Source: Bacteroidota bacterium (GTDB taxonomy: Bacteria; Bacteroidota; Bacteroidia; UKL13-3). From it: a DNA stretch of 39,858 nucleotides. Both the position numbers and the translations under genes were made by a program. The first letter of the stretch is position 1; each line of letters begins with the position of its first letter. The stretch spans positions 1 through 39,858 of the forward strand of contig JAWXAU010000146.1 of the NCBI GenBank assembly GCA_034439655.1. The letters are read 5' to 3'. A model generated the notes under the pieces. The model did not search any database and was not told the origin of the DNA. It saw nothing but the letters and a program-made list of their open reading frames with translations. This document shows, in pieces, positions 1-39,858 of this stretch.

Positions 1-101
1 CAGCACACACCCGATGTTAAATTGATAACGGCATTTATCTTCGCCAAGGCCTTTTGTTTGCCCTTGCTCACATTGCCAGGGAATATCCCTCTCAGTATAA
101 C
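1..101. other. Left-edge stretch without an assignable gene
   Basis: These bases run up to the stop codon of the TetR-type gene. A plus-strand frame is open from base 1 to about 104 and could be the last 34 codons of a gene that starts outside the window, but its translation resembles no family I recognise. A short inverted repeat (AGGGA-ATA-TCCCT) lies near 79-91. No function is proposed. Confidence 0.3.
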
Positions 102-779
102 CTAGACGACTTTGATAGTAGCAAACACCATTTCCTCTAAGAATGACGCTATCTTTTTATTATCCTTTGAGTTTCCAAAATCGGTAAGTGATGGCAGATT
201 TTTCATATAAAAACATTGAGAATGTGACATCTCAATGATGGTTGAAGCTAATGAACGGGGAAATTTATATTTAGGATTAAATTCCTTAATTATATCCGCA
301 ATCCGTCCGCAAAAATCTTTATAGGGCTTAAACAATTTTGCTTCGTTATACTCGGTTACGTTTCTTGTTAGATATGACTTTGCACCTTCTGACATAACTA
401 TATCATAAAGCAAAGTTTCATTTATGTAGGGTGTTGACACATCATCAACAACAGGGTATGAAAGGAGGGCAATTGCTTTTTTTAATTTTGTTTCAGGCTT
501 TAATACATTATTTGTATGAAAGAGCAATCTGTATTCCTGCCAACCCCAATACCAATCAACAATATAAATAAGCAAGAGGTGTTTGTTTTCAAAATAACGA
601 TAAATCCCTGCTTCTGTAGTTCCAATTTCAACGGCCAACTTTTTAAAGGTAAATGCTTCAAAACCTATTTGATGAATAAGAAGAATGCCTTTCTGAATAA
701 TTTTTTTGCCCAACTCTGTTTCTTCCGGATTTCGCAGAAACAGCTTTTCGTTCATCGTAATTCTCAGGTATAAATCCAT
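102..779 (-). CDS. TetR/AcrR family transcriptional regulator
   Basis: A 225-residue protein with an N-terminal TetR-type helix-turn-helix at about residues 27-70. The typical pattern is visible: a Gly-Phe-Glu-Ala stretch, then 'FTFKKLAVEIGTTEAGIYR' and 'YFENKHLLL'. The remaining 150 residues are the variable ligand-binding and dimerisation half, and the ligand cannot be read from sequence. It is divergent from the SulP transporter gene, with 102 bases between start codons, so it most likely represses itself and the transporter/carbonic anhydrase unit. An ATG eight codons downstream (755) is an alternative start. The first ATG is preferred because a TAnnTTTG box on the minus strand (805-798) gives a short leader. 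Family call is sure; target is inferred. Confidence 0.88.
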   Translation of the reverse strand: MDLYLRITMNEKLFLRNPEETELGKKIIQKGILLIHQIGFEAFTFKKLAVEIGTTEAGIYRYFENKHLLLIYIVDWYWGWQEYRLLFHTNNVLKPETKLKKAIALLSYPVVDDVSTPYINETLLYDIVMSEGAKSYLTRNVTEYNEAKLFKPYKDFCGRIADIIKEFNPKYKFPRSLASTIIEMSHSQCFYMKNLPSLTDFGNSKDNKKIASFLEEMVFATIKVV

Positions 780-797
780 ATCTCAAAAATGTTTCGG

Positions 798-859
798 CAA
801 AAGTAAACAAATTTTATTTGATAGTAATACTATTTTTTTAAATTCATTTACTATCTTTG
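798..859. promoter_or_regulatory. Divergent promoter region with inverted repeat between TetR gene and SulP gene
   Basis: Two Bacteroidetes-type -7 boxes face away from each other: TACTTTTG on the minus strand (805-798) and TATCTTTG on the plus strand (852-859). Neither has a TTTG at the usual upstream distance. Midway lies an inverted repeat, ATAGT-AAT-ACTAT (821-833). It covers the place where the -33 elements of both promoters would sit if spacing is about 19 bases. That is a sensible position for a TetR operator that blocks both directions. The half-sites are only 5 bp, so the operator call is inference. Confidence 0.5.
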
Positions 860-881
860 CCACGAAATCAATTTTACAACA

Positions 882-2426
882 ATGAAACATCTCTTTAAAG
901 AAATCAAAAACGATTTGCCAGCCAGCATAATCGTGTTTTTTGTAGCAGTGCCTTTATGCCTCGGTATTGCTTTGGCGTCGGGGGCACCGCTGTTTGCGGG
1001 CATTATTGCAGGTATTGTAGGCGGAATTGTGGTAGGTTCTGCAAGCGGTTCGCAGCTTGGTGTTAGTGGACCAGCGGCAGGTCTTGCGGTTATTGTGCTA
1101 AGCTCCATTGCCACATTGGGCGGTTCTTGGGAAGCCTTTTTACTTGCCATAGTTTTGGCTGGGGTTATTCAACTAATCGCAGGGTATTTAAAACTGGGAA
1201 CGATTGCCTACTACTTTCCTTCATCCGTTATTAAAGGAATGCTAACTGGTATTGGCTTACTCATAATCTTGAAACAAATTCCTCATGCATTTGGTTACGA
1301 CAACGACTTTGAAGGGGACGATGCCTTTCTTCAAGCTGATGGGCAAAACACTTTCTCGGAACTGCTAAATATTTTAAACTATCTAACCCCTGCTGTAATG
1401 CTCATTACAGGAGTGTCGCTATTTATTCTACTGCTTTGGGATAATGTTCTAACCAAAAAGCATAAAATTTTCGGAATGATTAACGGACCATTGGTAGCTG
1501 TAGTAGTTGGAATATTGTTGAATTATTTATACCAAACAGGCATGCTTCCATTGAGTTTAAATTCTAAACAAGTGGTGAATATTCCTGTGGCGAGCAGTAT
1601 CGGTGAATTTTTTGGACAATTTACACTACCCGATTTTTCAGCCTGGAAAAATCCACAAGTATATTTAATCGCTATTGTTATTGCTATTGTCGCGAGTTTG
1701 GAAACATTACTTTGTGCTGAAGCCACTGACAAACTTGACCCCGACAAAAATGTAACCCCAACTAACAGAGAACTTAAAGCCCAAGGCATCGGAAATATTC
1801 TTTCAGGATTTATTGGTGGGTTGCCGGTAACACAAGTAATTGTTCGCAGCAGTGCCAATATTACTTTTGGCGGTAAGACAAAGTTATCTGCCATTTTGCA
1901 TGGTTTCTTTTTACTAATAAGTGCCATTGCAATTCCGGGACTATTAAATATGATACCGCTTGCTACCCTTGCCTCGATACTATTTGTGGTGGGATACAAA
2001 TTGGCAAAACCTGTTCTGTTCAAACACATGTATAAATTAGGTTGGGGGCAATTTATTCCGTTTATTGTTACAGTGGCTGCTATACTTCTAACCGATTTGC
2101 TCAAAGGAATTGGAATTGGAATGGCAGTTGCAATTTTCTATATCCTTCGTAACAGCTTCCGCAATCCATTTCATCGCATCAAAGATGAAAATTTTGCAGA
2201 TAACGAACATGTATTTGTCTTGGCTGACGAAGTTTCGTTCCTCAATAAAGGAAGCATTCTTGAAATGCTTAACCATATTCCGGCAAATACAAAAGTTGTA
2301 ATTGACGGCTCAAATTCAACAAGCATTCATTATGATGTAATAGAAATAATTCAGAATTTTCAAATCCAGGCAAAAACAAAAAACATAACGCTTGATGTAA
2401 AAGGAATAAAATTACCAGGTAATTAA
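882..2426 (+). CDS. SulP family anion permease, probable bicarbonate transporter
   Basis: A 514-residue inner-membrane protein of the SulP/SLC26 family, a normal length for bacterial members. Hydrophobic segments fill residues 10-420. The N-terminal 'DLPASIIVFFVAVPLCLGI' region and the later 'ASLETLLCAEATDKLDP' and 'GLPVTQVIVRSSANI' stretches are SulP hallmarks. A short cytoplasmic STAS-like tail follows (about 435-514, with 'KVVIDGSNSTSIHYDVIEII'). SulP proteins move sulfate, bicarbonate, chloride or dicarboxylates. A beta-carbonic anhydrase gene starts 32 bases downstream, and such pairing usually marks bicarbonate transport (BicA-like); the substrate is inferred from that context alone. 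The ATG at 882 follows a -7 box at 852-859. Confidence 0.88.
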   Translation: MKHLFKEIKNDLPASIIVFFVAVPLCLGIALASGAPLFAGIIAGIVGGIVVGSASGSQLGVSGPAAGLAVIVLSSIATLGGSWEAFLLAIVLAGVIQLIAGYLKLGTIAYYFPSSVIKGMLTGIGLLIILKQIPHAFGYDNDFEGDDAFLQADGQNTFSELLNILNYLTPAVMLITGVSLFILLLWDNVLTKKHKIFGMINGPLVAVVVGILLNYLYQTGMLPLSLNSKQVVNIPVASSIGEFFGQFTLPDFSAWKNPQVYLIAIVIAIVASLETLLCAEATDKLDPDKNVTPTNRELKAQGIGNILSGFIGGLPVTQVIVRSSANITFGGKTKLSAILHGFFLLISAIAIPGLLNMIPLATLASILFVVGYKLAKPVLFKHMYKLGWGQFIPFIVTVAAILLTDLLKGIGIGMAVAIFYILRNSFRNPFHRIKDENFADNEHVFVLADEVSFLNKGSILEMLNHIPANTKVVIDGSNSTSIHYDVIEIIQNFQIQAKTKNITLDVKGIKLPGN

Positions 2427-2458
2427 ATCAATCATTCACAATTATAAATTCAAAAAAA

Positions 2459-3106
2459 ATGAAAACATTAACAAAAGAAATGCAGGAAGCTACTACTCCT
2501 GCAATGGCATTAGACTTATTAAAAGAAGGGAACAAAAGATTTCAAAACAATCTTAAAGTGAACCGCAACCTTTTACAACAGGCCAACGAAACATCAGACG
2601 GACAACACCCATTTGCAGTAATACTTAGTTGTATTGACAGCCGAACATCTGCCGAGTTAATTTTCGATCAGGGGCTTGGTGATGTTTTCAGTATTAGAAT
2701 AGCTGGAAATATTTTGAACGAAGATATTTTAGGCAGTATGGAATTTGGATGCAAGGTAGCAGGGTCAAAAATTATTGTGGTTTTAGGGCATACAAAATGC
2801 GGTGCGGTAAAAGGTGCTTGCGACCATGTGGAAATGGGTAACCTGACTGCCTTGTTGACCAAAATTAGACCAGCAGTAGAAGATGAAACCACAACTACAG
2901 AAAACAGAAATTCCAGCAACGGAGAGTTTGTAGAAAAAGTGGCGACAATCAATGTGAAACGAACTGTAAAATCTATTATGGAACGCAGCCCTATTTTAAA
3001 AGAAATGATTGAAAACGGAGAATTAGGAATTGTTGGTGGAACGCACGATATTACAACAGGGCAGGTTACTTTTTACGCTGAAACATTGGTTACTAATTCC
3101 AAATAG
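2459..3106 (+). CDS. can: Beta-class carbonic anhydrase
   Basis: A 215-residue cytoplasmic zinc enzyme interconverting CO2 and bicarbonate. The beta-class zinc ligands are all present: Cys58 with the Asp60-Arg62 dyad in 'CIDSR', and His111 and Cys114 in 'GHTKCGAVKGA'. The conserved 'RIAGN' segment follows the first motif, and length fits the family. It lies 32 bases after the SulP gene in the same direction and is presumably co-transcribed with it. Together they would import bicarbonate and equilibrate it with CO2 for carboxylation or pH balance. Function is very likely; the symbol follows the E. coli enzyme and is only a family label. Confidence 0.93.
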   Translation: MKTLTKEMQEATTPAMALDLLKEGNKRFQNNLKVNRNLLQQANETSDGQHPFAVILSCIDSRTSAELIFDQGLGDVFSIRIAGNILNEDILGSMEFGCKVAGSKIIVVLGHTKCGAVKGACDHVEMGNLTALLTKIRPAVEDETTTTENRNSSNGEFVEKVATINVKRTVKSIMERSPILKEMIENGELGIVGGTHDITTGQVTFYAETLVTNSK

Positions 3107-3133
3107 ATAAGTGAAATAAAATTAACAAATATT

Positions 3134-3505
3134 ATGTATTACCGTAACTTTATTTTAATCGTTATTCTTGTTATTTATACTTTCCTTTTAGCACCGATAA
3201 ATTCTTTAGCCCAAAGCAAAAATGAACCAATCGGCCAATGTTTTGTTAAGGGCAATAGAAAGGCAATAGAAAAGAAAATGACAAAATTGATTTTAAAAGT
3301 AAGCAAAGAAACAAGGTGCCCCATTAATAGTATTACTTATTCTATTATAAAGAAATATACTGTTTTTTACACAAACCCTTGTCGCCATTTACCTAAAGTC
3401 ATTACCTTTTATGCATGCGGACAAGTGTTCACATATAATCATCAAGGGTTGAGTGGAGCCGTTGGATATTGGTTACTTGGTAGCTGGAAGAAACAAAAAA
3501 ATTGA
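3134..3505 (+). CDS. Small secreted protein of unknown function
   Basis: A 123-residue protein starting with a clear signal peptide (hydrophobic residues 5-24, cleavage probably after 'SLAQ'). The mature part of about 96 residues has four cysteines (in 'GQCF', 'TRCPI', 'NPCRH' and 'YACGQ'), an even number that could form two disulfides in the periplasm. The C-terminus contains an aromatic, glycine-rich stretch ('GAVGYWLLGSW'). It lies 27 bases after the carbonic anhydrase gene and may belong to the same transcript. I do not recognise a family and suggest no function beyond export. Confidence 0.6.
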   Translation: MYYRNFILIVILVIYTFLLAPINSLAQSKNEPIGQCFVKGNRKAIEKKMTKLILKVSKETRCPINSITYSIIKKYTVFYTNPCRHLPKVITFYACGQVFTYNHQGLSGAVGYWLLGSWKKQKN

Positions 3506-3553
3506 TTGATGTTTTGGGCTTGCTATTGCATATAATTCAGATTTAAAAAGTAA

Positions 3554-4252
3554 ATGATACAAGAAATAATCATCCCCTTAATATCTTTAATTGCCCTAGA
3601 GATTATATTGGGTATTGACAACCTGATTTTTATTTCTATATTATCAGACAAACTGCCGCCTGAGAAGCGAGGCAGGTTGCGTTTTATGGGCATTGCCCTT
3701 GCTTTGATTATCAGACTATTGTTATTAACCGCTATTGCATGGATATTAAAATTAGACAACACTTTATTTACCATTTTTGAAACAGCTATAAGTGGCAAAG
3801 GTTTAATATTAATTATGGGCGGGCTTTTTCTTATTTACAAAAGCACAAAAGAAATTCATCACAAAACACAATCAGCAAAATCTGATAGTGCAATTAAAAA
3901 TATCAAAACTCATTCTTTTAAGAAACTATTGGGCGAAATAGTTTTGTTAGATATAGTATTTTCTGTTGATTCCATTATTACCGCAGTTGGAATGGTTACT
4001 GAACTTTGGATTATGTACACCGCAGTTATTGTAAGCCTGATAGTGATGTTGTTTGCCGCCAAGCTATTAAATAATTTCATTAGTAAAAATCCATCCTTCC
4101 AAATATTAGCTTTATGTTTTTTAATGATGATAGGCGTAGCCCTTTTGGGCGAAGGTCTGAATTTTGAAATCCCCAAAGGGTATATATATTTTTCGATGGC
4201 GTTTGCATTTTTAGTAGATATTATTCAAATGAAATCTGATAAAAAAAAATAG
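3554..4252 (+). CDS. TerC family integral membrane protein
   Basis: A 232-residue protein with about seven membrane helices. It carries the paired acidic motifs of the TerC/Alx/YgdQ group: 'EIILGIDNLIFISIL' near the N-terminus and 'LLDIVFSVDSIITAVGM' in the middle. It ends in a short lysine-rich tail. Members of this superfamily are linked to tellurite resistance, manganese or calcium export and metal loading of secreted enzymes; the exact ion cannot be read here. Length matches the short YgdQ/YoaE form without CBS or CorC domains. It lies downstream of the carbonic anhydrase cluster and may be a separate unit, as 48 bases precede it. Confidence 0.85.
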   Translation: MIQEIIIPLISLIALEIILGIDNLIFISILSDKLPPEKRGRLRFMGIALALIIRLLLLTAIAWILKLDNTLFTIFETAISGKGLILIMGGLFLIYKSTKEIHHKTQSAKSDSAIKNIKTHSFKKLLGEIVLLDIVFSVDSIITAVGMVTELWIMYTAVIVSLIVMLFAAKLLNNFISKNPSFQILALCFLMMIGVALLGEGLNFEIPKGYIYFSMAFAFLVDIIQMKSDKKK

Positions 4253-4604
4253 GCTAAACACTATAAAATATTATACAACTCTGCAGTTAAACAATTCAGT
4301 AACTCTGCAATTAAAACAACCAAGCGGGGATGGCGATGGTGCAAGTTGAAAGGCTCGGCAGTGCTAATGCCCTATTAAAGATGCAAATACCAAGCATATC
4401 GGTTTAACAAATAAATATAGATGGTGCACACAGCACCCATGTGCAAACGCGGTGGGCAAGGAAAATCTTTGCAAACAATTTTTTTTACAGGTGATATTAT
4501 CATACTTTTGCGGCCCCAAAACCACCTTCGAATATTTGAAGTTTGCTAATTCTGTTGAAAAAAAATAGCTCCAATAGTATATAAAATAAGAAACCAATTA
4601 ATAT
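4253..4604. other. Intergenic stretch with short direct repeat and promoter box
   Basis: No gene is seen in these 352 bases. Near 4280-4315 the sequence 'AACTCTGCA(G/A)TTAAA' occurs twice as a direct repeat. A small hairpin (ATGGTGC-ACACA-GCACCCAT, about 4420-4440) follows. The right part holds the -7 box of the next gene. Confidence 0.4.
4503..4510 (+). promoter_or_regulatory. -7 promoter box upstream of PPC-domain lipoprotein gene
   Basis: TACTTTTG matches the Bacteroidetes TAnnTTTG element and is followed by CGGCC, the same context seen at 32789-32796. The nearest TTTG upstream (4468-4471) is 31 bases away, longer than usual, so only the -7 half is well supported. It predicts a leader of about 90 bases. 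Confidence 0.4.
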
Positions 4605-5363
4605 ATGAAAATAAAACTCGCAATTATTTTATCTGCTTTTTTAACAATAGCAATTGTATCCTCAATTTCCTGTAAAAGACTAAAAAAAGGAGTATTGGAA
4701 ATTCAGCATAAATTATTTGGATCCTTTGGGGTTGAGACATATTATTTTACCATGATTGTAGATGATGGTATTTATACACCCAATGTTGAATTTAGATATA
4801 ATCCCACCTCTAACTATGGTACTTATACAGCCTATTATTGGCCAGATAAAAGTTCAAGTGGCTTGGGTTATAAAAAAAAATGTGATGATGGTATGCAAGT
4901 CGTTTTTAAGACAGGAAAGGAATGCAGTGGTAAATATTCTGGCGAAAATGGACATTGGCCCGCCGAAAGTGGTGCAAGTGGCGGAGGTACTCCCGCACCA
5001 ACAGGCACTACCACCACAGAAATACTAAACGTGCATATGACCGGAGACAGAAAAGACAGGCAGTATCAAATGGTAAACATACCAGCCAACGTAAAGTCAA
5101 TGGAAATAAGAACAAAAGAAACTGCCCCTAATTCAACGTGGAACGAGACGGACCTTTTTGTGAGAAAAGGAACAAAACCCACCACGAAAGATGACCCATT
5201 TACCTCTGGAGGATATACTGCAGATTACGCAAGTTTAAGCAATAACAGAGAACAGGATGTAGTTAAGATCTCCAACCCACCATCGGGGGATTGGCATATC
5301 ATGCTTTACAATTATAATTCGAGTTATTATTTTTCTAATCTTGTAGTGACAATCACTAAATAG
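4605..5363 (+). CDS. Lipoprotein with C-terminal PPC-like beta-sandwich domain
   Basis: A 252-residue exported protein. The first 22 residues form a lipoprotein-type signal and Cys23 in 'VSSISCKR' is the likely lipidated residue. Residues 30-125 hold a Tyr-, Gly- and Lys-rich domain with two cysteines that I do not recognise. A Gly/Thr/Pro linker ('GGGTPAPTGTTTTE') follows. Residues about 140-252 resemble the pre-peptidase C-terminal (PPC) domain of secreted enzymes: 'ETDLFVRKGTKPTTKDD' matches the usual D-L-[YF]-V-R-x-G-x-x-P-T pattern, and it ends 'GDWHIMLYNY...VTITK'. PPC domains often aid secretion or bind polymers. No catalytic domain is present, so the role is unknown. Domain call is fairly sure. 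Confidence 0.7.
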   Translation: MKIKLAIILSAFLTIAIVSSISCKRLKKGVLEIQHKLFGSFGVETYYFTMIVDDGIYTPNVEFRYNPTSNYGTYTAYYWPDKSSSGLGYKKKCDDGMQVVFKTGKECSGKYSGENGHWPAESGASGGGTPAPTGTTTTEILNVHMTGDRKDRQYQMVNIPANVKSMEIRTKETAPNSTWNETDLFVRKGTKPTTKDDPFTSGGYTADYASLSNNREQDVVKISNPPSGDWHIMLYNYNSSYYFSNLVVTITK

Positions 5364-5443
5364 GTACTTTAATATAATCAATTGGATTAATTTCTTTTTG
5401 TTTGGTCACTCATGCGGTGGCTTTCTTGAACAACAATACATAT

Positions 5444-5510
5444 TGATAACGAAACTCAATATATAATAGTCCGAAAGAAAGGGACTAATCCCGCCGCCGC
5501 GGTGGGCCAA
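5444..5510 (+). repeat. MITE-like repeat, left-end fragment (copy A)
   Basis: The left arm of the dispersed element is present (GAAACTCAATATATAATAGT, then GGGACTAATCCCG). It then runs into a GC-rich palindromic stretch (CCGCCGCCGCGGTGGG) where full copies have the second hairpin. The right half is missing. It lies between the lipoprotein gene and the Crp-like gene. Confidence 0.75.
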
Positions 5511-5595
5511 TCGCGGACGGCTCGAGTTTTTTGCAGACCCAAAAGCCAACCCAAAGGCAAAATAAAAAGAGTGCAATCGCCAACACTTTAATAAA

Positions 5596-5603
5596 TACCT
5601 TTG
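5596..5603 (+). promoter_or_regulatory. -7 promoter box directly before the Crp-like gene
   Basis: TACCTTTG ends five bases before the ATG at 5608. With the usual distance between this box and the transcription start, the mRNA would begin at or next to the start codon. No TTTG is present at -33, so the box could be fortuitous. Confidence 0.4.
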
Positions 5604-5607
5604 ACTG

Positions 5608-6237
5608 ATGAATATTACGGAACAATTCAAACACATTTTTGAACCTGAATTACTAAAAGAATTTGAGGAGAAAGCAACACATATTTCAGCTAAAGAAGGC
5701 GATATCATTCTTGATATCGGACAAACGGTTCGTGTTATACCAATAGTTATTTCAGGCACTTTAAAAATTTCAAGGATTGATGATGGCGGACATGAGCTGC
5801 TGCTTTATTACGTAAGCCCCAAAGAAAGTTGTGCCATGACTTTTACTTGTTGTATGCAGCAATTTCCGAGTGAAGTAAAAGCAGTTGCAGAAGATGATGT
5901 GGAGTTTCTTGCTATTCCAATTTCTACTATGGATGAATGGATGATGAAATACCCAACATGGAAAAGTTTTGTGATGAAAACAATCCGAGCCCGATTTAAC
6001 GAACTGCTTAAATCCATTGACCAACTTGCTTTTCAAAAATTAGATGAACGGCTAATTCATTACCTCAAAGAAAAATCGAAAGCAACAGGTTCTTCACTCA
6101 TCAATCTTTCGCACGAACAAATTGCTAACGAAATAGCAAGCTCACGCGAAGTAATTTCACGCCTCTTGAAAAAATTAGAGAATGATAAGAAATTGCTGCT
6201 GTATCGCAATCAAATTAAGTTGTTAAAAGAACTATGA
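5608..6237 (+). CDS. Crp/Fnr family regulator, probable activator of the sulfur genes
   Basis: A 209-residue protein with an N-terminal cyclic-nucleotide-type beta-barrel (about 25-115), a long dimer helix and a C-terminal winged helix. The DNA-reading helix 'SREVISRLLKKLEND' keeps the Arg-Glu-x-x-x-Arg pattern that contacts TGTGA half-sites in E. coli CRP. The phosphate-binding cassette does not match a cAMP binder: the Gly-Glu and Arg-Ser positions are replaced, and Cys75, Cys81 and Cys82 occur there in 'ESCAMTFTCCM'. That suggests a thiol-based or metal signal instead of cAMP (inference). CRP-like sites occur in front of the next gene and of the metallo-beta-lactamase gene, making this the likely regulator of the operon that follows. 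Confidence 0.9.
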   Translation: MNITEQFKHIFEPELLKEFEEKATHISAKEGDIILDIGQTVRVIPIVISGTLKISRIDDGGHELLLYYVSPKESCAMTFTCCMQQFPSEVKAVAEDDVEFLAIPISTMDEWMMKYPTWKSFVMKTIRARFNELLKSIDQLAFQKLDERLIHYLKEKSKATGSSLINLSHEQIANEIASSREVISRLLKKLENDKKLLLYRNQIKLLKEL

Positions 6238-6250
6238 TTGTTGTCAATGT

Positions 6251-6299
6251 GAATTGTGACTATAGTCACCGTTTATCATTTTTCATTGTCGGATCTTTG
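6251..6299 (+). promoter_or_regulatory. Crp-type operator plus -7 box before the DUF2892/TauE genes
   Basis: A perfect 14-bp palindrome GTGACTATAGTCAC (6256-6269), preceded by GAATT, reads as TGTGA-N6-TCACC and fits a CRP-family site. After it come 26 bases, then TTTG of the -7-like box GATCTTTG (6292-6299). That places the site at about -41, where class II CRP activators bind. No -33 TTTG is present, as expected for an activator-dependent promoter. Confidence 0.7.
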
Positions 6300-6334
6300 T
6301 GGTGTAATAATTCAATATTTAAAATTATCAGACA

Positions 6335-6541
6335 ATGAATAAAAACATGGGTTCAGCAGACAGAATAATCAGGATACTGGTGGCTGTGGTAATTGCAATT
6401 CTTTATTTCTCAAATCAAATCAGTGGCACAACAGCAATCATACTTGGAGTGCTTGCAATCGTTTTTGTAGCGACAAGCTTTATGAGTTTTTGCCCTTTGT
6501 ATTTTCCCTTAGGAATTTCGACAAGAAAAAAACAGTTATAA
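6335..6541 (+). CDS. DUF2892 (YgaP-like) small inner-membrane protein
   Basis: A 68-residue protein with two membrane helices (about 12-26 and 31-52). It has the 'MNKNMGSADRIIRILVAVV' start and 'SFCPLYFPLGISTRKK' end typical of DUF2892. In E. coli YgaP this module is fused to a rhodanese and forms a membrane-bound sulfurtransferase; here it is free-standing while rhodaneses are encoded downstream. The Cys in 'SFCPLY' is conserved in this family. It is the first gene after the Crp-type site, with only one base separating it from the TauE gene. Role as a membrane partner for sulfur transfer is inferred. Confidence 0.82.
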   Translation: MNKNMGSADRIIRILVAVVIAILYFSNQISGTTAIILGVLAIVFVATSFMSFCPLYFPLGISTRKKQL

Positions 6542-6542
6542 G

Positions 6543-6923
6543 ATGGAGTGGCAACAACCTATCACAGTTGCAATCATTGGCATTGTAGCCGGACTGCTTG
6601 GCGGTTTGCTTGGCTTAGGCGGAGCAATCATTATCATTCCTGCCTTGGTAATGCTACTTGGATATTCGCAACAGATGGCACAGGGCACAACACTTTTAAT
6701 GTTAGTGATGCCAGTTGGTGCATTGGCGGCTTGGCAATATTATAAAGTGGGAAATGTGGATGTAAAAACGGCACTCATTCTTGGTGTAGCATTTTTTGTG
6801 AGTAGTTTCATAGGTGCGAAATTTGCCAACCAAATTCCACAGGATATTTTGAAAAAAGTATTTGCCGTATTGCTGCTAGTGATTGCCGTGAAGATGTTGT
6901 TTTTTGAAAAAGTATTAAAATGA
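6543..6923 (+). CDS. Half-size TauE/SafE family (sulfite exporter-like) membrane protein
   Basis: A 126-residue protein with four predicted membrane helices and the glycine-rich N-terminal signature 'GLLGGLLGLGGAIIIIPAL' of the TauE/SafE family. Standard members have about 240-270 residues made of two such repeats. This one has a single repeat, so a working transporter would need a dimer. Family members next to persulfide-oxidising enzymes are thought to export sulfite or related sulfur oxyanions. It follows DUF2892 by one base and ends just before the second Crp-type site. Family call is strong; substrate inferred from context. Confidence 0.82.
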   Translation: MEWQQPITVAIIGIVAGLLGGLLGLGGAIIIIPALVMLLGYSQQMAQGTTLLMLVMPVGALAAWQYYKVGNVDVKTALILGVAFFVSSFIGAKFANQIPQDILKKVFAVLLLVIAVKMLFFEKVLK

Positions 6924-6970
6924 ATTGTAACAAATGTCACTGTATAGTATATTTTATCACCGCACCTTTG
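6922..6970 (+). promoter_or_regulatory. Second Crp-type operator plus -7 box, before the metallo-beta-lactamase/rhodanese gene
   Basis: GAATT followed by GTAAC-AAAT-GTCAC (6927-6940) repeats the arrangement at 6251-6269 with two changed bases in the left half-site region and a different centre. Again exactly 26 bases separate it from TTTG of the -7-like box CACCTTTG (6963-6970). Its start overlaps the TGA stop of the TauE gene. The matching geometry strongly suggests both promoters answer to the same regulator. Confidence 0.65.
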
Positions 6971-6990
6971 CACCATCAAATTATTAAATC

Positions 6991-8346
6991 ATGGAAATCA
7001 AACAATTTGAAGACAAAAATTTAGCCCACTACTCCTACGCTATTTTGAGCAAAGGAGAAGTAGCATTGATTGACCCTGCCAGAAACCCGCAGCCGTATTA
7101 TGATTTTGTAAAACAACACCATGCAAAAATTACTGCTATAATTGAAACACACCCTCATGCCGATTTTGTAAGTAGCCATTTAGAAATTCACAACACAACA
7201 GGTGCAACAATTTATGTGAGCAAACTTTTGGGTGCTGAATATCCACACCAAACTTTTGATGAAAGTAATACAATTGTTTTAGGCAATATCGCCTTAAAAG
7301 CATTGGACACTCCTGGGCATTCACCCGACAGTATAAGCATTGTAGCAATTGATGAAAACGGGAAACAGCAAGTCGTCTTTACGGGCGACACTTTATTTCT
7401 TGGTGATTGTGGCAGACCCGATTTGAGAGAAAGTGCAGGTGCAATTACCGCTGCAAGAAGCGAACTTGCAAAGCAGATGTATTATTCGCTACGCAATAAG
7501 TTACTTACATTGCCCGATGAGGTGTTGGTGTATCCTGCACACGGTGCTGGAAGTTTATGTGGCAAAGGATTGAGTGAGCAAAACACAAGCACCATTGGTG
7601 CAGAAAAAATTGCAAATTGGAGTTTGCAAAATATGAGTGAAAATAATTTTGTAAAGGAATTATTATCAGACCAACCCTTTATTCCAAAATATTTTCCGTT
7701 TGATGTGGGAGTAAATAAAAAGGGTGCTGATAATTTCTCGGAGAGTATTTCTAAAGTTGAAAAAAGAGAACCTATAACTTGCCAAGGATGTGCAAATTCT
7801 TTGAACCCTGCCATTGCAATAATTGACAGCCGACCACAACAGCAATTCAAAAAAGCACATTTGAAAAATGCCATCAACCTGATGAACGACACCAAATTTG
7901 AAACTTGGTTGGGCAGCATAATTAATCCTGATGAACAATTTTATTTGATTGCGGAAAACGAATCTATATTAAACAAATTAATAGAACGCACTGCAAAAAT
8001 CGGTTATGAAAAACAAATTGCTCTGGCTTTTGTGAGTGACTTTGGGAATACAGAAATGCAGTTATTTGAAAGTTCCACATTGCAAAATAATGAAGACGCT
8101 TACACCATCATCGACATTCGCAATCATTCGGAAGCAAAATCAAACAAAATATTTGCAAACTCGATTCATATTCCTTTGCACGAATTGAGAGAACGGACAA
8201 ATGAAATTCCATTACACAAACCCATTTTGGTGCATTGTGCAGGTGGTTACAGAAGTGCTGCAGGTGCAAGCATTATCAAATCAAAAATAAACGGTTCATC
8301 ACAAGTTTTTGATTTAAGTGAAGAAGTAAAGACATTTCAAAAATGA
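6991..8346 (+). CDS. Metallo-beta-lactamase fold persulfide dioxygenase-like protein with two rhodanese domains
   Basis: A 451-residue cytoplasmic protein in three parts. Residues 1-210 are a metallo-beta-lactamase fold with His54, His56 and Asp58 in 'THPHADF', His110 in 'TPGHSPDS', Asp133 in 'TGDTLF' and a final 'HGAGS', matching the mononuclear iron set of ETHE1-type persulfide dioxygenases. Residues about 265-355 form a rhodanese-like domain without a catalytic Cys. Residues about 365-451 form an active-looking rhodanese with Cys416 in 'HCAGGYRSA'. This order is the one in CstB of Staphylococcus, which turns persulfides into thiosulfate. The usual His after the Asp of the HxHxD motif is Phe59 here. 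A CQGC pair (264, 267) lies at the linker. It has its own Crp-type promoter. Confidence 0.88.
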   Translation: MEIKQFEDKNLAHYSYAILSKGEVALIDPARNPQPYYDFVKQHHAKITAIIETHPHADFVSSHLEIHNTTGATIYVSKLLGAEYPHQTFDESNTIVLGNIALKALDTPGHSPDSISIVAIDENGKQQVVFTGDTLFLGDCGRPDLRESAGAITAARSELAKQMYYSLRNKLLTLPDEVLVYPAHGAGSLCGKGLSEQNTSTIGAEKIANWSLQNMSENNFVKELLSDQPFIPKYFPFDVGVNKKGADNFSESISKVEKREPITCQGCANSLNPAIAIIDSRPQQQFKKAHLKNAINLMNDTKFETWLGSIINPDEQFYLIAENESILNKLIERTAKIGYEKQIALAFVSDFGNTEMQLFESSTLQNNEDAYTIIDIRNHSEAKSNKIFANSIHIPLHELRERTNEIPLHKPILVHCAGGYRSAAGASIIKSKINGSSQVFDLSEEVKTFQK

Positions 8347-8543
8347 ATTTAATCCTAAAACATAAACTTACCATCATCGGAATTATTGTCGGTGCTATAG
8401 GTGGATTTGCTTACTATTATTTTGTAGGTTGTGCAAGCGGCACTTGTGCCATTACTTCAAAACCCTTAAACAGCACTTTGTATGGTGCTATGATGGGAGG
8501 TTTATTATTAACTAGCTTTAAAAAAGAAAAAACAAAAGAATAA
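8343..8543 (+). CDS. Small Cys-containing membrane protein (DUF6132-like)
   Basis: A 66-residue protein with two membrane helices. Between them lies the Cys motif 'YYFVGCASGTCAITSKP', followed by a glycine-rich second helix and a lysine-rich end. The pattern resembles the small Bacteroidetes family annotated as DUF6132. Its start overlaps the stop of the preceding gene (ATGA) and its stop overlaps the next start by one base, so it is firmly part of the operon. The motif G-C-A-x-G-x-C recurs in the other small membrane protein at 9893-10150. A role in moving or sensing sulfane sulfur at the membrane is possible but unproven. Confidence 0.75.
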   Translation: MNLILKHKLTIIGIIVGAIGGFAYYYFVGCASGTCAITSKPLNSTLYGAMMGGLLLTSFKKEKTKE

Positions 8544-8824
8544 TGAAAACAGAAGAAATCATCGTGGCCAATATCAAATGTGGTGGTTGTGCTACAACAA
8601 TTAAAAATGAATTATTAAAATTGAATGGCGTATCGGATGCCGAAGTATTCAATGAAAAAGATATGGTAAAGGTATCGTATGATAACACGGCAAAGCGACA
8701 AACTATAATAGACAAACTGCACTCACTTGGTTATCCGGAAGCAATTGAAAAGAACGGATTGCTTCTGCAATTAAAAAGCTATACCAGTTGTATGCTTGGC
8801 AAAATCAACAATCTAACTCATTAA
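8543..8824 (+). CDS. Heavy-metal-associated (HMA) domain protein
   Basis: A 93-residue protein whose first 68 residues form a ferredoxin-like HMA fold with the metal-binding loop 'IKCGGCATTI' (Cys-x-x-Cys) and the later 'LNGVSDAEVF' strand. CopZ-like copper chaperones have the same fold. An extra 25 residues contain a Cys in 'SYTSCMLGK'. The pair of cysteines could bind Cu(I) or carry persulfide. Being encoded between sulfur-transfer genes, overlapping its upstream neighbour by one base, suggests the second or a link between copper and sulfide stress; neither is proven. Confidence 0.82.
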   Translation: MKTEEIIVANIKCGGCATTIKNELLKLNGVSDAEVFNEKDMVKVSYDNTAKRQTIIDKLHSLGYPEAIEKNGLLLQLKSYTSCMLGKINNLTH

Positions 8825-8855
8825 AAAATTTCAGAACAAAACAAAAATTAGAATA

Positions 8856-9113
8856 ATGAACAATATCACAATTGTAGATGTAAGGACTACCGCAGAGTTT
8901 ATGGGAGGCAATGCTACAGGAAGTATCAATATTCCCTTGCAAGAAATTCAACAACGCATAGAAGAAATTAAATCATTACAACAACCAATCATTCTATGTT
9001 GTGCAAGTGGCAACCGCAGTGCACAAGCAGCTTCATTTCTTATGAGTTGCGGTGTGGAATGTAAAAACGGTGGAAGTTGGTTGGATGTGAATTATAATTA
9101 TCAAACAACATAA
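8856..9113 (+). CDS. Single-domain rhodanese sulfurtransferase
   Basis: An 85-residue free rhodanese domain. It opens with the 'IVDVRTTAEF' strand and has the active-site loop 'CCASGNRSA', where the second Cys is at the catalytic position and carries the persulfide. Length is at the lower end for the family (PspE/GlpE type, 85-110 residues), and there is no signal peptide, so it acts in the cytoplasm. It is 31 bases after the HMA gene and 13 bases before a second rhodanese gene of the same type, with which it shares the doubled Cys and the 'GSINIPLQ' strand, suggesting duplication. Confidence 0.9.
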   Translation: MNNITIVDVRTTAEFMGGNATGSINIPLQEIQQRIEEIKSLQQPIILCCASGNRSAQAASFLMSCGVECKNGGSWLDVNYNYQTT

Positions 9114-9126
9114 AAAAAATAAATAT

Positions 9127-9441
9127 ATGATACAACTTCTCAAAAATTTATTTGGCTTTGGTCCCAAAATGGATTACAAAGAACTGATGCAAAATGGAGC
9201 ACAGATAATTGATGTGCGAACCAAGGGCGAATTTCAAAGCGGACACATCAGCGGTTCAGTAAATATTCCATTGCAAAGCTTGCAGAATAATTTCTCGAAA
9301 CTTAAAAAAGACAAACCCGTTATCACCTGTTGTGCATCTGGCATGCGAAGTGCTTCGGCAAAAGGCATTTTAAAATCAAATGGATTTGCAGAAGTATATA
9401 ACGGTGGCGGATGGATGAGTTTACAAAACAAAATTAAATAA
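9127..9441 (+). CDS. Single-domain rhodanese sulfurtransferase, second copy
   Basis: A 104-residue rhodanese with the 'IIDVRTKGEFQSGHISGS' start and the active-site loop 'CCASGMRSASA'. The catalytic Cys is the second one. Compared with its upstream neighbour it keeps the His in 'SGHI' and has a short hydrophobic N-terminal extension ('MIQLLKNLFGFGPK') that might attach to a membrane protein. It presumably passes sulfane sulfur between low-molecular-weight persulfides, thioredoxin and the dioxygenase. The next gene, an OsmC protein, starts two bases later. Confidence 0.9.
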   Translation: MIQLLKNLFGFGPKMDYKELMQNGAQIIDVRTKGEFQSGHISGSVNIPLQSLQNNFSKLKKDKPVITCCASGMRSASAKGILKSNGFAEVYNGGGWMSLQNKIK

Positions 9442-9443
9442 TT

Positions 9444-9890
9444 ATGGAACCACACTATTATAATGTAGAGGTTAATTGGAATACAGAACGCAAAGGTGTT
9501 ATGTGTTCGCCTGAGTTGAACCGTGATGCTGGCAGTTGCATTGAAGTAGCAACACCACCTGAGTTTCCGAAAGGCATTCCCGGAATCTGGTCGCCTGAAC
9601 ATTTATTTACAGCCGCGGTAAGCAGTTGTTTGATGACAACATTTTTATCAATTGCTGAAAATTCAAAACTTAATTTCAAAAATTTCAGTTGCAAATCCAA
9701 GGGCAAATTAGAGCAAGTGGAGGGCAAATTTATGATGAGTGAAATTATTCTTGAACCCACCGTAACAATTACGGATGAAAAAGACCGTGAAAAAGCAGAA
9801 CGGGTTTTACAAAAGTCGGAAGCAGCTTGCTTAATTTCCAATTCAATAAAATCAAAAATCACAATGATTACAACAATTAAAAAAGTTTAA
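9444..9890 (+). CDS. OsmC family peroxiredoxin-like protein
   Basis: A 148-residue protein of the OsmC/Ohr superfamily. The two redox cysteines are visible: Cys62 in 'AVSSCLMTTFL' and Cys129 in 'KSEAACLISNS', with 'SPEHLFTAAVSS' before the first. OsmC-like proteins reduce organic hydroperoxides, and some members act on persulfides. An OsmC-type partner also occurs with rhodaneses in sulfide-responsive operons of other bacteria. It is spaced two bases from genes on both sides, so it is translated with the rest of the operon. Confidence 0.88.
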   Translation: MEPHYYNVEVNWNTERKGVMCSPELNRDAGSCIEVATPPEFPKGIPGIWSPEHLFTAAVSSCLMTTFLSIAENSKLNFKNFSCKSKGKLEQVEGKFMMSEIILEPTVTITDEKDREKAERVLQKSEAACLISNSIKSKITMITTIKKV

Positions 9891-9892
9891 AA

Positions 9893-10150
9893 ATGAAAGA
9901 AAGAATTTTAAAAGGGTGGACATTTACCAGAGTATTATATGTGGTTTTAGGGTCAGCGGTGATTATAAACTCTATAATAAACCATCAATGGTTCGGAGTT
10001 TTATTAGGCGGCTACTTTGCCTCAATGGGAATATTTGCTTTTGGCTGTGCTGCGGGAAATTGTTTTGGTGGAAACTGTAATGCTGAACCAAGGCAAACCA
10101 ACAAAACAGAAATGCAGGATGTAAACTTTGAAGAAGTAAAAAATAAATAG
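9893..10150 (+). CDS. Small Cys-rich membrane protein, YgaP/DUF2892-like
   Basis: An 85-residue protein with two membrane helices (about 12-28 and 31-49) followed by a cysteine-rich stretch, '[13 protein letters not shown]', and a polar tail. The helices resemble the DUF2892 hairpin ('[19 protein letters not shown]'). Three cysteines spaced C-x4-C-x4-C could bind metal or hold a persulfide relay at the inner face of the membrane. It shares G-C-A-x-G-x-C with the protein at 8343-8543. It is located one base before a thioredoxin gene, which may be its partner. Family assignment is tentative. Confidence 0.7.
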
Positions 10151-10151
10151 C

Positions 10152-10448
10152 ATGGCAACATTTTCAGAAATTATTAATTCAGACAAACCGGTGCTAGTTG
10201 ACTTCTTTGCCGAATGGTGCGGACCTTGCAAAATGATGAAGCCGATTTTGGAAGAATTAAAATCTAAAATTGGCGACAACGCCACTATACTAAAAGTAGA
10301 TGTCGACAAAAGTCCACAAGTATCAAATGCCTATAAAATTCAAGGAGTGCCCACACTTATGCTTTTCAAAAACGGAGTTGTAAAATGGCGGCAGTCGGGA
10401 GTAGTTCCTGCAAATCAATTAGAACAAATAATTAAACAACATCAATAA
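10152..10448 (+). CDS. trxA: Thioredoxin
   Basis: A 98-residue thioredoxin with the active site '[16 protein letters not shown]' (Cys-Gly-Pro-Cys) and the cis-proline region '[11 protein letters not shown]'. It has no signal peptide and is slightly shorter than E. coli TrxA (109). In this operon it probably reduces persulfides on rhodaneses or the OsmC protein, releasing sulfide, rather than being the main cell thioredoxin. Starts one base after the previous stop and ends four bases before the next start. The symbol marks the family only. Confidence 0.93.
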
Positions 10449-10452
10449 CATT

Positions 10453-11166
10453 ATGAGAAAATATATAGTCATTTTACTTGCAGCAACAACTTTTGTTTTC
10501 AGCAGTTGCACAAACGGACAAACGCCAGCTTCAAACACCAATCTTTCTGCAACAGAATTTGCCGAAAAAATAAAAGAACTGCCTTCAGCACCCATTGTAG
10601 ATGTGCGGACACCTGATGAATTTTCAAATGGACATTTACAAAACGCAAAAAATATTGACTGGAATGGAATTGATTTTCAAAAAGAAATTTCAACGCTTGA
10701 TAAATCAAAACCTGTTTTTGTTTATTGTTTAAGTGGCGGCAGAAGTTCATCAGCAGCAAACCAAATGCGTTCAGATGGTTTTAAAGAAGTTTATGAATTA
10801 AGCGGAGGTATTATGAAATGGAGAGCAGCCAACCTTCCCGAAACCACCATCAACAAAACAGTATTAGAAGGTATGAGCAAACTACAATTTGATACGCTCT
10901 TAAATTCTGACAAATTAGTGCTTATAGATTTTTATGCTGATTGGTGTGCCCCATGCAAAAAAATGAAACCCTACTTGGATGAAATTTCAAAAGAAATGGC
11001 AGACAAAGTTATAGTAATTCGAATCAATACAGACGATAACCAACAACTTTGCAAGGAACTAAAAATAGATGCTTTGCCTGTTTTGCAACTCTACAAAAAC
11101 AAAATAATGACTTGGACAAATACAGGTTACCTAAGTAAGGAAGATGTGTTGAAGCAAATACAATAA
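10453..11166 (+). CDS. Rhodanese-thioredoxin fusion lipoprotein
   Basis: A 237-residue exported protein. The N-terminus is a lipoprotein signal with Cys19 in 'FVFSSCTNGQ'. Residues about 32-130 are a rhodanese domain ('PIVDVRTPDEFSNGH', active-site loop 'VYCLSGGRSSSA'). Residues about 145-237 are a thioredoxin domain with 'DWCAPCKKMKP' (Cys-Ala-Pro-Cys) and cis-Pro in 'DALPVLQLYKN'. It would face the periplasm, joining a sulfur carrier to a reductant on one anchored chain. It ends the operon; 347 bases follow before the next gene. Both domains look intact. Confidence 0.9.
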   Translation: MRKYIVILLAATTFVFSSCTNGQTPASNTNLSATEFAEKIKELPSAPIVDVRTPDEFSNGHLQNAKNIDWNGIDFQKEISTLDKSKPVFVYCLSGGRSSSAANQMRSDGFKEVYELSGGIMKWRAANLPETTINKTVLEGMSKLQFDTLLNSDKLVLIDFYADWCAPCKKMKPYLDEISKEMADKVIVIRINTDDNQQLCKELKIDALPVLQLYKNKIMTWTNTGYLSKEDVLKQIQ

Positions 11167-11350
11167 AACAAAAGCCATTGCATGGGCTTACGGCAAACTT
11201 GACACGACACTACTCATAATTTAAATCGCTTTAGTACCTAAGTGCTGCCATGAAAAGGGATCGTTTGGCATGCATGCACGGCCGCACTACAGCAGCTACC
11301 AAAAAGTGCAAGGGAATTGCAGATACAAACCGTTGTGTATATAATAATAC

Positions 11351-11379
11351 TTGGTGTGTATTTTATGTTCGTACTTTTG
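11351..11379 (+). promoter_or_regulatory. Promoter of the SLC13-type symporter gene
   Basis: TTG (11351-11353), 18 bases, then TACTTTTG (11372-11379): both halves of the Bacteroidetes promoter at normal spacing. Transcription should begin near 11384, giving a leader of about 130 bases that includes the repeat at 11408-11499. Confidence 0.6.
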
Positions 11380-11407
11380 CCTCATCAGTTGTTTATAAAA
11401 TATATTT

Positions 11408-11499
11408 TATACCAATACTCGATATAAAATAATCCAATTAAACTCATCCTTTTTCATTAATATTTCTTTAGACCATTTAATAAGGACTATTGGTATTAT
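11408..11499 (+). repeat. Variant MITE-like repeat with ATACCAATA ends
   Basis: About 92 bp bounded by ATACCAATACTC on the left and GGACTATTGGTATTAT on the right, which form an imperfect inverted repeat. The ends resemble those of the main dispersed family (TAATACC...GGTATTA), but the interior differs and is AT-rich. The left arm and the adjoining ATAATCCAATTA recur at 14601-14640. Confidence 0.5.
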
Positions 11500-11513
11500 T
11501 TGTCTAAATTGCG

Positions 11514-12866
11514 ATGGTGAAAAAAGGAATAAACTTTACTGGTTTTTTTATTGCACTAGTAGTTTTTAGTGTCATATTATATTTGCCCATTTTTAATAAT
11601 CAACAAGCCCAACAAGCCCTTGCATTGCTGACAATGGTGGCAATATTATGGATAACAGAAGCGATTCCTCTACCGTTGACAGGCTTATTAATTCCCGTAG
11701 TGGCCATTTTTATGCAATTATTATCTCCAAAGGAAGCGTTCAAGGAGTTTGCACATCCGATCCTTTTCTTATTCATGGGTGGTTTCGTACTTGCTGGTGC
11801 ACTTTCGCGTCATTCATTGGACAAAATGCTTGCTCAAAAACTTATCAGGCTGGCCCGTGGAAACTTTTACCGATCTGCAATACTTCTGATGTTTGCAACC
11901 TCTTTAACAGCCTGTTGGACAAGCAATACATCTGCAACTGCAATGATGATCCCTTTAGGATTAGGTATGCTCGTCCTTGTAAAAAAGAATACTGTTTCTG
12001 CAGAATCCAAATTCCTAATGCTTGGGATTGCATATTCTGCAAATATTGGTGGAATTATAACCATGGTATCATCACCACCTAATGCCATTGGGGCTGCGAT
12101 ATTGAACATTTCATTTTCGGAATGGCTGAAATATAGTATCCCTATTTTTCTAATCACCTTTCCAGTTATGGTTACTATATTGACACTATATTTTAAGCCT
12201 GATAAAAAAATGAGCATTGGTGTTATGGTTTTTGAAAAAGAAGCTGCTGCTCCTATTAAAACACTCACGTTTATATTTCTATTTACAATATCATTATGGA
12301 TGATGCAAGGGGTTCTTTCTCCCCTTCTGCATATCGATAATAGCTTTAATTCATTGGTGGCTATCTTAGCAATTTTTCTGCTATTTATCACAAAGGTTTT
12401 GACCTGGGAAGAAATCATAAAAAGCATTAACTGGGAGATATTATTGCTATTCGGTGGAGGACTCACCTTGGGAATGCTAATCAATCAAAGCGGACTAGGA
12501 GCTATACTGATTGCAAAAGTCTCAAGCTTAATAACGATTGTCCCAATATTCATGTTTTTGTTAGCTATCGTGGTTTTTAGTATAATCCTCACAGAATTTA
12601 TGAGTAACACCGCAAGTGCAGCTATGATTTTACCTCTTCTTTTTTCCCTGTCCAATCAAATACAAATTAACCCCGTGATTTTAGTACTACCATCTACAAT
12701 TGCAGCGTCCTATGGATTTATGATGCCTGCAGGAACACCGCCGAATGCGATGGTTTTCTCAGCAGGTTTTGTACCACAAAGCGATATGATAAAGGCAGGC
12801 TTGATGATAAACGTCATATTTTCAATTATTCTAACCACCTTTTTTTATTTAATTTTTTCTTTGTGA
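11514..12866 (+). CDS. SLC13/DASS family sodium:anion symporter
   Basis: A 450-residue inner-membrane protein with 10-12 hydrophobic helices. It holds the two substrate/sodium motifs of the divalent anion:sodium symporter family: 'CWTSNTSATAMMIPLG' and 'EFMSNTASAAMILPLL', each with Ser-Asn-Thr. It also carries the paired Pro-Pro-Asn-Ala loops in 'VSSPPNAIG' and 'GTPPNAMVFS'. Members carry dicarboxylates, citrate or sulfate with sodium. Position after a sulfur operon might favour sulfate, but it has its own promoter and the motif alone does not decide. Length is normal. Confidence 0.88.
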   Translation: MVKKGINFTGFFIALVVFSVILYLPIFNNQQAQQALALLTMVAILWITEAIPLPLTGLLIPVVAIFMQLLSPKEAFKEFAHPILFLFMGGFVLAGALSRHSLDKMLAQKLIRLARGNFYRSAILLMFATSLTACWTSNTSATAMMIPLGLGMLVLVKKNTVSAESKFLMLGIAYSANIGGIITMVSSPPNAIGAAILNISFSEWLKYSIPIFLITFPVMVTILTLYFKPDKKMSIGVMVFEKEAAAPIKTLTFIFLFTISLWMMQGVLSPLLHIDNSFNSLVAILAIFLLFITKVLTWEEIIKSINWEILLLFGGGLTLGMLINQSGLGAILIAKVSSLITIVPIFMFLLAIVVFSIILTEFMSNTASAAMILPLLFSLSNQIQINPVILVLPSTIAASYGFMMPAGTPPNAMVFSAGFVPQSDMIKAGLMINVIFSIILTTFFYLIFSL

Positions 12867-13478
12867 AAAATTTCGATAATTATCAATCCCTCCTTTTGTT
12901 AGTTATTTTACAAGTAAAATAGCGAACTCTATCATATATATGCTCATAACATAAGTGCTTGAATTTTTGCTAAAAAAGCAAACAAAACAGACCCGCAAAA
13001 TGTTAATCAGAAGCCTAAAAGACGATAGAGCATACATGAACGAAATAACAAGATATCAGAATTCGGGACCATTGAACTATCAGACGGCCTACCCAAAAGC
13101 CAACGCTTCTGTATTTTTATTTCTCACCCCTCTCACATTTTTTAATCCAATTTTAATACGACCGCATCTCGAAAACTTGCGGGAGCAGATTTCCTTTGCT
13201 TTCGGGATGTAGTTCGGCATTACCATTCTAAAAACTAATCCGCCTCAGGCTGAGAACTATTATAGTTTAAGAAATGTTATAACAATATAAGCAGACCCCG
13301 AAAGCAAAAAAACCATTGTTCCCAACCGCAAAAAAATGACAGTTATAATACGCACTCCGTTCCAAAATTCTGATTATATATTAATCCTCTTATCATCTGC
13401 CTTGTTGTATCAATTACGAATGAAGGTGAAATAAGAAGACGCGGCAAGGTATAGTAATTGGAAATAAAATATTAATAA
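12867..13478. other. Intergenic stretch, 612 bases, mostly without recognised content
   Basis: Contains the right half of a dispersed repeat (13198-13283). A frame of 85 codons at 12955-13212 ends inside that repeat and lacks family resemblance, so it is not called. The remainder could be a decayed gene, but no homology can be read. Confidence 0.4.
13198..13283 (+). repeat. MITE-like repeat, right-half fragment (copy B)
   Basis: The central and right parts match other copies: GATGTAGTTCGGCATTACC, TCTAAAAACTAATCCGCC, then GAACTATTATAGTTTAAG. The outer end has decayed to ATGTTATAAC. The third hairpin has become CTCAGGCTGAG. The left half is missing. Confidence 0.8.
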
Positions 13479-14438
13479 ATGAATAACTCTGAAAATATAA
13501 ACTTGCTTTTAATCGCTCTCAATCTAATTGCCGGTTTGGTTATATTTATTTTTGGTGTTTCCAATATGTCTGAAGGACTGAAAGGTGTTGGTACTGAGAG
13601 AATGAAAGTACTTCTTGGCAAAACCACCAACAATATATTTGTTGCTATTCTTGTTGGTATAATCATCACCACACTTCTTCAATCTTCCTCTGCTACTATC
13701 ATCATGCTTATTGCCATGGTAAATGCTCAGCTTTTAACATCGCGTCAATCACTAGGAGTTATCTTAGGTTCAAACATCGGAACTACTATCATAAGCCAGA
13801 TTATTGCTTATAACATTGGCGAATATGCTGCTGTTCCATTAATAATAGGGTTAATCATTTTCCTCACCTTTAAAACAGAAAAAGCAAAACACATAGGTAA
13901 AAGTATTTTAGGAATGGGCTTGATTTTTTTCGGACTGCAATACATTGGACAATCTGCAGAACCACTAAAAAATTTACAGTCATTTACTACAATGATGACG
14001 CAAATTCAAAATCCCTATTGGGGTGCGTTTGTGGGTGCTATAACAACATTAATCATTCAGGCATCATCTGCCACTATTGGCATCACACTGTCTCTTGCCA
14101 ATCAAGGTCTTATTACTTTACCCGGTGCAATTGCGGTAATGCTTGGTGCTGAAATCGGAACTTGCTTCGATACTTTAATGGCATCAGTGGGTCGTTCAAG
14201 AGAAGCCCTTAGAGCAGGAGTCTTTCATTTGTTCTTCAATATGGTATCTGTATTCGCAGGAATTATTTTGATAAACCCACTCGTAAAACTTATTCTTTTC
14301 ATTTCTGGTGAAGCACCGCTTGCTCGGCAAATCGCAAACGGTCATGTAATCTTTAATATTTTTGGTGTGTTACTTTTTGTTGGTTTTGTTCCCTTGATTT
14401 CAAAAGTTCTTTTAAAAATAATTCCAGATAAAAAATGA
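13479..14438 (+). CDS. Na/Pi cotransporter family protein
   Basis: A 319-residue membrane protein of the NptA/YjbB (PF02690) family. The duplicated core shows in 'TTLLQSSSATIIMLIAMV' and, later, 'TLIIQASSATIGITLSLA', the Gln-x-Ser-Ser motifs that bind phosphate and sodium. The 'GSNIGTT' and 'GAEIGTC' loops lie at equivalent places. Unlike E. coli YjbB (543 residues) it has no PhoU-like cytoplasmic domain, so it is the short form. It would move phosphate with sodium, in or out. It stands alone between two repeat-bearing intergenic regions. Confidence 0.88.
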   Translation: MNNSENINLLLIALNLIAGLVIFIFGVSNMSEGLKGVGTERMKVLLGKTTNNIFVAILVGIIITTLLQSSSATIIMLIAMVNAQLLTSRQSLGVILGSNIGTTIISQIIAYNIGEYAAVPLIIGLIIFLTFKTEKAKHIGKSILGMGLIFFGLQYIGQSAEPLKNLQSFTTMMTQIQNPYWGAFVGAITTLIIQASSATIGITLSLANQGLITLPGAIAVMLGAEIGTCFDTLMASVGRSREALRAGVFHLFFNMVSVFAGIILINPLVKLILFISGEAPLARQIANGHVIFNIFGVLLFVGFVPLISKVLLKIIPDKK

Positions 14439-14600
14439 AAAGAATAAAAATATTGTTTTGAATTTTGTTAGCAGTGTTTCTTGAAAAAATGAAAACCGTT
14501 TGGATTAAAACAAGTAATAATACCGGCATTGCCCATTGGCAATGGGACGCTGCTGGCCTGATGTTTTAAAATCGATGGGGCAAACATTAAACGTCGGTAC

Positions 14601-14640
14601 TAATACCAATACTCATTATAAAATAATCCAATTATTTAAA
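14601..14640 (+). repeat. Fragment of the variant repeat
   Basis: TAATACCAATACTCATTATA followed by AAATAATCCAATTA is nearly the same as the left arm of the element at 11408-11440. No matching right arm follows before the promoter of the next gene. Confidence 0.45.
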
Positions 14641-14677
14641 TTGGCACTTCACCTTGTTGTAATGTGAACTGGTTTTT

Positions 14678-14708
14678 TTTGAATTTCTTCGTTTTTTACT
14701 TATTATTG
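14678..14708 (+). promoter_or_regulatory. Promoter of the SRPBCC/MATE gene pair
   Basis: TTTG (14678-14681), 19 bases, then TATTATTG (14701-14708), one mismatch from TAnnTTTG. Spacing is the usual one. Leader to ATG 14734 would be about 20 bases. Confidence 0.55.
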
Positions 14709-14733
14709 CCTCACACTTTAAAAAATAAATATC

Positions 14734-15273
14734 ATGAAAATTTTAAAAATTACTTTATTAGTTATTGTAGGAATTATTTCCCTATTGCTCATTACTGCAT
14801 TATTCGTAAAAAAGGAATATGCTATTGAAAGAGAAGTGACCATCGACAAACCCAAACAAGAAGTTTTTGACTATGTGAAACTCATAAAAAACCAAGATAA
14901 CTATAGTGTTTGGAACATGAAAGACCCCAATATGAAAAAAGAATTTAAGGGCACCGACGGAACTGTAGGATTTGTTTCAGCGTGGGAGAGTGAAAATAGT
15001 GAAGTAGGACAAGGTGAACAAGAAATAAAAAAGATTACCGAAGGCGAAAGATTGGATATGGAACTTCGATTTAAAAAACCTTTTGAAGCTACCGATGATG
15101 CCTATATGACCACTGAATCGGCAGGCGATAAAACAACAAAAGTGAAATGGGGTTTTAAAGGTAAAATGTCATATCCTATGAATATTATGCTTTTATTTAT
15201 GAATATGGAGGATATGCTTGGCAATGACCTTAAGGCAGGTCTTGACAATCTTAAAAAAGAGGTAGAGAAGTAA
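14734..15273 (+). CDS. SRPBCC family membrane-anchored protein
   Basis: A 179-residue protein with one N-terminal membrane helix (about 5-25), then a START/Bet v1-like (SRPBCC) domain. The domain opens with 'YAIEREVTIDKPKQEVFDYV', the usual first strand and helix of polyketide-cyclase/AHSA1-like proteins. It closes with a C-terminal helix ('DLKAGLDNLKKEVEK'). SRPBCC domains bind hydrophobic ligands; none can be named. The MATE gene starts seven bases later, so the two form an operon. Family sure, role unknown. Confidence 0.8.
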   Translation: MKILKITLLVIVGIISLLLITALFVKKEYAIEREVTIDKPKQEVFDYVKLIKNQDNYSVWNMKDPNMKKEFKGTDGTVGFVSAWESENSEVGQGEQEIKKITEGERLDMELRFKKPFEATDDAYMTTESAGDKTTKVKWGFKGKMSYPMNIMLLFMNMEDMLGNDLKAGLDNLKKEVEK

Positions 15274-15279
15274 TATATA

Positions 15280-16677
15280 ATGTCTTCAAAACCCGCAGCA
15301 AGCAAAGCTGCTAGTTTATTTTCTGTTATCAAGCTTTCGCTAAACGGCGAGCAGCAAGACTATACACAAGGCAGTATTCGACGAGCTGTTTTTTTGTTAG
15401 CAATTCCCATGATTTTGGAATTGAGTTTAGAATCTGTTTTTGCATTGGTTGATATGTTTTTTGTGGGCAAACTTGGAGAAAATGCAATACAAACTGTAGG
15501 TCTTACAGAATCAGTAATCACTATTGTATATTCTGTTGCAATAGGTTTAAGTACCGCGGCCACAGCCATTGTTGCAAGACGTATCGGTGAAAAAAATCCA
15601 GAAGCTGCTGCACATGCGGGGGCACAATCTCTTATAGTAGCTGCGTTTGTAATCGTATTTACAAGTGTGGCAGGTGTAGTATTTGCCGAAGATATATTAA
15701 GGTTGATGGGAGCAAGTGCCGAGGTGGTAAAAGAAGGTGCAGTATTTACAAGAATCATGTTTGGTGGCAGTGCGGGTATTATGCTTCTGTTTTTAATCAA
15801 TGGTATTTTTCGTGGTGCGGGCGATGCAACTATGGCTATGAAAAGCTTGTGGATAGCCAGCTTTATCAATATTATATTATGCCCCATCTTTATACATTTT
15901 TGGGGATTAAAAGGTGCTGCGATTGCCACAGTAATTGGAAGAATTGCTGGTGTTATATATCAGTGTTATCATCTGTTAAGTGGAAGTGGAATTTTAAAAA
16001 TATATAAGAAACATTTTACCTTCGACAATACAATTATCAAATCAATTATTAAAATTGGATGGCCCGCCACTTTTCAGTTTATCATAGCTAGTGGTAGTTG
16101 GATTGTGCTTGCACGCTTGGTTGCTGACACTGGCGGAACTTCTGCATCGGCCGGTTATCAAATTGCGATACGAAATGTGATTTTCTTTATATTACCGGCT
16201 TGGGGGTTGAGCAATGCTGCCGCTACTTTGGTAGGCCAAAACCTGGGTGCCAAACAAATATTAAGAGCCGAGCAAAGTGTAATGCTCGCCGCAAAATACA
16301 ATGCTATTTTCATGAGTTTTGTAATGGTACTATTTGTATTTTTCGCAAAGCCCATTATCAGTATTTTTTCTGATGATATAAAAGTAATTGCCTATGGTGC
16401 TGAATCGTTACAAATAATTGGAATGGGTTATATATTTTATGGCATCGGTATGGTAATGACGCAAGCATTGAATGGAGCAGGCGATACCCGAACTCCTACT
16501 ATTATAAACTTTGTTTGCTTTTGGTTATTCCAAATACCCCTCGCCTATTTATTGGCAATTGGTTTTGATTTAAAATCGACAGGGGCATTTATAGCCATAC
16601 CTGTTGCCGAAAGTATGATTGCTTTGGTTGCTTGGTACTTTTTTAAGAAAGGGAAGTGGAAAGAGGTGAAAGTATAA
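15280..16677 (+). CDS. MATE family efflux transporter
   Basis: A 465-residue, 12-helix membrane protein of the multidrug and toxin extrusion family (NorM/DinF type). The N-terminal 'LAIPMILELSLESVFALVD' and the matching region at the start of the second half ('IGWPATFQFIIASGSWIVL') show the family's two-fold repeat. 'GIFRGAGDATMAM' and 'ALNGAGDTRTPT' are the conserved loops after helices 5 and 11. It would expel cationic compounds in exchange for sodium or protons. Length fits. Forms a unit with the SRPBCC gene upstream. Confidence 0.92.
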   Translation: MSSKPAASKAASLFSVIKLSLNGEQQDYTQGSIRRAVFLLAIPMILELSLESVFALVDMFFVGKLGENAIQTVGLTESVITIVYSVAIGLSTAATAIVARRIGEKNPEAAAHAGAQSLIVAAFVIVFTSVAGVVFAEDILRLMGASAEVVKEGAVFTRIMFGGSAGIMLLFLINGIFRGAGDATMAMKSLWIASFINIILCPIFIHFWGLKGAAIATVIGRIAGVIYQCYHLLSGSGILKIYKKHFTFDNTIIKSIIKIGWPATFQFIIASGSWIVLARLVADTGGTSASAGYQIAIRNVIFFILPAWGLSNAAATLVGQNLGAKQILRAEQSVMLAAKYNAIFMSFVMVLFVFFAKPIISIFSDDIKVIAYGAESLQIIGMGYIFYGIGMVMTQALNGAGDTRTPTIINFVCFWLFQIPLAYLLAIGFDLKSTGAFIAIPVAESMIALVAWYFFKKGKWKEVKV

Positions 16678-16791
16678 AGTAGCTGACGCATGATTATAGC
16701 CAAGGAATTTATTGATAATTCCATGTGGTATTTTGTTTCATTTTTTTTTCTGAACAACAAAAAATTCTTAAATATATTATTAAAATAGCGG

Positions 16792-16816
16792 AGGTGCAGC
16801 ACTGGCAGCACCTTTC
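16792..16816 (+). terminator. Possible terminator downstream of the MATE gene
   Basis: A strong hairpin, AGGTGCAGC-ACTG-GCAGCACCT (16792-16813) with one A-A mismatch, is followed by only TTTC. The weak T run makes this a tentative terminator or an RNA structure in the leader region of the next gene. Confidence 0.35.
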
Positions 16817-16968
16817 GATTATTGCACAAATAAGTAGTATGATGAGCATCATATTGTTTTTGTGTCCCATATCATTTTAATGGGGTATATAATGGTGGTT
16901 ACTTTGCATCATAATAAAAGAACAAGAAAATTATATTCCAAACATAAAAAATTAAAACAATTACTACA

Positions 16969-17658
16969 ATGAAAAAATTAATCAGCATGCTTATATTATC
17001 GATGATAGTTATAGGCAACATGCAAGAAACCGCAGCTATCACTCGTAACAATAATAGCACGCAAAATTATTCACAAAAACTAAAGGTAAATTCTGAACCA
17101 CTTAGCGATAGCCTACCAGGTTTTATTGCTGTGCAACAAGCAGAGGAAGTGCAGCTACAATGGTTGATTGCGTCCGATCAAGTTTACGGTTTCTTTGCAA
17201 TTGAAATGTCGACCGACGGTAAAGACTATTTTGAAATTGGCAACATAAAAGGTTCCGATTACAACAAAAATCCGGGCGAATATTTATATATACATAAACA
17301 AGCCGTGTCATCTGTATTATATTATCGCCTTAAATTAGTTGCTACTGATGGAAGCAGCAAATATTCGCAAATCGTGAAATCAGAATCGAAGAAAGCGGCA
17401 CTGGTAAGTGAGGTAAAAATTTATCCCAATCCAGTGAGTATCCAAGCTGAAGTGGCGTTCACTTTCTCCGAAAATAGTGCCTATATACTTACCATTTCCG
17501 ACAATAGCGGCAAAGTGGCAAGCACTCAAACTGGAACTGGTGTAGCGGGAAATAATATAGTACAAATAAATATGGAAAACCAAATGTCTGGAATTTATTT
17601 TTTATATATAACAGGGGCGAATGGCTTATCGCATGTTTCAAAATTCATTAAAGACTAA
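16969..17658 (+). CDS. Secreted protein with T9SS type A sorting domain
   Basis: A 229-residue protein with a signal peptide (about 1-23). Residues 55-140 look like a beta-sandwich ('FFAIEMSTDGKDYFEIGNI', then 'YYRLKLVATDGSSKYSQIV'). The last 80 residues are a type IX secretion sorting domain: 'VKIYPNPVSIQAEVAF' at the start, 'MSGIYFLYI' and the final 'HVSKFIKD'. T9SS cargo crosses the outer membrane and is often attached to the surface. No enzymatic motif is present. A paralog with the same order of parts is encoded at 21790-22638, and the two share a leader sequence (TTTG-Y-ATCATAATAAAA). Followed by a clear terminator. Confidence 0.85.
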   Translation: MKKLISMLILSMIVIGNMQETAAITRNNNSTQNYSQKLKVNSEPLSDSLPGFIAVQQAEEVQLQWLIASDQVYGFFAIEMSTDGKDYFEIGNIKGSDYNKNPGEYLYIHKQAVSSVLYYRLKLVATDGSSKYSQIVKSESKKAALVSEVKIYPNPVSIQAEVAFTFSENSAYILTISDNSGKVASTQTGTGVAGNNIVQINMENQMSGIYFLYITGANGLSHVSKFIKD

Positions 17659-17780
17659 TAGTACGTGGTGGTTATAAAACCTACCACGGCAAAAATATAA
17701 ACCGAAGCGTTGCAACAAAATATAACAAGGAGAGATTTAGATTGATTTGAACCAATAATAAATTCATGGTTAGCAAAAAA

Positions 17781-17806
17781 ACCACCTCATCGTAGGTGGT
17801 TTTTTT
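17781..17806 (+). terminator. Rho-independent terminator after the first T9SS-sorted protein gene
   Basis: ACCACCT-CATCGT-AGGTGGT stem-loop (17781-17800) followed directly by six T (17801-17806) and preceded by an A run, so it could also work for the opposite strand. It lies about 120 bases after the stop codon at 17658. Confidence 0.85.
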
Positions 17807-17810
17807 GTTA

Positions 17811-17875
17811 TATCGAAACTCAATATATAATAGTCCAAAAAAAGGGGGACTATTATAGTTTAAGAAATGGTATTA
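17811..17875 (+). repeat. MITE-like repeat, internally deleted mini-copy (copy C)
   Basis: Only 65 bp: the left arm (CGAAACTCAATATATAATAG), a short A/G spacer, then the right arm (GGACTATTATAGTTTAAG and GGTATTA). The whole interior of a full copy is missing, so the two inverted ends face each other across about ten bases. Confidence 0.8.
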
Positions 17876-18320
17876 AATATTTTGTCCATGCTTGCTATTC
17901 TCGCCGCGGTTGTTATTAAGATATGATATCTCGTCCCTAAAGGGAATTCAAGAGGATTTTATATATCATATATTATATCCCTCTAGGATAGTTGACAATG
18001 TTTTGACCTTTTGCCCATGGTTGGTGTCCTCACCAAACCTTATAGTTACTATTTTCCTGACGAAAAAAGGATCTGCGAGGTCACAACCTAGTATCCGCTG
18101 CGGTGGGTTATTGGAACTAGCAGATGTTTCTATGGCAAGGATTTGGGACGACATGACAAATATATTTTACCCGCCGAGGCAGGTGCTATACATATTCCTT
18201 ATTTTTCCTAGTTGACGTAGCTTAACGATAATGACAAACATCATTATAATATACTAAACCCTATCATATATCCTGCGATATATGTTGTTGAATTTTGTAC
18301 TACCAAAAAAATAGAAATAA

Positions 18321-18596
18321 ATGAAAAAGTTAAGTAAAGTTATTATTAGTGGTGCATGTATTGTATTACTTCAAATGCAAGGAAATGTTGCTAATCAAAA
18401 AATGAATGATACGCAAATTTATGAGGTATCGAATATAGATTATAGCAATACCCACGCCGTTAATCCAATGGCTGAAGCAAATGTAAAAAGCAGCAACCAG
18501 ACAGCAGTTTACAGAACCGGTGAATTGTTTGCCTTATCGTTTCGTGCCCCCAATGCCCGCCCCAAAAAGAAAAGGCCAACTTATTTATATTGTTAA
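18321..18596 (+). CDS. Small secreted protein of unknown function
   Basis: A 91-residue protein with a signal peptide (hydrophobic residues 7-20; cleavage perhaps near 'GNVANQ'). The remaining 65 residues are polar, Asn- and Thr-rich, and end in a basic segment ('RPKKKRPTYLYC') with a C-terminal Cys. No domain is recognised and there is no T9SS sorting domain. It lies 35 bases before a sensor kinase gene, so the two may be co-transcribed, and the small protein might be an accessory or ligand. It could also be a remnant of a longer protein. Confidence 0.5.
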   Translation: MKKLSKVIISGACIVLLQMQGNVANQKMNDTQIYEVSNIDYSNTHAVNPMAEANVKSSNQTAVYRTGELFALSFRAPNARPKKKRPTYLYC

Positions 18597-18631
18597 TATA
18601 TTAAATTCTATTTAGTAAAAAAATCAAAGCG

Positions 18632-20272
18632 ATGAATAAACTATTATATATCGTCATGAGCAGTTGGAATATGTTTTTTCTGATCTTCCTTTTAGTAGGT
18701 ATTATTATAGGTCTATTTATCTATGTGAAGTATTTTTTACAAAATGAAAAACGTAGTAAAGCACAGCCAATTGCATCGTTTGGTAGCATATCCAATATAA
18801 ACGAGCTGCAAAAAGCCGAAGCACTTTTTAGAGCCCTCATCGAAAACAGTCATGAAGCGATTACACTGAACGATAGAAATGGAGTGCCGATATATCAAAG
18901 CCCCTCATTAGAAAAAATGATTGGGTGGACTTTAGAAGAACGCAAACTAATAAATTTCACTGAATATATCCATCCAGATGATATCGATATCATAAAATCA
19001 AAAATACAGGAGGCTATTGGCAACCCAGGTAAACCTATATGTGGCAAGCATAGAATCAAACATAAGGATGGGCATTATATATTGGTGGAAGGCAGCATAA
19101 CCAATATGTTACACGATTCTAATATTAGTGCAATGGTTTCAAACTTTCGTGATATAACGAAACAAAGAGAGTTTGAAGAGAAAATAGAATTTGACAGAAA
19201 TAATCTGAGTTCGTTAATAAATAATACCAATGATTTAATGTGGAGTGTTGATAACGACCTTAAATTAATCACCTCAAATAATGCCTTTGATACAACTGTA
19301 AAAAAAATGTCGGGTAATACTATGTCAAAAGGTGCTTATATTCTTGCTAGTGGTTTTTCGGAAGAGCAATTAGATCGTTATAAAATGTTATATAAGCGTG
19401 CACTAGGTGGTGAAGTTTTTACTGAAATAGAATATGTAGATTTGCCCAAAGATTTTTGGTCTGAAATTTCTTTTTACCCTCTTCGTAAAGGCGAGGATAT
19501 AATAGGTACAGCTTGCTTCTCACGCGATGTTACTGAATTGAAAAAATCGGTAAAAGAAACCCTTGATATGGTAGAAATATTACAAAAGAGAAATAAAGAC
19601 CTCAATCAATTCTCCTATATCGTTTCACATAATCTTCGATCGCCCATTGCAAAAATATTGGGACTATCATCACTGCACAAAGTAGACCCTGAGCAAAATA
19701 TAAATGGTAAGAATATATTAGAATGTATAGAAGATGAAGTGATGCACTTGGATAATGTAGTAAAAGACATTAACAATATTATATCAGTTCGCGATTTAGG
19801 AAATAAACAAAAAGATTATATTACTTTTGAAACAGAATTGCAGCTCATAGTGCAAGTGCTCGAGAACCAAATAAAGGAGAGCAATGCTCAAATTACACGA
19901 AATTTTAATAATCCAAAAGGAATTGTAACTGTAAAAAGTTATATGTATAGTATTATGCTAAACTTATTGTCGAACGCTATAAAATATCGCCAAGCAGAAG
20001 TGCCACTAAATATACATTTGGAAACAAACGAAGATGATAAATTTGTATATTTAAGTGTCCAAGATAATGGTCGAGGAATTGATTTAGAAATAAACAAAGA
20101 CAAAGTATTTGGCCTATATAAGAGATTCCATGGCAATGAAATTGAAGGCCGCGGAATTGGACTCAATCTGGTGAAAGTGCAAGCTGAATCGCTGGGTGGA
20201 AGTATTGAGGTAGAAAGTGTCGTAAACCAAGGCACTATTTTTAAGGTGCGTATACCTAAACTAAACAACTGA
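18632..20272 (+). CDS. PAS-domain sensor histidine kinase
   Basis: A 546-residue kinase with one membrane helix (about 12-33), two PAS domains (about 62-175 and 185-305, the first ending in the 'NFRDITKQ' PAC strand), a short coiled coil, and a kinase core. His333 in 'YIVSHNLRSPI' is the phosphorylated residue. The ATP-binding boxes are 'LNLLSNAIKYRQ' (N), 'VQDNGRGID' (G1), 'VFGLYKRFHG' (F) and 'EGRGIGLNLVK' (G2). All needed residues are present, so the kinase itself looks functional. Its cognate response regulator directly downstream is broken, leaving the kinase without its adjacent partner. Confidence 0.9.
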   Translation: MNKLLYIVMSSWNMFFLIFLLVGIIIGLFIYVKYFLQNEKRSKAQPIASFGSISNINELQKAEALFRALIENSHEAITLNDRNGVPIYQSPSLEKMIGWTLEERKLINFTEYIHPDDIDIIKSKIQEAIGNPGKPICGKHRIKHKDGHYILVEGSITNMLHDSNISAMVSNFRDITKQREFEEKIEFDRNNLSSLINNTNDLMWSVDNDLKLITSNNAFDTTVKKMSGNTMSKGAYILASGFSEEQLDRYKMLYKRALGGEVFTEIEYVDLPKDFWSEISFYPLRKGEDIIGTACFSRDVTELKKSVKETLDMVEILQKRNKDLNQFSYIVSHNLRSPIAKILGLSSLHKVDPEQNINGKNILECIEDEVMHLDNVVKDINNIISVRDLGNKQKDYITFETELQLIVQVLENQIKESNAQITRNFNNPKGIVTVKSYMYSIMLNLLSNAIKYRQAEVPLNIHLETNEDDKFVYLSVQDNGRGIDLEINKDKVFGLYKRFHGNEIEGRGIGLNLVKVQAESLGGSIEVESVVNQGTIFKVRIPKLNN

Positions 20273-20279
20273 ATTGAAT

Positions 20280-20843
20280 ATGAAAATCACAAATAGCGTT
20301 TTCTTAATTGACGATGAAACAATGTTCAATCTGATTAATCAAAAAATTATTTATATCGCTAAATTTAGTAATACCGAAACTCAATATATAATACTCCAAA
20401 AGAAAGGGACTAATCCCGAATGCTTTCGGGATGTAGTTCGGCATTACCATTCTAAAAACTAAATCCGCCGCTGGCGGAGAACTATTTTAGTTTAAGAATT
20501 AGTATAACAATATATTTAGCTATGCAGATGCAAATACTGCGATTAAAAAATTAATTTTCATACTTAAAAATTGCCCACACCAGTGTCCTCATGTAATTTT
20601 TCTGGACATTAATATGCCTATGATGGATGGGTGGGGTTTTGTAGAAAAGTTAATTACCTTCCCGCGAATTATTATATGCGATTGCAAGGTGTACATGCTC
20701 ACTTCATCGATAGACCTCTGGATATTATTAGAGCCCAAAATTATGACATTGTACAAGATTTTATATCTAAGCCATTGACTATCGAGCGGCTTTTTAGCTT
20801 GAAACTTGAATTGCTAGGGTGTTCACCCTTACGAAAGTTCTGA
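20280..20843 (+). pseudogene. Single-domain response regulator broken by a repeat insertion and a frameshift
   Basis: The gene starts seven bases after the kinase stop with 'MKITNSVFLIDDETMFN', a receiver-domain start with the acidic pair. At 20369-20507 a full dispersed repeat interrupts it and brings stops. Coding resumes after 20508 with 'FSYADANTAIKKL', then 'VIFLDINMPMMDGWGF' (phospho-acceptor Asp) and 'VYMLTSSID' (conserved Thr). A one-base loss near 20715 moves the frame, after which 'FISKPLTIERL' carries the conserved Lys. Removing 20369-20507 exactly restores the frame up to the second lesion. All receiver hallmarks are still recognisable, so inactivation appears recent. Confidence 0.85.
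20369..20507 (+). repeat. MITE-like repeat, full copy inside a response regulator gene (copy D)
   Basis: 139 bp from TAATACC to AGTATAA, with the complete set of parts: left arm, first hairpin region (CTCC...GGGACT), second hairpin CCCGAA-TGCT-TTCGGG, conserved core GTAGTTCGGCATTACC, third hairpin CCGCC-GCT-GGCGG and right arm. No clear target duplication flanks it. Its removal joins the two coding parts in frame. Confidence 0.88.
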
Positions 20844-20872
20844 ACCTATGCAAAAGTGAAAGGCCTAAAACG

Positions 20873-20984
20873 CATAAAGTCGGCACTTTCGCCGACCCTA
20901 TACGCTATGAAAACAAACTTAAACCTTTGCCCGAGAAAAAATCTCGAACGAGGCAAAATTAAGAACTTTTTTTGAATTACCAAA
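20873..20984 (-). ncRNA. Candidate small RNA transcription unit
   Basis: On the minus strand, TTTG (20984-20981), exactly 19 bases, then TAATTTTG (20961-20954) is a consensus Bacteroidetes promoter, yet no reading frame follows. Transcription would start near 20949. Within 80 bases come a hairpin CGAGA-TTTTT-TCTCG and the strong stem GTCGGC-GAAAGT-GCCGAC (20896-20879), followed by TTTATG. This could be a short structured RNA with a weak terminator. No known RNA family is recognised. Confidence 0.3.
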
Positions 20985-21383
20985 TTTTTAAAAAAAAATA
21001 TTTATTTTACCCAAAGGGCTTGCTGCCACAGGGAAAAGGCCTTGTTTATAAATAAATTAAAATGACTCGCTAAAAACAAAATGCCAGAATTCAGGTCTTG
21101 AACTTGCAAAAAAATGGGCTTTTAAGTACTTGGGGCAATTGCCCTAAATAATTTCTTGAAGAGAACCAGCACTTAAAAAATGGGGATTTTGAAAGAATGT
21201 AACATGCCGCTTGTTTGCATACACTGTTCTCATCAACTTGGCCAGGTGAAAAACAAAAAAGCAAATCCCCATCACAATTTTAAAACTTACTTTTTCAAAA
21301 AAGCTAGAATCGGCTAGCATATTATAGATATTGTTAGTGCCTGAAATACGTTGGCCCTTTTACATCTTCTAATTAGTAAGCAT

Positions 21384-21482
21384 TATAGCGAAACTCAATA
21401 TATAATAGTCAAAAAAAAAGGGGACTAATCCCGAATTCATTTGGGATTTAGGTCAGCATTACCATTCTTAAAAACAGTATTA
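21384..21482 (+). repeat. MITE-like repeat, left and central part (copy E)
   Basis: Left arm (GCGAAACTCAATATATAATA), GGGACTAATCCCGAATTCAT, the second hairpin as CCCGAA-TTCA-TTTGGG, and the core GCATTACCATTCT are present. The third hairpin and right arm are missing; it ends in AACAGTATTA. Confidence 0.8.
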
Positions 21483-21789
21483 AGACTTTTATCAATTTTT
21501 TTAAGTAATAAATAACTGCGTCATATTTCTTTTTTGACAAACGATTCTCATTATTCAGTATAAAAAAAAATGGCGGGCCTACTAAATGCTTCTCACATCA
21601 TAATCATGAAAACCCTTTCTATCATTAGTATTTAAGCATTATAACCTACCTTATAAATTGCCTCCTATATGACGATAATCATATCATACCTCTGTGCCAC
21701 ATCATTTCTCAGTTTTGAAAGAGTCTGCAATTTTGTATCATAATAAAAAACAAAAAAAACAACTCAAAAAATTAAAACTAATTTCAATT

Positions 21790-22638
21790 ATGAAAAAGTC
21801 AATTTATGTATTACTCACAAGTGTAATCTTGATGAGCTTCAGCACCAAAACAATGGGACAGTCTAGCAAAAATATTGCAGGAACTTATTGGGGTTCAACT
21901 AGTACTTTCTCTTATGCAAGCAATGCAACTACCGATGCAATGACAGCTACTGTAGATGCAAGCCACTTAAAAAGCACTTCTTTTAGTGCCAATGAAAATA
22001 GCAGTGATTCAAGTTTTGACATGAATGCATATAATGGTATGGGCAATAGGAAGAATTCTATCTTTATGGATGATGATGATGACAAGGATTCTTCGGGCCT
22101 AAAGTCGAAAATAATGTTTGATGAAGAAGATTTCCTTATGTTTAATTCAGAATCGGAAGAGGACAATACTGAATACTTTGCCATAGAAAAATCAATAGAC
22201 GATGAAGATTACTGCGAAATCGGATTCTTGAAAACAACCCAAATAGCTCCCGCTGACTATAACGGAAACCTACATAGCCAAGCTAATGCCCCCCTAGCCT
22301 ACTACAGAATAAAAAGAGTAGAGAATACTGGTAGGATTAAATACTCTAAAAAATTGATCATCATAGCAAACGATACAGTTAGTATGAGAAGCATAAAAGT
22401 GGCTGTGGGTGCTACCAATAAAGTATCAAAAGCAACATTTACTTTGGCTGAAAGTAATGCCTTTATGGTATCGGTTGCCAATGCGAATGGTGCAATGGTA
22501 TTAACCCAATCAGGCAAAGGCGAAAAAGGAACCAACACCATAACATTGGATACTAAAAAAATGGTGATGGGCAGCTATCATATATATATCACCGATGCAA
22601 AAGGACTAACGCACGTAACTAATTTTATCAAAGACTAA
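21790..22638 (+). CDS. Secreted acidic protein with T9SS type A sorting domain, paralog of 16969-17658
   Basis: A 282-residue protein when begun at the ATG that opens a clear signal peptide ('MKKSIYVLLTSVILMSFST'); an in-frame ATG 96 bases earlier would put a basic stretch before the signal and is rejected. The middle carries an acidic insertion ('FMDDDDDKDSSG', 'FDEEDFLMFNSESEEDN'). The beta-sandwich follows ('YFAIEKSIDDEDYCEIGFL', 'YYRIKRVENTGRIKYSK'), then a sorting domain ending 'GLTHVTNFIKD'. Its order of parts and ending match the protein at 16969. The leader after the -7-like box (TTTGTATCATAATAAAA) also matches. No enzymatic motif is seen. Confidence 0.85.
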   Translation: MKKSIYVLLTSVILMSFSTKTMGQSSKNIAGTYWGSTSTFSYASNATTDAMTATVDASHLKSTSFSANENSSDSSFDMNAYNGMGNRKNSIFMDDDDDKDSSGLKSKIMFDEEDFLMFNSESEEDNTEYFAIEKSIDDEDYCEIGFLKTTQIAPADYNGNLHSQANAPLAYYRIKRVENTGRIKYSKKLIIIANDTVSMRSIKVAVGATNKVSKATFTLAESNAFMVSVANANGAMVLTQSGKGEKGTNTITLDTKKMVMGSYHIYITDAKGLTHVTNFIKD

Positions 22639-22666
22639 ATTACGTTTCCAATATCTTTCAACTAAA

Positions 22667-22696
22667 AATCCCGTTAAAATTAACGGGATTTTTTTT
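22667..22696. terminator. Bidirectional terminator between convergent genes
   Basis: AATCCCGTTAA-AA-TTAACGGGATT, an almost perfect palindrome, with eight T (22689-22696) downstream on the plus strand and five A upstream. It serves the T9SS-sorted gene and could also stop the CotH-protein transcript coming from the other side. Confidence 0.85.
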
Positions 22697-22780
22697 GTGA
22701 TATATACCATCTCAAAAATTTTAACGAAGAAAAAAAAAATGAAAGTAGTTCTCGTCAAACTTATGAAATTATTATCTATA

Positions 22781-24379
22781 TTAAAACTTAACCCATTTGC
22801 CACTGCCCATACTGCCGTCTGAATCAATCTTAATTACCCAATATACTCCAGCAGGCACATACTCAATCTCGGTTTGTAGTTTATTATTTGTACCTCTTTG
22901 GTTAAACAAGTCTGCCACCAATTTGCCTTCAAGGTTTATCAATTGTACTCGTGCTAGTCCATCTGCCGTTCCATCCCAACTTAAATTCAAGGTGTTTTGA
23001 AAAGCGGGATTCGGGAAAATATATAAGGGGTATTTATTATTACTACGTTCGGCAAATTCGCATGTATGGTCAAGTAATGATATTTGTTTCCGAATCCACT
23101 CCCGTCTATCATGTATAAATGGTATAATGCCTGGCAAATTACGTTTAAGTCGAAAACCCGTTCTGGGGAATGTAAAATCAGCATTTATCTCCTCCCCTGT
23201 TAGCGAGGCACTGAACGATTCATAACTATATAATTTATTGGTATCATCATACACTGCCTGCTCGATAAGCTGGTGCCACCGCAAAATAGTGGTATCAATA
23301 TATTCTGCCCTGAACTGCTTGTTTAAAAAACCACATACAATATCGTAGTACCTATTTTTCCATTCTTCTGTACTAAAAACTGCTTTAATCAAAGGCCGAC
23401 TATCATAACGATCGGTAGGTAACAAATAACTGGAACCTGTTAATCTACTTATATCAAAACCATTTATATTTGGAAAAGTTTCATTCATATCCCACGAAAT
23501 CCAACGTATTGTTCCATCTGGATGTTCGTACATATAGTAGTTATTCCCGTTGGCCCAATAGCTGTCCCAACTATATACTAATTTCTCGATGGCCAGTAAG
23601 GTGAGATAAGAATTCACATCAAAGTATTTAAGCAAACTATCTCTAAAATAGGGCTTATCAGAGTTGTTGAGCAAATTAATAAAATTTACCAATCTGCTCC
23701 AATCGTTTATAGTTTCGTTTGTTTTTAATTCAAGACCTGTTTTCTTTTTATGTAAGGTGTCTCCTATATTGATGGCATGCAAATAAGCCTGACCTGTTTG
23801 AGCAGTTTTGTATAAATTCCCATTGTTAGCACTGCCACCATATTTGTCTTTCAAAAATGTTTTATCTACATTTTCTACTAGCATATATAGTCCCCAATAT
23901 TGATTATTGATATATACTTTTGCATAGGAAGTTCGTGGAGCAGGCAAGCCCTCATCCCTTATCAACTTATAGCACAAAGCTTCCCTTACATAAGAAGGAT
24001 CATCCGTGCAATTATTGAGTATGATATTCTTTAACCCGTCAAGTTTTATATTTTTAAATGCGTCAATCTCTAACTTGAAAGGCTTCTTAAACTTATAATA
24101 ATTAAAGAAACGGTTAGATGAATTTCCACGTTGTCTAATTCCAATGGTATCAAGAGTTACACCATCAAATGTCAATATACAAGGTCTGGCAATCTCTGGA
24201 TATAAATCAGGATTAATTCGGTGATTATTATAATCGGTAGTAAGCGTATCGAACCAATAAGTTGGACCAATGGTTATTCTAATTTCGTGCAGCACTTTGT
24301 CATTAAATACATTCATACCCGACTGCGATTGAGACTGCAACCCGAGCAAACATAAAAACAGGATAGTTAAATACCTCAT
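22781..24379 (-). CDS. CotH-type kinase-fold secreted protein with T9SS sorting domain
   Basis: A 532-residue exported protein with a signal peptide (about 1-19). Residues 60-350 match the CotH family of protein-kinase-like folds: 'IGIRQRGNSSNRFF', 'KPFKLEIDAF', 'NCTDDPSYVREALCYKL', 'YWGLYMLVENVD' and 'RWISWDMNETF' are recognisable. CotH proteins in Bacillus spore coats phosphorylate proteins; the bacterial surface versions are less known. The last 80 residues are a T9SS sorting domain starting at 'YPLYIFPNPAFQNT'. Its start overlaps the stop of the upstream gene by four bases (ATGA), so the two are co-translated. Confidence 0.88.
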   Translation of the reverse strand: MRYLTILFLCLLGLQSQSQSGMNVFNDKVLHEIRITIGPTYWFDTLTTDYNNHRINPDLYPEIARPCILTFDGVTLDTIGIRQRGNSSNRFFNYYKFKKPFKLEIDAFKNIKLDGLKNIILNNCTDDPSYVREALCYKLIRDEGLPAPRTSYAKVYINNQYWGLYMLVENVDKTFLKDKYGGSANNGNLYKTAQTGQAYLHAINIGDTLHKKKTGLELKTNETINDWSRLVNFINLLNNSDKPYFRDSLLKYFDVNSYLTLLAIEKLVYSWDSYWANGNNYYMYEHPDGTIRWISWDMNETFPNINGFDISRLTGSSYLLPTDRYDSRPLIKAVFSTEEWKNRYYDIVCGFLNKQFRAEYIDTTILRWHQLIEQAVYDDTNKLYSYESFSASLTGEEINADFTFPRTGFRLKRNLPGIIPFIHDRREWIRKQISLLDHTCEFAERSNNKYPLYIFPNPAFQNTLNLSWDGTADGLARVQLINLEGKLVADLFNQRGTNNKLQTEIEYVPAGVYWVIKIDSDGSMGSGKWVKF

Positions 24380-25095
24380 TTTACCTGGTGTGTGCTGTTC
24401 AAATTCCTATAATATTTTGCAAACTCTTTTCCACTGCGAATGCCTACCATAAAACAAAATGACGTATTTTTATTCATATTAAAAATGGCCCTTTGCAAAT
24501 CCAATTCAGCAAACAAACGGTAACGGTTTTTGTATAAATATTCCGTACCGAAATGTAAGCCAGTACTTATATAGTTTTTATTATATGATACAATAGTCAA
24601 ATTAATATCGGCACCGCCATAGTAGTTGGTTTTACGAGTATAATCATAAGGAATATAATAACTACCCCCTATACCCAGTCTTTGGATTTTAAAAGGCTTC
24701 GAAGGCATCAAAATTAACTCGGCATAACGTGACCAATGCCCCCATTTCAGTATTCCCAATTTATAATTAAAAGCTGCTGAAGTACTTTGTTGGTTTTTAT
24801 ATAATAACGTAGACCAATAGTTGGCATGGCTCAAGCCCAAAGCTCCTGAGAAAAAAAAGGTTTTTAAGGCAAGCCCTTTTACTGAATCAATATCGGCCCA
24901 CAAATATTTTTGTGTACTGTGGTCGTATTTTCTTAAAGTTAAGGTAAGAGAATCGCTGGTTATTACTTTCCCAGCTTGTGTATTTCCATCACGCAGTACC
25001 AATAAATCACGACTTGTTTTTTGAGGGAAAGCAGCTAGTGGCCCAATCAGTGCTATGGAAGCCATTGCCCATTTGAGAATATTAGATTTGTTCAT
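24376..25095 (-). CDS. Exported protein of unknown function, possible outer-membrane beta-barrel
   Basis: A 239-residue protein starting at the ATG at 25095; a GTG two codons earlier (25101) is possible. A signal peptide is clear (hydrophobic 8-23, 'AAFPQ'). A small domain follows ('DLLVLRDGNTQAGKVITSD'), then alternating aromatic/polar strands such as 'LGIGGSYYIPYDY', 'ADINLTIVSYNKNYIS' and 'HFGTEYLYKNRYRLFAELD' that suggest an outer-membrane barrel of six to eight strands. Translationally coupled to the CotH protein, which it might help place at the surface. No family recognised. Confidence 0.65.
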   Translation of the reverse strand: MNKSNILKWAMASIALIGPLAAFPQKTSRDLLVLRDGNTQAGKVITSDSLTLTLRKYDHSTQKYLWADIDSVKGLALKTFFFSGALGLSHANYWSTLLYKNQQSTSAAFNYKLGILKWGHWSRYAELILMPSKPFKIQRLGIGGSYYIPYDYTRKTNYYGGADINLTIVSYNKNYISTGLHFGTEYLYKNRYRLFAELDLQRAIFNMNKNTSFCFMVGIRSGKEFAKYYRNLNSTHQVK

Positions 25096-25106
25096 ACTCA
25101 CTACTG

Positions 25107-25114
25107 CAAATATA
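25107..25114 (-). promoter_or_regulatory. -7 promoter box of the barrel/CotH operon
   Basis: TATATTTG on the minus strand matches TAnnTTTG. It is 12 bases before the ATG at 25095 and six before the alternative GTG, so the leader would be very short. No -33 TTTG at normal distance. Confidence 0.5.
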
Positions 25115-25156
25115 AGGCTTGGAAATATTTTTATGGTTAATAATCAGATTTGTTTC

Positions 25157-25268
25157 ACTCCGTGTAACTCCGTACCACACTCCGTGTTCCTCTGTGGTTA
25201 AATTGGGGCTGATATTTTTTACCACCGTGTTACACAGAGGAAAAACACAAAGAGGGCCACGGAGTTCT
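25157..25268. repeat. Intergenic inverted repeat with CTCCGTG / CACGGAG ends
   Basis: The left side has ACTCCGTG and CCTCTGTGGTTAAA; the right side has TTTACCACCGTGTTACACAGAGG and GGCCACGGAGT. The two sides are imperfect inverted copies, giving a long hairpin in transcripts. Nothing coding is seen in it. Confidence 0.55.
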
Positions 25269-25269
25269 T

Positions 25270-25298
25270 TTTGTATGACGTAACATATAGTATATTTG
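25270..25298 (+). promoter_or_regulatory. Promoter of mnmD, probably giving a leaderless mRNA
   Basis: TTTG (25270-25273), 17 bases, TATATTTG (25291-25298). The ATG at 25303 begins five bases after the box, so transcription would start at or next to the start codon. Confidence 0.6.
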
Positions 25299-25302
25299 TA
25301 TC

Positions 25303-25956
25303 ATGCAAATCACCCCCACCGCCGATGGAAACCCCACTTTATATAGTGAGCAATTTGCCAGCCACTACCATTCGGTTAATGGGAGTATGGACGAGAGTAA
25401 TTGTATATTTATAGAAAATAATTTAGCCTATTATACAGCTAATTATTTACCCAATATTATACATATTTTCGAAATGGGTTTCGGCACAGGGCTTAATGCC
25501 TGCTTAGCTGTACAGTTTGCAACGGAAAATAAAATAAATATCATATATCATACCATCGAACTTTATCCTGTTGAAAAAAGTATTATAGAACAATTACATT
25601 TCAAGTTCCCAAATCGGGAAGTATTTAAACAAATACATGATGCCGCATGGGAAACAGCTATTATCATAAATCCTTATTTTACTTTATACAAACATGAAGG
25701 TGATTTTTGCAAGTATGATATAAAATCAAACTATTATAATATATTTTTTATGGATGCATTTGGCCCCGACCACCAACCTGCAATGTGGGAAGAAATTATA
25801 TTACAAAAAATATATAATAGTCTTTTGCCAAATGGCGTTTTAACGACCTTTTCGGCCAGAGGAAGTTTTCGTCGTGCTTTGCAACATATAGGATTTGCGG
25901 TAGAGCGATTGCCCGGGCCTGTGGGAAAGAGGCATATTACGAGGGGGGTGAAATAG
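25303..25956 (+). CDS. mnmD: tRNA 5-methylaminomethyl-2-thiouridine-forming methyltransferase, MnmD type
   Basis: A 217-residue SAM-dependent methyltransferase of the DUF752/MnmD family. Recognisable parts are 'DGNPTLYSEQFASHYHS' and 'GSMDESNCIFIE' at the N-terminus, the SAM loop 'FEMGFGTGLNACLA', the 'MDAFGPDHQPAMWEE' active-site region and the C-terminal 'VERLPGPVGKRHITRG'. MnmD adds the last methyl group to wobble U34 (nm5s2U to mnm5s2U) in Lys, Glu and Gln tRNAs. The oxidase half found in the E. coli MnmC fusion is absent, as usual in this phylum. Stands alone, convergent with mtgA. Confidence 0.9.
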   Translation: MQITPTADGNPTLYSEQFASHYHSVNGSMDESNCIFIENNLAYYTANYLPNIIHIFEMGFGTGLNACLAVQFATENKINIIYHTIELYPVEKSIIEQLHFKFPNREVFKQIHDAAWETAIIINPYFTLYKHEGDFCKYDIKSNYYNIFFMDAFGPDHQPAMWEEIILQKIYNSLLPNGVLTTFSARGSFRRALQHIGFAVERLPGPVGKRHITRGVK

Positions 25957-26014
25957 TGGGAAGTGGGTTCGCTGCGGCGAAGGGAAGGAGGAAGTGGGAA
26001 ACCGGCCCGAATAA

Positions 26015-26722
26015 TCAAAACCCTTGCACATAACCCCGCTGAAATATAATAGCACGATAATGGTTATTCAAAACAATATTCGGCTTATTACACTTATCCC
26101 AAAAATCGTATCCCAAATTATCAGGATGCCAGCGACGTGGATTGGGCAATACTGCTATCAAACGTGCCGATTGAGCTACATTTAATTTGCTGGCCAATTT
26201 CTTAAAATATTTTTGTGAAGCAGCTTCCACCCCAAAAATAGCTGGCCCTGTTTCTATAATATTTAAATATACTTCTAGTATTCTTCGCTTGCTCCATACC
26301 AATTCCATCAATGCCGTAAAATAAACCTCTAAACCTTTGCGTATATAACTTCGCATAGGCAACAAAAATAAATTTTTAGCCGTTTGCTGACTAATAGTAC
26401 TTGCTCCCTGCGTTTTGCCACCTTCCATATTATTCTCGGCAGCATGCCTTATTTGTTTAAAATCGAAACCAAAGTGATTGAAAAATTTAGGATCCTCGCC
26501 CGTTAATGCACTTAAGGGCACTTCGCGTCCTAGGTCGTACAAAGGTTTCCACTCTTTGCTTATTCCATTTTTGCGTTCCCCATCAGCGTTCTGTATATAA
26601 CGCAACAACATAAGCGGTGTATAAGCCACAGGTAAAACTCTATATATTATAATTGCCAATAAACTGGTTTGGAACACAAACAAGCAAATACTTTTCAGGA
26701 TGTTTTTTATTCGTTTCAGCAT
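26015..26722 (-). CDS. mtgA: Monofunctional biosynthetic peptidoglycan transglycosylase
   Basis: A 235-residue GT51 enzyme anchored by one N-terminal membrane helix (about 12-32). The catalytic Glu76 lies in 'LTGEDPKFFNHFGFDF'; the second conserved block is 'GASTISQQTAKNLFL', and the third 'KRRILEVYLNIIETG'. No transpeptidase domain follows, so it is MtgA and not a bifunctional PBP. It polymerises lipid II into glycan strands on the outer face of the inner membrane. Length is normal. It has its own minus-strand promoter. Confidence 0.94.
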   Translation of the reverse strand: MLKRIKNILKSICLFVFQTSLLAIIIYRVLPVAYTPLMLLRYIQNADGERKNGISKEWKPLYDLGREVPLSALTGEDPKFFNHFGFDFKQIRHAAENNMEGGKTQGASTISQQTAKNLFLLPMRSYIRKGLEVYFTALMELVWSKRRILEVYLNIIETGPAIFGVEAASQKYFKKLASKLNVAQSARLIAVLPNPRRWHPDNLGYDFWDKCNKPNIVLNNHYRAIIFQRGYVQGF

Positions 26723-26736
26723 TTTTTTTACATTGG

Positions 26737-26767
26737 CAAATCAATATGCCCACAAATTTGTTGCAAA
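26737..26767 (-). promoter_or_regulatory. Promoter of mtgA
   Basis: On the minus strand TTTG (26767-26764), 19 bases, TTGATTTG (26744-26737), one mismatch from TAnnTTTG. Leader to the ATG at 26722 is about ten bases. Confidence 0.5.
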
Positions 26768-26824
26768 CATAGAGCTAATAAATTAATCAATCCGCTTCTA
26801 CAGACAAAATATTAAAATCAAACT

Positions 26825-28099
26825 GTGCATAGTTTTCACGTAAACACTTTTATCAGCATTGTCATTTTCATCATCGTACTTGATTTGTATGTATGGCAAG
26901 CATTTCGTTTTTCGAGCAAGAACCTAAAACCAATTTGGCGTAAAATAATTAAATATACTCATTTCGGTTTTAGCTTGCTATATATAGGTTTGGCAGCTAT
27001 TGTAATATTCAATTCTAATCTTGATATATTTTACCGCAATATCATATTCGGCACCTTCATGACCCTGTATTTTACCAAACTTTTTGTATGCATATTTCTT
27101 TTAATTGACGATATCAGAAGAGCAATGCAATATATAGTTTCTTTGTTTACAAAAAAGAAAAAACCAGTTTTAGTTGACCTTCCAATAATTCCAAAAGACC
27201 AAATTTCGCATAAAATATCACGCAGCAAATTCATAACTACTACAGGTATGATTGCAGGTATTGCTCCATTAATACTGATGACCCGAGGCGTTGCTAAAAA
27301 TGCATACAACTATCAAGTAATTCCTGTTCCTTTAAAACTCGACAAGCTTCCCTCCTCTTTCCGAGGATTAAAAATACTTCAAATTAGTGATATACATAGC
27401 GGAAGTTGGGCCAACAAAGATGCAGTGAAAGCGGGTGTGGATTTAATCAATTCCCAAAAAGCAGATTTGATTTTCTTTACTGGCGATTTGGTAAATTTTA
27501 AAACGGATGAAGCTTATCCTTGGATGGATATACTAAGCCAGATAAAAGCACCAATGGGCGTTTTCAGCATTTTGGGTAATCACGATTATGGAGATTATTA
27601 TTATGCCCCCGATGACCCTAAAAAAATACAAAACATGCTCGACTTATATAAAGTACACAGCGATATGGGTTGGCATTTATTACGCAATGAGCACGTTACT
27701 TTGAACAGAGGTGGTGAACGCATAGGAATAGTAGGTGTAGAAAACTGGGGCAATAAAGGAAGATTTCCAAAAGTTGGTGATTTGCATATTGCCAACAAAA
27801 ATATTCCCGATGTGCCAGTAAAATTATTACTGAGCCACGACCCTTCGCATTGGGAGGCTAAAGTAAAACACGAAATGCCCGATGCCGATATCATGTTTGC
27901 GGGCCATACCCACGGTGGTCAGTTTGGTATCGAAAATAAATTGTTCCGCTATAGCCCCGTGCAACATGTATATAAACAATGGGCAGGGATGTACGAACAC
28001 GGTAAACAAAAAATATATGTGAACCGCGGTTTTGGCTTTATCGGTTTCCCAGGGAGGGTGGGTATTTTGCCAGAGATAACGGTGTTTGAGCTTGTGTAG
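26825..28099 (+). CDS. Membrane-anchored metallophosphoesterase (YaeI/YkuE-like)
   Basis: A 424-residue protein with three N-terminal membrane helices (about 8-24, 43-63, 70-95), a basic loop, another hydrophobic segment (138-153) and a calcineurin-like phosphoesterase domain. All metal motifs are present: Asp189 and His191 in 'QISDIHSG', 'FTGDLVNF', 'LGNHDYGD', 'LSHDPSHW' and 'AGHTHGGQFG'. Relatives cleave phosphodiesters such as UDP-diacylglucosamine or undecaprenyl-linked compounds. The start is a GTG; no upstream ATG is in frame. Substrate unknown. Confidence 0.88.
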   Translation: MHSFHVNTFISIVIFIIVLDLYVWQAFRFSSKNLKPIWRKIIKYTHFGFSLLYIGLAAIVIFNSNLDIFYRNIIFGTFMTLYFTKLFVCIFLLIDDIRRAMQYIVSLFTKKKKPVLVDLPIIPKDQISHKISRSKFITTTGMIAGIAPLILMTRGVAKNAYNYQVIPVPLKLDKLPSSFRGLKILQISDIHSGSWANKDAVKAGVDLINSQKADLIFFTGDLVNFKTDEAYPWMDILSQIKAPMGVFSILGNHDYGDYYYAPDDPKKIQNMLDLYKVHSDMGWHLLRNEHVTLNRGGERIGIVGVENWGNKGRFPKVGDLHIANKNIPDVPVKLLLSHDPSHWEAKVKHEMPDADIMFAGHTHGGQFGIENKLFRYSPVQHVYKQWAGMYEHGKQKIYVNRGFGFIGFPGRVGILPEITVFELV

Positions 28100-28173
28100 A
28101 GAATTATGAGTTATGAATGATAAATTATGAATGCCATTCGGCGGCTATATAATGATAAGGGGAATAAACATAT

Positions 28174-28248
28174 TGTAGTTCGGCATTGCCATTCTAAAAA
28201 CTAATCCGCCATAGACGGAGAACTATTATAGTTTAAGAAATGGTATTA
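28174..28248 (+). repeat. MITE-like repeat, right-half fragment (copy F)
   Basis: Begins in the conserved core (TGTAGTTCGGCATTGCC), continues through the third hairpin (TCCGCC-ATAG-ACGGA) and ends with a full right arm (GAACTATTATAGTTTAAG, GGTATTA). The surrounding 28100-28369 holds short AT repeats and a CCGCCGCGGCGG palindrome (about 28324-28335), no gene. Confidence 0.8.
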
Positions 28249-28369
28249 TAAATGCCGTGCGGCTGATTGATTTATGAATATGGGTGTCAGTCGACCGTTG
28301 TCAGACCATGCAGCGTCAGCAATCCGCCGCGGCGGAAACCATTAATAATTTATAATTTATAATTTTTCA

Positions 28370-28819
28370 TTAACCCTTCTTCTTCAGTGTTTCCTCAGGT
28401 TTGTATTTCATAAAACGGTGCAAAATATTGGCTTCCCAATAAGCATCTCCTTTTACCCTAAAACCCAATTGCTCATAAAAAGAAACAGCATCGTCCTGAG
28501 AGCCTAAATATATCTGCAAATTTTTGGGCATGTCTTCCAAAAGTTTCTCTACCAATGCTTTTCCAATACCTTTACCTCTAAATGCTGGCAATACACAAAT
28601 TCTTTCAAGCTTATGGCCTGCTTTACTTTGCCTCCATCGTGCGGCTCCCACTGGTTCCGAATTCCACAAGGCCAGGTAATACCTACATTGCCTAGCTTTA
28701 TCGTATTTATCAAATTCTTCTTTTTCTGATACACCTTGTTCTAGCTGGAACACGGTCTTCCGAATTGCATAATGCACTTCAAGTTCTTTCCCATCTTCTA
28801 CTTTCTTTATTTGTATCAT
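28370..28819 (-). CDS. GNAT family N-acetyltransferase
   Basis: A 149-residue acetyltransferase with the acetyl-CoA loop 'RICVLPAFRGKGIGKALV' (Arg-Gly-x-Gly-x-Gly) and the later 'SFYEQLGFRVKGDAYWE', typical of the ElaA/YjcF type of GNAT proteins. It is cytoplasmic and the acceptor cannot be deduced. The start ATG at 28819 follows a TATATTTG box on the minus strand (28862-28855). About 90 bases separate it from selD upstream on the same strand. Confidence 0.88.
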   Translation of the reverse strand: MIQIKKVEDGKELEVHYAIRKTVFQLEQGVSEKEEFDKYDKARQCRYYLALWNSEPVGAARWRQSKAGHKLERICVLPAFRGKGIGKALVEKLLEDMPKNLQIYLGSQDDAVSFYEQLGFRVKGDAYWEANILHRFMKYKPEETLKKKG

Positions 28820-28854
28820 AGTTAAAATTTAGATAATAATTTACTAATAGTCGG

Positions 28855-28862
28855 CAAATATA
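28855..28862 (-). promoter_or_regulatory. -7 promoter box of the GNAT gene
   Basis: TATATTTG on the minus strand, matching TAnnTTTG, about 36 bases before the ATG at 28819. No upstream TTTG at usual spacing was found. Confidence 0.4.
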
Positions 28863-28909
28863 AATTCTTTTGAGCATAAAAAATATTCGGGAATTCCATG
28901 TAGGTATAT

Positions 28910-29974
28910 TTATTTTAATTCTACATAAAAATTCTGCTTTGTTACGAAATATCCAAATGTGTTTATATTCAAATTGTTTGTAATACAATAATTCTCAAAG
29001 TCCATTTGATGCTCCGCACTAACTGCTACCAATAGCCCCCCATTGGTTTGTGGGTCGTTGAGCAATTGAAAATTTCGCATATCAATAGCTCCTGTTACTT
29101 GCTTTTCGACAGCATTCCAATTGCGATAGGTATTATCGGGGATGCAATTTTGAGCAAGCAAATCATCTATTTCCGGATAGATTGGAATCAGTACCGAATT
29201 AATTTCTGCCGACAAATTTGAAGCCTCACACATCTCGATCAAATGCCCCAAAAAACCGAAACCTGTTACATCTGTAATTGAAGTTATATAGCTTAAATTA
29301 GCTAAGGTACTTCCAATAGAATTCAATTGCGACATGTTGATTATATGTTTATTTAACCGCTCAACATCGCTTTCACTTTCATTGGCCGAGGCGAACAATA
29401 TACCTTTTTTGATAGCGGCATTATATATCCCACTGCCGAGGGGCTTGGTGAGATAAAGCAAATCTCCCTCCTTTGCACCCGCATTTGTTTTAAGTTTTTC
29501 TTTGCTCACTAAACCATTTACAGATAATCCAAAAAATGGCTCGGGGCTATTGATGGAATGTCCACCGGCTATGCTTATTCCTGCTTCTTTGCAAGTATCC
29601 ATGCCGCCTTTAATAATTTGTTTGGCTATATCAGGACTAAGCTCATCCACCGGAAATCCAAGAACCGATAAGGCTACAAGAGGCTTCCCTCCCATTGCAT
29701 ATATATCGCTGAGAGCGTTGGCTGCTGCAATTTTTCCAAAGGTATAAGGGTCGTCGACTACCGGTGTGAAAAAATCGACTGTAGAAATAAGTAGTTGCCC
29801 ATTCCCTAAATCATATACGGCTGCATCGTCTTTATTTTCAAAGCCTACCAATAAGTTGGGGTCGGTCTGCCTCGGCAGATGTGATAGTCCGCTCAAAATC
29901 TCTGATAAAACGGCTGGGGCAATTTTGCAACCGCAGCCTGAGCCTTTGCTCATTTCAGTCAGTCTTTTGCTCAT
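28910..29974 (-). CDS. selD: Selenide, water dikinase (selenophosphate synthetase)
   Basis: A 354-residue enzyme making selenophosphate from selenide and ATP. The active-site loop 'SKGSGCGCKIAP' holds Cys14 and Lys17, equal to Cys17 and Lys20 of E. coli SelD, so no selenocysteine is used here. 'DDAAVYDLGNGQLLISTVDF', 'AMGGKPLVALSVLG', 'AGGHSI' and 'DVTGFGFLGH' follow as in E. coli. The ATG at 29974 is chosen because the resulting start ('MSKRLTEMSKGSG') aligns best with E. coli; an upstream ATG at 29998 is possible. It overlaps the end of the small membrane gene upstream. The genes that would use selenophosphate are not in the window. Confidence 0.95.
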   Translation of the reverse strand: MSKRLTEMSKGSGCGCKIAPAVLSEILSGLSHLPRQTDPNLLVGFENKDDAAVYDLGNGQLLISTVDFFTPVVDDPYTFGKIAAANALSDIYAMGGKPLVALSVLGFPVDELSPDIAKQIIKGGMDTCKEAGISIAGGHSINSPEPFFGLSVNGLVSKEKLKTNAGAKEGDLLYLTKPLGSGIYNAAIKKGILFASANESESDVERLNKHIINMSQLNSIGSTLANLSYITSITDVTGFGFLGHLIEMCEASNLSAEINSVLIPIYPEIDDLLAQNCIPDNTYRNWNAVEKQVTGAIDMRNFQLLNDPQTNGGLLVAVSAEHQMDFENYCITNNLNINTFGYFVTKQNFYVELK

Positions 29975-30170
29975 CGGTATTGGGTTTGTTTCTGGCATTT
30001 TCTATATCTTGGTAACGTTTCTCTCGCTCCTGCATTTCCTCCATTTTGCTTTTGGCAAAGGGTTTGAGAAAGATGCGGTAGAAAAAATATAAACAAATAC
30101 CCCCAATGAGAAACTCACTTATAAGCATAAACCAAAAATCTGGTTTCAGTAATCCGTCCAATAATAACAT
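29955..30170 (-). CDS. Small membrane protein of unknown function upstream of selD
   Basis: A 71-residue protein if started at the ATG of 'MLLLDGLLKPDFWFML' (30170); an upstream ATG at 30212 would add 14 polar residues ahead of the hydrophobic part. One or two membrane helices span about 10-35, followed by a charged, probably coiled tail ('KMEEMQEREKRYQDIENAR'). Its last 20 bases overlap the chosen selD start, suggesting coupled translation. No family recognised. Confidence 0.6.
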   Translation of the reverse strand: MLLLDGLLKPDFWFMLISEFLIGGICLYFFYRIFLKPFAKSKMEEMQEREKRYQDIENARNKPNTDEQKTD

Positions 30171-30255
30171 GTTAAAAAAAATTTTGGCAAAATTACACTC
30201 CCTTTGCCTCAAATGCCTTAGAATTGCAATACTTTTCCGCTACAACAAAAAAACA

Positions 30256-31587
30256 ATGAAAAGACTGGGAACAATTGCTTTAATAGCCTTATGCTGCGTG
30301 CAAGGATTATTTGCACAAATAGAAATAAAGGAACCATTTAAAAAACTTACTGAACATACCGACGATGTAAATCGCATGGTTTATAGTATGCCCCTCCGAT
30401 TATTTGCCAGTGCATCTTACGATAAATCGGTAAGGATATATAATGAAGAGGGTGTACAACAAAAGTTTTATGCCGATGCCCATAAGGCTTCTGTAGAAGC
30501 TTTGTGTTTTAGCAAAGATGGCAAATACCTTTTCAGTGGTTCAAACGATTGGATGATTGTGCAATATGATGTGGCGGCAGGGAAAGTCATCAAAACTTTT
30601 GGTGGTTTTAACCTCCCCGTTAAGGCATTGGCATGCGATGCTACTGGCAAATTTCTTTTTGCATCGTTCGACGAAGACTCCATTAAAATATTTGATCTTT
30701 CTGTGGGTGGGCAACAAAAAAGAGGTATCCCAACTGCAGGAAGGGTAACACATATAATGCCCAGCTACGATGGAAAAGGCTTATTGGTTGCTACACAAAA
30801 ACCTGAAGTAACCTTGATGGATTTTAGAGGGAACACCGTATTATCACTGGTAGGCCATAGCGACCAAGTAAATCAAATAGCGATGTCACCTAATGGAAAA
30901 TATATAGCAACTGCCTCCAACGATAAAACTGTAATAATTTGGGACCCAAAAACTGGAAATAAAGTACGTGCTTTTGCAGGTCACGAACTTAAGGTGAACG
31001 GCGTTAGCTTTAGTGCCGACGGTAAATATATAGTTACAGCATCCAATGATAAAACTGTGAGAGTATGGGAGGTGGAAAGTGGAAAGCAGATTTATACCAT
31101 CAGAGCCATTAATGCTGTGAAATCAGCATTTGTATCTATGGATAAAAAATATGTGATAACAGGAGGTAAAGGAATTAGTAAGGAAAAAGATTATGGTATA
31201 TATATGTGGAGGGTTGGATTGGATACGCTCGATAAAACCGCGACACCAGGAGGAAATAAAACCCTGAAACCAGTGCCCGATATTAAGGTTGTTGAAGCAG
31301 CAGATTCGGCAAAGAATAATTCCATTAATACCGAAAAACCAATCAAAACAAATCCAAATATTACCAAACCAAAAACTACTCCCAAAGCTGAAGTACAAAG
31401 CAACCCTAAACCAAAACCAAACGTTATCAATAGTACAACACCTGGCTCCACTGTGCATACCGACTCTGCTAAAGTGAGCAGTAGTATAGACTCAGCCCGT
31501 ATACAACAAATGCCACAGCAAGTAGGTGATTCTACTTTGAATAATATTAAAAATGAGAAAAAATCGAGGTACAGAAAACTTAATTAG
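30256..31587 (+). CDS. Secreted WD40-repeat protein
   Basis: A 443-residue protein beginning at the ATG that opens a signal peptide ('MKRLGTIALIALCCVQGLFA'); an upstream in-frame ATG (30106) lies inside the divergent gene and is rejected. Residues 30-330 hold about seven WD40 repeats, clearest in 'GHSDQVNQIAMSPNGKYI', 'ASNDKTVIIWDPKTG', 'GHELKVNGVSFSADGKYI' and 'ASNDKTVRVWEVESG', forming a beta-propeller. The tail (about 340-443) is Pro/Asn/Lys/Ser-rich and probably disordered. Likely periplasmic scaffold. The stop lies 35 bases inside the TPR gene, so the two are coupled. Confidence 0.85.
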   Translation: MKRLGTIALIALCCVQGLFAQIEIKEPFKKLTEHTDDVNRMVYSMPLRLFASASYDKSVRIYNEEGVQQKFYADAHKASVEALCFSKDGKYLFSGSNDWMIVQYDVAAGKVIKTFGGFNLPVKALACDATGKFLFASFDEDSIKIFDLSVGGQQKRGIPTAGRVTHIMPSYDGKGLLVATQKPEVTLMDFRGNTVLSLVGHSDQVNQIAMSPNGKYIATASNDKTVIIWDPKTGNKVRAFAGHELKVNGVSFSADGKYIVTASNDKTVRVWEVESGKQIYTIRAINAVKSAFVSMDKKYVITGGKGISKEKDYGIYMWRVGLDTLDKTATPGGNKTLKPVPDIKVVEAADSAKNNSINTEKPIKTNPNITKPKTTPKAEVQSNPKPKPNVINSTTPGSTVHTDSAKVSSSIDSARIQQMPQQVGDSTLNNIKNEKKSRYRKLN

Positions 31588-32629
31588 TTATAATTTCAGG
31601 CCCTTATATATTGGTTCGTGGGTTTTATTATTATATAGTTTTTTATTGTTATGTGCTTTTAGTTCCTGTACCGATACTAATGAAAACCCAAACACGGCGA
31701 GGGGCAAGGGCAAAAATGACAGTATTCCCGAAGCACTAGCTAAACTCAATGATGCCATTGCCAAAGAACCCAAAAACGCTGAGAATTATTATATACGATC
31801 GAAGTATTTTTTCGATCAGAAAAAACAGTTTGAGGCAATCGAGGATATTGCACATGCAGTAAATCTGCAGCCCGAAAATCCATTATACCATTTTATGGGT
31901 GGCGAATATTTATTTGCTATTGGCAAAACGCGAAGATGTGCCGACGCCATGCTGGAAGCGGTTCGCATCAAACCCGATTATACTGATGCTTGGCATCGCT
32001 TATCCGAATTATATATTATAGGAAAAGATTTTGACAGTGCACAATGGTGCTTTAAACAGTTGGAACTACTTGACCCTACCAATCCCAAAACTCCTTTCTT
32101 CAAAGGTGAGATGTATAAAGATATAAAAGCCGATACGAATCGTGCCATCGCACTTTTTCAAAAAGCGACCGAGCTTGATGCTACTTATTGGCAGGCATGG
32201 TTGCAACTGGGTATTATATTTAGTGCGAAGAATAATCCATTGTGTTTGCAATATTTTGGAAATGTATTACGTAATAGTAAAAACAATGTGGAAGCCTTAT
32301 ATGCCCGAGGCTATTATTTGCGTAAAACAGGTAAACTTGCCAATGCCGAAAATGATTTTAAATATGTAAAACAACTCGACCCGGGTCATTATTTGGCCAA
32401 CTACAATTTGGGTGTTATATATTTCCAACAAAACAAACTGCAAGAGGCTCTCGAAGAGTTTAGCATGACCATAGAAAAGAAGGAAGACTATGCGTATGCA
32501 TGGTATAGCCGTGGTTTGTGTTACTACCAAATAGGCAATAAACCCGCTGCCAAAAAAGATTTAGAAAAGTGTTTGCAATTGGACAAAGAGCATTTTAAAA
32601 ATGCAGAGGTGTTGTTGAAGAAGATGTAG
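31553..32629 (+). CDS. TPR-repeat lipoprotein
   Basis: A 358-residue protein. Residues 20-38 are a lipoprotein-type signal with Cys39 in 'LLCAFSSCTDT', preceded by an unusually long basic N-terminus that overlaps the end of the WD40 gene in another frame. Residues 60-355 are about eight tetratricopeptide repeats, for example 'NAENYYIRSKYFFDQKKQF', 'TDAWHRLSELYIIGKDFDS' and 'YAWYSRGLCYYQIGNKPAA'. TPRs bind partner proteins; its coupling to the WD40 protein suggests the two work together at the inner face of the outer membrane. A shorter start cannot be excluded. Confidence 0.85.
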   Translation: MRKNRGTENLISYNFRPLYIGSWVLLLYSFLLLCAFSSCTDTNENPNTARGKGKNDSIPEALAKLNDAIAKEPKNAENYYIRSKYFFDQKKQFEAIEDIAHAVNLQPENPLYHFMGGEYLFAIGKTRRCADAMLEAVRIKPDYTDAWHRLSELYIIGKDFDSAQWCFKQLELLDPTNPKTPFFKGEMYKDIKADTNRAIALFQKATELDATYWQAWLQLGIIFSAKNNPLCLQYFGNVLRNSKNNVEALYARGYYLRKTGKLANAENDFKYVKQLDPGHYLANYNLGVIYFQQNKLQEALEEFSMTIEKKEDYAYAWYSRGLCYYQIGNKPAAKKDLEKCLQLDKEHFKNAEVLLKKM

Positions 32630-32760
32630 TGTGACCTTTCCAAAAGTTTAAAAATTTTGGGAAGGTAGTATTGAAAGCCACGTCAGCCCTTTCGCTGCGT
32701 AAGCCCCCCCATTGGCCGCGGCGAACTGAATCCAAAATCCCGCCCATTTTTGTGAATAAC

Positions 32761-32796
32761 TTGTGCAGCCCTGCCCTTGATAGGCTAATACTTTTG
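32761..32796 (+). promoter_or_regulatory. Likely promoter of the 3-hydroxyacyl-CoA dehydrogenase gene
   Basis: TACTTTTG (32789-32796) followed by CGGCC, with TTG at 32761-32763 (25 bases apart, rather long). The -7 part is convincing and predicts a leader of about 48 bases. Confidence 0.45.
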
Positions 32797-32847
32797 CGGC
32801 CTCAAAACAACACATAATTATATAATCCTATTTAAATCACATTCTAA

Positions 32848-33747
32848 ATGAAAAACATCTCAGTTATCGGCTCTGGAACCATGGGCAACGGCATTGTTCA
32901 CGTATTTGCACAAAATGGTTTTACAGTCACCATGATAGACATTAATCCAGCCGCATTAGAAAAAGCTATGGCCACCATTGGCAAAAACTTGGACCGCCAA
33001 GTAAGCAAAGCACTTATTACCGAAGAAGTAAAAACACAAACCCTTGCCAATATCACCACCTCTTCCGATTTGAAAACGGGTGTAGCCAATGCCGACCTCG
33101 TAGTAGAAGCAGCAACCGAAAATGTAGAAGCCAAGCTTAGTATTTTCAAACAACTAGATGAGTATACAAAACCTGGAGTGATTTTGGCCAGTAATACTTC
33201 TTCCATCTCTATTACCAAACTTGGAGCTGCTACTAAACGTCCTGAGCAAGTAATAGGCATGCACTTTATGAACCCAGTGCCAATTATGAAACTGGTAGAA
33301 GTAATTGAAGGTTTCAAAACCACCAAAGAAGTAACACACACAACCGTTGAACTTTGCAAAACATTGGGTAAAATACCCGTAGCGGTTTATGATTATCCAG
33401 GCTTTGTAGCCAATAGAATTTTGATGCCTTTAATAAACGAAGCCATATATACATTATATGAAGATGTAGCGGGTGTGGAAGCAATTGATACAGTGATGAA
33501 ACTCGGTATGGCCCACCCGATGGGCCCTTTGCAGTTAGCTGATTTTATTGGCCTCGACGTGTGCTTGGCTATTCTCAATGTATTATTTGAAGGATTTGGA
33601 AATCAGAAATATGCTCCCTGTCCTTTGTTAGTAAAAATGGTAACTGCAGGTCAATTAGGCGTAAAAACTGGAATGGGTTTTTATGATTATACTGGTGGTA
33701 CCAAAGAGCTTATTACTGCTCCTAACTTTAGGAAATTGGGGGTATAA
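32848..33747 (+). CDS. hbd: 3-hydroxybutyryl-CoA dehydrogenase
   Basis: A 299-residue NAD-dependent 3-hydroxyacyl-CoA dehydrogenase. The Rossmann loop is 'VIGSGTMGNGIVHVF', followed by Asp31 at the strand end that binds the adenosine ribose. The catalytic pair is His139 ('GMHFMNPVP') and Glu151, with Ser118 in 'ASNTSSIS' and Asn189 in 'GFVANRILMP'. No hydratase domain is fused, so it is the short Hbd/PaaH form for C4 acyl-CoA in fatty-acid or butyrate metabolism. Direction (oxidation or synthesis) cannot be told. It is a single-gene unit. Confidence 0.94.
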   Translation: MKNISVIGSGTMGNGIVHVFAQNGFTVTMIDINPAALEKAMATIGKNLDRQVSKALITEEVKTQTLANITTSSDLKTGVANADLVVEAATENVEAKLSIFKQLDEYTKPGVILASNTSSISITKLGAATKRPEQVIGMHFMNPVPIMKLVEVIEGFKTTKEVTHTTVELCKTLGKIPVAVYDYPGFVANRILMPLINEAIYTLYEDVAGVEAIDTVMKLGMAHPMGPLQLADFIGLDVCLAILNVLFEGFGNQKYAPCPLLVKMVTAGQLGVKTGMGFYDYTGGTKELITAPNFRKLGV

Positions 33748-33764
33748 TATTTTTACTCTTTAAC

Positions 33765-33909
33765 CGTCATTGCGAGCGTTCCGATAGCTATCCGAATCCG
33801 CGTCGCAATCTCATACAATCGAAGCTCTTAGTTCCAATTGTGCCAAATTGCCACGCCTCTGCAAAAGTATCAGTAACTTTATGGTCTTTCACCAAGGCTC
33901 GCCATGACG
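33765..33909. repeat. Inverted-repeat element with CGTCATTGCGAGC ends
   Basis: 145 bp bounded by CGTCATTGCGAGC (33765-33777) and GCTCGCCATGACG (33897-33909), which pair at 12 of 13 positions. Similar sequences are scattered in many bacterial genomes as non-coding palindromic repeats (general knowledge). A related piece, CCGTCATTCTG, lies at about 37741-37751. Confidence 0.6.
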
Positions 33910-33966
33910 TGCATAAATCAATTCTGGCTCAAACCAAATTCTTGAACAAGGTGGTTATTCCTTTGT

Positions 33967-34034
33967 TAATACCAAAACTCAATATATAATAGTCCCAAAA
34001 GAAAGGGACTAATTGGATTGTAGTTCGGCATTAC
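33967..34034 (+). repeat. MITE-like repeat, left arm joined to core (copy G)
   Basis: TAATACCAAAACTCAATATA, AGTCCCAAAAGAAAGGGACT, then directly TGTAGTTCGGCATTAC. The second hairpin is lost and everything after the core is missing. Confidence 0.8.
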
Positions 34035-34145
34035 TTCACTTTGCAAACATTATATATTTTTTCGTGTTCGCCCCCACCGTCATCGCTTAGGGCGACGCCA
34101 ACTCACTCGAAACTGGGGAGGATGGTTGGGACCGAATCCCGAAAT

Positions 34146-34694
34146 TTACGCTTTCACCAAATACTTCTTGCTTACCCAAGCATAAGAACCAAAAAGTATA
34201 ATAGTAGCTATACCGTTACCTATGAAACTTTTAAGCAAGAATGGAAGTGCATTGGTATAACAAAGTACAAGTCCGGTCATATCTTTTGTATAAGGTTTGC
34301 TGTTCATATCTAAGCCTGCAGCCCATACCATAAAGTTAGAAACAATAAAGAATAACAGTATTGCCGTTACGCTGCCTACTACGATATTTTTAAGAGCAAC
34401 ACGCTCCTTAATAAGAAAACCTATATAAGCACTCACCAAATACATCATATAGATACCTATATATTCGCCGTTGATGAAATATTGGTAATAACTGTCGCCC
34501 ATATTAAGAGCCATCAACACATCACCCATGAGCAAAGCAGCCAAAGGAACGAGAACTGAACCTCGCCACGACATTCCAATTGCACCAGCAAAAAAAGTAA
34601 TGGCAAGCATGGGTGCATATCCTTCCCAACTGGTAAGACGTACAACTGAAAGAAGGATAAAGATAAAAATGGGAGCAACTATTTTCTTGTTCAT
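34146..34694 (-). CDS. DUF6580 family membrane protein (ECF S-component-like)
   Basis: A 182-residue membrane protein with five or six helices. Features fitting the DUF6580 family are 'SWEGYAPMLAITFFAGAIG' near the start, 'LMGDVLMALN', 'VSNFMVWAAGL' and 'YTNALPFLLKSFIGNG'. These proteins resemble the substrate-binding S components of energy-coupling-factor vitamin transporters, but the ligand is unknown and no ECF ATPase or T component is nearby. A TATTTTTG box on the minus strand (34740-34733) is its probable -7 element. Family call moderately sure. Confidence 0.75.
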   Translation of the reverse strand: MNKKIVAPIFIFILLSVVRLTSWEGYAPMLAITFFAGAIGMSWRGSVLVPLAALLMGDVLMALNMGDSYYQYFINGEYIGIYMMYLVSAYIGFLIKERVALKNIVVGSVTAILLFFIVSNFMVWAAGLDMNSKPYTKDMTGLVLCYTNALPFLLKSFIGNGIATIILFGSYAWVSKKYLVKA

Positions 34695-34761
34695 GCGTTT
34701 GAGTTTTTAAAAATTATTAATATTTCTGTTTGCAAAAATAAACCATCCAAGGTGAAATGGT

Positions 34762-34769
34762 TAAATTTG
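34762..34769 (+). promoter_or_regulatory. -7 promoter box of the M16 protease gene
   Basis: TAAATTTG matches TAnnTTTG and is followed by CC. It gives a leader of about 30 bases to the ATG at 34802. It also shows that the earlier in-frame ATG at 34757 lies upstream of the transcription start. No TTTG at normal -33 spacing. Confidence 0.45.
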
Positions 34770-34801
34770 CCGCACTTAAAAATTATTCACACCCAAAAAA
34801 A

Positions 34802-37675
34802 ATGAAAAAATTATTTACGTTACTATGCGGCCTCATTGCATTTGCAGGTGTTATGGCCCAAACAAAACTTATCGAAAAAGTAGATAAGGTTCCTGGCAAA
34901 CTCATTATCCCTTACGAAAAGTACCAGTTGCCCAATGGCCTTACTGTGGTTGTTCATGAGGACCACTCCAATCCTATTGTACATGTGGAAGTTACCTATC
35001 ATGTAGGCTCAGCCCGCGAGGTAAAAGACCGTACTGGTTTTGCACACTTTTTTGAGCACATGATGTTTCAAGGCAGTGGCCATGTGCAAGACGAAGAGCA
35101 TTTTAAAATTGTATCAGGTGCAGGTGGAAATATGAACGGCAGCACCAATCGTGACCGTACCAATTATTTTGAAACCCTTCCTGCCAATTATTTAGAAATG
35201 GCTTTGTGGCTAGAAAGTGACCGCATGGGTTTCCTTTTGGATTCTGTAACCCAGAAAAAATTTGAAGTTCAACGTGCTACTGTAAAAAATGAAAAAGGAC
35301 AGAACGTAGAAAATGTTCCTTATGGAATTGTAGAAGAATATTTGAATGCGAACCTATATCCCGAAGGTCACCCTTATAGCTGGACTACCATTGGCTATAC
35401 CCAAGATTTGGATCGTGCCACGGTGGAAGATTTGAAAAACTTTTTCTTGAGATGGTATGGCCCCAACAATGCCGTACTGGTAATATCGGGCGACGTAAAA
35501 ACTACGGAGGCATTAGCCTTGGTCGAAAAATATTTTGGCAGCATTCCACAGTGTCCCAAAGTGAATAAAATGAAAGTAGAGCGTGTGGTATTGCCCGAAC
35601 GCAGATTTGTAAAATACTCCGAGAAAGTTCCTTATCCATTATATACTATTGTTTATCCTACCGTGGGAACTTACCAAAAAGATGAAGCCGCTTTGGATAT
35701 ATTGGCTAATATATTGGGCAATGGAAACAATTCTATTTTCTATAAACATTTCGAGAAAAATGAGAATGCATTACAAGCAAATTGCTACAACCGCAGCGAA
35801 GAATTGGCAGGTGAATTTACCTTGCGAATTATCCCCTATTACGGCACGCCTATCGACTCCATTGATGCGTGGTTGAAAGCTTCGTTTGACGAACTCGAAA
35901 AAAATGGTATCAGCGATGAAGCCATGGAACGTGCTAAGTCTGTTTACCTCACGCAGTTCATTAGAGGAATGGAAAGCGTAGCAGGCAAATCGACTTACCT
36001 CAATTACTGGAGCATGTTTTTGAATAAACCTTTTAATATGCAGGACGAAATTGACCGCTATAAAAACGTGACCAAAGAACAAGTGATGGCTGCTTATAAT
36101 AATTATATAAAAAATAAACCAGCAGTTTGGGTTCAAACGCAGCCCAAATATTCTAATCCTGATGAAACTAAAAAAACTGAAACAATTACCAATACTGAAA
36201 AAGTGGTCCCACCAAATGAGTATAACAATCTTTCCTACAAAAAACCTGTTGATAATTTCGACCGTAGCAAACATCCAATTCCGGGCGAAGTAAAATCTGT
36301 GCAGTTTCCCAATATATATAATGTAAAGTTCGATAACGGCCTTAGAGTGGCTGGTACCGTAAACAATGAAGTGCCTCTGGTATATTTGCAATTGAGCATA
36401 AAAGGCGGTGAACTTCACGAGATGAACGATTTGAAAAAGATTGGTCTTTGTTCTGTTACGTCTGAATTGATGAACGAAGGAACACAGAAATATACAAGCG
36501 AAGAATTTAGTGCCCAGTTAGAAAAAATGGGAAGCAGTATTTATGTGTCATCAAGTAGTGAAGAAATTACGATATCTATGCAATGCCGTGCTGAAAATGT
36601 TGATGCTACTTTAAAATTGTTTGAAGAGCGATTATTGCATACCAAATTTAATAAAGACGATTTTAAACGTACCATTAAAAGTAATGTAGAGCAAGCTAAA
36701 GGCCTCGACTATAATGCAGGATTGATGTCGCAATTGGCTTTCGGTAAATTAATGTATGGCAATAATCCTTATGGTTTATTTGCCAACGAAAAATCATATA
36801 AAAGTATTACCTTAGAAGATGTGAACAATTTTTATAATAATAACTTTTCGCCATCTATTAGTAACCTTATAATTGTAGGTAGTATAGGGCAAGAAGAGAT
36901 GATGCCCAAGCTTGGATTTTTAAAAGAATGGTCTACTAAACCAGTTACCATTCCTAGTCCTGGCGAGTTTTATGAAACGGAAGGAACTAAAATATATTTG
37001 GTAGACAAACCCGAAGCACCGCAAAGCTCGCTTGTAATTGGTTTTACTTCCGATAAATACTCTGCAACTGGCAGATTCTTCAAAAACACTATCATGAACT
37101 ACCAATTGGGAGGTAGTTTTAACAGCCGCCTTAACCAAGATATTCGTGAAGATAAAGGATATACTTATGGTATACGCAGCGGTTATAACTTCAATAATTA
37201 TATGGGATATTATACTATTGGTTGCTCAGTGCGTGGCACTGCTACCGATAGTGCCCTTGAAGAAATAATGAAGGTAGTAAAAGAATATAAAACTAACGGA
37301 CCTACCGATGAAGAAGTAGCATTTACACGCAGCTCCATGCTCAATGCCCGCCAAATGCGTTATGAAACTACGGGTTCCATGGCCTCATTTATTGGTAATA
37401 TGTTGGACTACGGAATTACACCTGAAGTATTGAAAGAACAAGAGAAAATCATTTCTACCATCAGCAGAACAGAATTAGCCGCACTTGCCAAAGACAATCT
37501 AAAAACCGACAAAATGATTATCATGGTTGTAGGTGATAAAGACAGTTTAAAAAAACGTTTAGAAAAATTAAATATGGGCGAAGTAAAAGTATATAATAGT
37601 ACCAATGATGTGCAGTTTAATCCTAAAAACCGCGTAGCACTGCCACTCATGGATAAAAAATTTCCCAGACAATAG
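34802..37675 (+). CDS. Tandem M16 family zinc metalloprotease (pitrilysin-like), exported
   Basis: A 957-residue protein with a signal peptide ('MKKLFTLLCGLIAFAGVMA') and two M16 halves. The N-terminal half has the inverted zinc motif His82-x-x-Glu85-His86 in 'AHFFEHMMFQGSG' and the third ligand Glu164 in 'VKNEKGQN', so it is catalytic. The C-terminal half (about 510-930) lacks the motif and holds the substrate-binding 'RLNQDIREDKGYTYGI' segment. The two halves close into a chamber that degrades peptides, here in the periplasm. An ATG 45 bases earlier would hide the signal peptide and is rejected. Followed by a strong terminator. Confidence 0.93.
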   Translation: MKKLFTLLCGLIAFAGVMAQTKLIEKVDKVPGKLIIPYEKYQLPNGLTVVVHEDHSNPIVHVEVTYHVGSAREVKDRTGFAHFFEHMMFQGSGHVQDEEHFKIVSGAGGNMNGSTNRDRTNYFETLPANYLEMALWLESDRMGFLLDSVTQKKFEVQRATVKNEKGQNVENVPYGIVEEYLNANLYPEGHPYSWTTIGYTQDLDRATVEDLKNFFLRWYGPNNAVLVISGDVKTTEALALVEKYFGSIPQCPKVNKMKVERVVLPERRFVKYSEKVPYPLYTIVYPTVGTYQKDEAALDILANILGNGNNSIFYKHFEKNENALQANCYNRSEELAGEFTLRIIPYYGTPIDSIDAWLKASFDELEKNGISDEAMERAKSVYLTQFIRGMESVAGKSTYLNYWSMFLNKPFNMQDEIDRYKNVTKEQVMAAYNNYIKNKPAVWVQTQPKYSNPDETKKTETITNTEKVVPPNEYNNLSYKKPVDNFDRSKHPIPGEVKSVQFPNIYNVKFDNGLRVAGTVNNEVPLVYLQLSIKGGELHEMNDLKKIGLCSVTSELMNEGTQKYTSEEFSAQLEKMGSSIYVSSSSEEITISMQCRAENVDATLKLFEERLLHTKFNKDDFKRTIKSNVEQAKGLDYNAGLMSQLAFGKLMYGNNPYGLFANEKSYKSITLEDVNNFYNNNFSPSISNLIIVGSIGQEEMMPKLGFLKEWSTKPVTIPSPGEFYETEGTKIYLVDKPEAPQSSLVIGFTSDKYSATGRFFKNTIMNYQLGGSFNSRLNQDIREDKGYTYGIRSGYNFNNYMGYYTIGCSVRGTATDSALEEIMKVVKEYKTNGPTDEEVAFTRSSMLNARQMRYETTGSMASFIGNMLDYGITPEVLKEQEKIISTISRTELAALAKDNLKTDKMIIMVVGDKDSLKKRLEKLNMGEVKVYNSTNDVQFNPKNRVALPLMDKKFPRQ

Positions 37676-37698
37676 AATTGAAAATATAACCATAAAAA

Positions 37699-37736
37699 AA
37701 TCCCCGATGTATTATAATGCATCGGGGATTTTTTTT
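37699..37736. terminator. Rho-independent terminator after the M16 protease gene
   Basis: AATCCCCGATG (37699-37709), ten-base loop, CATCGGGGATT (37720-37730), then a T run through 37736, with an A run on the left side. The 11-bp stem is perfect. It may act in both directions and so also stop the coiled-coil gene transcript. Confidence 0.9.
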
Positions 37737-37751
37737 GTTACCGTCATTCTG

Positions 37752-37765
37752 TTCGCCGCGGCGAA
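37752..37765. repeat. GC-rich dispersed palindrome
   Basis: TTCGCCGCGGCGAA is a perfect 14-bp palindrome in AT-rich surroundings. Close relatives lie at about 5489-5507, 25969-25984, 28323-28337, 32714-32727, 39041-39052 and 39768-39781, always between genes. Confidence 0.6.
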
Positions 37766-37773
37766 TCGTCATC

Positions 37774-37909
37774 TAATACCGAAACTCAATATATAATAGT
37801 CCAAAAGAGGGGGGAATCCCCAGCCAGCTTGCGGGGTGTAGTTCGGCATTACCATTCTAAAAACTAATCCCTCAAGCGGAGAACTATTTTAGTTTAAGAA
37901 ATGGTATTA
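37774..37909 (+). repeat. MITE-like repeat, best full copy (copy H)
   Basis: 136 bp from TAATACC to GGTATTA. The flanks carry CATC on both sides (37770-37773 and 37910-37913), which looks like a 4-bp target duplication. The left and right arms are inverted copies (ATACCGAAACTCAATATATA against the right arm ending AAGAAATGGTATT). The second hairpin is now CCCC...GGGG, still paired although its bases differ from copy D. Length is too small to encode a transposase. Confidence 0.88.
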
Positions 37910-38362
37910 CATCCACACCGCTAAAAACTTCATGAACTCAGTTTTCAACTCCTTATATATTTTTGTGAATGAAGCAGCACGTTCGTTAATATCATCATGG
38001 TCGGCAAATACTTGATGGTTGATAGCTACAGGGTGTTCCTGTGCGTATTTTGTTAGCCATTGTTCATGCTTATTGATTTCATCGTTCAAAATATCGAGAT
38101 GTTCTTTTTGTATAATAAACTGATTTTGAAAATGCTCAATCTGGCTACGAACTTCAGTACTTGTATTTTTTGCTGAAATTTTTTCCAATCTACTTTGATA
38201 AATCTTTAGTTCATCATTATAGAATTTGAATTCGCTACTCCATAGTTTGTGTTCGAAATGAAGCTCATCGAAGTGTTTAGTTTTTTTGGCTGTTCCGGTT
38301 GTTATGATATTTTTTTTTCTGCAAATTAAATTATAATAGTCCCTAAAGGTAATTGACCACAA
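37907..38362 (-). CDS. Cytoplasmic coiled-coil protein of unknown function
   Basis: A 151-residue, highly charged protein without signal or membrane segment. Residues 35-150 are helical, with heptad-like spacing in 'HFEHKLWSSEFKFYNDELK', 'FQNQFIIQKEHLDILND' and 'IYKELKTEFMKFLAVWM'. It resembles a small Bacteroidetes hypothetical family that I know only by its 'HFEHKLW' and 'HFQNQFI' motifs. The TAA stop is made by the end of the repeat at 37774-37909. The first 25 residues are atypical and include a run of nine T/A, so the true start may be nearer 38290, or a small frameshift may exist. Confidence 0.65.
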   Translation of the reverse strand: MWSITFRDYYNLICRKKNIITTGTAKKTKHFDELHFEHKLWSSEFKFYNDELKIYQSRLEKISAKNTSTEVRSQIEHFQNQFIIQKEHLDILNDEINKHEQWLTKYAQEHPVAINHQVFADHDDINERAASFTKIYKELKTEFMKFLAVWM

Positions 38363-38397
38363 TCAGAGCGGTTTATGATTATTATCAGAAAAAACAT

Positions 38398-38405
38398 TAA
38401 CTTTG
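38398..38405 (+). promoter_or_regulatory. -7 promoter box of the secreted protein gene at 38491
   Basis: TAACTTTG matches TAnnTTTG; TTTA at 38372-38375 sits 22 bases upstream and may act as the -33 part. Leader about 80 bases. Confidence 0.4.
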
Positions 38406-38490
38406 TGAGGTCAAATAAATAATGCGTTCATCAATATTGAATTTGAATTCACTAACTATCATATTTACCCATTAAACAATTAAACTAGAA

Positions 38491-39018
38491 ATGAAAAAAT
38501 ATATTTTAATTCTACTTGCCATTATAGCTGTCTCTAACAACAAAAGCTTGGCACAGGACAGTACAAAACAATACAAGATTGGTCACGAATTCCAAATCAA
38601 TATTCCGAAATATATGGAACGGACTAGTGGGATAAACGGCTCAGCGGCAATCGAATTTAAGAACGACGACAGAGATGTTTTTGGTTTTGTAGTGCAGGAC
38701 ACTAAAGAAGAATTGGGGATCTTGGAAATCACCTTTGCGGCTATTGATTCATTCTATGATTTCTTTATCAAAGATTTTATCAAAGATGCAGACAAAAGAA
38801 ATGTTTCAAAAGCTCTCAGTACCAAAAAAGCAAATGTCAGTTTTATAGAAAGTGATTTTTCTTATTTGGATACAGATACCAAAGTAGAAATATATTATTT
38901 CATTGGTATTGTAGAAACAAAAACTTGTTATTATAAGGTGCTGTGCTGTTGCTCTCTTGCAAACAAAGACAAGTTCAAAGCCGATTATCAAAAAATATTA
39001 TACAGCCTCAGAGACTAG
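38491..39018 (+). CDS. Secreted protein of unknown function
   Basis: A 175-residue protein with a clear signal peptide (hydrophobic 4-16, 'NKSLAQ' before cleavage). The mature domain of about 150 residues alternates strands and helices ('EFQINIPKYMERTSG', 'AIEFKNDDRDVFGFVVQD', 'DFSYLDTDTKVEIYYFIGI'). It ends in 'KADYQKILYSLRD', similar in layout to PsbP/DUF1795-like folds of periplasmic proteins, but this is only an impression. A run of three cysteines ('VLCCCSLA') is unusual for a periplasmic protein. No function is proposed. Confidence 0.7.
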   Translation: MKKYILILLAIIAVSNNKSLAQDSTKQYKIGHEFQINIPKYMERTSGINGSAAIEFKNDDRDVFGFVVQDTKEELGILEITFAAIDSFYDFFIKDFIKDADKRNVSKALSTKKANVSFIESDFSYLDTDTKVEIYYFIGIVETKTCYYKVLCCCSLANKDKFKADYQKILYSLRD

Positions 39019-39040
39019 GTGATTATTTTTAAATTTACCC

Positions 39041-39052
39041 CGCCGCGGCGGA
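39041..39052. repeat. GC-rich dispersed palindrome
   Basis: CCGCCGCGGCGG, a perfect 12-bp palindrome in the gap between two small envelope-protein genes. Same family as 37752-37765. Confidence 0.55.
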
Positions 39053-39092
39053 ATTATTTTTTATTTTGCCGGATAAAAACACACATAGGAGA

Positions 39093-39365
39093 ATGAAAAA
39101 ATATTTTGCAACATTTATAGTAATTTATTTAGTATTATTTTTATTGTGTGTAATGTCATTTGGATTGGCTTATGGATATGATGAAGGAACTATGCGGAAT
39201 AATTTGATAGGAGAAATATCTGCTTTTATATTTAAAATTTTCGAGTTCCCTCTGGTTTATATTTTGCCATCTAGATATTTTATATTGGGATTTTTTATCG
39301 ATATATTTCTTTATTCTGCCTTAATTACTATAATTATATATATATACAAAAAAATGACATTTTAA
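39093..39365 (+). CDS. Small membrane protein of unknown function
   Basis: A 90-residue protein with two or three hydrophobic segments (about 4-25, 38-54 and 62-84), ending in 'IYIYKKMTF'. The ATG at 39093 is chosen because AGGAG lies just before it, one of the few Shine-Dalgarno-like sites in the window; an earlier TTG (39066) would add nine polar residues. No family recognised. It follows the secreted protein gene by 74 bases that contain a GC-rich palindrome. Confidence 0.6.
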   Translation: MKKYFATFIVIYLVLFLLCVMSFGLAYGYDEGTMRNNLIGEISAFIFKIFEFPLVYILPSRYFILGFFIDIFLYSALITIIIYIYKKMTF

Positions 39366-39473
39366 ATTCGAAGAATATGCTTCTTTAGTATCTAATTTGT
39401 GAGATGGCTTTCTAATAGGCGTGCAGAATAGACGGCACAAAACACTCGAAGTAAAGCAAAATAGAAAGACAAA

Positions 39474-39593
39474 TTGAAATTATATATATCATTTATATCA
39501 ATCCTCATTTTCATAATAAAGTGCAGCAATCCACCTGAACTCAGCAAAGTAGCCAGCAACACATCTATAATACCAATTCTTAACGTAAAATAG
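39474..39593 (+). pseudogene. Possible lipoprotein gene start truncated by a repeat
   Basis: A frame opening with TTG encodes 'LKLYISFISILIFIIKC' followed by 'SNPPELSKVASNTS'. This looks exactly like a Bacteroidetes lipoprotein signal, with a lipidation Cys at residue 17 and a polar mature start. Only 31-32 codons are native; the repeat at 39568 then supplies seven codons and a stop. No continuation was found after the repeat. It may be a broken gene or chance. Confidence 0.35.
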
Positions 39594-39680
39594 TTCTCCG
39601 CCTGTGGCGGATTTGGTTTGTAGAATCGTAATGCCGAACTACATCCCGAAAGCTTTCTTTTTGACTATTATATATTAGAC
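39568..39680 (-). repeat. MITE-like repeat, inverted copy (copy I)
   Basis: In reverse orientation: TAATACC-AATTCTTAACG (right arm), third hairpin TCCGCC-TGT-GGCGGA, the core as GTAATGCCGAACTACATCCC, and a shortened second hairpin, then GACTATTATATATTAG of the left arm, whose outer tip has diverged. Confidence 0.8.
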
Positions 39681-39858
39681 CTCTTTCATAATTCGATTCT
39701 AATAAATATAAAGGTTTGAAACACGAATTTTAAAACTTAGAATGCTGCCCTTTTTTATGTACAGCAGCCCGCTGCGGCGGGGTGGCAAAATAACAGCTCC
39801 CAAAAAATATAATTTGATAAATACTTTCCTTAACTATGGAAAATGCATACGAGTAGCA

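Follow-up and report, generated by a model that had tools for sequence, protein, structure and literature searches.

A Crp/Fnr-family regulator of a Bacteroidota bacterium is found directly upstream of two operators, each centred at −41.5 of a predicted promoter, and class II control of both promoters by this neighbouring Crp-type protein is highly probable from sequence comparison. The window, that is the whole stretch of 39,858 nucleotides analysed here, carries the operators in front of two groups of predicted sulfur-handling genes. Our preliminary description had proposed that the neighbouring protein activates two transcripts from class II positions. It had passed over the probable function in reactive-sulfur handling, the lost cAMP ligands, the invariant cysteine and the earlier publication of GTAACnnnnGTTAC for HcpR2. 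Class II activation is still the best-supported reading, for which the operator centre, the recurring gene layout, the tracking of site with regulator and the triad Arg180, Glu181 and Arg185 all argue. Bacteroidota carry many sulfur-handling genes, and no regulator is named for them in the open literature that we searched. The present result supplies a protein with its operator, the exact geometry of the promoters and a list of targets, all of them directly testable. It further suggests how class II activation can be read at the unusual −7/−33 promoters of Bacteroidota. If the proposal is true, it would also place a persulfide sensor on the CRP fold; the sensors in the papers that we found belong to other families.

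Operators and downstream genes

The operators and promoter boxes of the window are as follows.

6251–6269, plus strand: operator 1, GAATT followed by GTGAC-TATA-GTCAC, a conserved motif; palindrome 6256–6269, centre 6262.5 (−41.5)
6292–6299, plus strand: −7 box 1, GATCTTTG, with TTTG at 6296–6299; consensus TAnnTTTG, predicted start 6304
6922–6940, plus strand: operator 2, GAATT followed by GTAAC-AAAT-GTCAC, beginning at the tauE stop; palindrome 6927–6940, centre 6933.5 (−41.5)
6963–6970, plus strand: −7 box 2, CACCTTTG, with TTTG at 6967–6970; predicted start 6975

Re-reading of the sequence returned both sites at the coordinates first given, and the distance of 26 bases from palindrome to TTTG is exact at both promoters. 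No other perfect palindrome of this type occurs within the window. Both boxes had been described as −7-like; their TTTG and the A at −11 do match TAnnTTTG, but the T at −12 is absent from GATCTTTG and CACCTTTG. The genes behind the two promoters are listed below.

6335–6541, plus strand: YgaP-like membrane protein, 68 aa (PF11127, E 3e-23), first gene of transcript 1
6543–6923, plus strand: half-length TauE/SafE sulfite-exporter-type protein, 126 aa (PF01925, E 4e-24, positions 2–111 of 237)
6991–8346, plus strand: MBL-fold/rhodanese fusion, 451 aa (PF00753 and PF00581), predicted CstB-like persulfide dioxygenase-sulfurtransferase
8343–8540, plus strand: DUF6132 small membrane protein (PF19628)
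8543–8824, plus strand: HMA (heavy-metal-associated) domain protein (PF00403)
8856–9113, plus strand: single-domain rhodanese (PF00581)
9127–9441, plus strand: single-domain rhodanese (PF00581)
9444–9890, plus strand: OsmC-family protein (PF02566)
9893–10150, plus strand: small protein, 85 aa, with no Pfam match, recurring in sulfur clusters of relatives
10152–10448, plus strand: thioredoxin (PF00085)
10453–11166, plus strand: rhodanese-thioredoxin fusion (PF00581 and PF00085), last gene of probable transcript 2

The product of 6991–8346 joins an MBL domain to rhodanese domains and is close to the solved structures 3tp9 (E 4e-65) and 3r2u (E 2e-59), the latter of which we take to be S. aureus CstB; a CstB-type activity is predicted on this ground. 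BpPRF and the ETHE1 persulfide dioxygenase (4chl, E 1e-16) are more distant from it than these two. The half-size form of TauE may be a conserved one, as a 72% identical match beside a YgaP-type gene in a relative suggests.

The same sulfur genes are found beside the regulator in many of 60 fetched loci. Among 52 sites near the regulator, the first gene is a rhodanese in 13, an MBL protein in 12, TauE in eight, SulP in seven, a YeeE-type gene in four and a YgaP-type gene in three; a single NrfD and others make up the remainder. For 39 sites mostly far from the regulator the first genes include rhodanese (13), MBL (7), TauE (4), SulP (2), an outer-membrane efflux protein (8), bd oxidase (1) and hcp (1). 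The putative regulon would centre on the handling of reactive sulfur, extended by respiratory and efflux genes. The TolC-type outer-membrane efflux genes behind eight of the 39 mostly distal sites are an unexpected part of it.

Two further groups of transport genes are seen in the window. A SulP-family transporter directly followed by a beta-carbonic anhydrase lies at 882–3106, and the two may act together in taking up bicarbonate or sulfate; upstream, on the opposite strand, stands a TetR-type regulator. A citrate/sodium:sulfate symporter-type transporter (11514–12866) stands just past the rhodanese-thioredoxin gene and may belong to the sulfur cluster.

The regulator and its possible signal

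5608–6237, plus strand: Crp/Fnr-family regulator, 209 aa (Pfam cNMP_binding and HTH_Crp_2)

Both Pfam domains score above cut-off, and alignments together with an AlphaFold model (pLDDT 89) give a Crp fold that matches Crp structures. The recognition helix reads SSREVISR and contains Arg180, Glu181 and Arg185. Retention of the CRP contact residues Arg-Glu-x-x-x-Arg, noted at the outset, is borne out, with Arg180 and Arg185 invariant among homologues and Glu181 present in the window protein. This triad, together with the TGTGA-like half sites, fits DNA reading of the CRP type. FNR identity was rejected: FNR has Val-Glu-x-x-Ser-Arg, TTGAT half sites and N-terminal Fe-S cysteines, whereas the window protein has Arg at 180, no N-terminal cysteines and a GTRAC site.

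Identity with a cAMP-dependent CRP is likewise not supported. Alignment to E. coli CRP places Ala76, Met77, Pro87 and Ser88 at the cAMP contacts Gly71, Glu72, Arg82 and Ser83, so that Glu72 is replaced by Met and Arg82 by Pro, and the NCBIfam CRP score is 38 against a cut-off of 266. With these contacts replaced, ordinary cAMP control is unlikely, and the regulator probably does not use cAMP. The effector-pocket region contains three cysteines instead, Cys75, Cys81 and Cys82. In the AlphaFold model Cys75 precedes a short effector-pocket helix while Cys81 and Cys82 lie within it. In a set of 61 homologues that was collected on overall similarity, Cys75 is conserved in 61, Cys81 in 53 and Cys82 in 37. 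These counts rest on that set since a second collection of 80 named loci is biased, its search pattern having contained those cysteines. By conservation, then, the protein has the cysteines expected of a thiol-based persulfide sensor. From the conserved pocket cysteines and the sulfur target genes we infer that persulfide or polysulfide is the likeliest signal. We give roughly even chances to the full proposal, in which a Crp/Fnr subfamily spread throughout Bacteroidota would sense persulfide directly by an invariant cysteine, placed in what was once the cAMP pocket, and would activate the detoxification of sulfane sulfur from class II sites.

The same operators and the same class II activation may serve another signal, such as redox state, heme, NO or oxygen, the sulfur genes then answering to redox conditions in general, as has been suggested for PgRsp and HcpR, and this we hold to be a serious though clearly less probable option. 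PgRsp binds heme, is redox-linked and was modelled on 3DV8 (PMC6955866), which is also the nearest solved structure to the window regulator; the motif is also that of HcpR2 at hcp (PMC1274295), and the two single sites before cytochrome bd oxidase and hcp genes point the same way. However, the majority of the targets deal with sulfane sulfur, sulfite or sulfate, and His85 of PgRsp corresponds, by spacing, to Gln84 in the window regulator.

Promoter geometry

The position of the operators was studied with 156 pooled sites picked only by GTnAC-N4-GTnAC-N26-TTTG. Although not selected for, T at −12 is found in 85% and A at −11 in 95% of these sites, and A at +1 in 59%. A −33 element, said in the preliminary description to be missing, is indeed absent at both window promoters and none is seen in the alignment of the 156 sites. 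Mapping of transcription starts in F. psychrophilum places TAnnTTTG at −12 to −5 (PMC9723704). On this scale the operator runs from −48 to −35, with its centre at −41.5. Taken with the fixed spacing of 26 bases and the pooled alignment, this gives a class II layout with predicted starts at both promoters. The position −41.5 is that of a class II activator in CRP.

Repression from these sites, released by persulfide as for BigR or SqrR, is improbable. Among the persulfide sensors known from other families repressors prevail, but an operator at −41.5 with fixed −7 spacing and no −33 element is an activation layout, and repressor operators need no fixed spacing.

Linking the sites to the neighbouring regulator

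Occurrence of the composite site was compared with that of the regulator in 296 genomes sampled across the phylum, of which 112 have a homologue at E 1e-20 or better. The strict site is present in 45 of these 112 and in three of the 184 others (p 8e-19). Within one class the numbers are 45 of 62 and two of 11 (p 0.001), a fairer comparison because the −7 box belongs to one class. It counts against the link that fewer than half of the genomes with a homologue (45 of 112) have the strict site. In near relatives the first site is usually directly 3′ of the regulator gene, and the order regulator, site, TauE, site, MBL-rhodanese recurs at three loci in Flavobacteriia.

Residue 181 gives a further hint. 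Glu181 of CRP reads the base pair at the corresponding operator position. Next to regulators with Glu181, base 3 of the site is G in 54% of the half sites; next to those with Val181 it tends to be A (6% G). Placed on the tree, the covariation amounts to two to four changes of independent origin, each going the way expected; this number is not significant after tree correction and we therefore treat the covariation as supporting evidence.

Reading of the sites by some other Crp/Fnr protein, HcpR-like or a global Crp, with the neighbour there by chance, would account for the same composite site in three genomes lacking a close homologue, one of which has it before hcp (locus L184 of genome G238, positions 300–3000, a prismane gene with the same operator and −7 spacing). 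No local Crp gene was found beside the sites in these three genomes. We think such a reader quite improbable. Four proteins of the genome contain a Crp HTH, and, with residues matched by eye, Arg180 is confined to the neighbour, the other three carrying Val or Thr at this position; moreover, site presence follows regulator presence, and the first site stands, as a rule, right behind the regulator gene in near relatives.

Conservation across Bacteroidota

That the sites are more than chance is shown decisively by the conservation of motif plus spacing in relatives. From the 60 loci with a regulator homologue, 149 kb of non-coding DNA was scanned for all 5-base dyads with spacers of 0–12. GTAAC-N4-GTTAC ranks first in this unbiased enumeration, with 22 occurrences where about 0 are expected. 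TTTG stands at exactly +26 behind 32 sites, next best offset four, although TTTG was not selected for, and TAnnTTTG starts at +22 in 24 sites. In the 80 further named loci, which come from another collection and may have some species in common with the 60, TTTG at +26 is found in 55 sites (next offset four), TAnnTTTG starting at +22 in 43, and the operator pattern has 168 strand matches against 0–2 for reversed or re-spaced controls. Across the 296 genomes the strict pattern yields 90 sites in 48 genomes, whereas its reversed control yields one. The leader between TTTG and the start codon is in most cases 13–40 bases long. By these comparisons the promoter design of operator plus fixed spacing is found across Bacteroidota and is not local to the window. 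The motif scan that we had proposed for relatives thus recovers both palindrome and spacing, with clean controls, while the scan of the same genome for the palindrome alone showed no enrichment.

In the 3.5 Mb genome the palindrome with TTTG at +26 has two perfect matches, both in the window. GTRAC-N4-GTCAC without TTTG gives six strand matches at four loci against 15 for the reversed control, and the palindrome alone was rejected as a genome-wide regulon marker. Composite sites with one mismatch are also below the control count across the 3.5 Mb. For this genome we therefore claim no regulon beyond the two window promoters. Chance as the origin of palindromes and equal spacing, which the lack of over-representation of the palindrome alone in this genome might suggest, has a negligible probability and is refuted by the motif and spacing conserved in scores of genomes with clean controls.

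Proposed mechanism

The product of 5608–6237 would bind as a Crp/Fnr-family dimer to GTRAC-N4-GTYAC (CRP-like TGTRA-N6-TYACA) at −41.5 of both promoters. The bound dimer may recruit RNA polymerase by class II contacts to these promoters, which have a −7 box and are without a −33 element. Promoter 1 would drive ygaP-tauE (6335–6923) and promoter 2 the cluster from the MBL-rhodanese gene to the rhodanese-thioredoxin gene (6991 to about 11166). By prediction, the encoded proteins oxidise sulfane sulfur (persulfide, polysulfide, sulfite), pass it on and export it. Most likely, the pocket cysteines sense persulfide or polysulfide and the detoxification genes are switched on. In this scheme the binding to DNA, an activating and not a repressing effect, the signal and a single transcript up to 11166 are predictions.

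Comparison with known systems

The window regulator resembles E. coli CRP in its fold, the Arg180/Glu181/Arg185 triad, an operator of the TGTGA-N6-TCACA type and the centre at −41.5. It differs in the Met and Pro that take the place of Glu72 and Arg82, in the pocket cysteines and in a −7 box TAnnTTTG in place of a −10 element. The CRP regulon serves carbon catabolism, whereas the one here would be local and concerned with sulfur.

The operator itself is known. GTAACnnnnGTTAC was published in 2005 as the consensus of the HcpR2 operator at hcp genes (Rodionov 2005, PMC1274295). HcpR2 is also of the Crp/Fnr family, and the window operators agree with GTAACnnnnGTTAC. The same operator thus serves hcp genes elsewhere, and the motif is not specific to the window regulator. 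The HcpR2 regulon is reported to comprise hcp and related genes of nitrosative stress (PMC1274295), but no hcp gene for the regulator to adjoin and control is found in the window cluster, which has sulfur genes instead.

PgRsp of Porphyromonas gingivalis is likely a characterised relative of the window regulator, as judged from the Cys76-x-Met78 spacing, which equals that of Cys75 and Met77 here, and from the shared template 3DV8 (Eubacterium rectale), the nearest solved relative of both. It is likewise a Crp-family protein of Bacteroidota. PgRsp does not need Cys76 for heme binding, and its reported targets are the hmu operon and bcp (PMC6955866). Heme binding and these targets are features in which it probably differs from the window regulator, and no sulfur regulon is described for it.

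In A. baumannii, Crp becomes persulfidated when the cells are treated with sulfide (PMC7315123). A Crp-type sulfur regulator or persulfide sensing by Crp in Bacteroidota was not found in the open-access literature searched. Similar genes for persulfide dioxygenase, rhodanese and TauE-type proteins are controlled, also through cysteines, by SqrR/BigR (ArsR family), CstR (CsoR family) and FisR. These belong to other protein families than the window regulator and are mostly repressors, FisR being sigma54-dependent. The type of switch is classic and its operator known, while the sulfur circuit seems undescribed in the open literature searched. What is new here is the putative sulfur regulon together with a cysteine-bearing, probably cAMP-independent activator.
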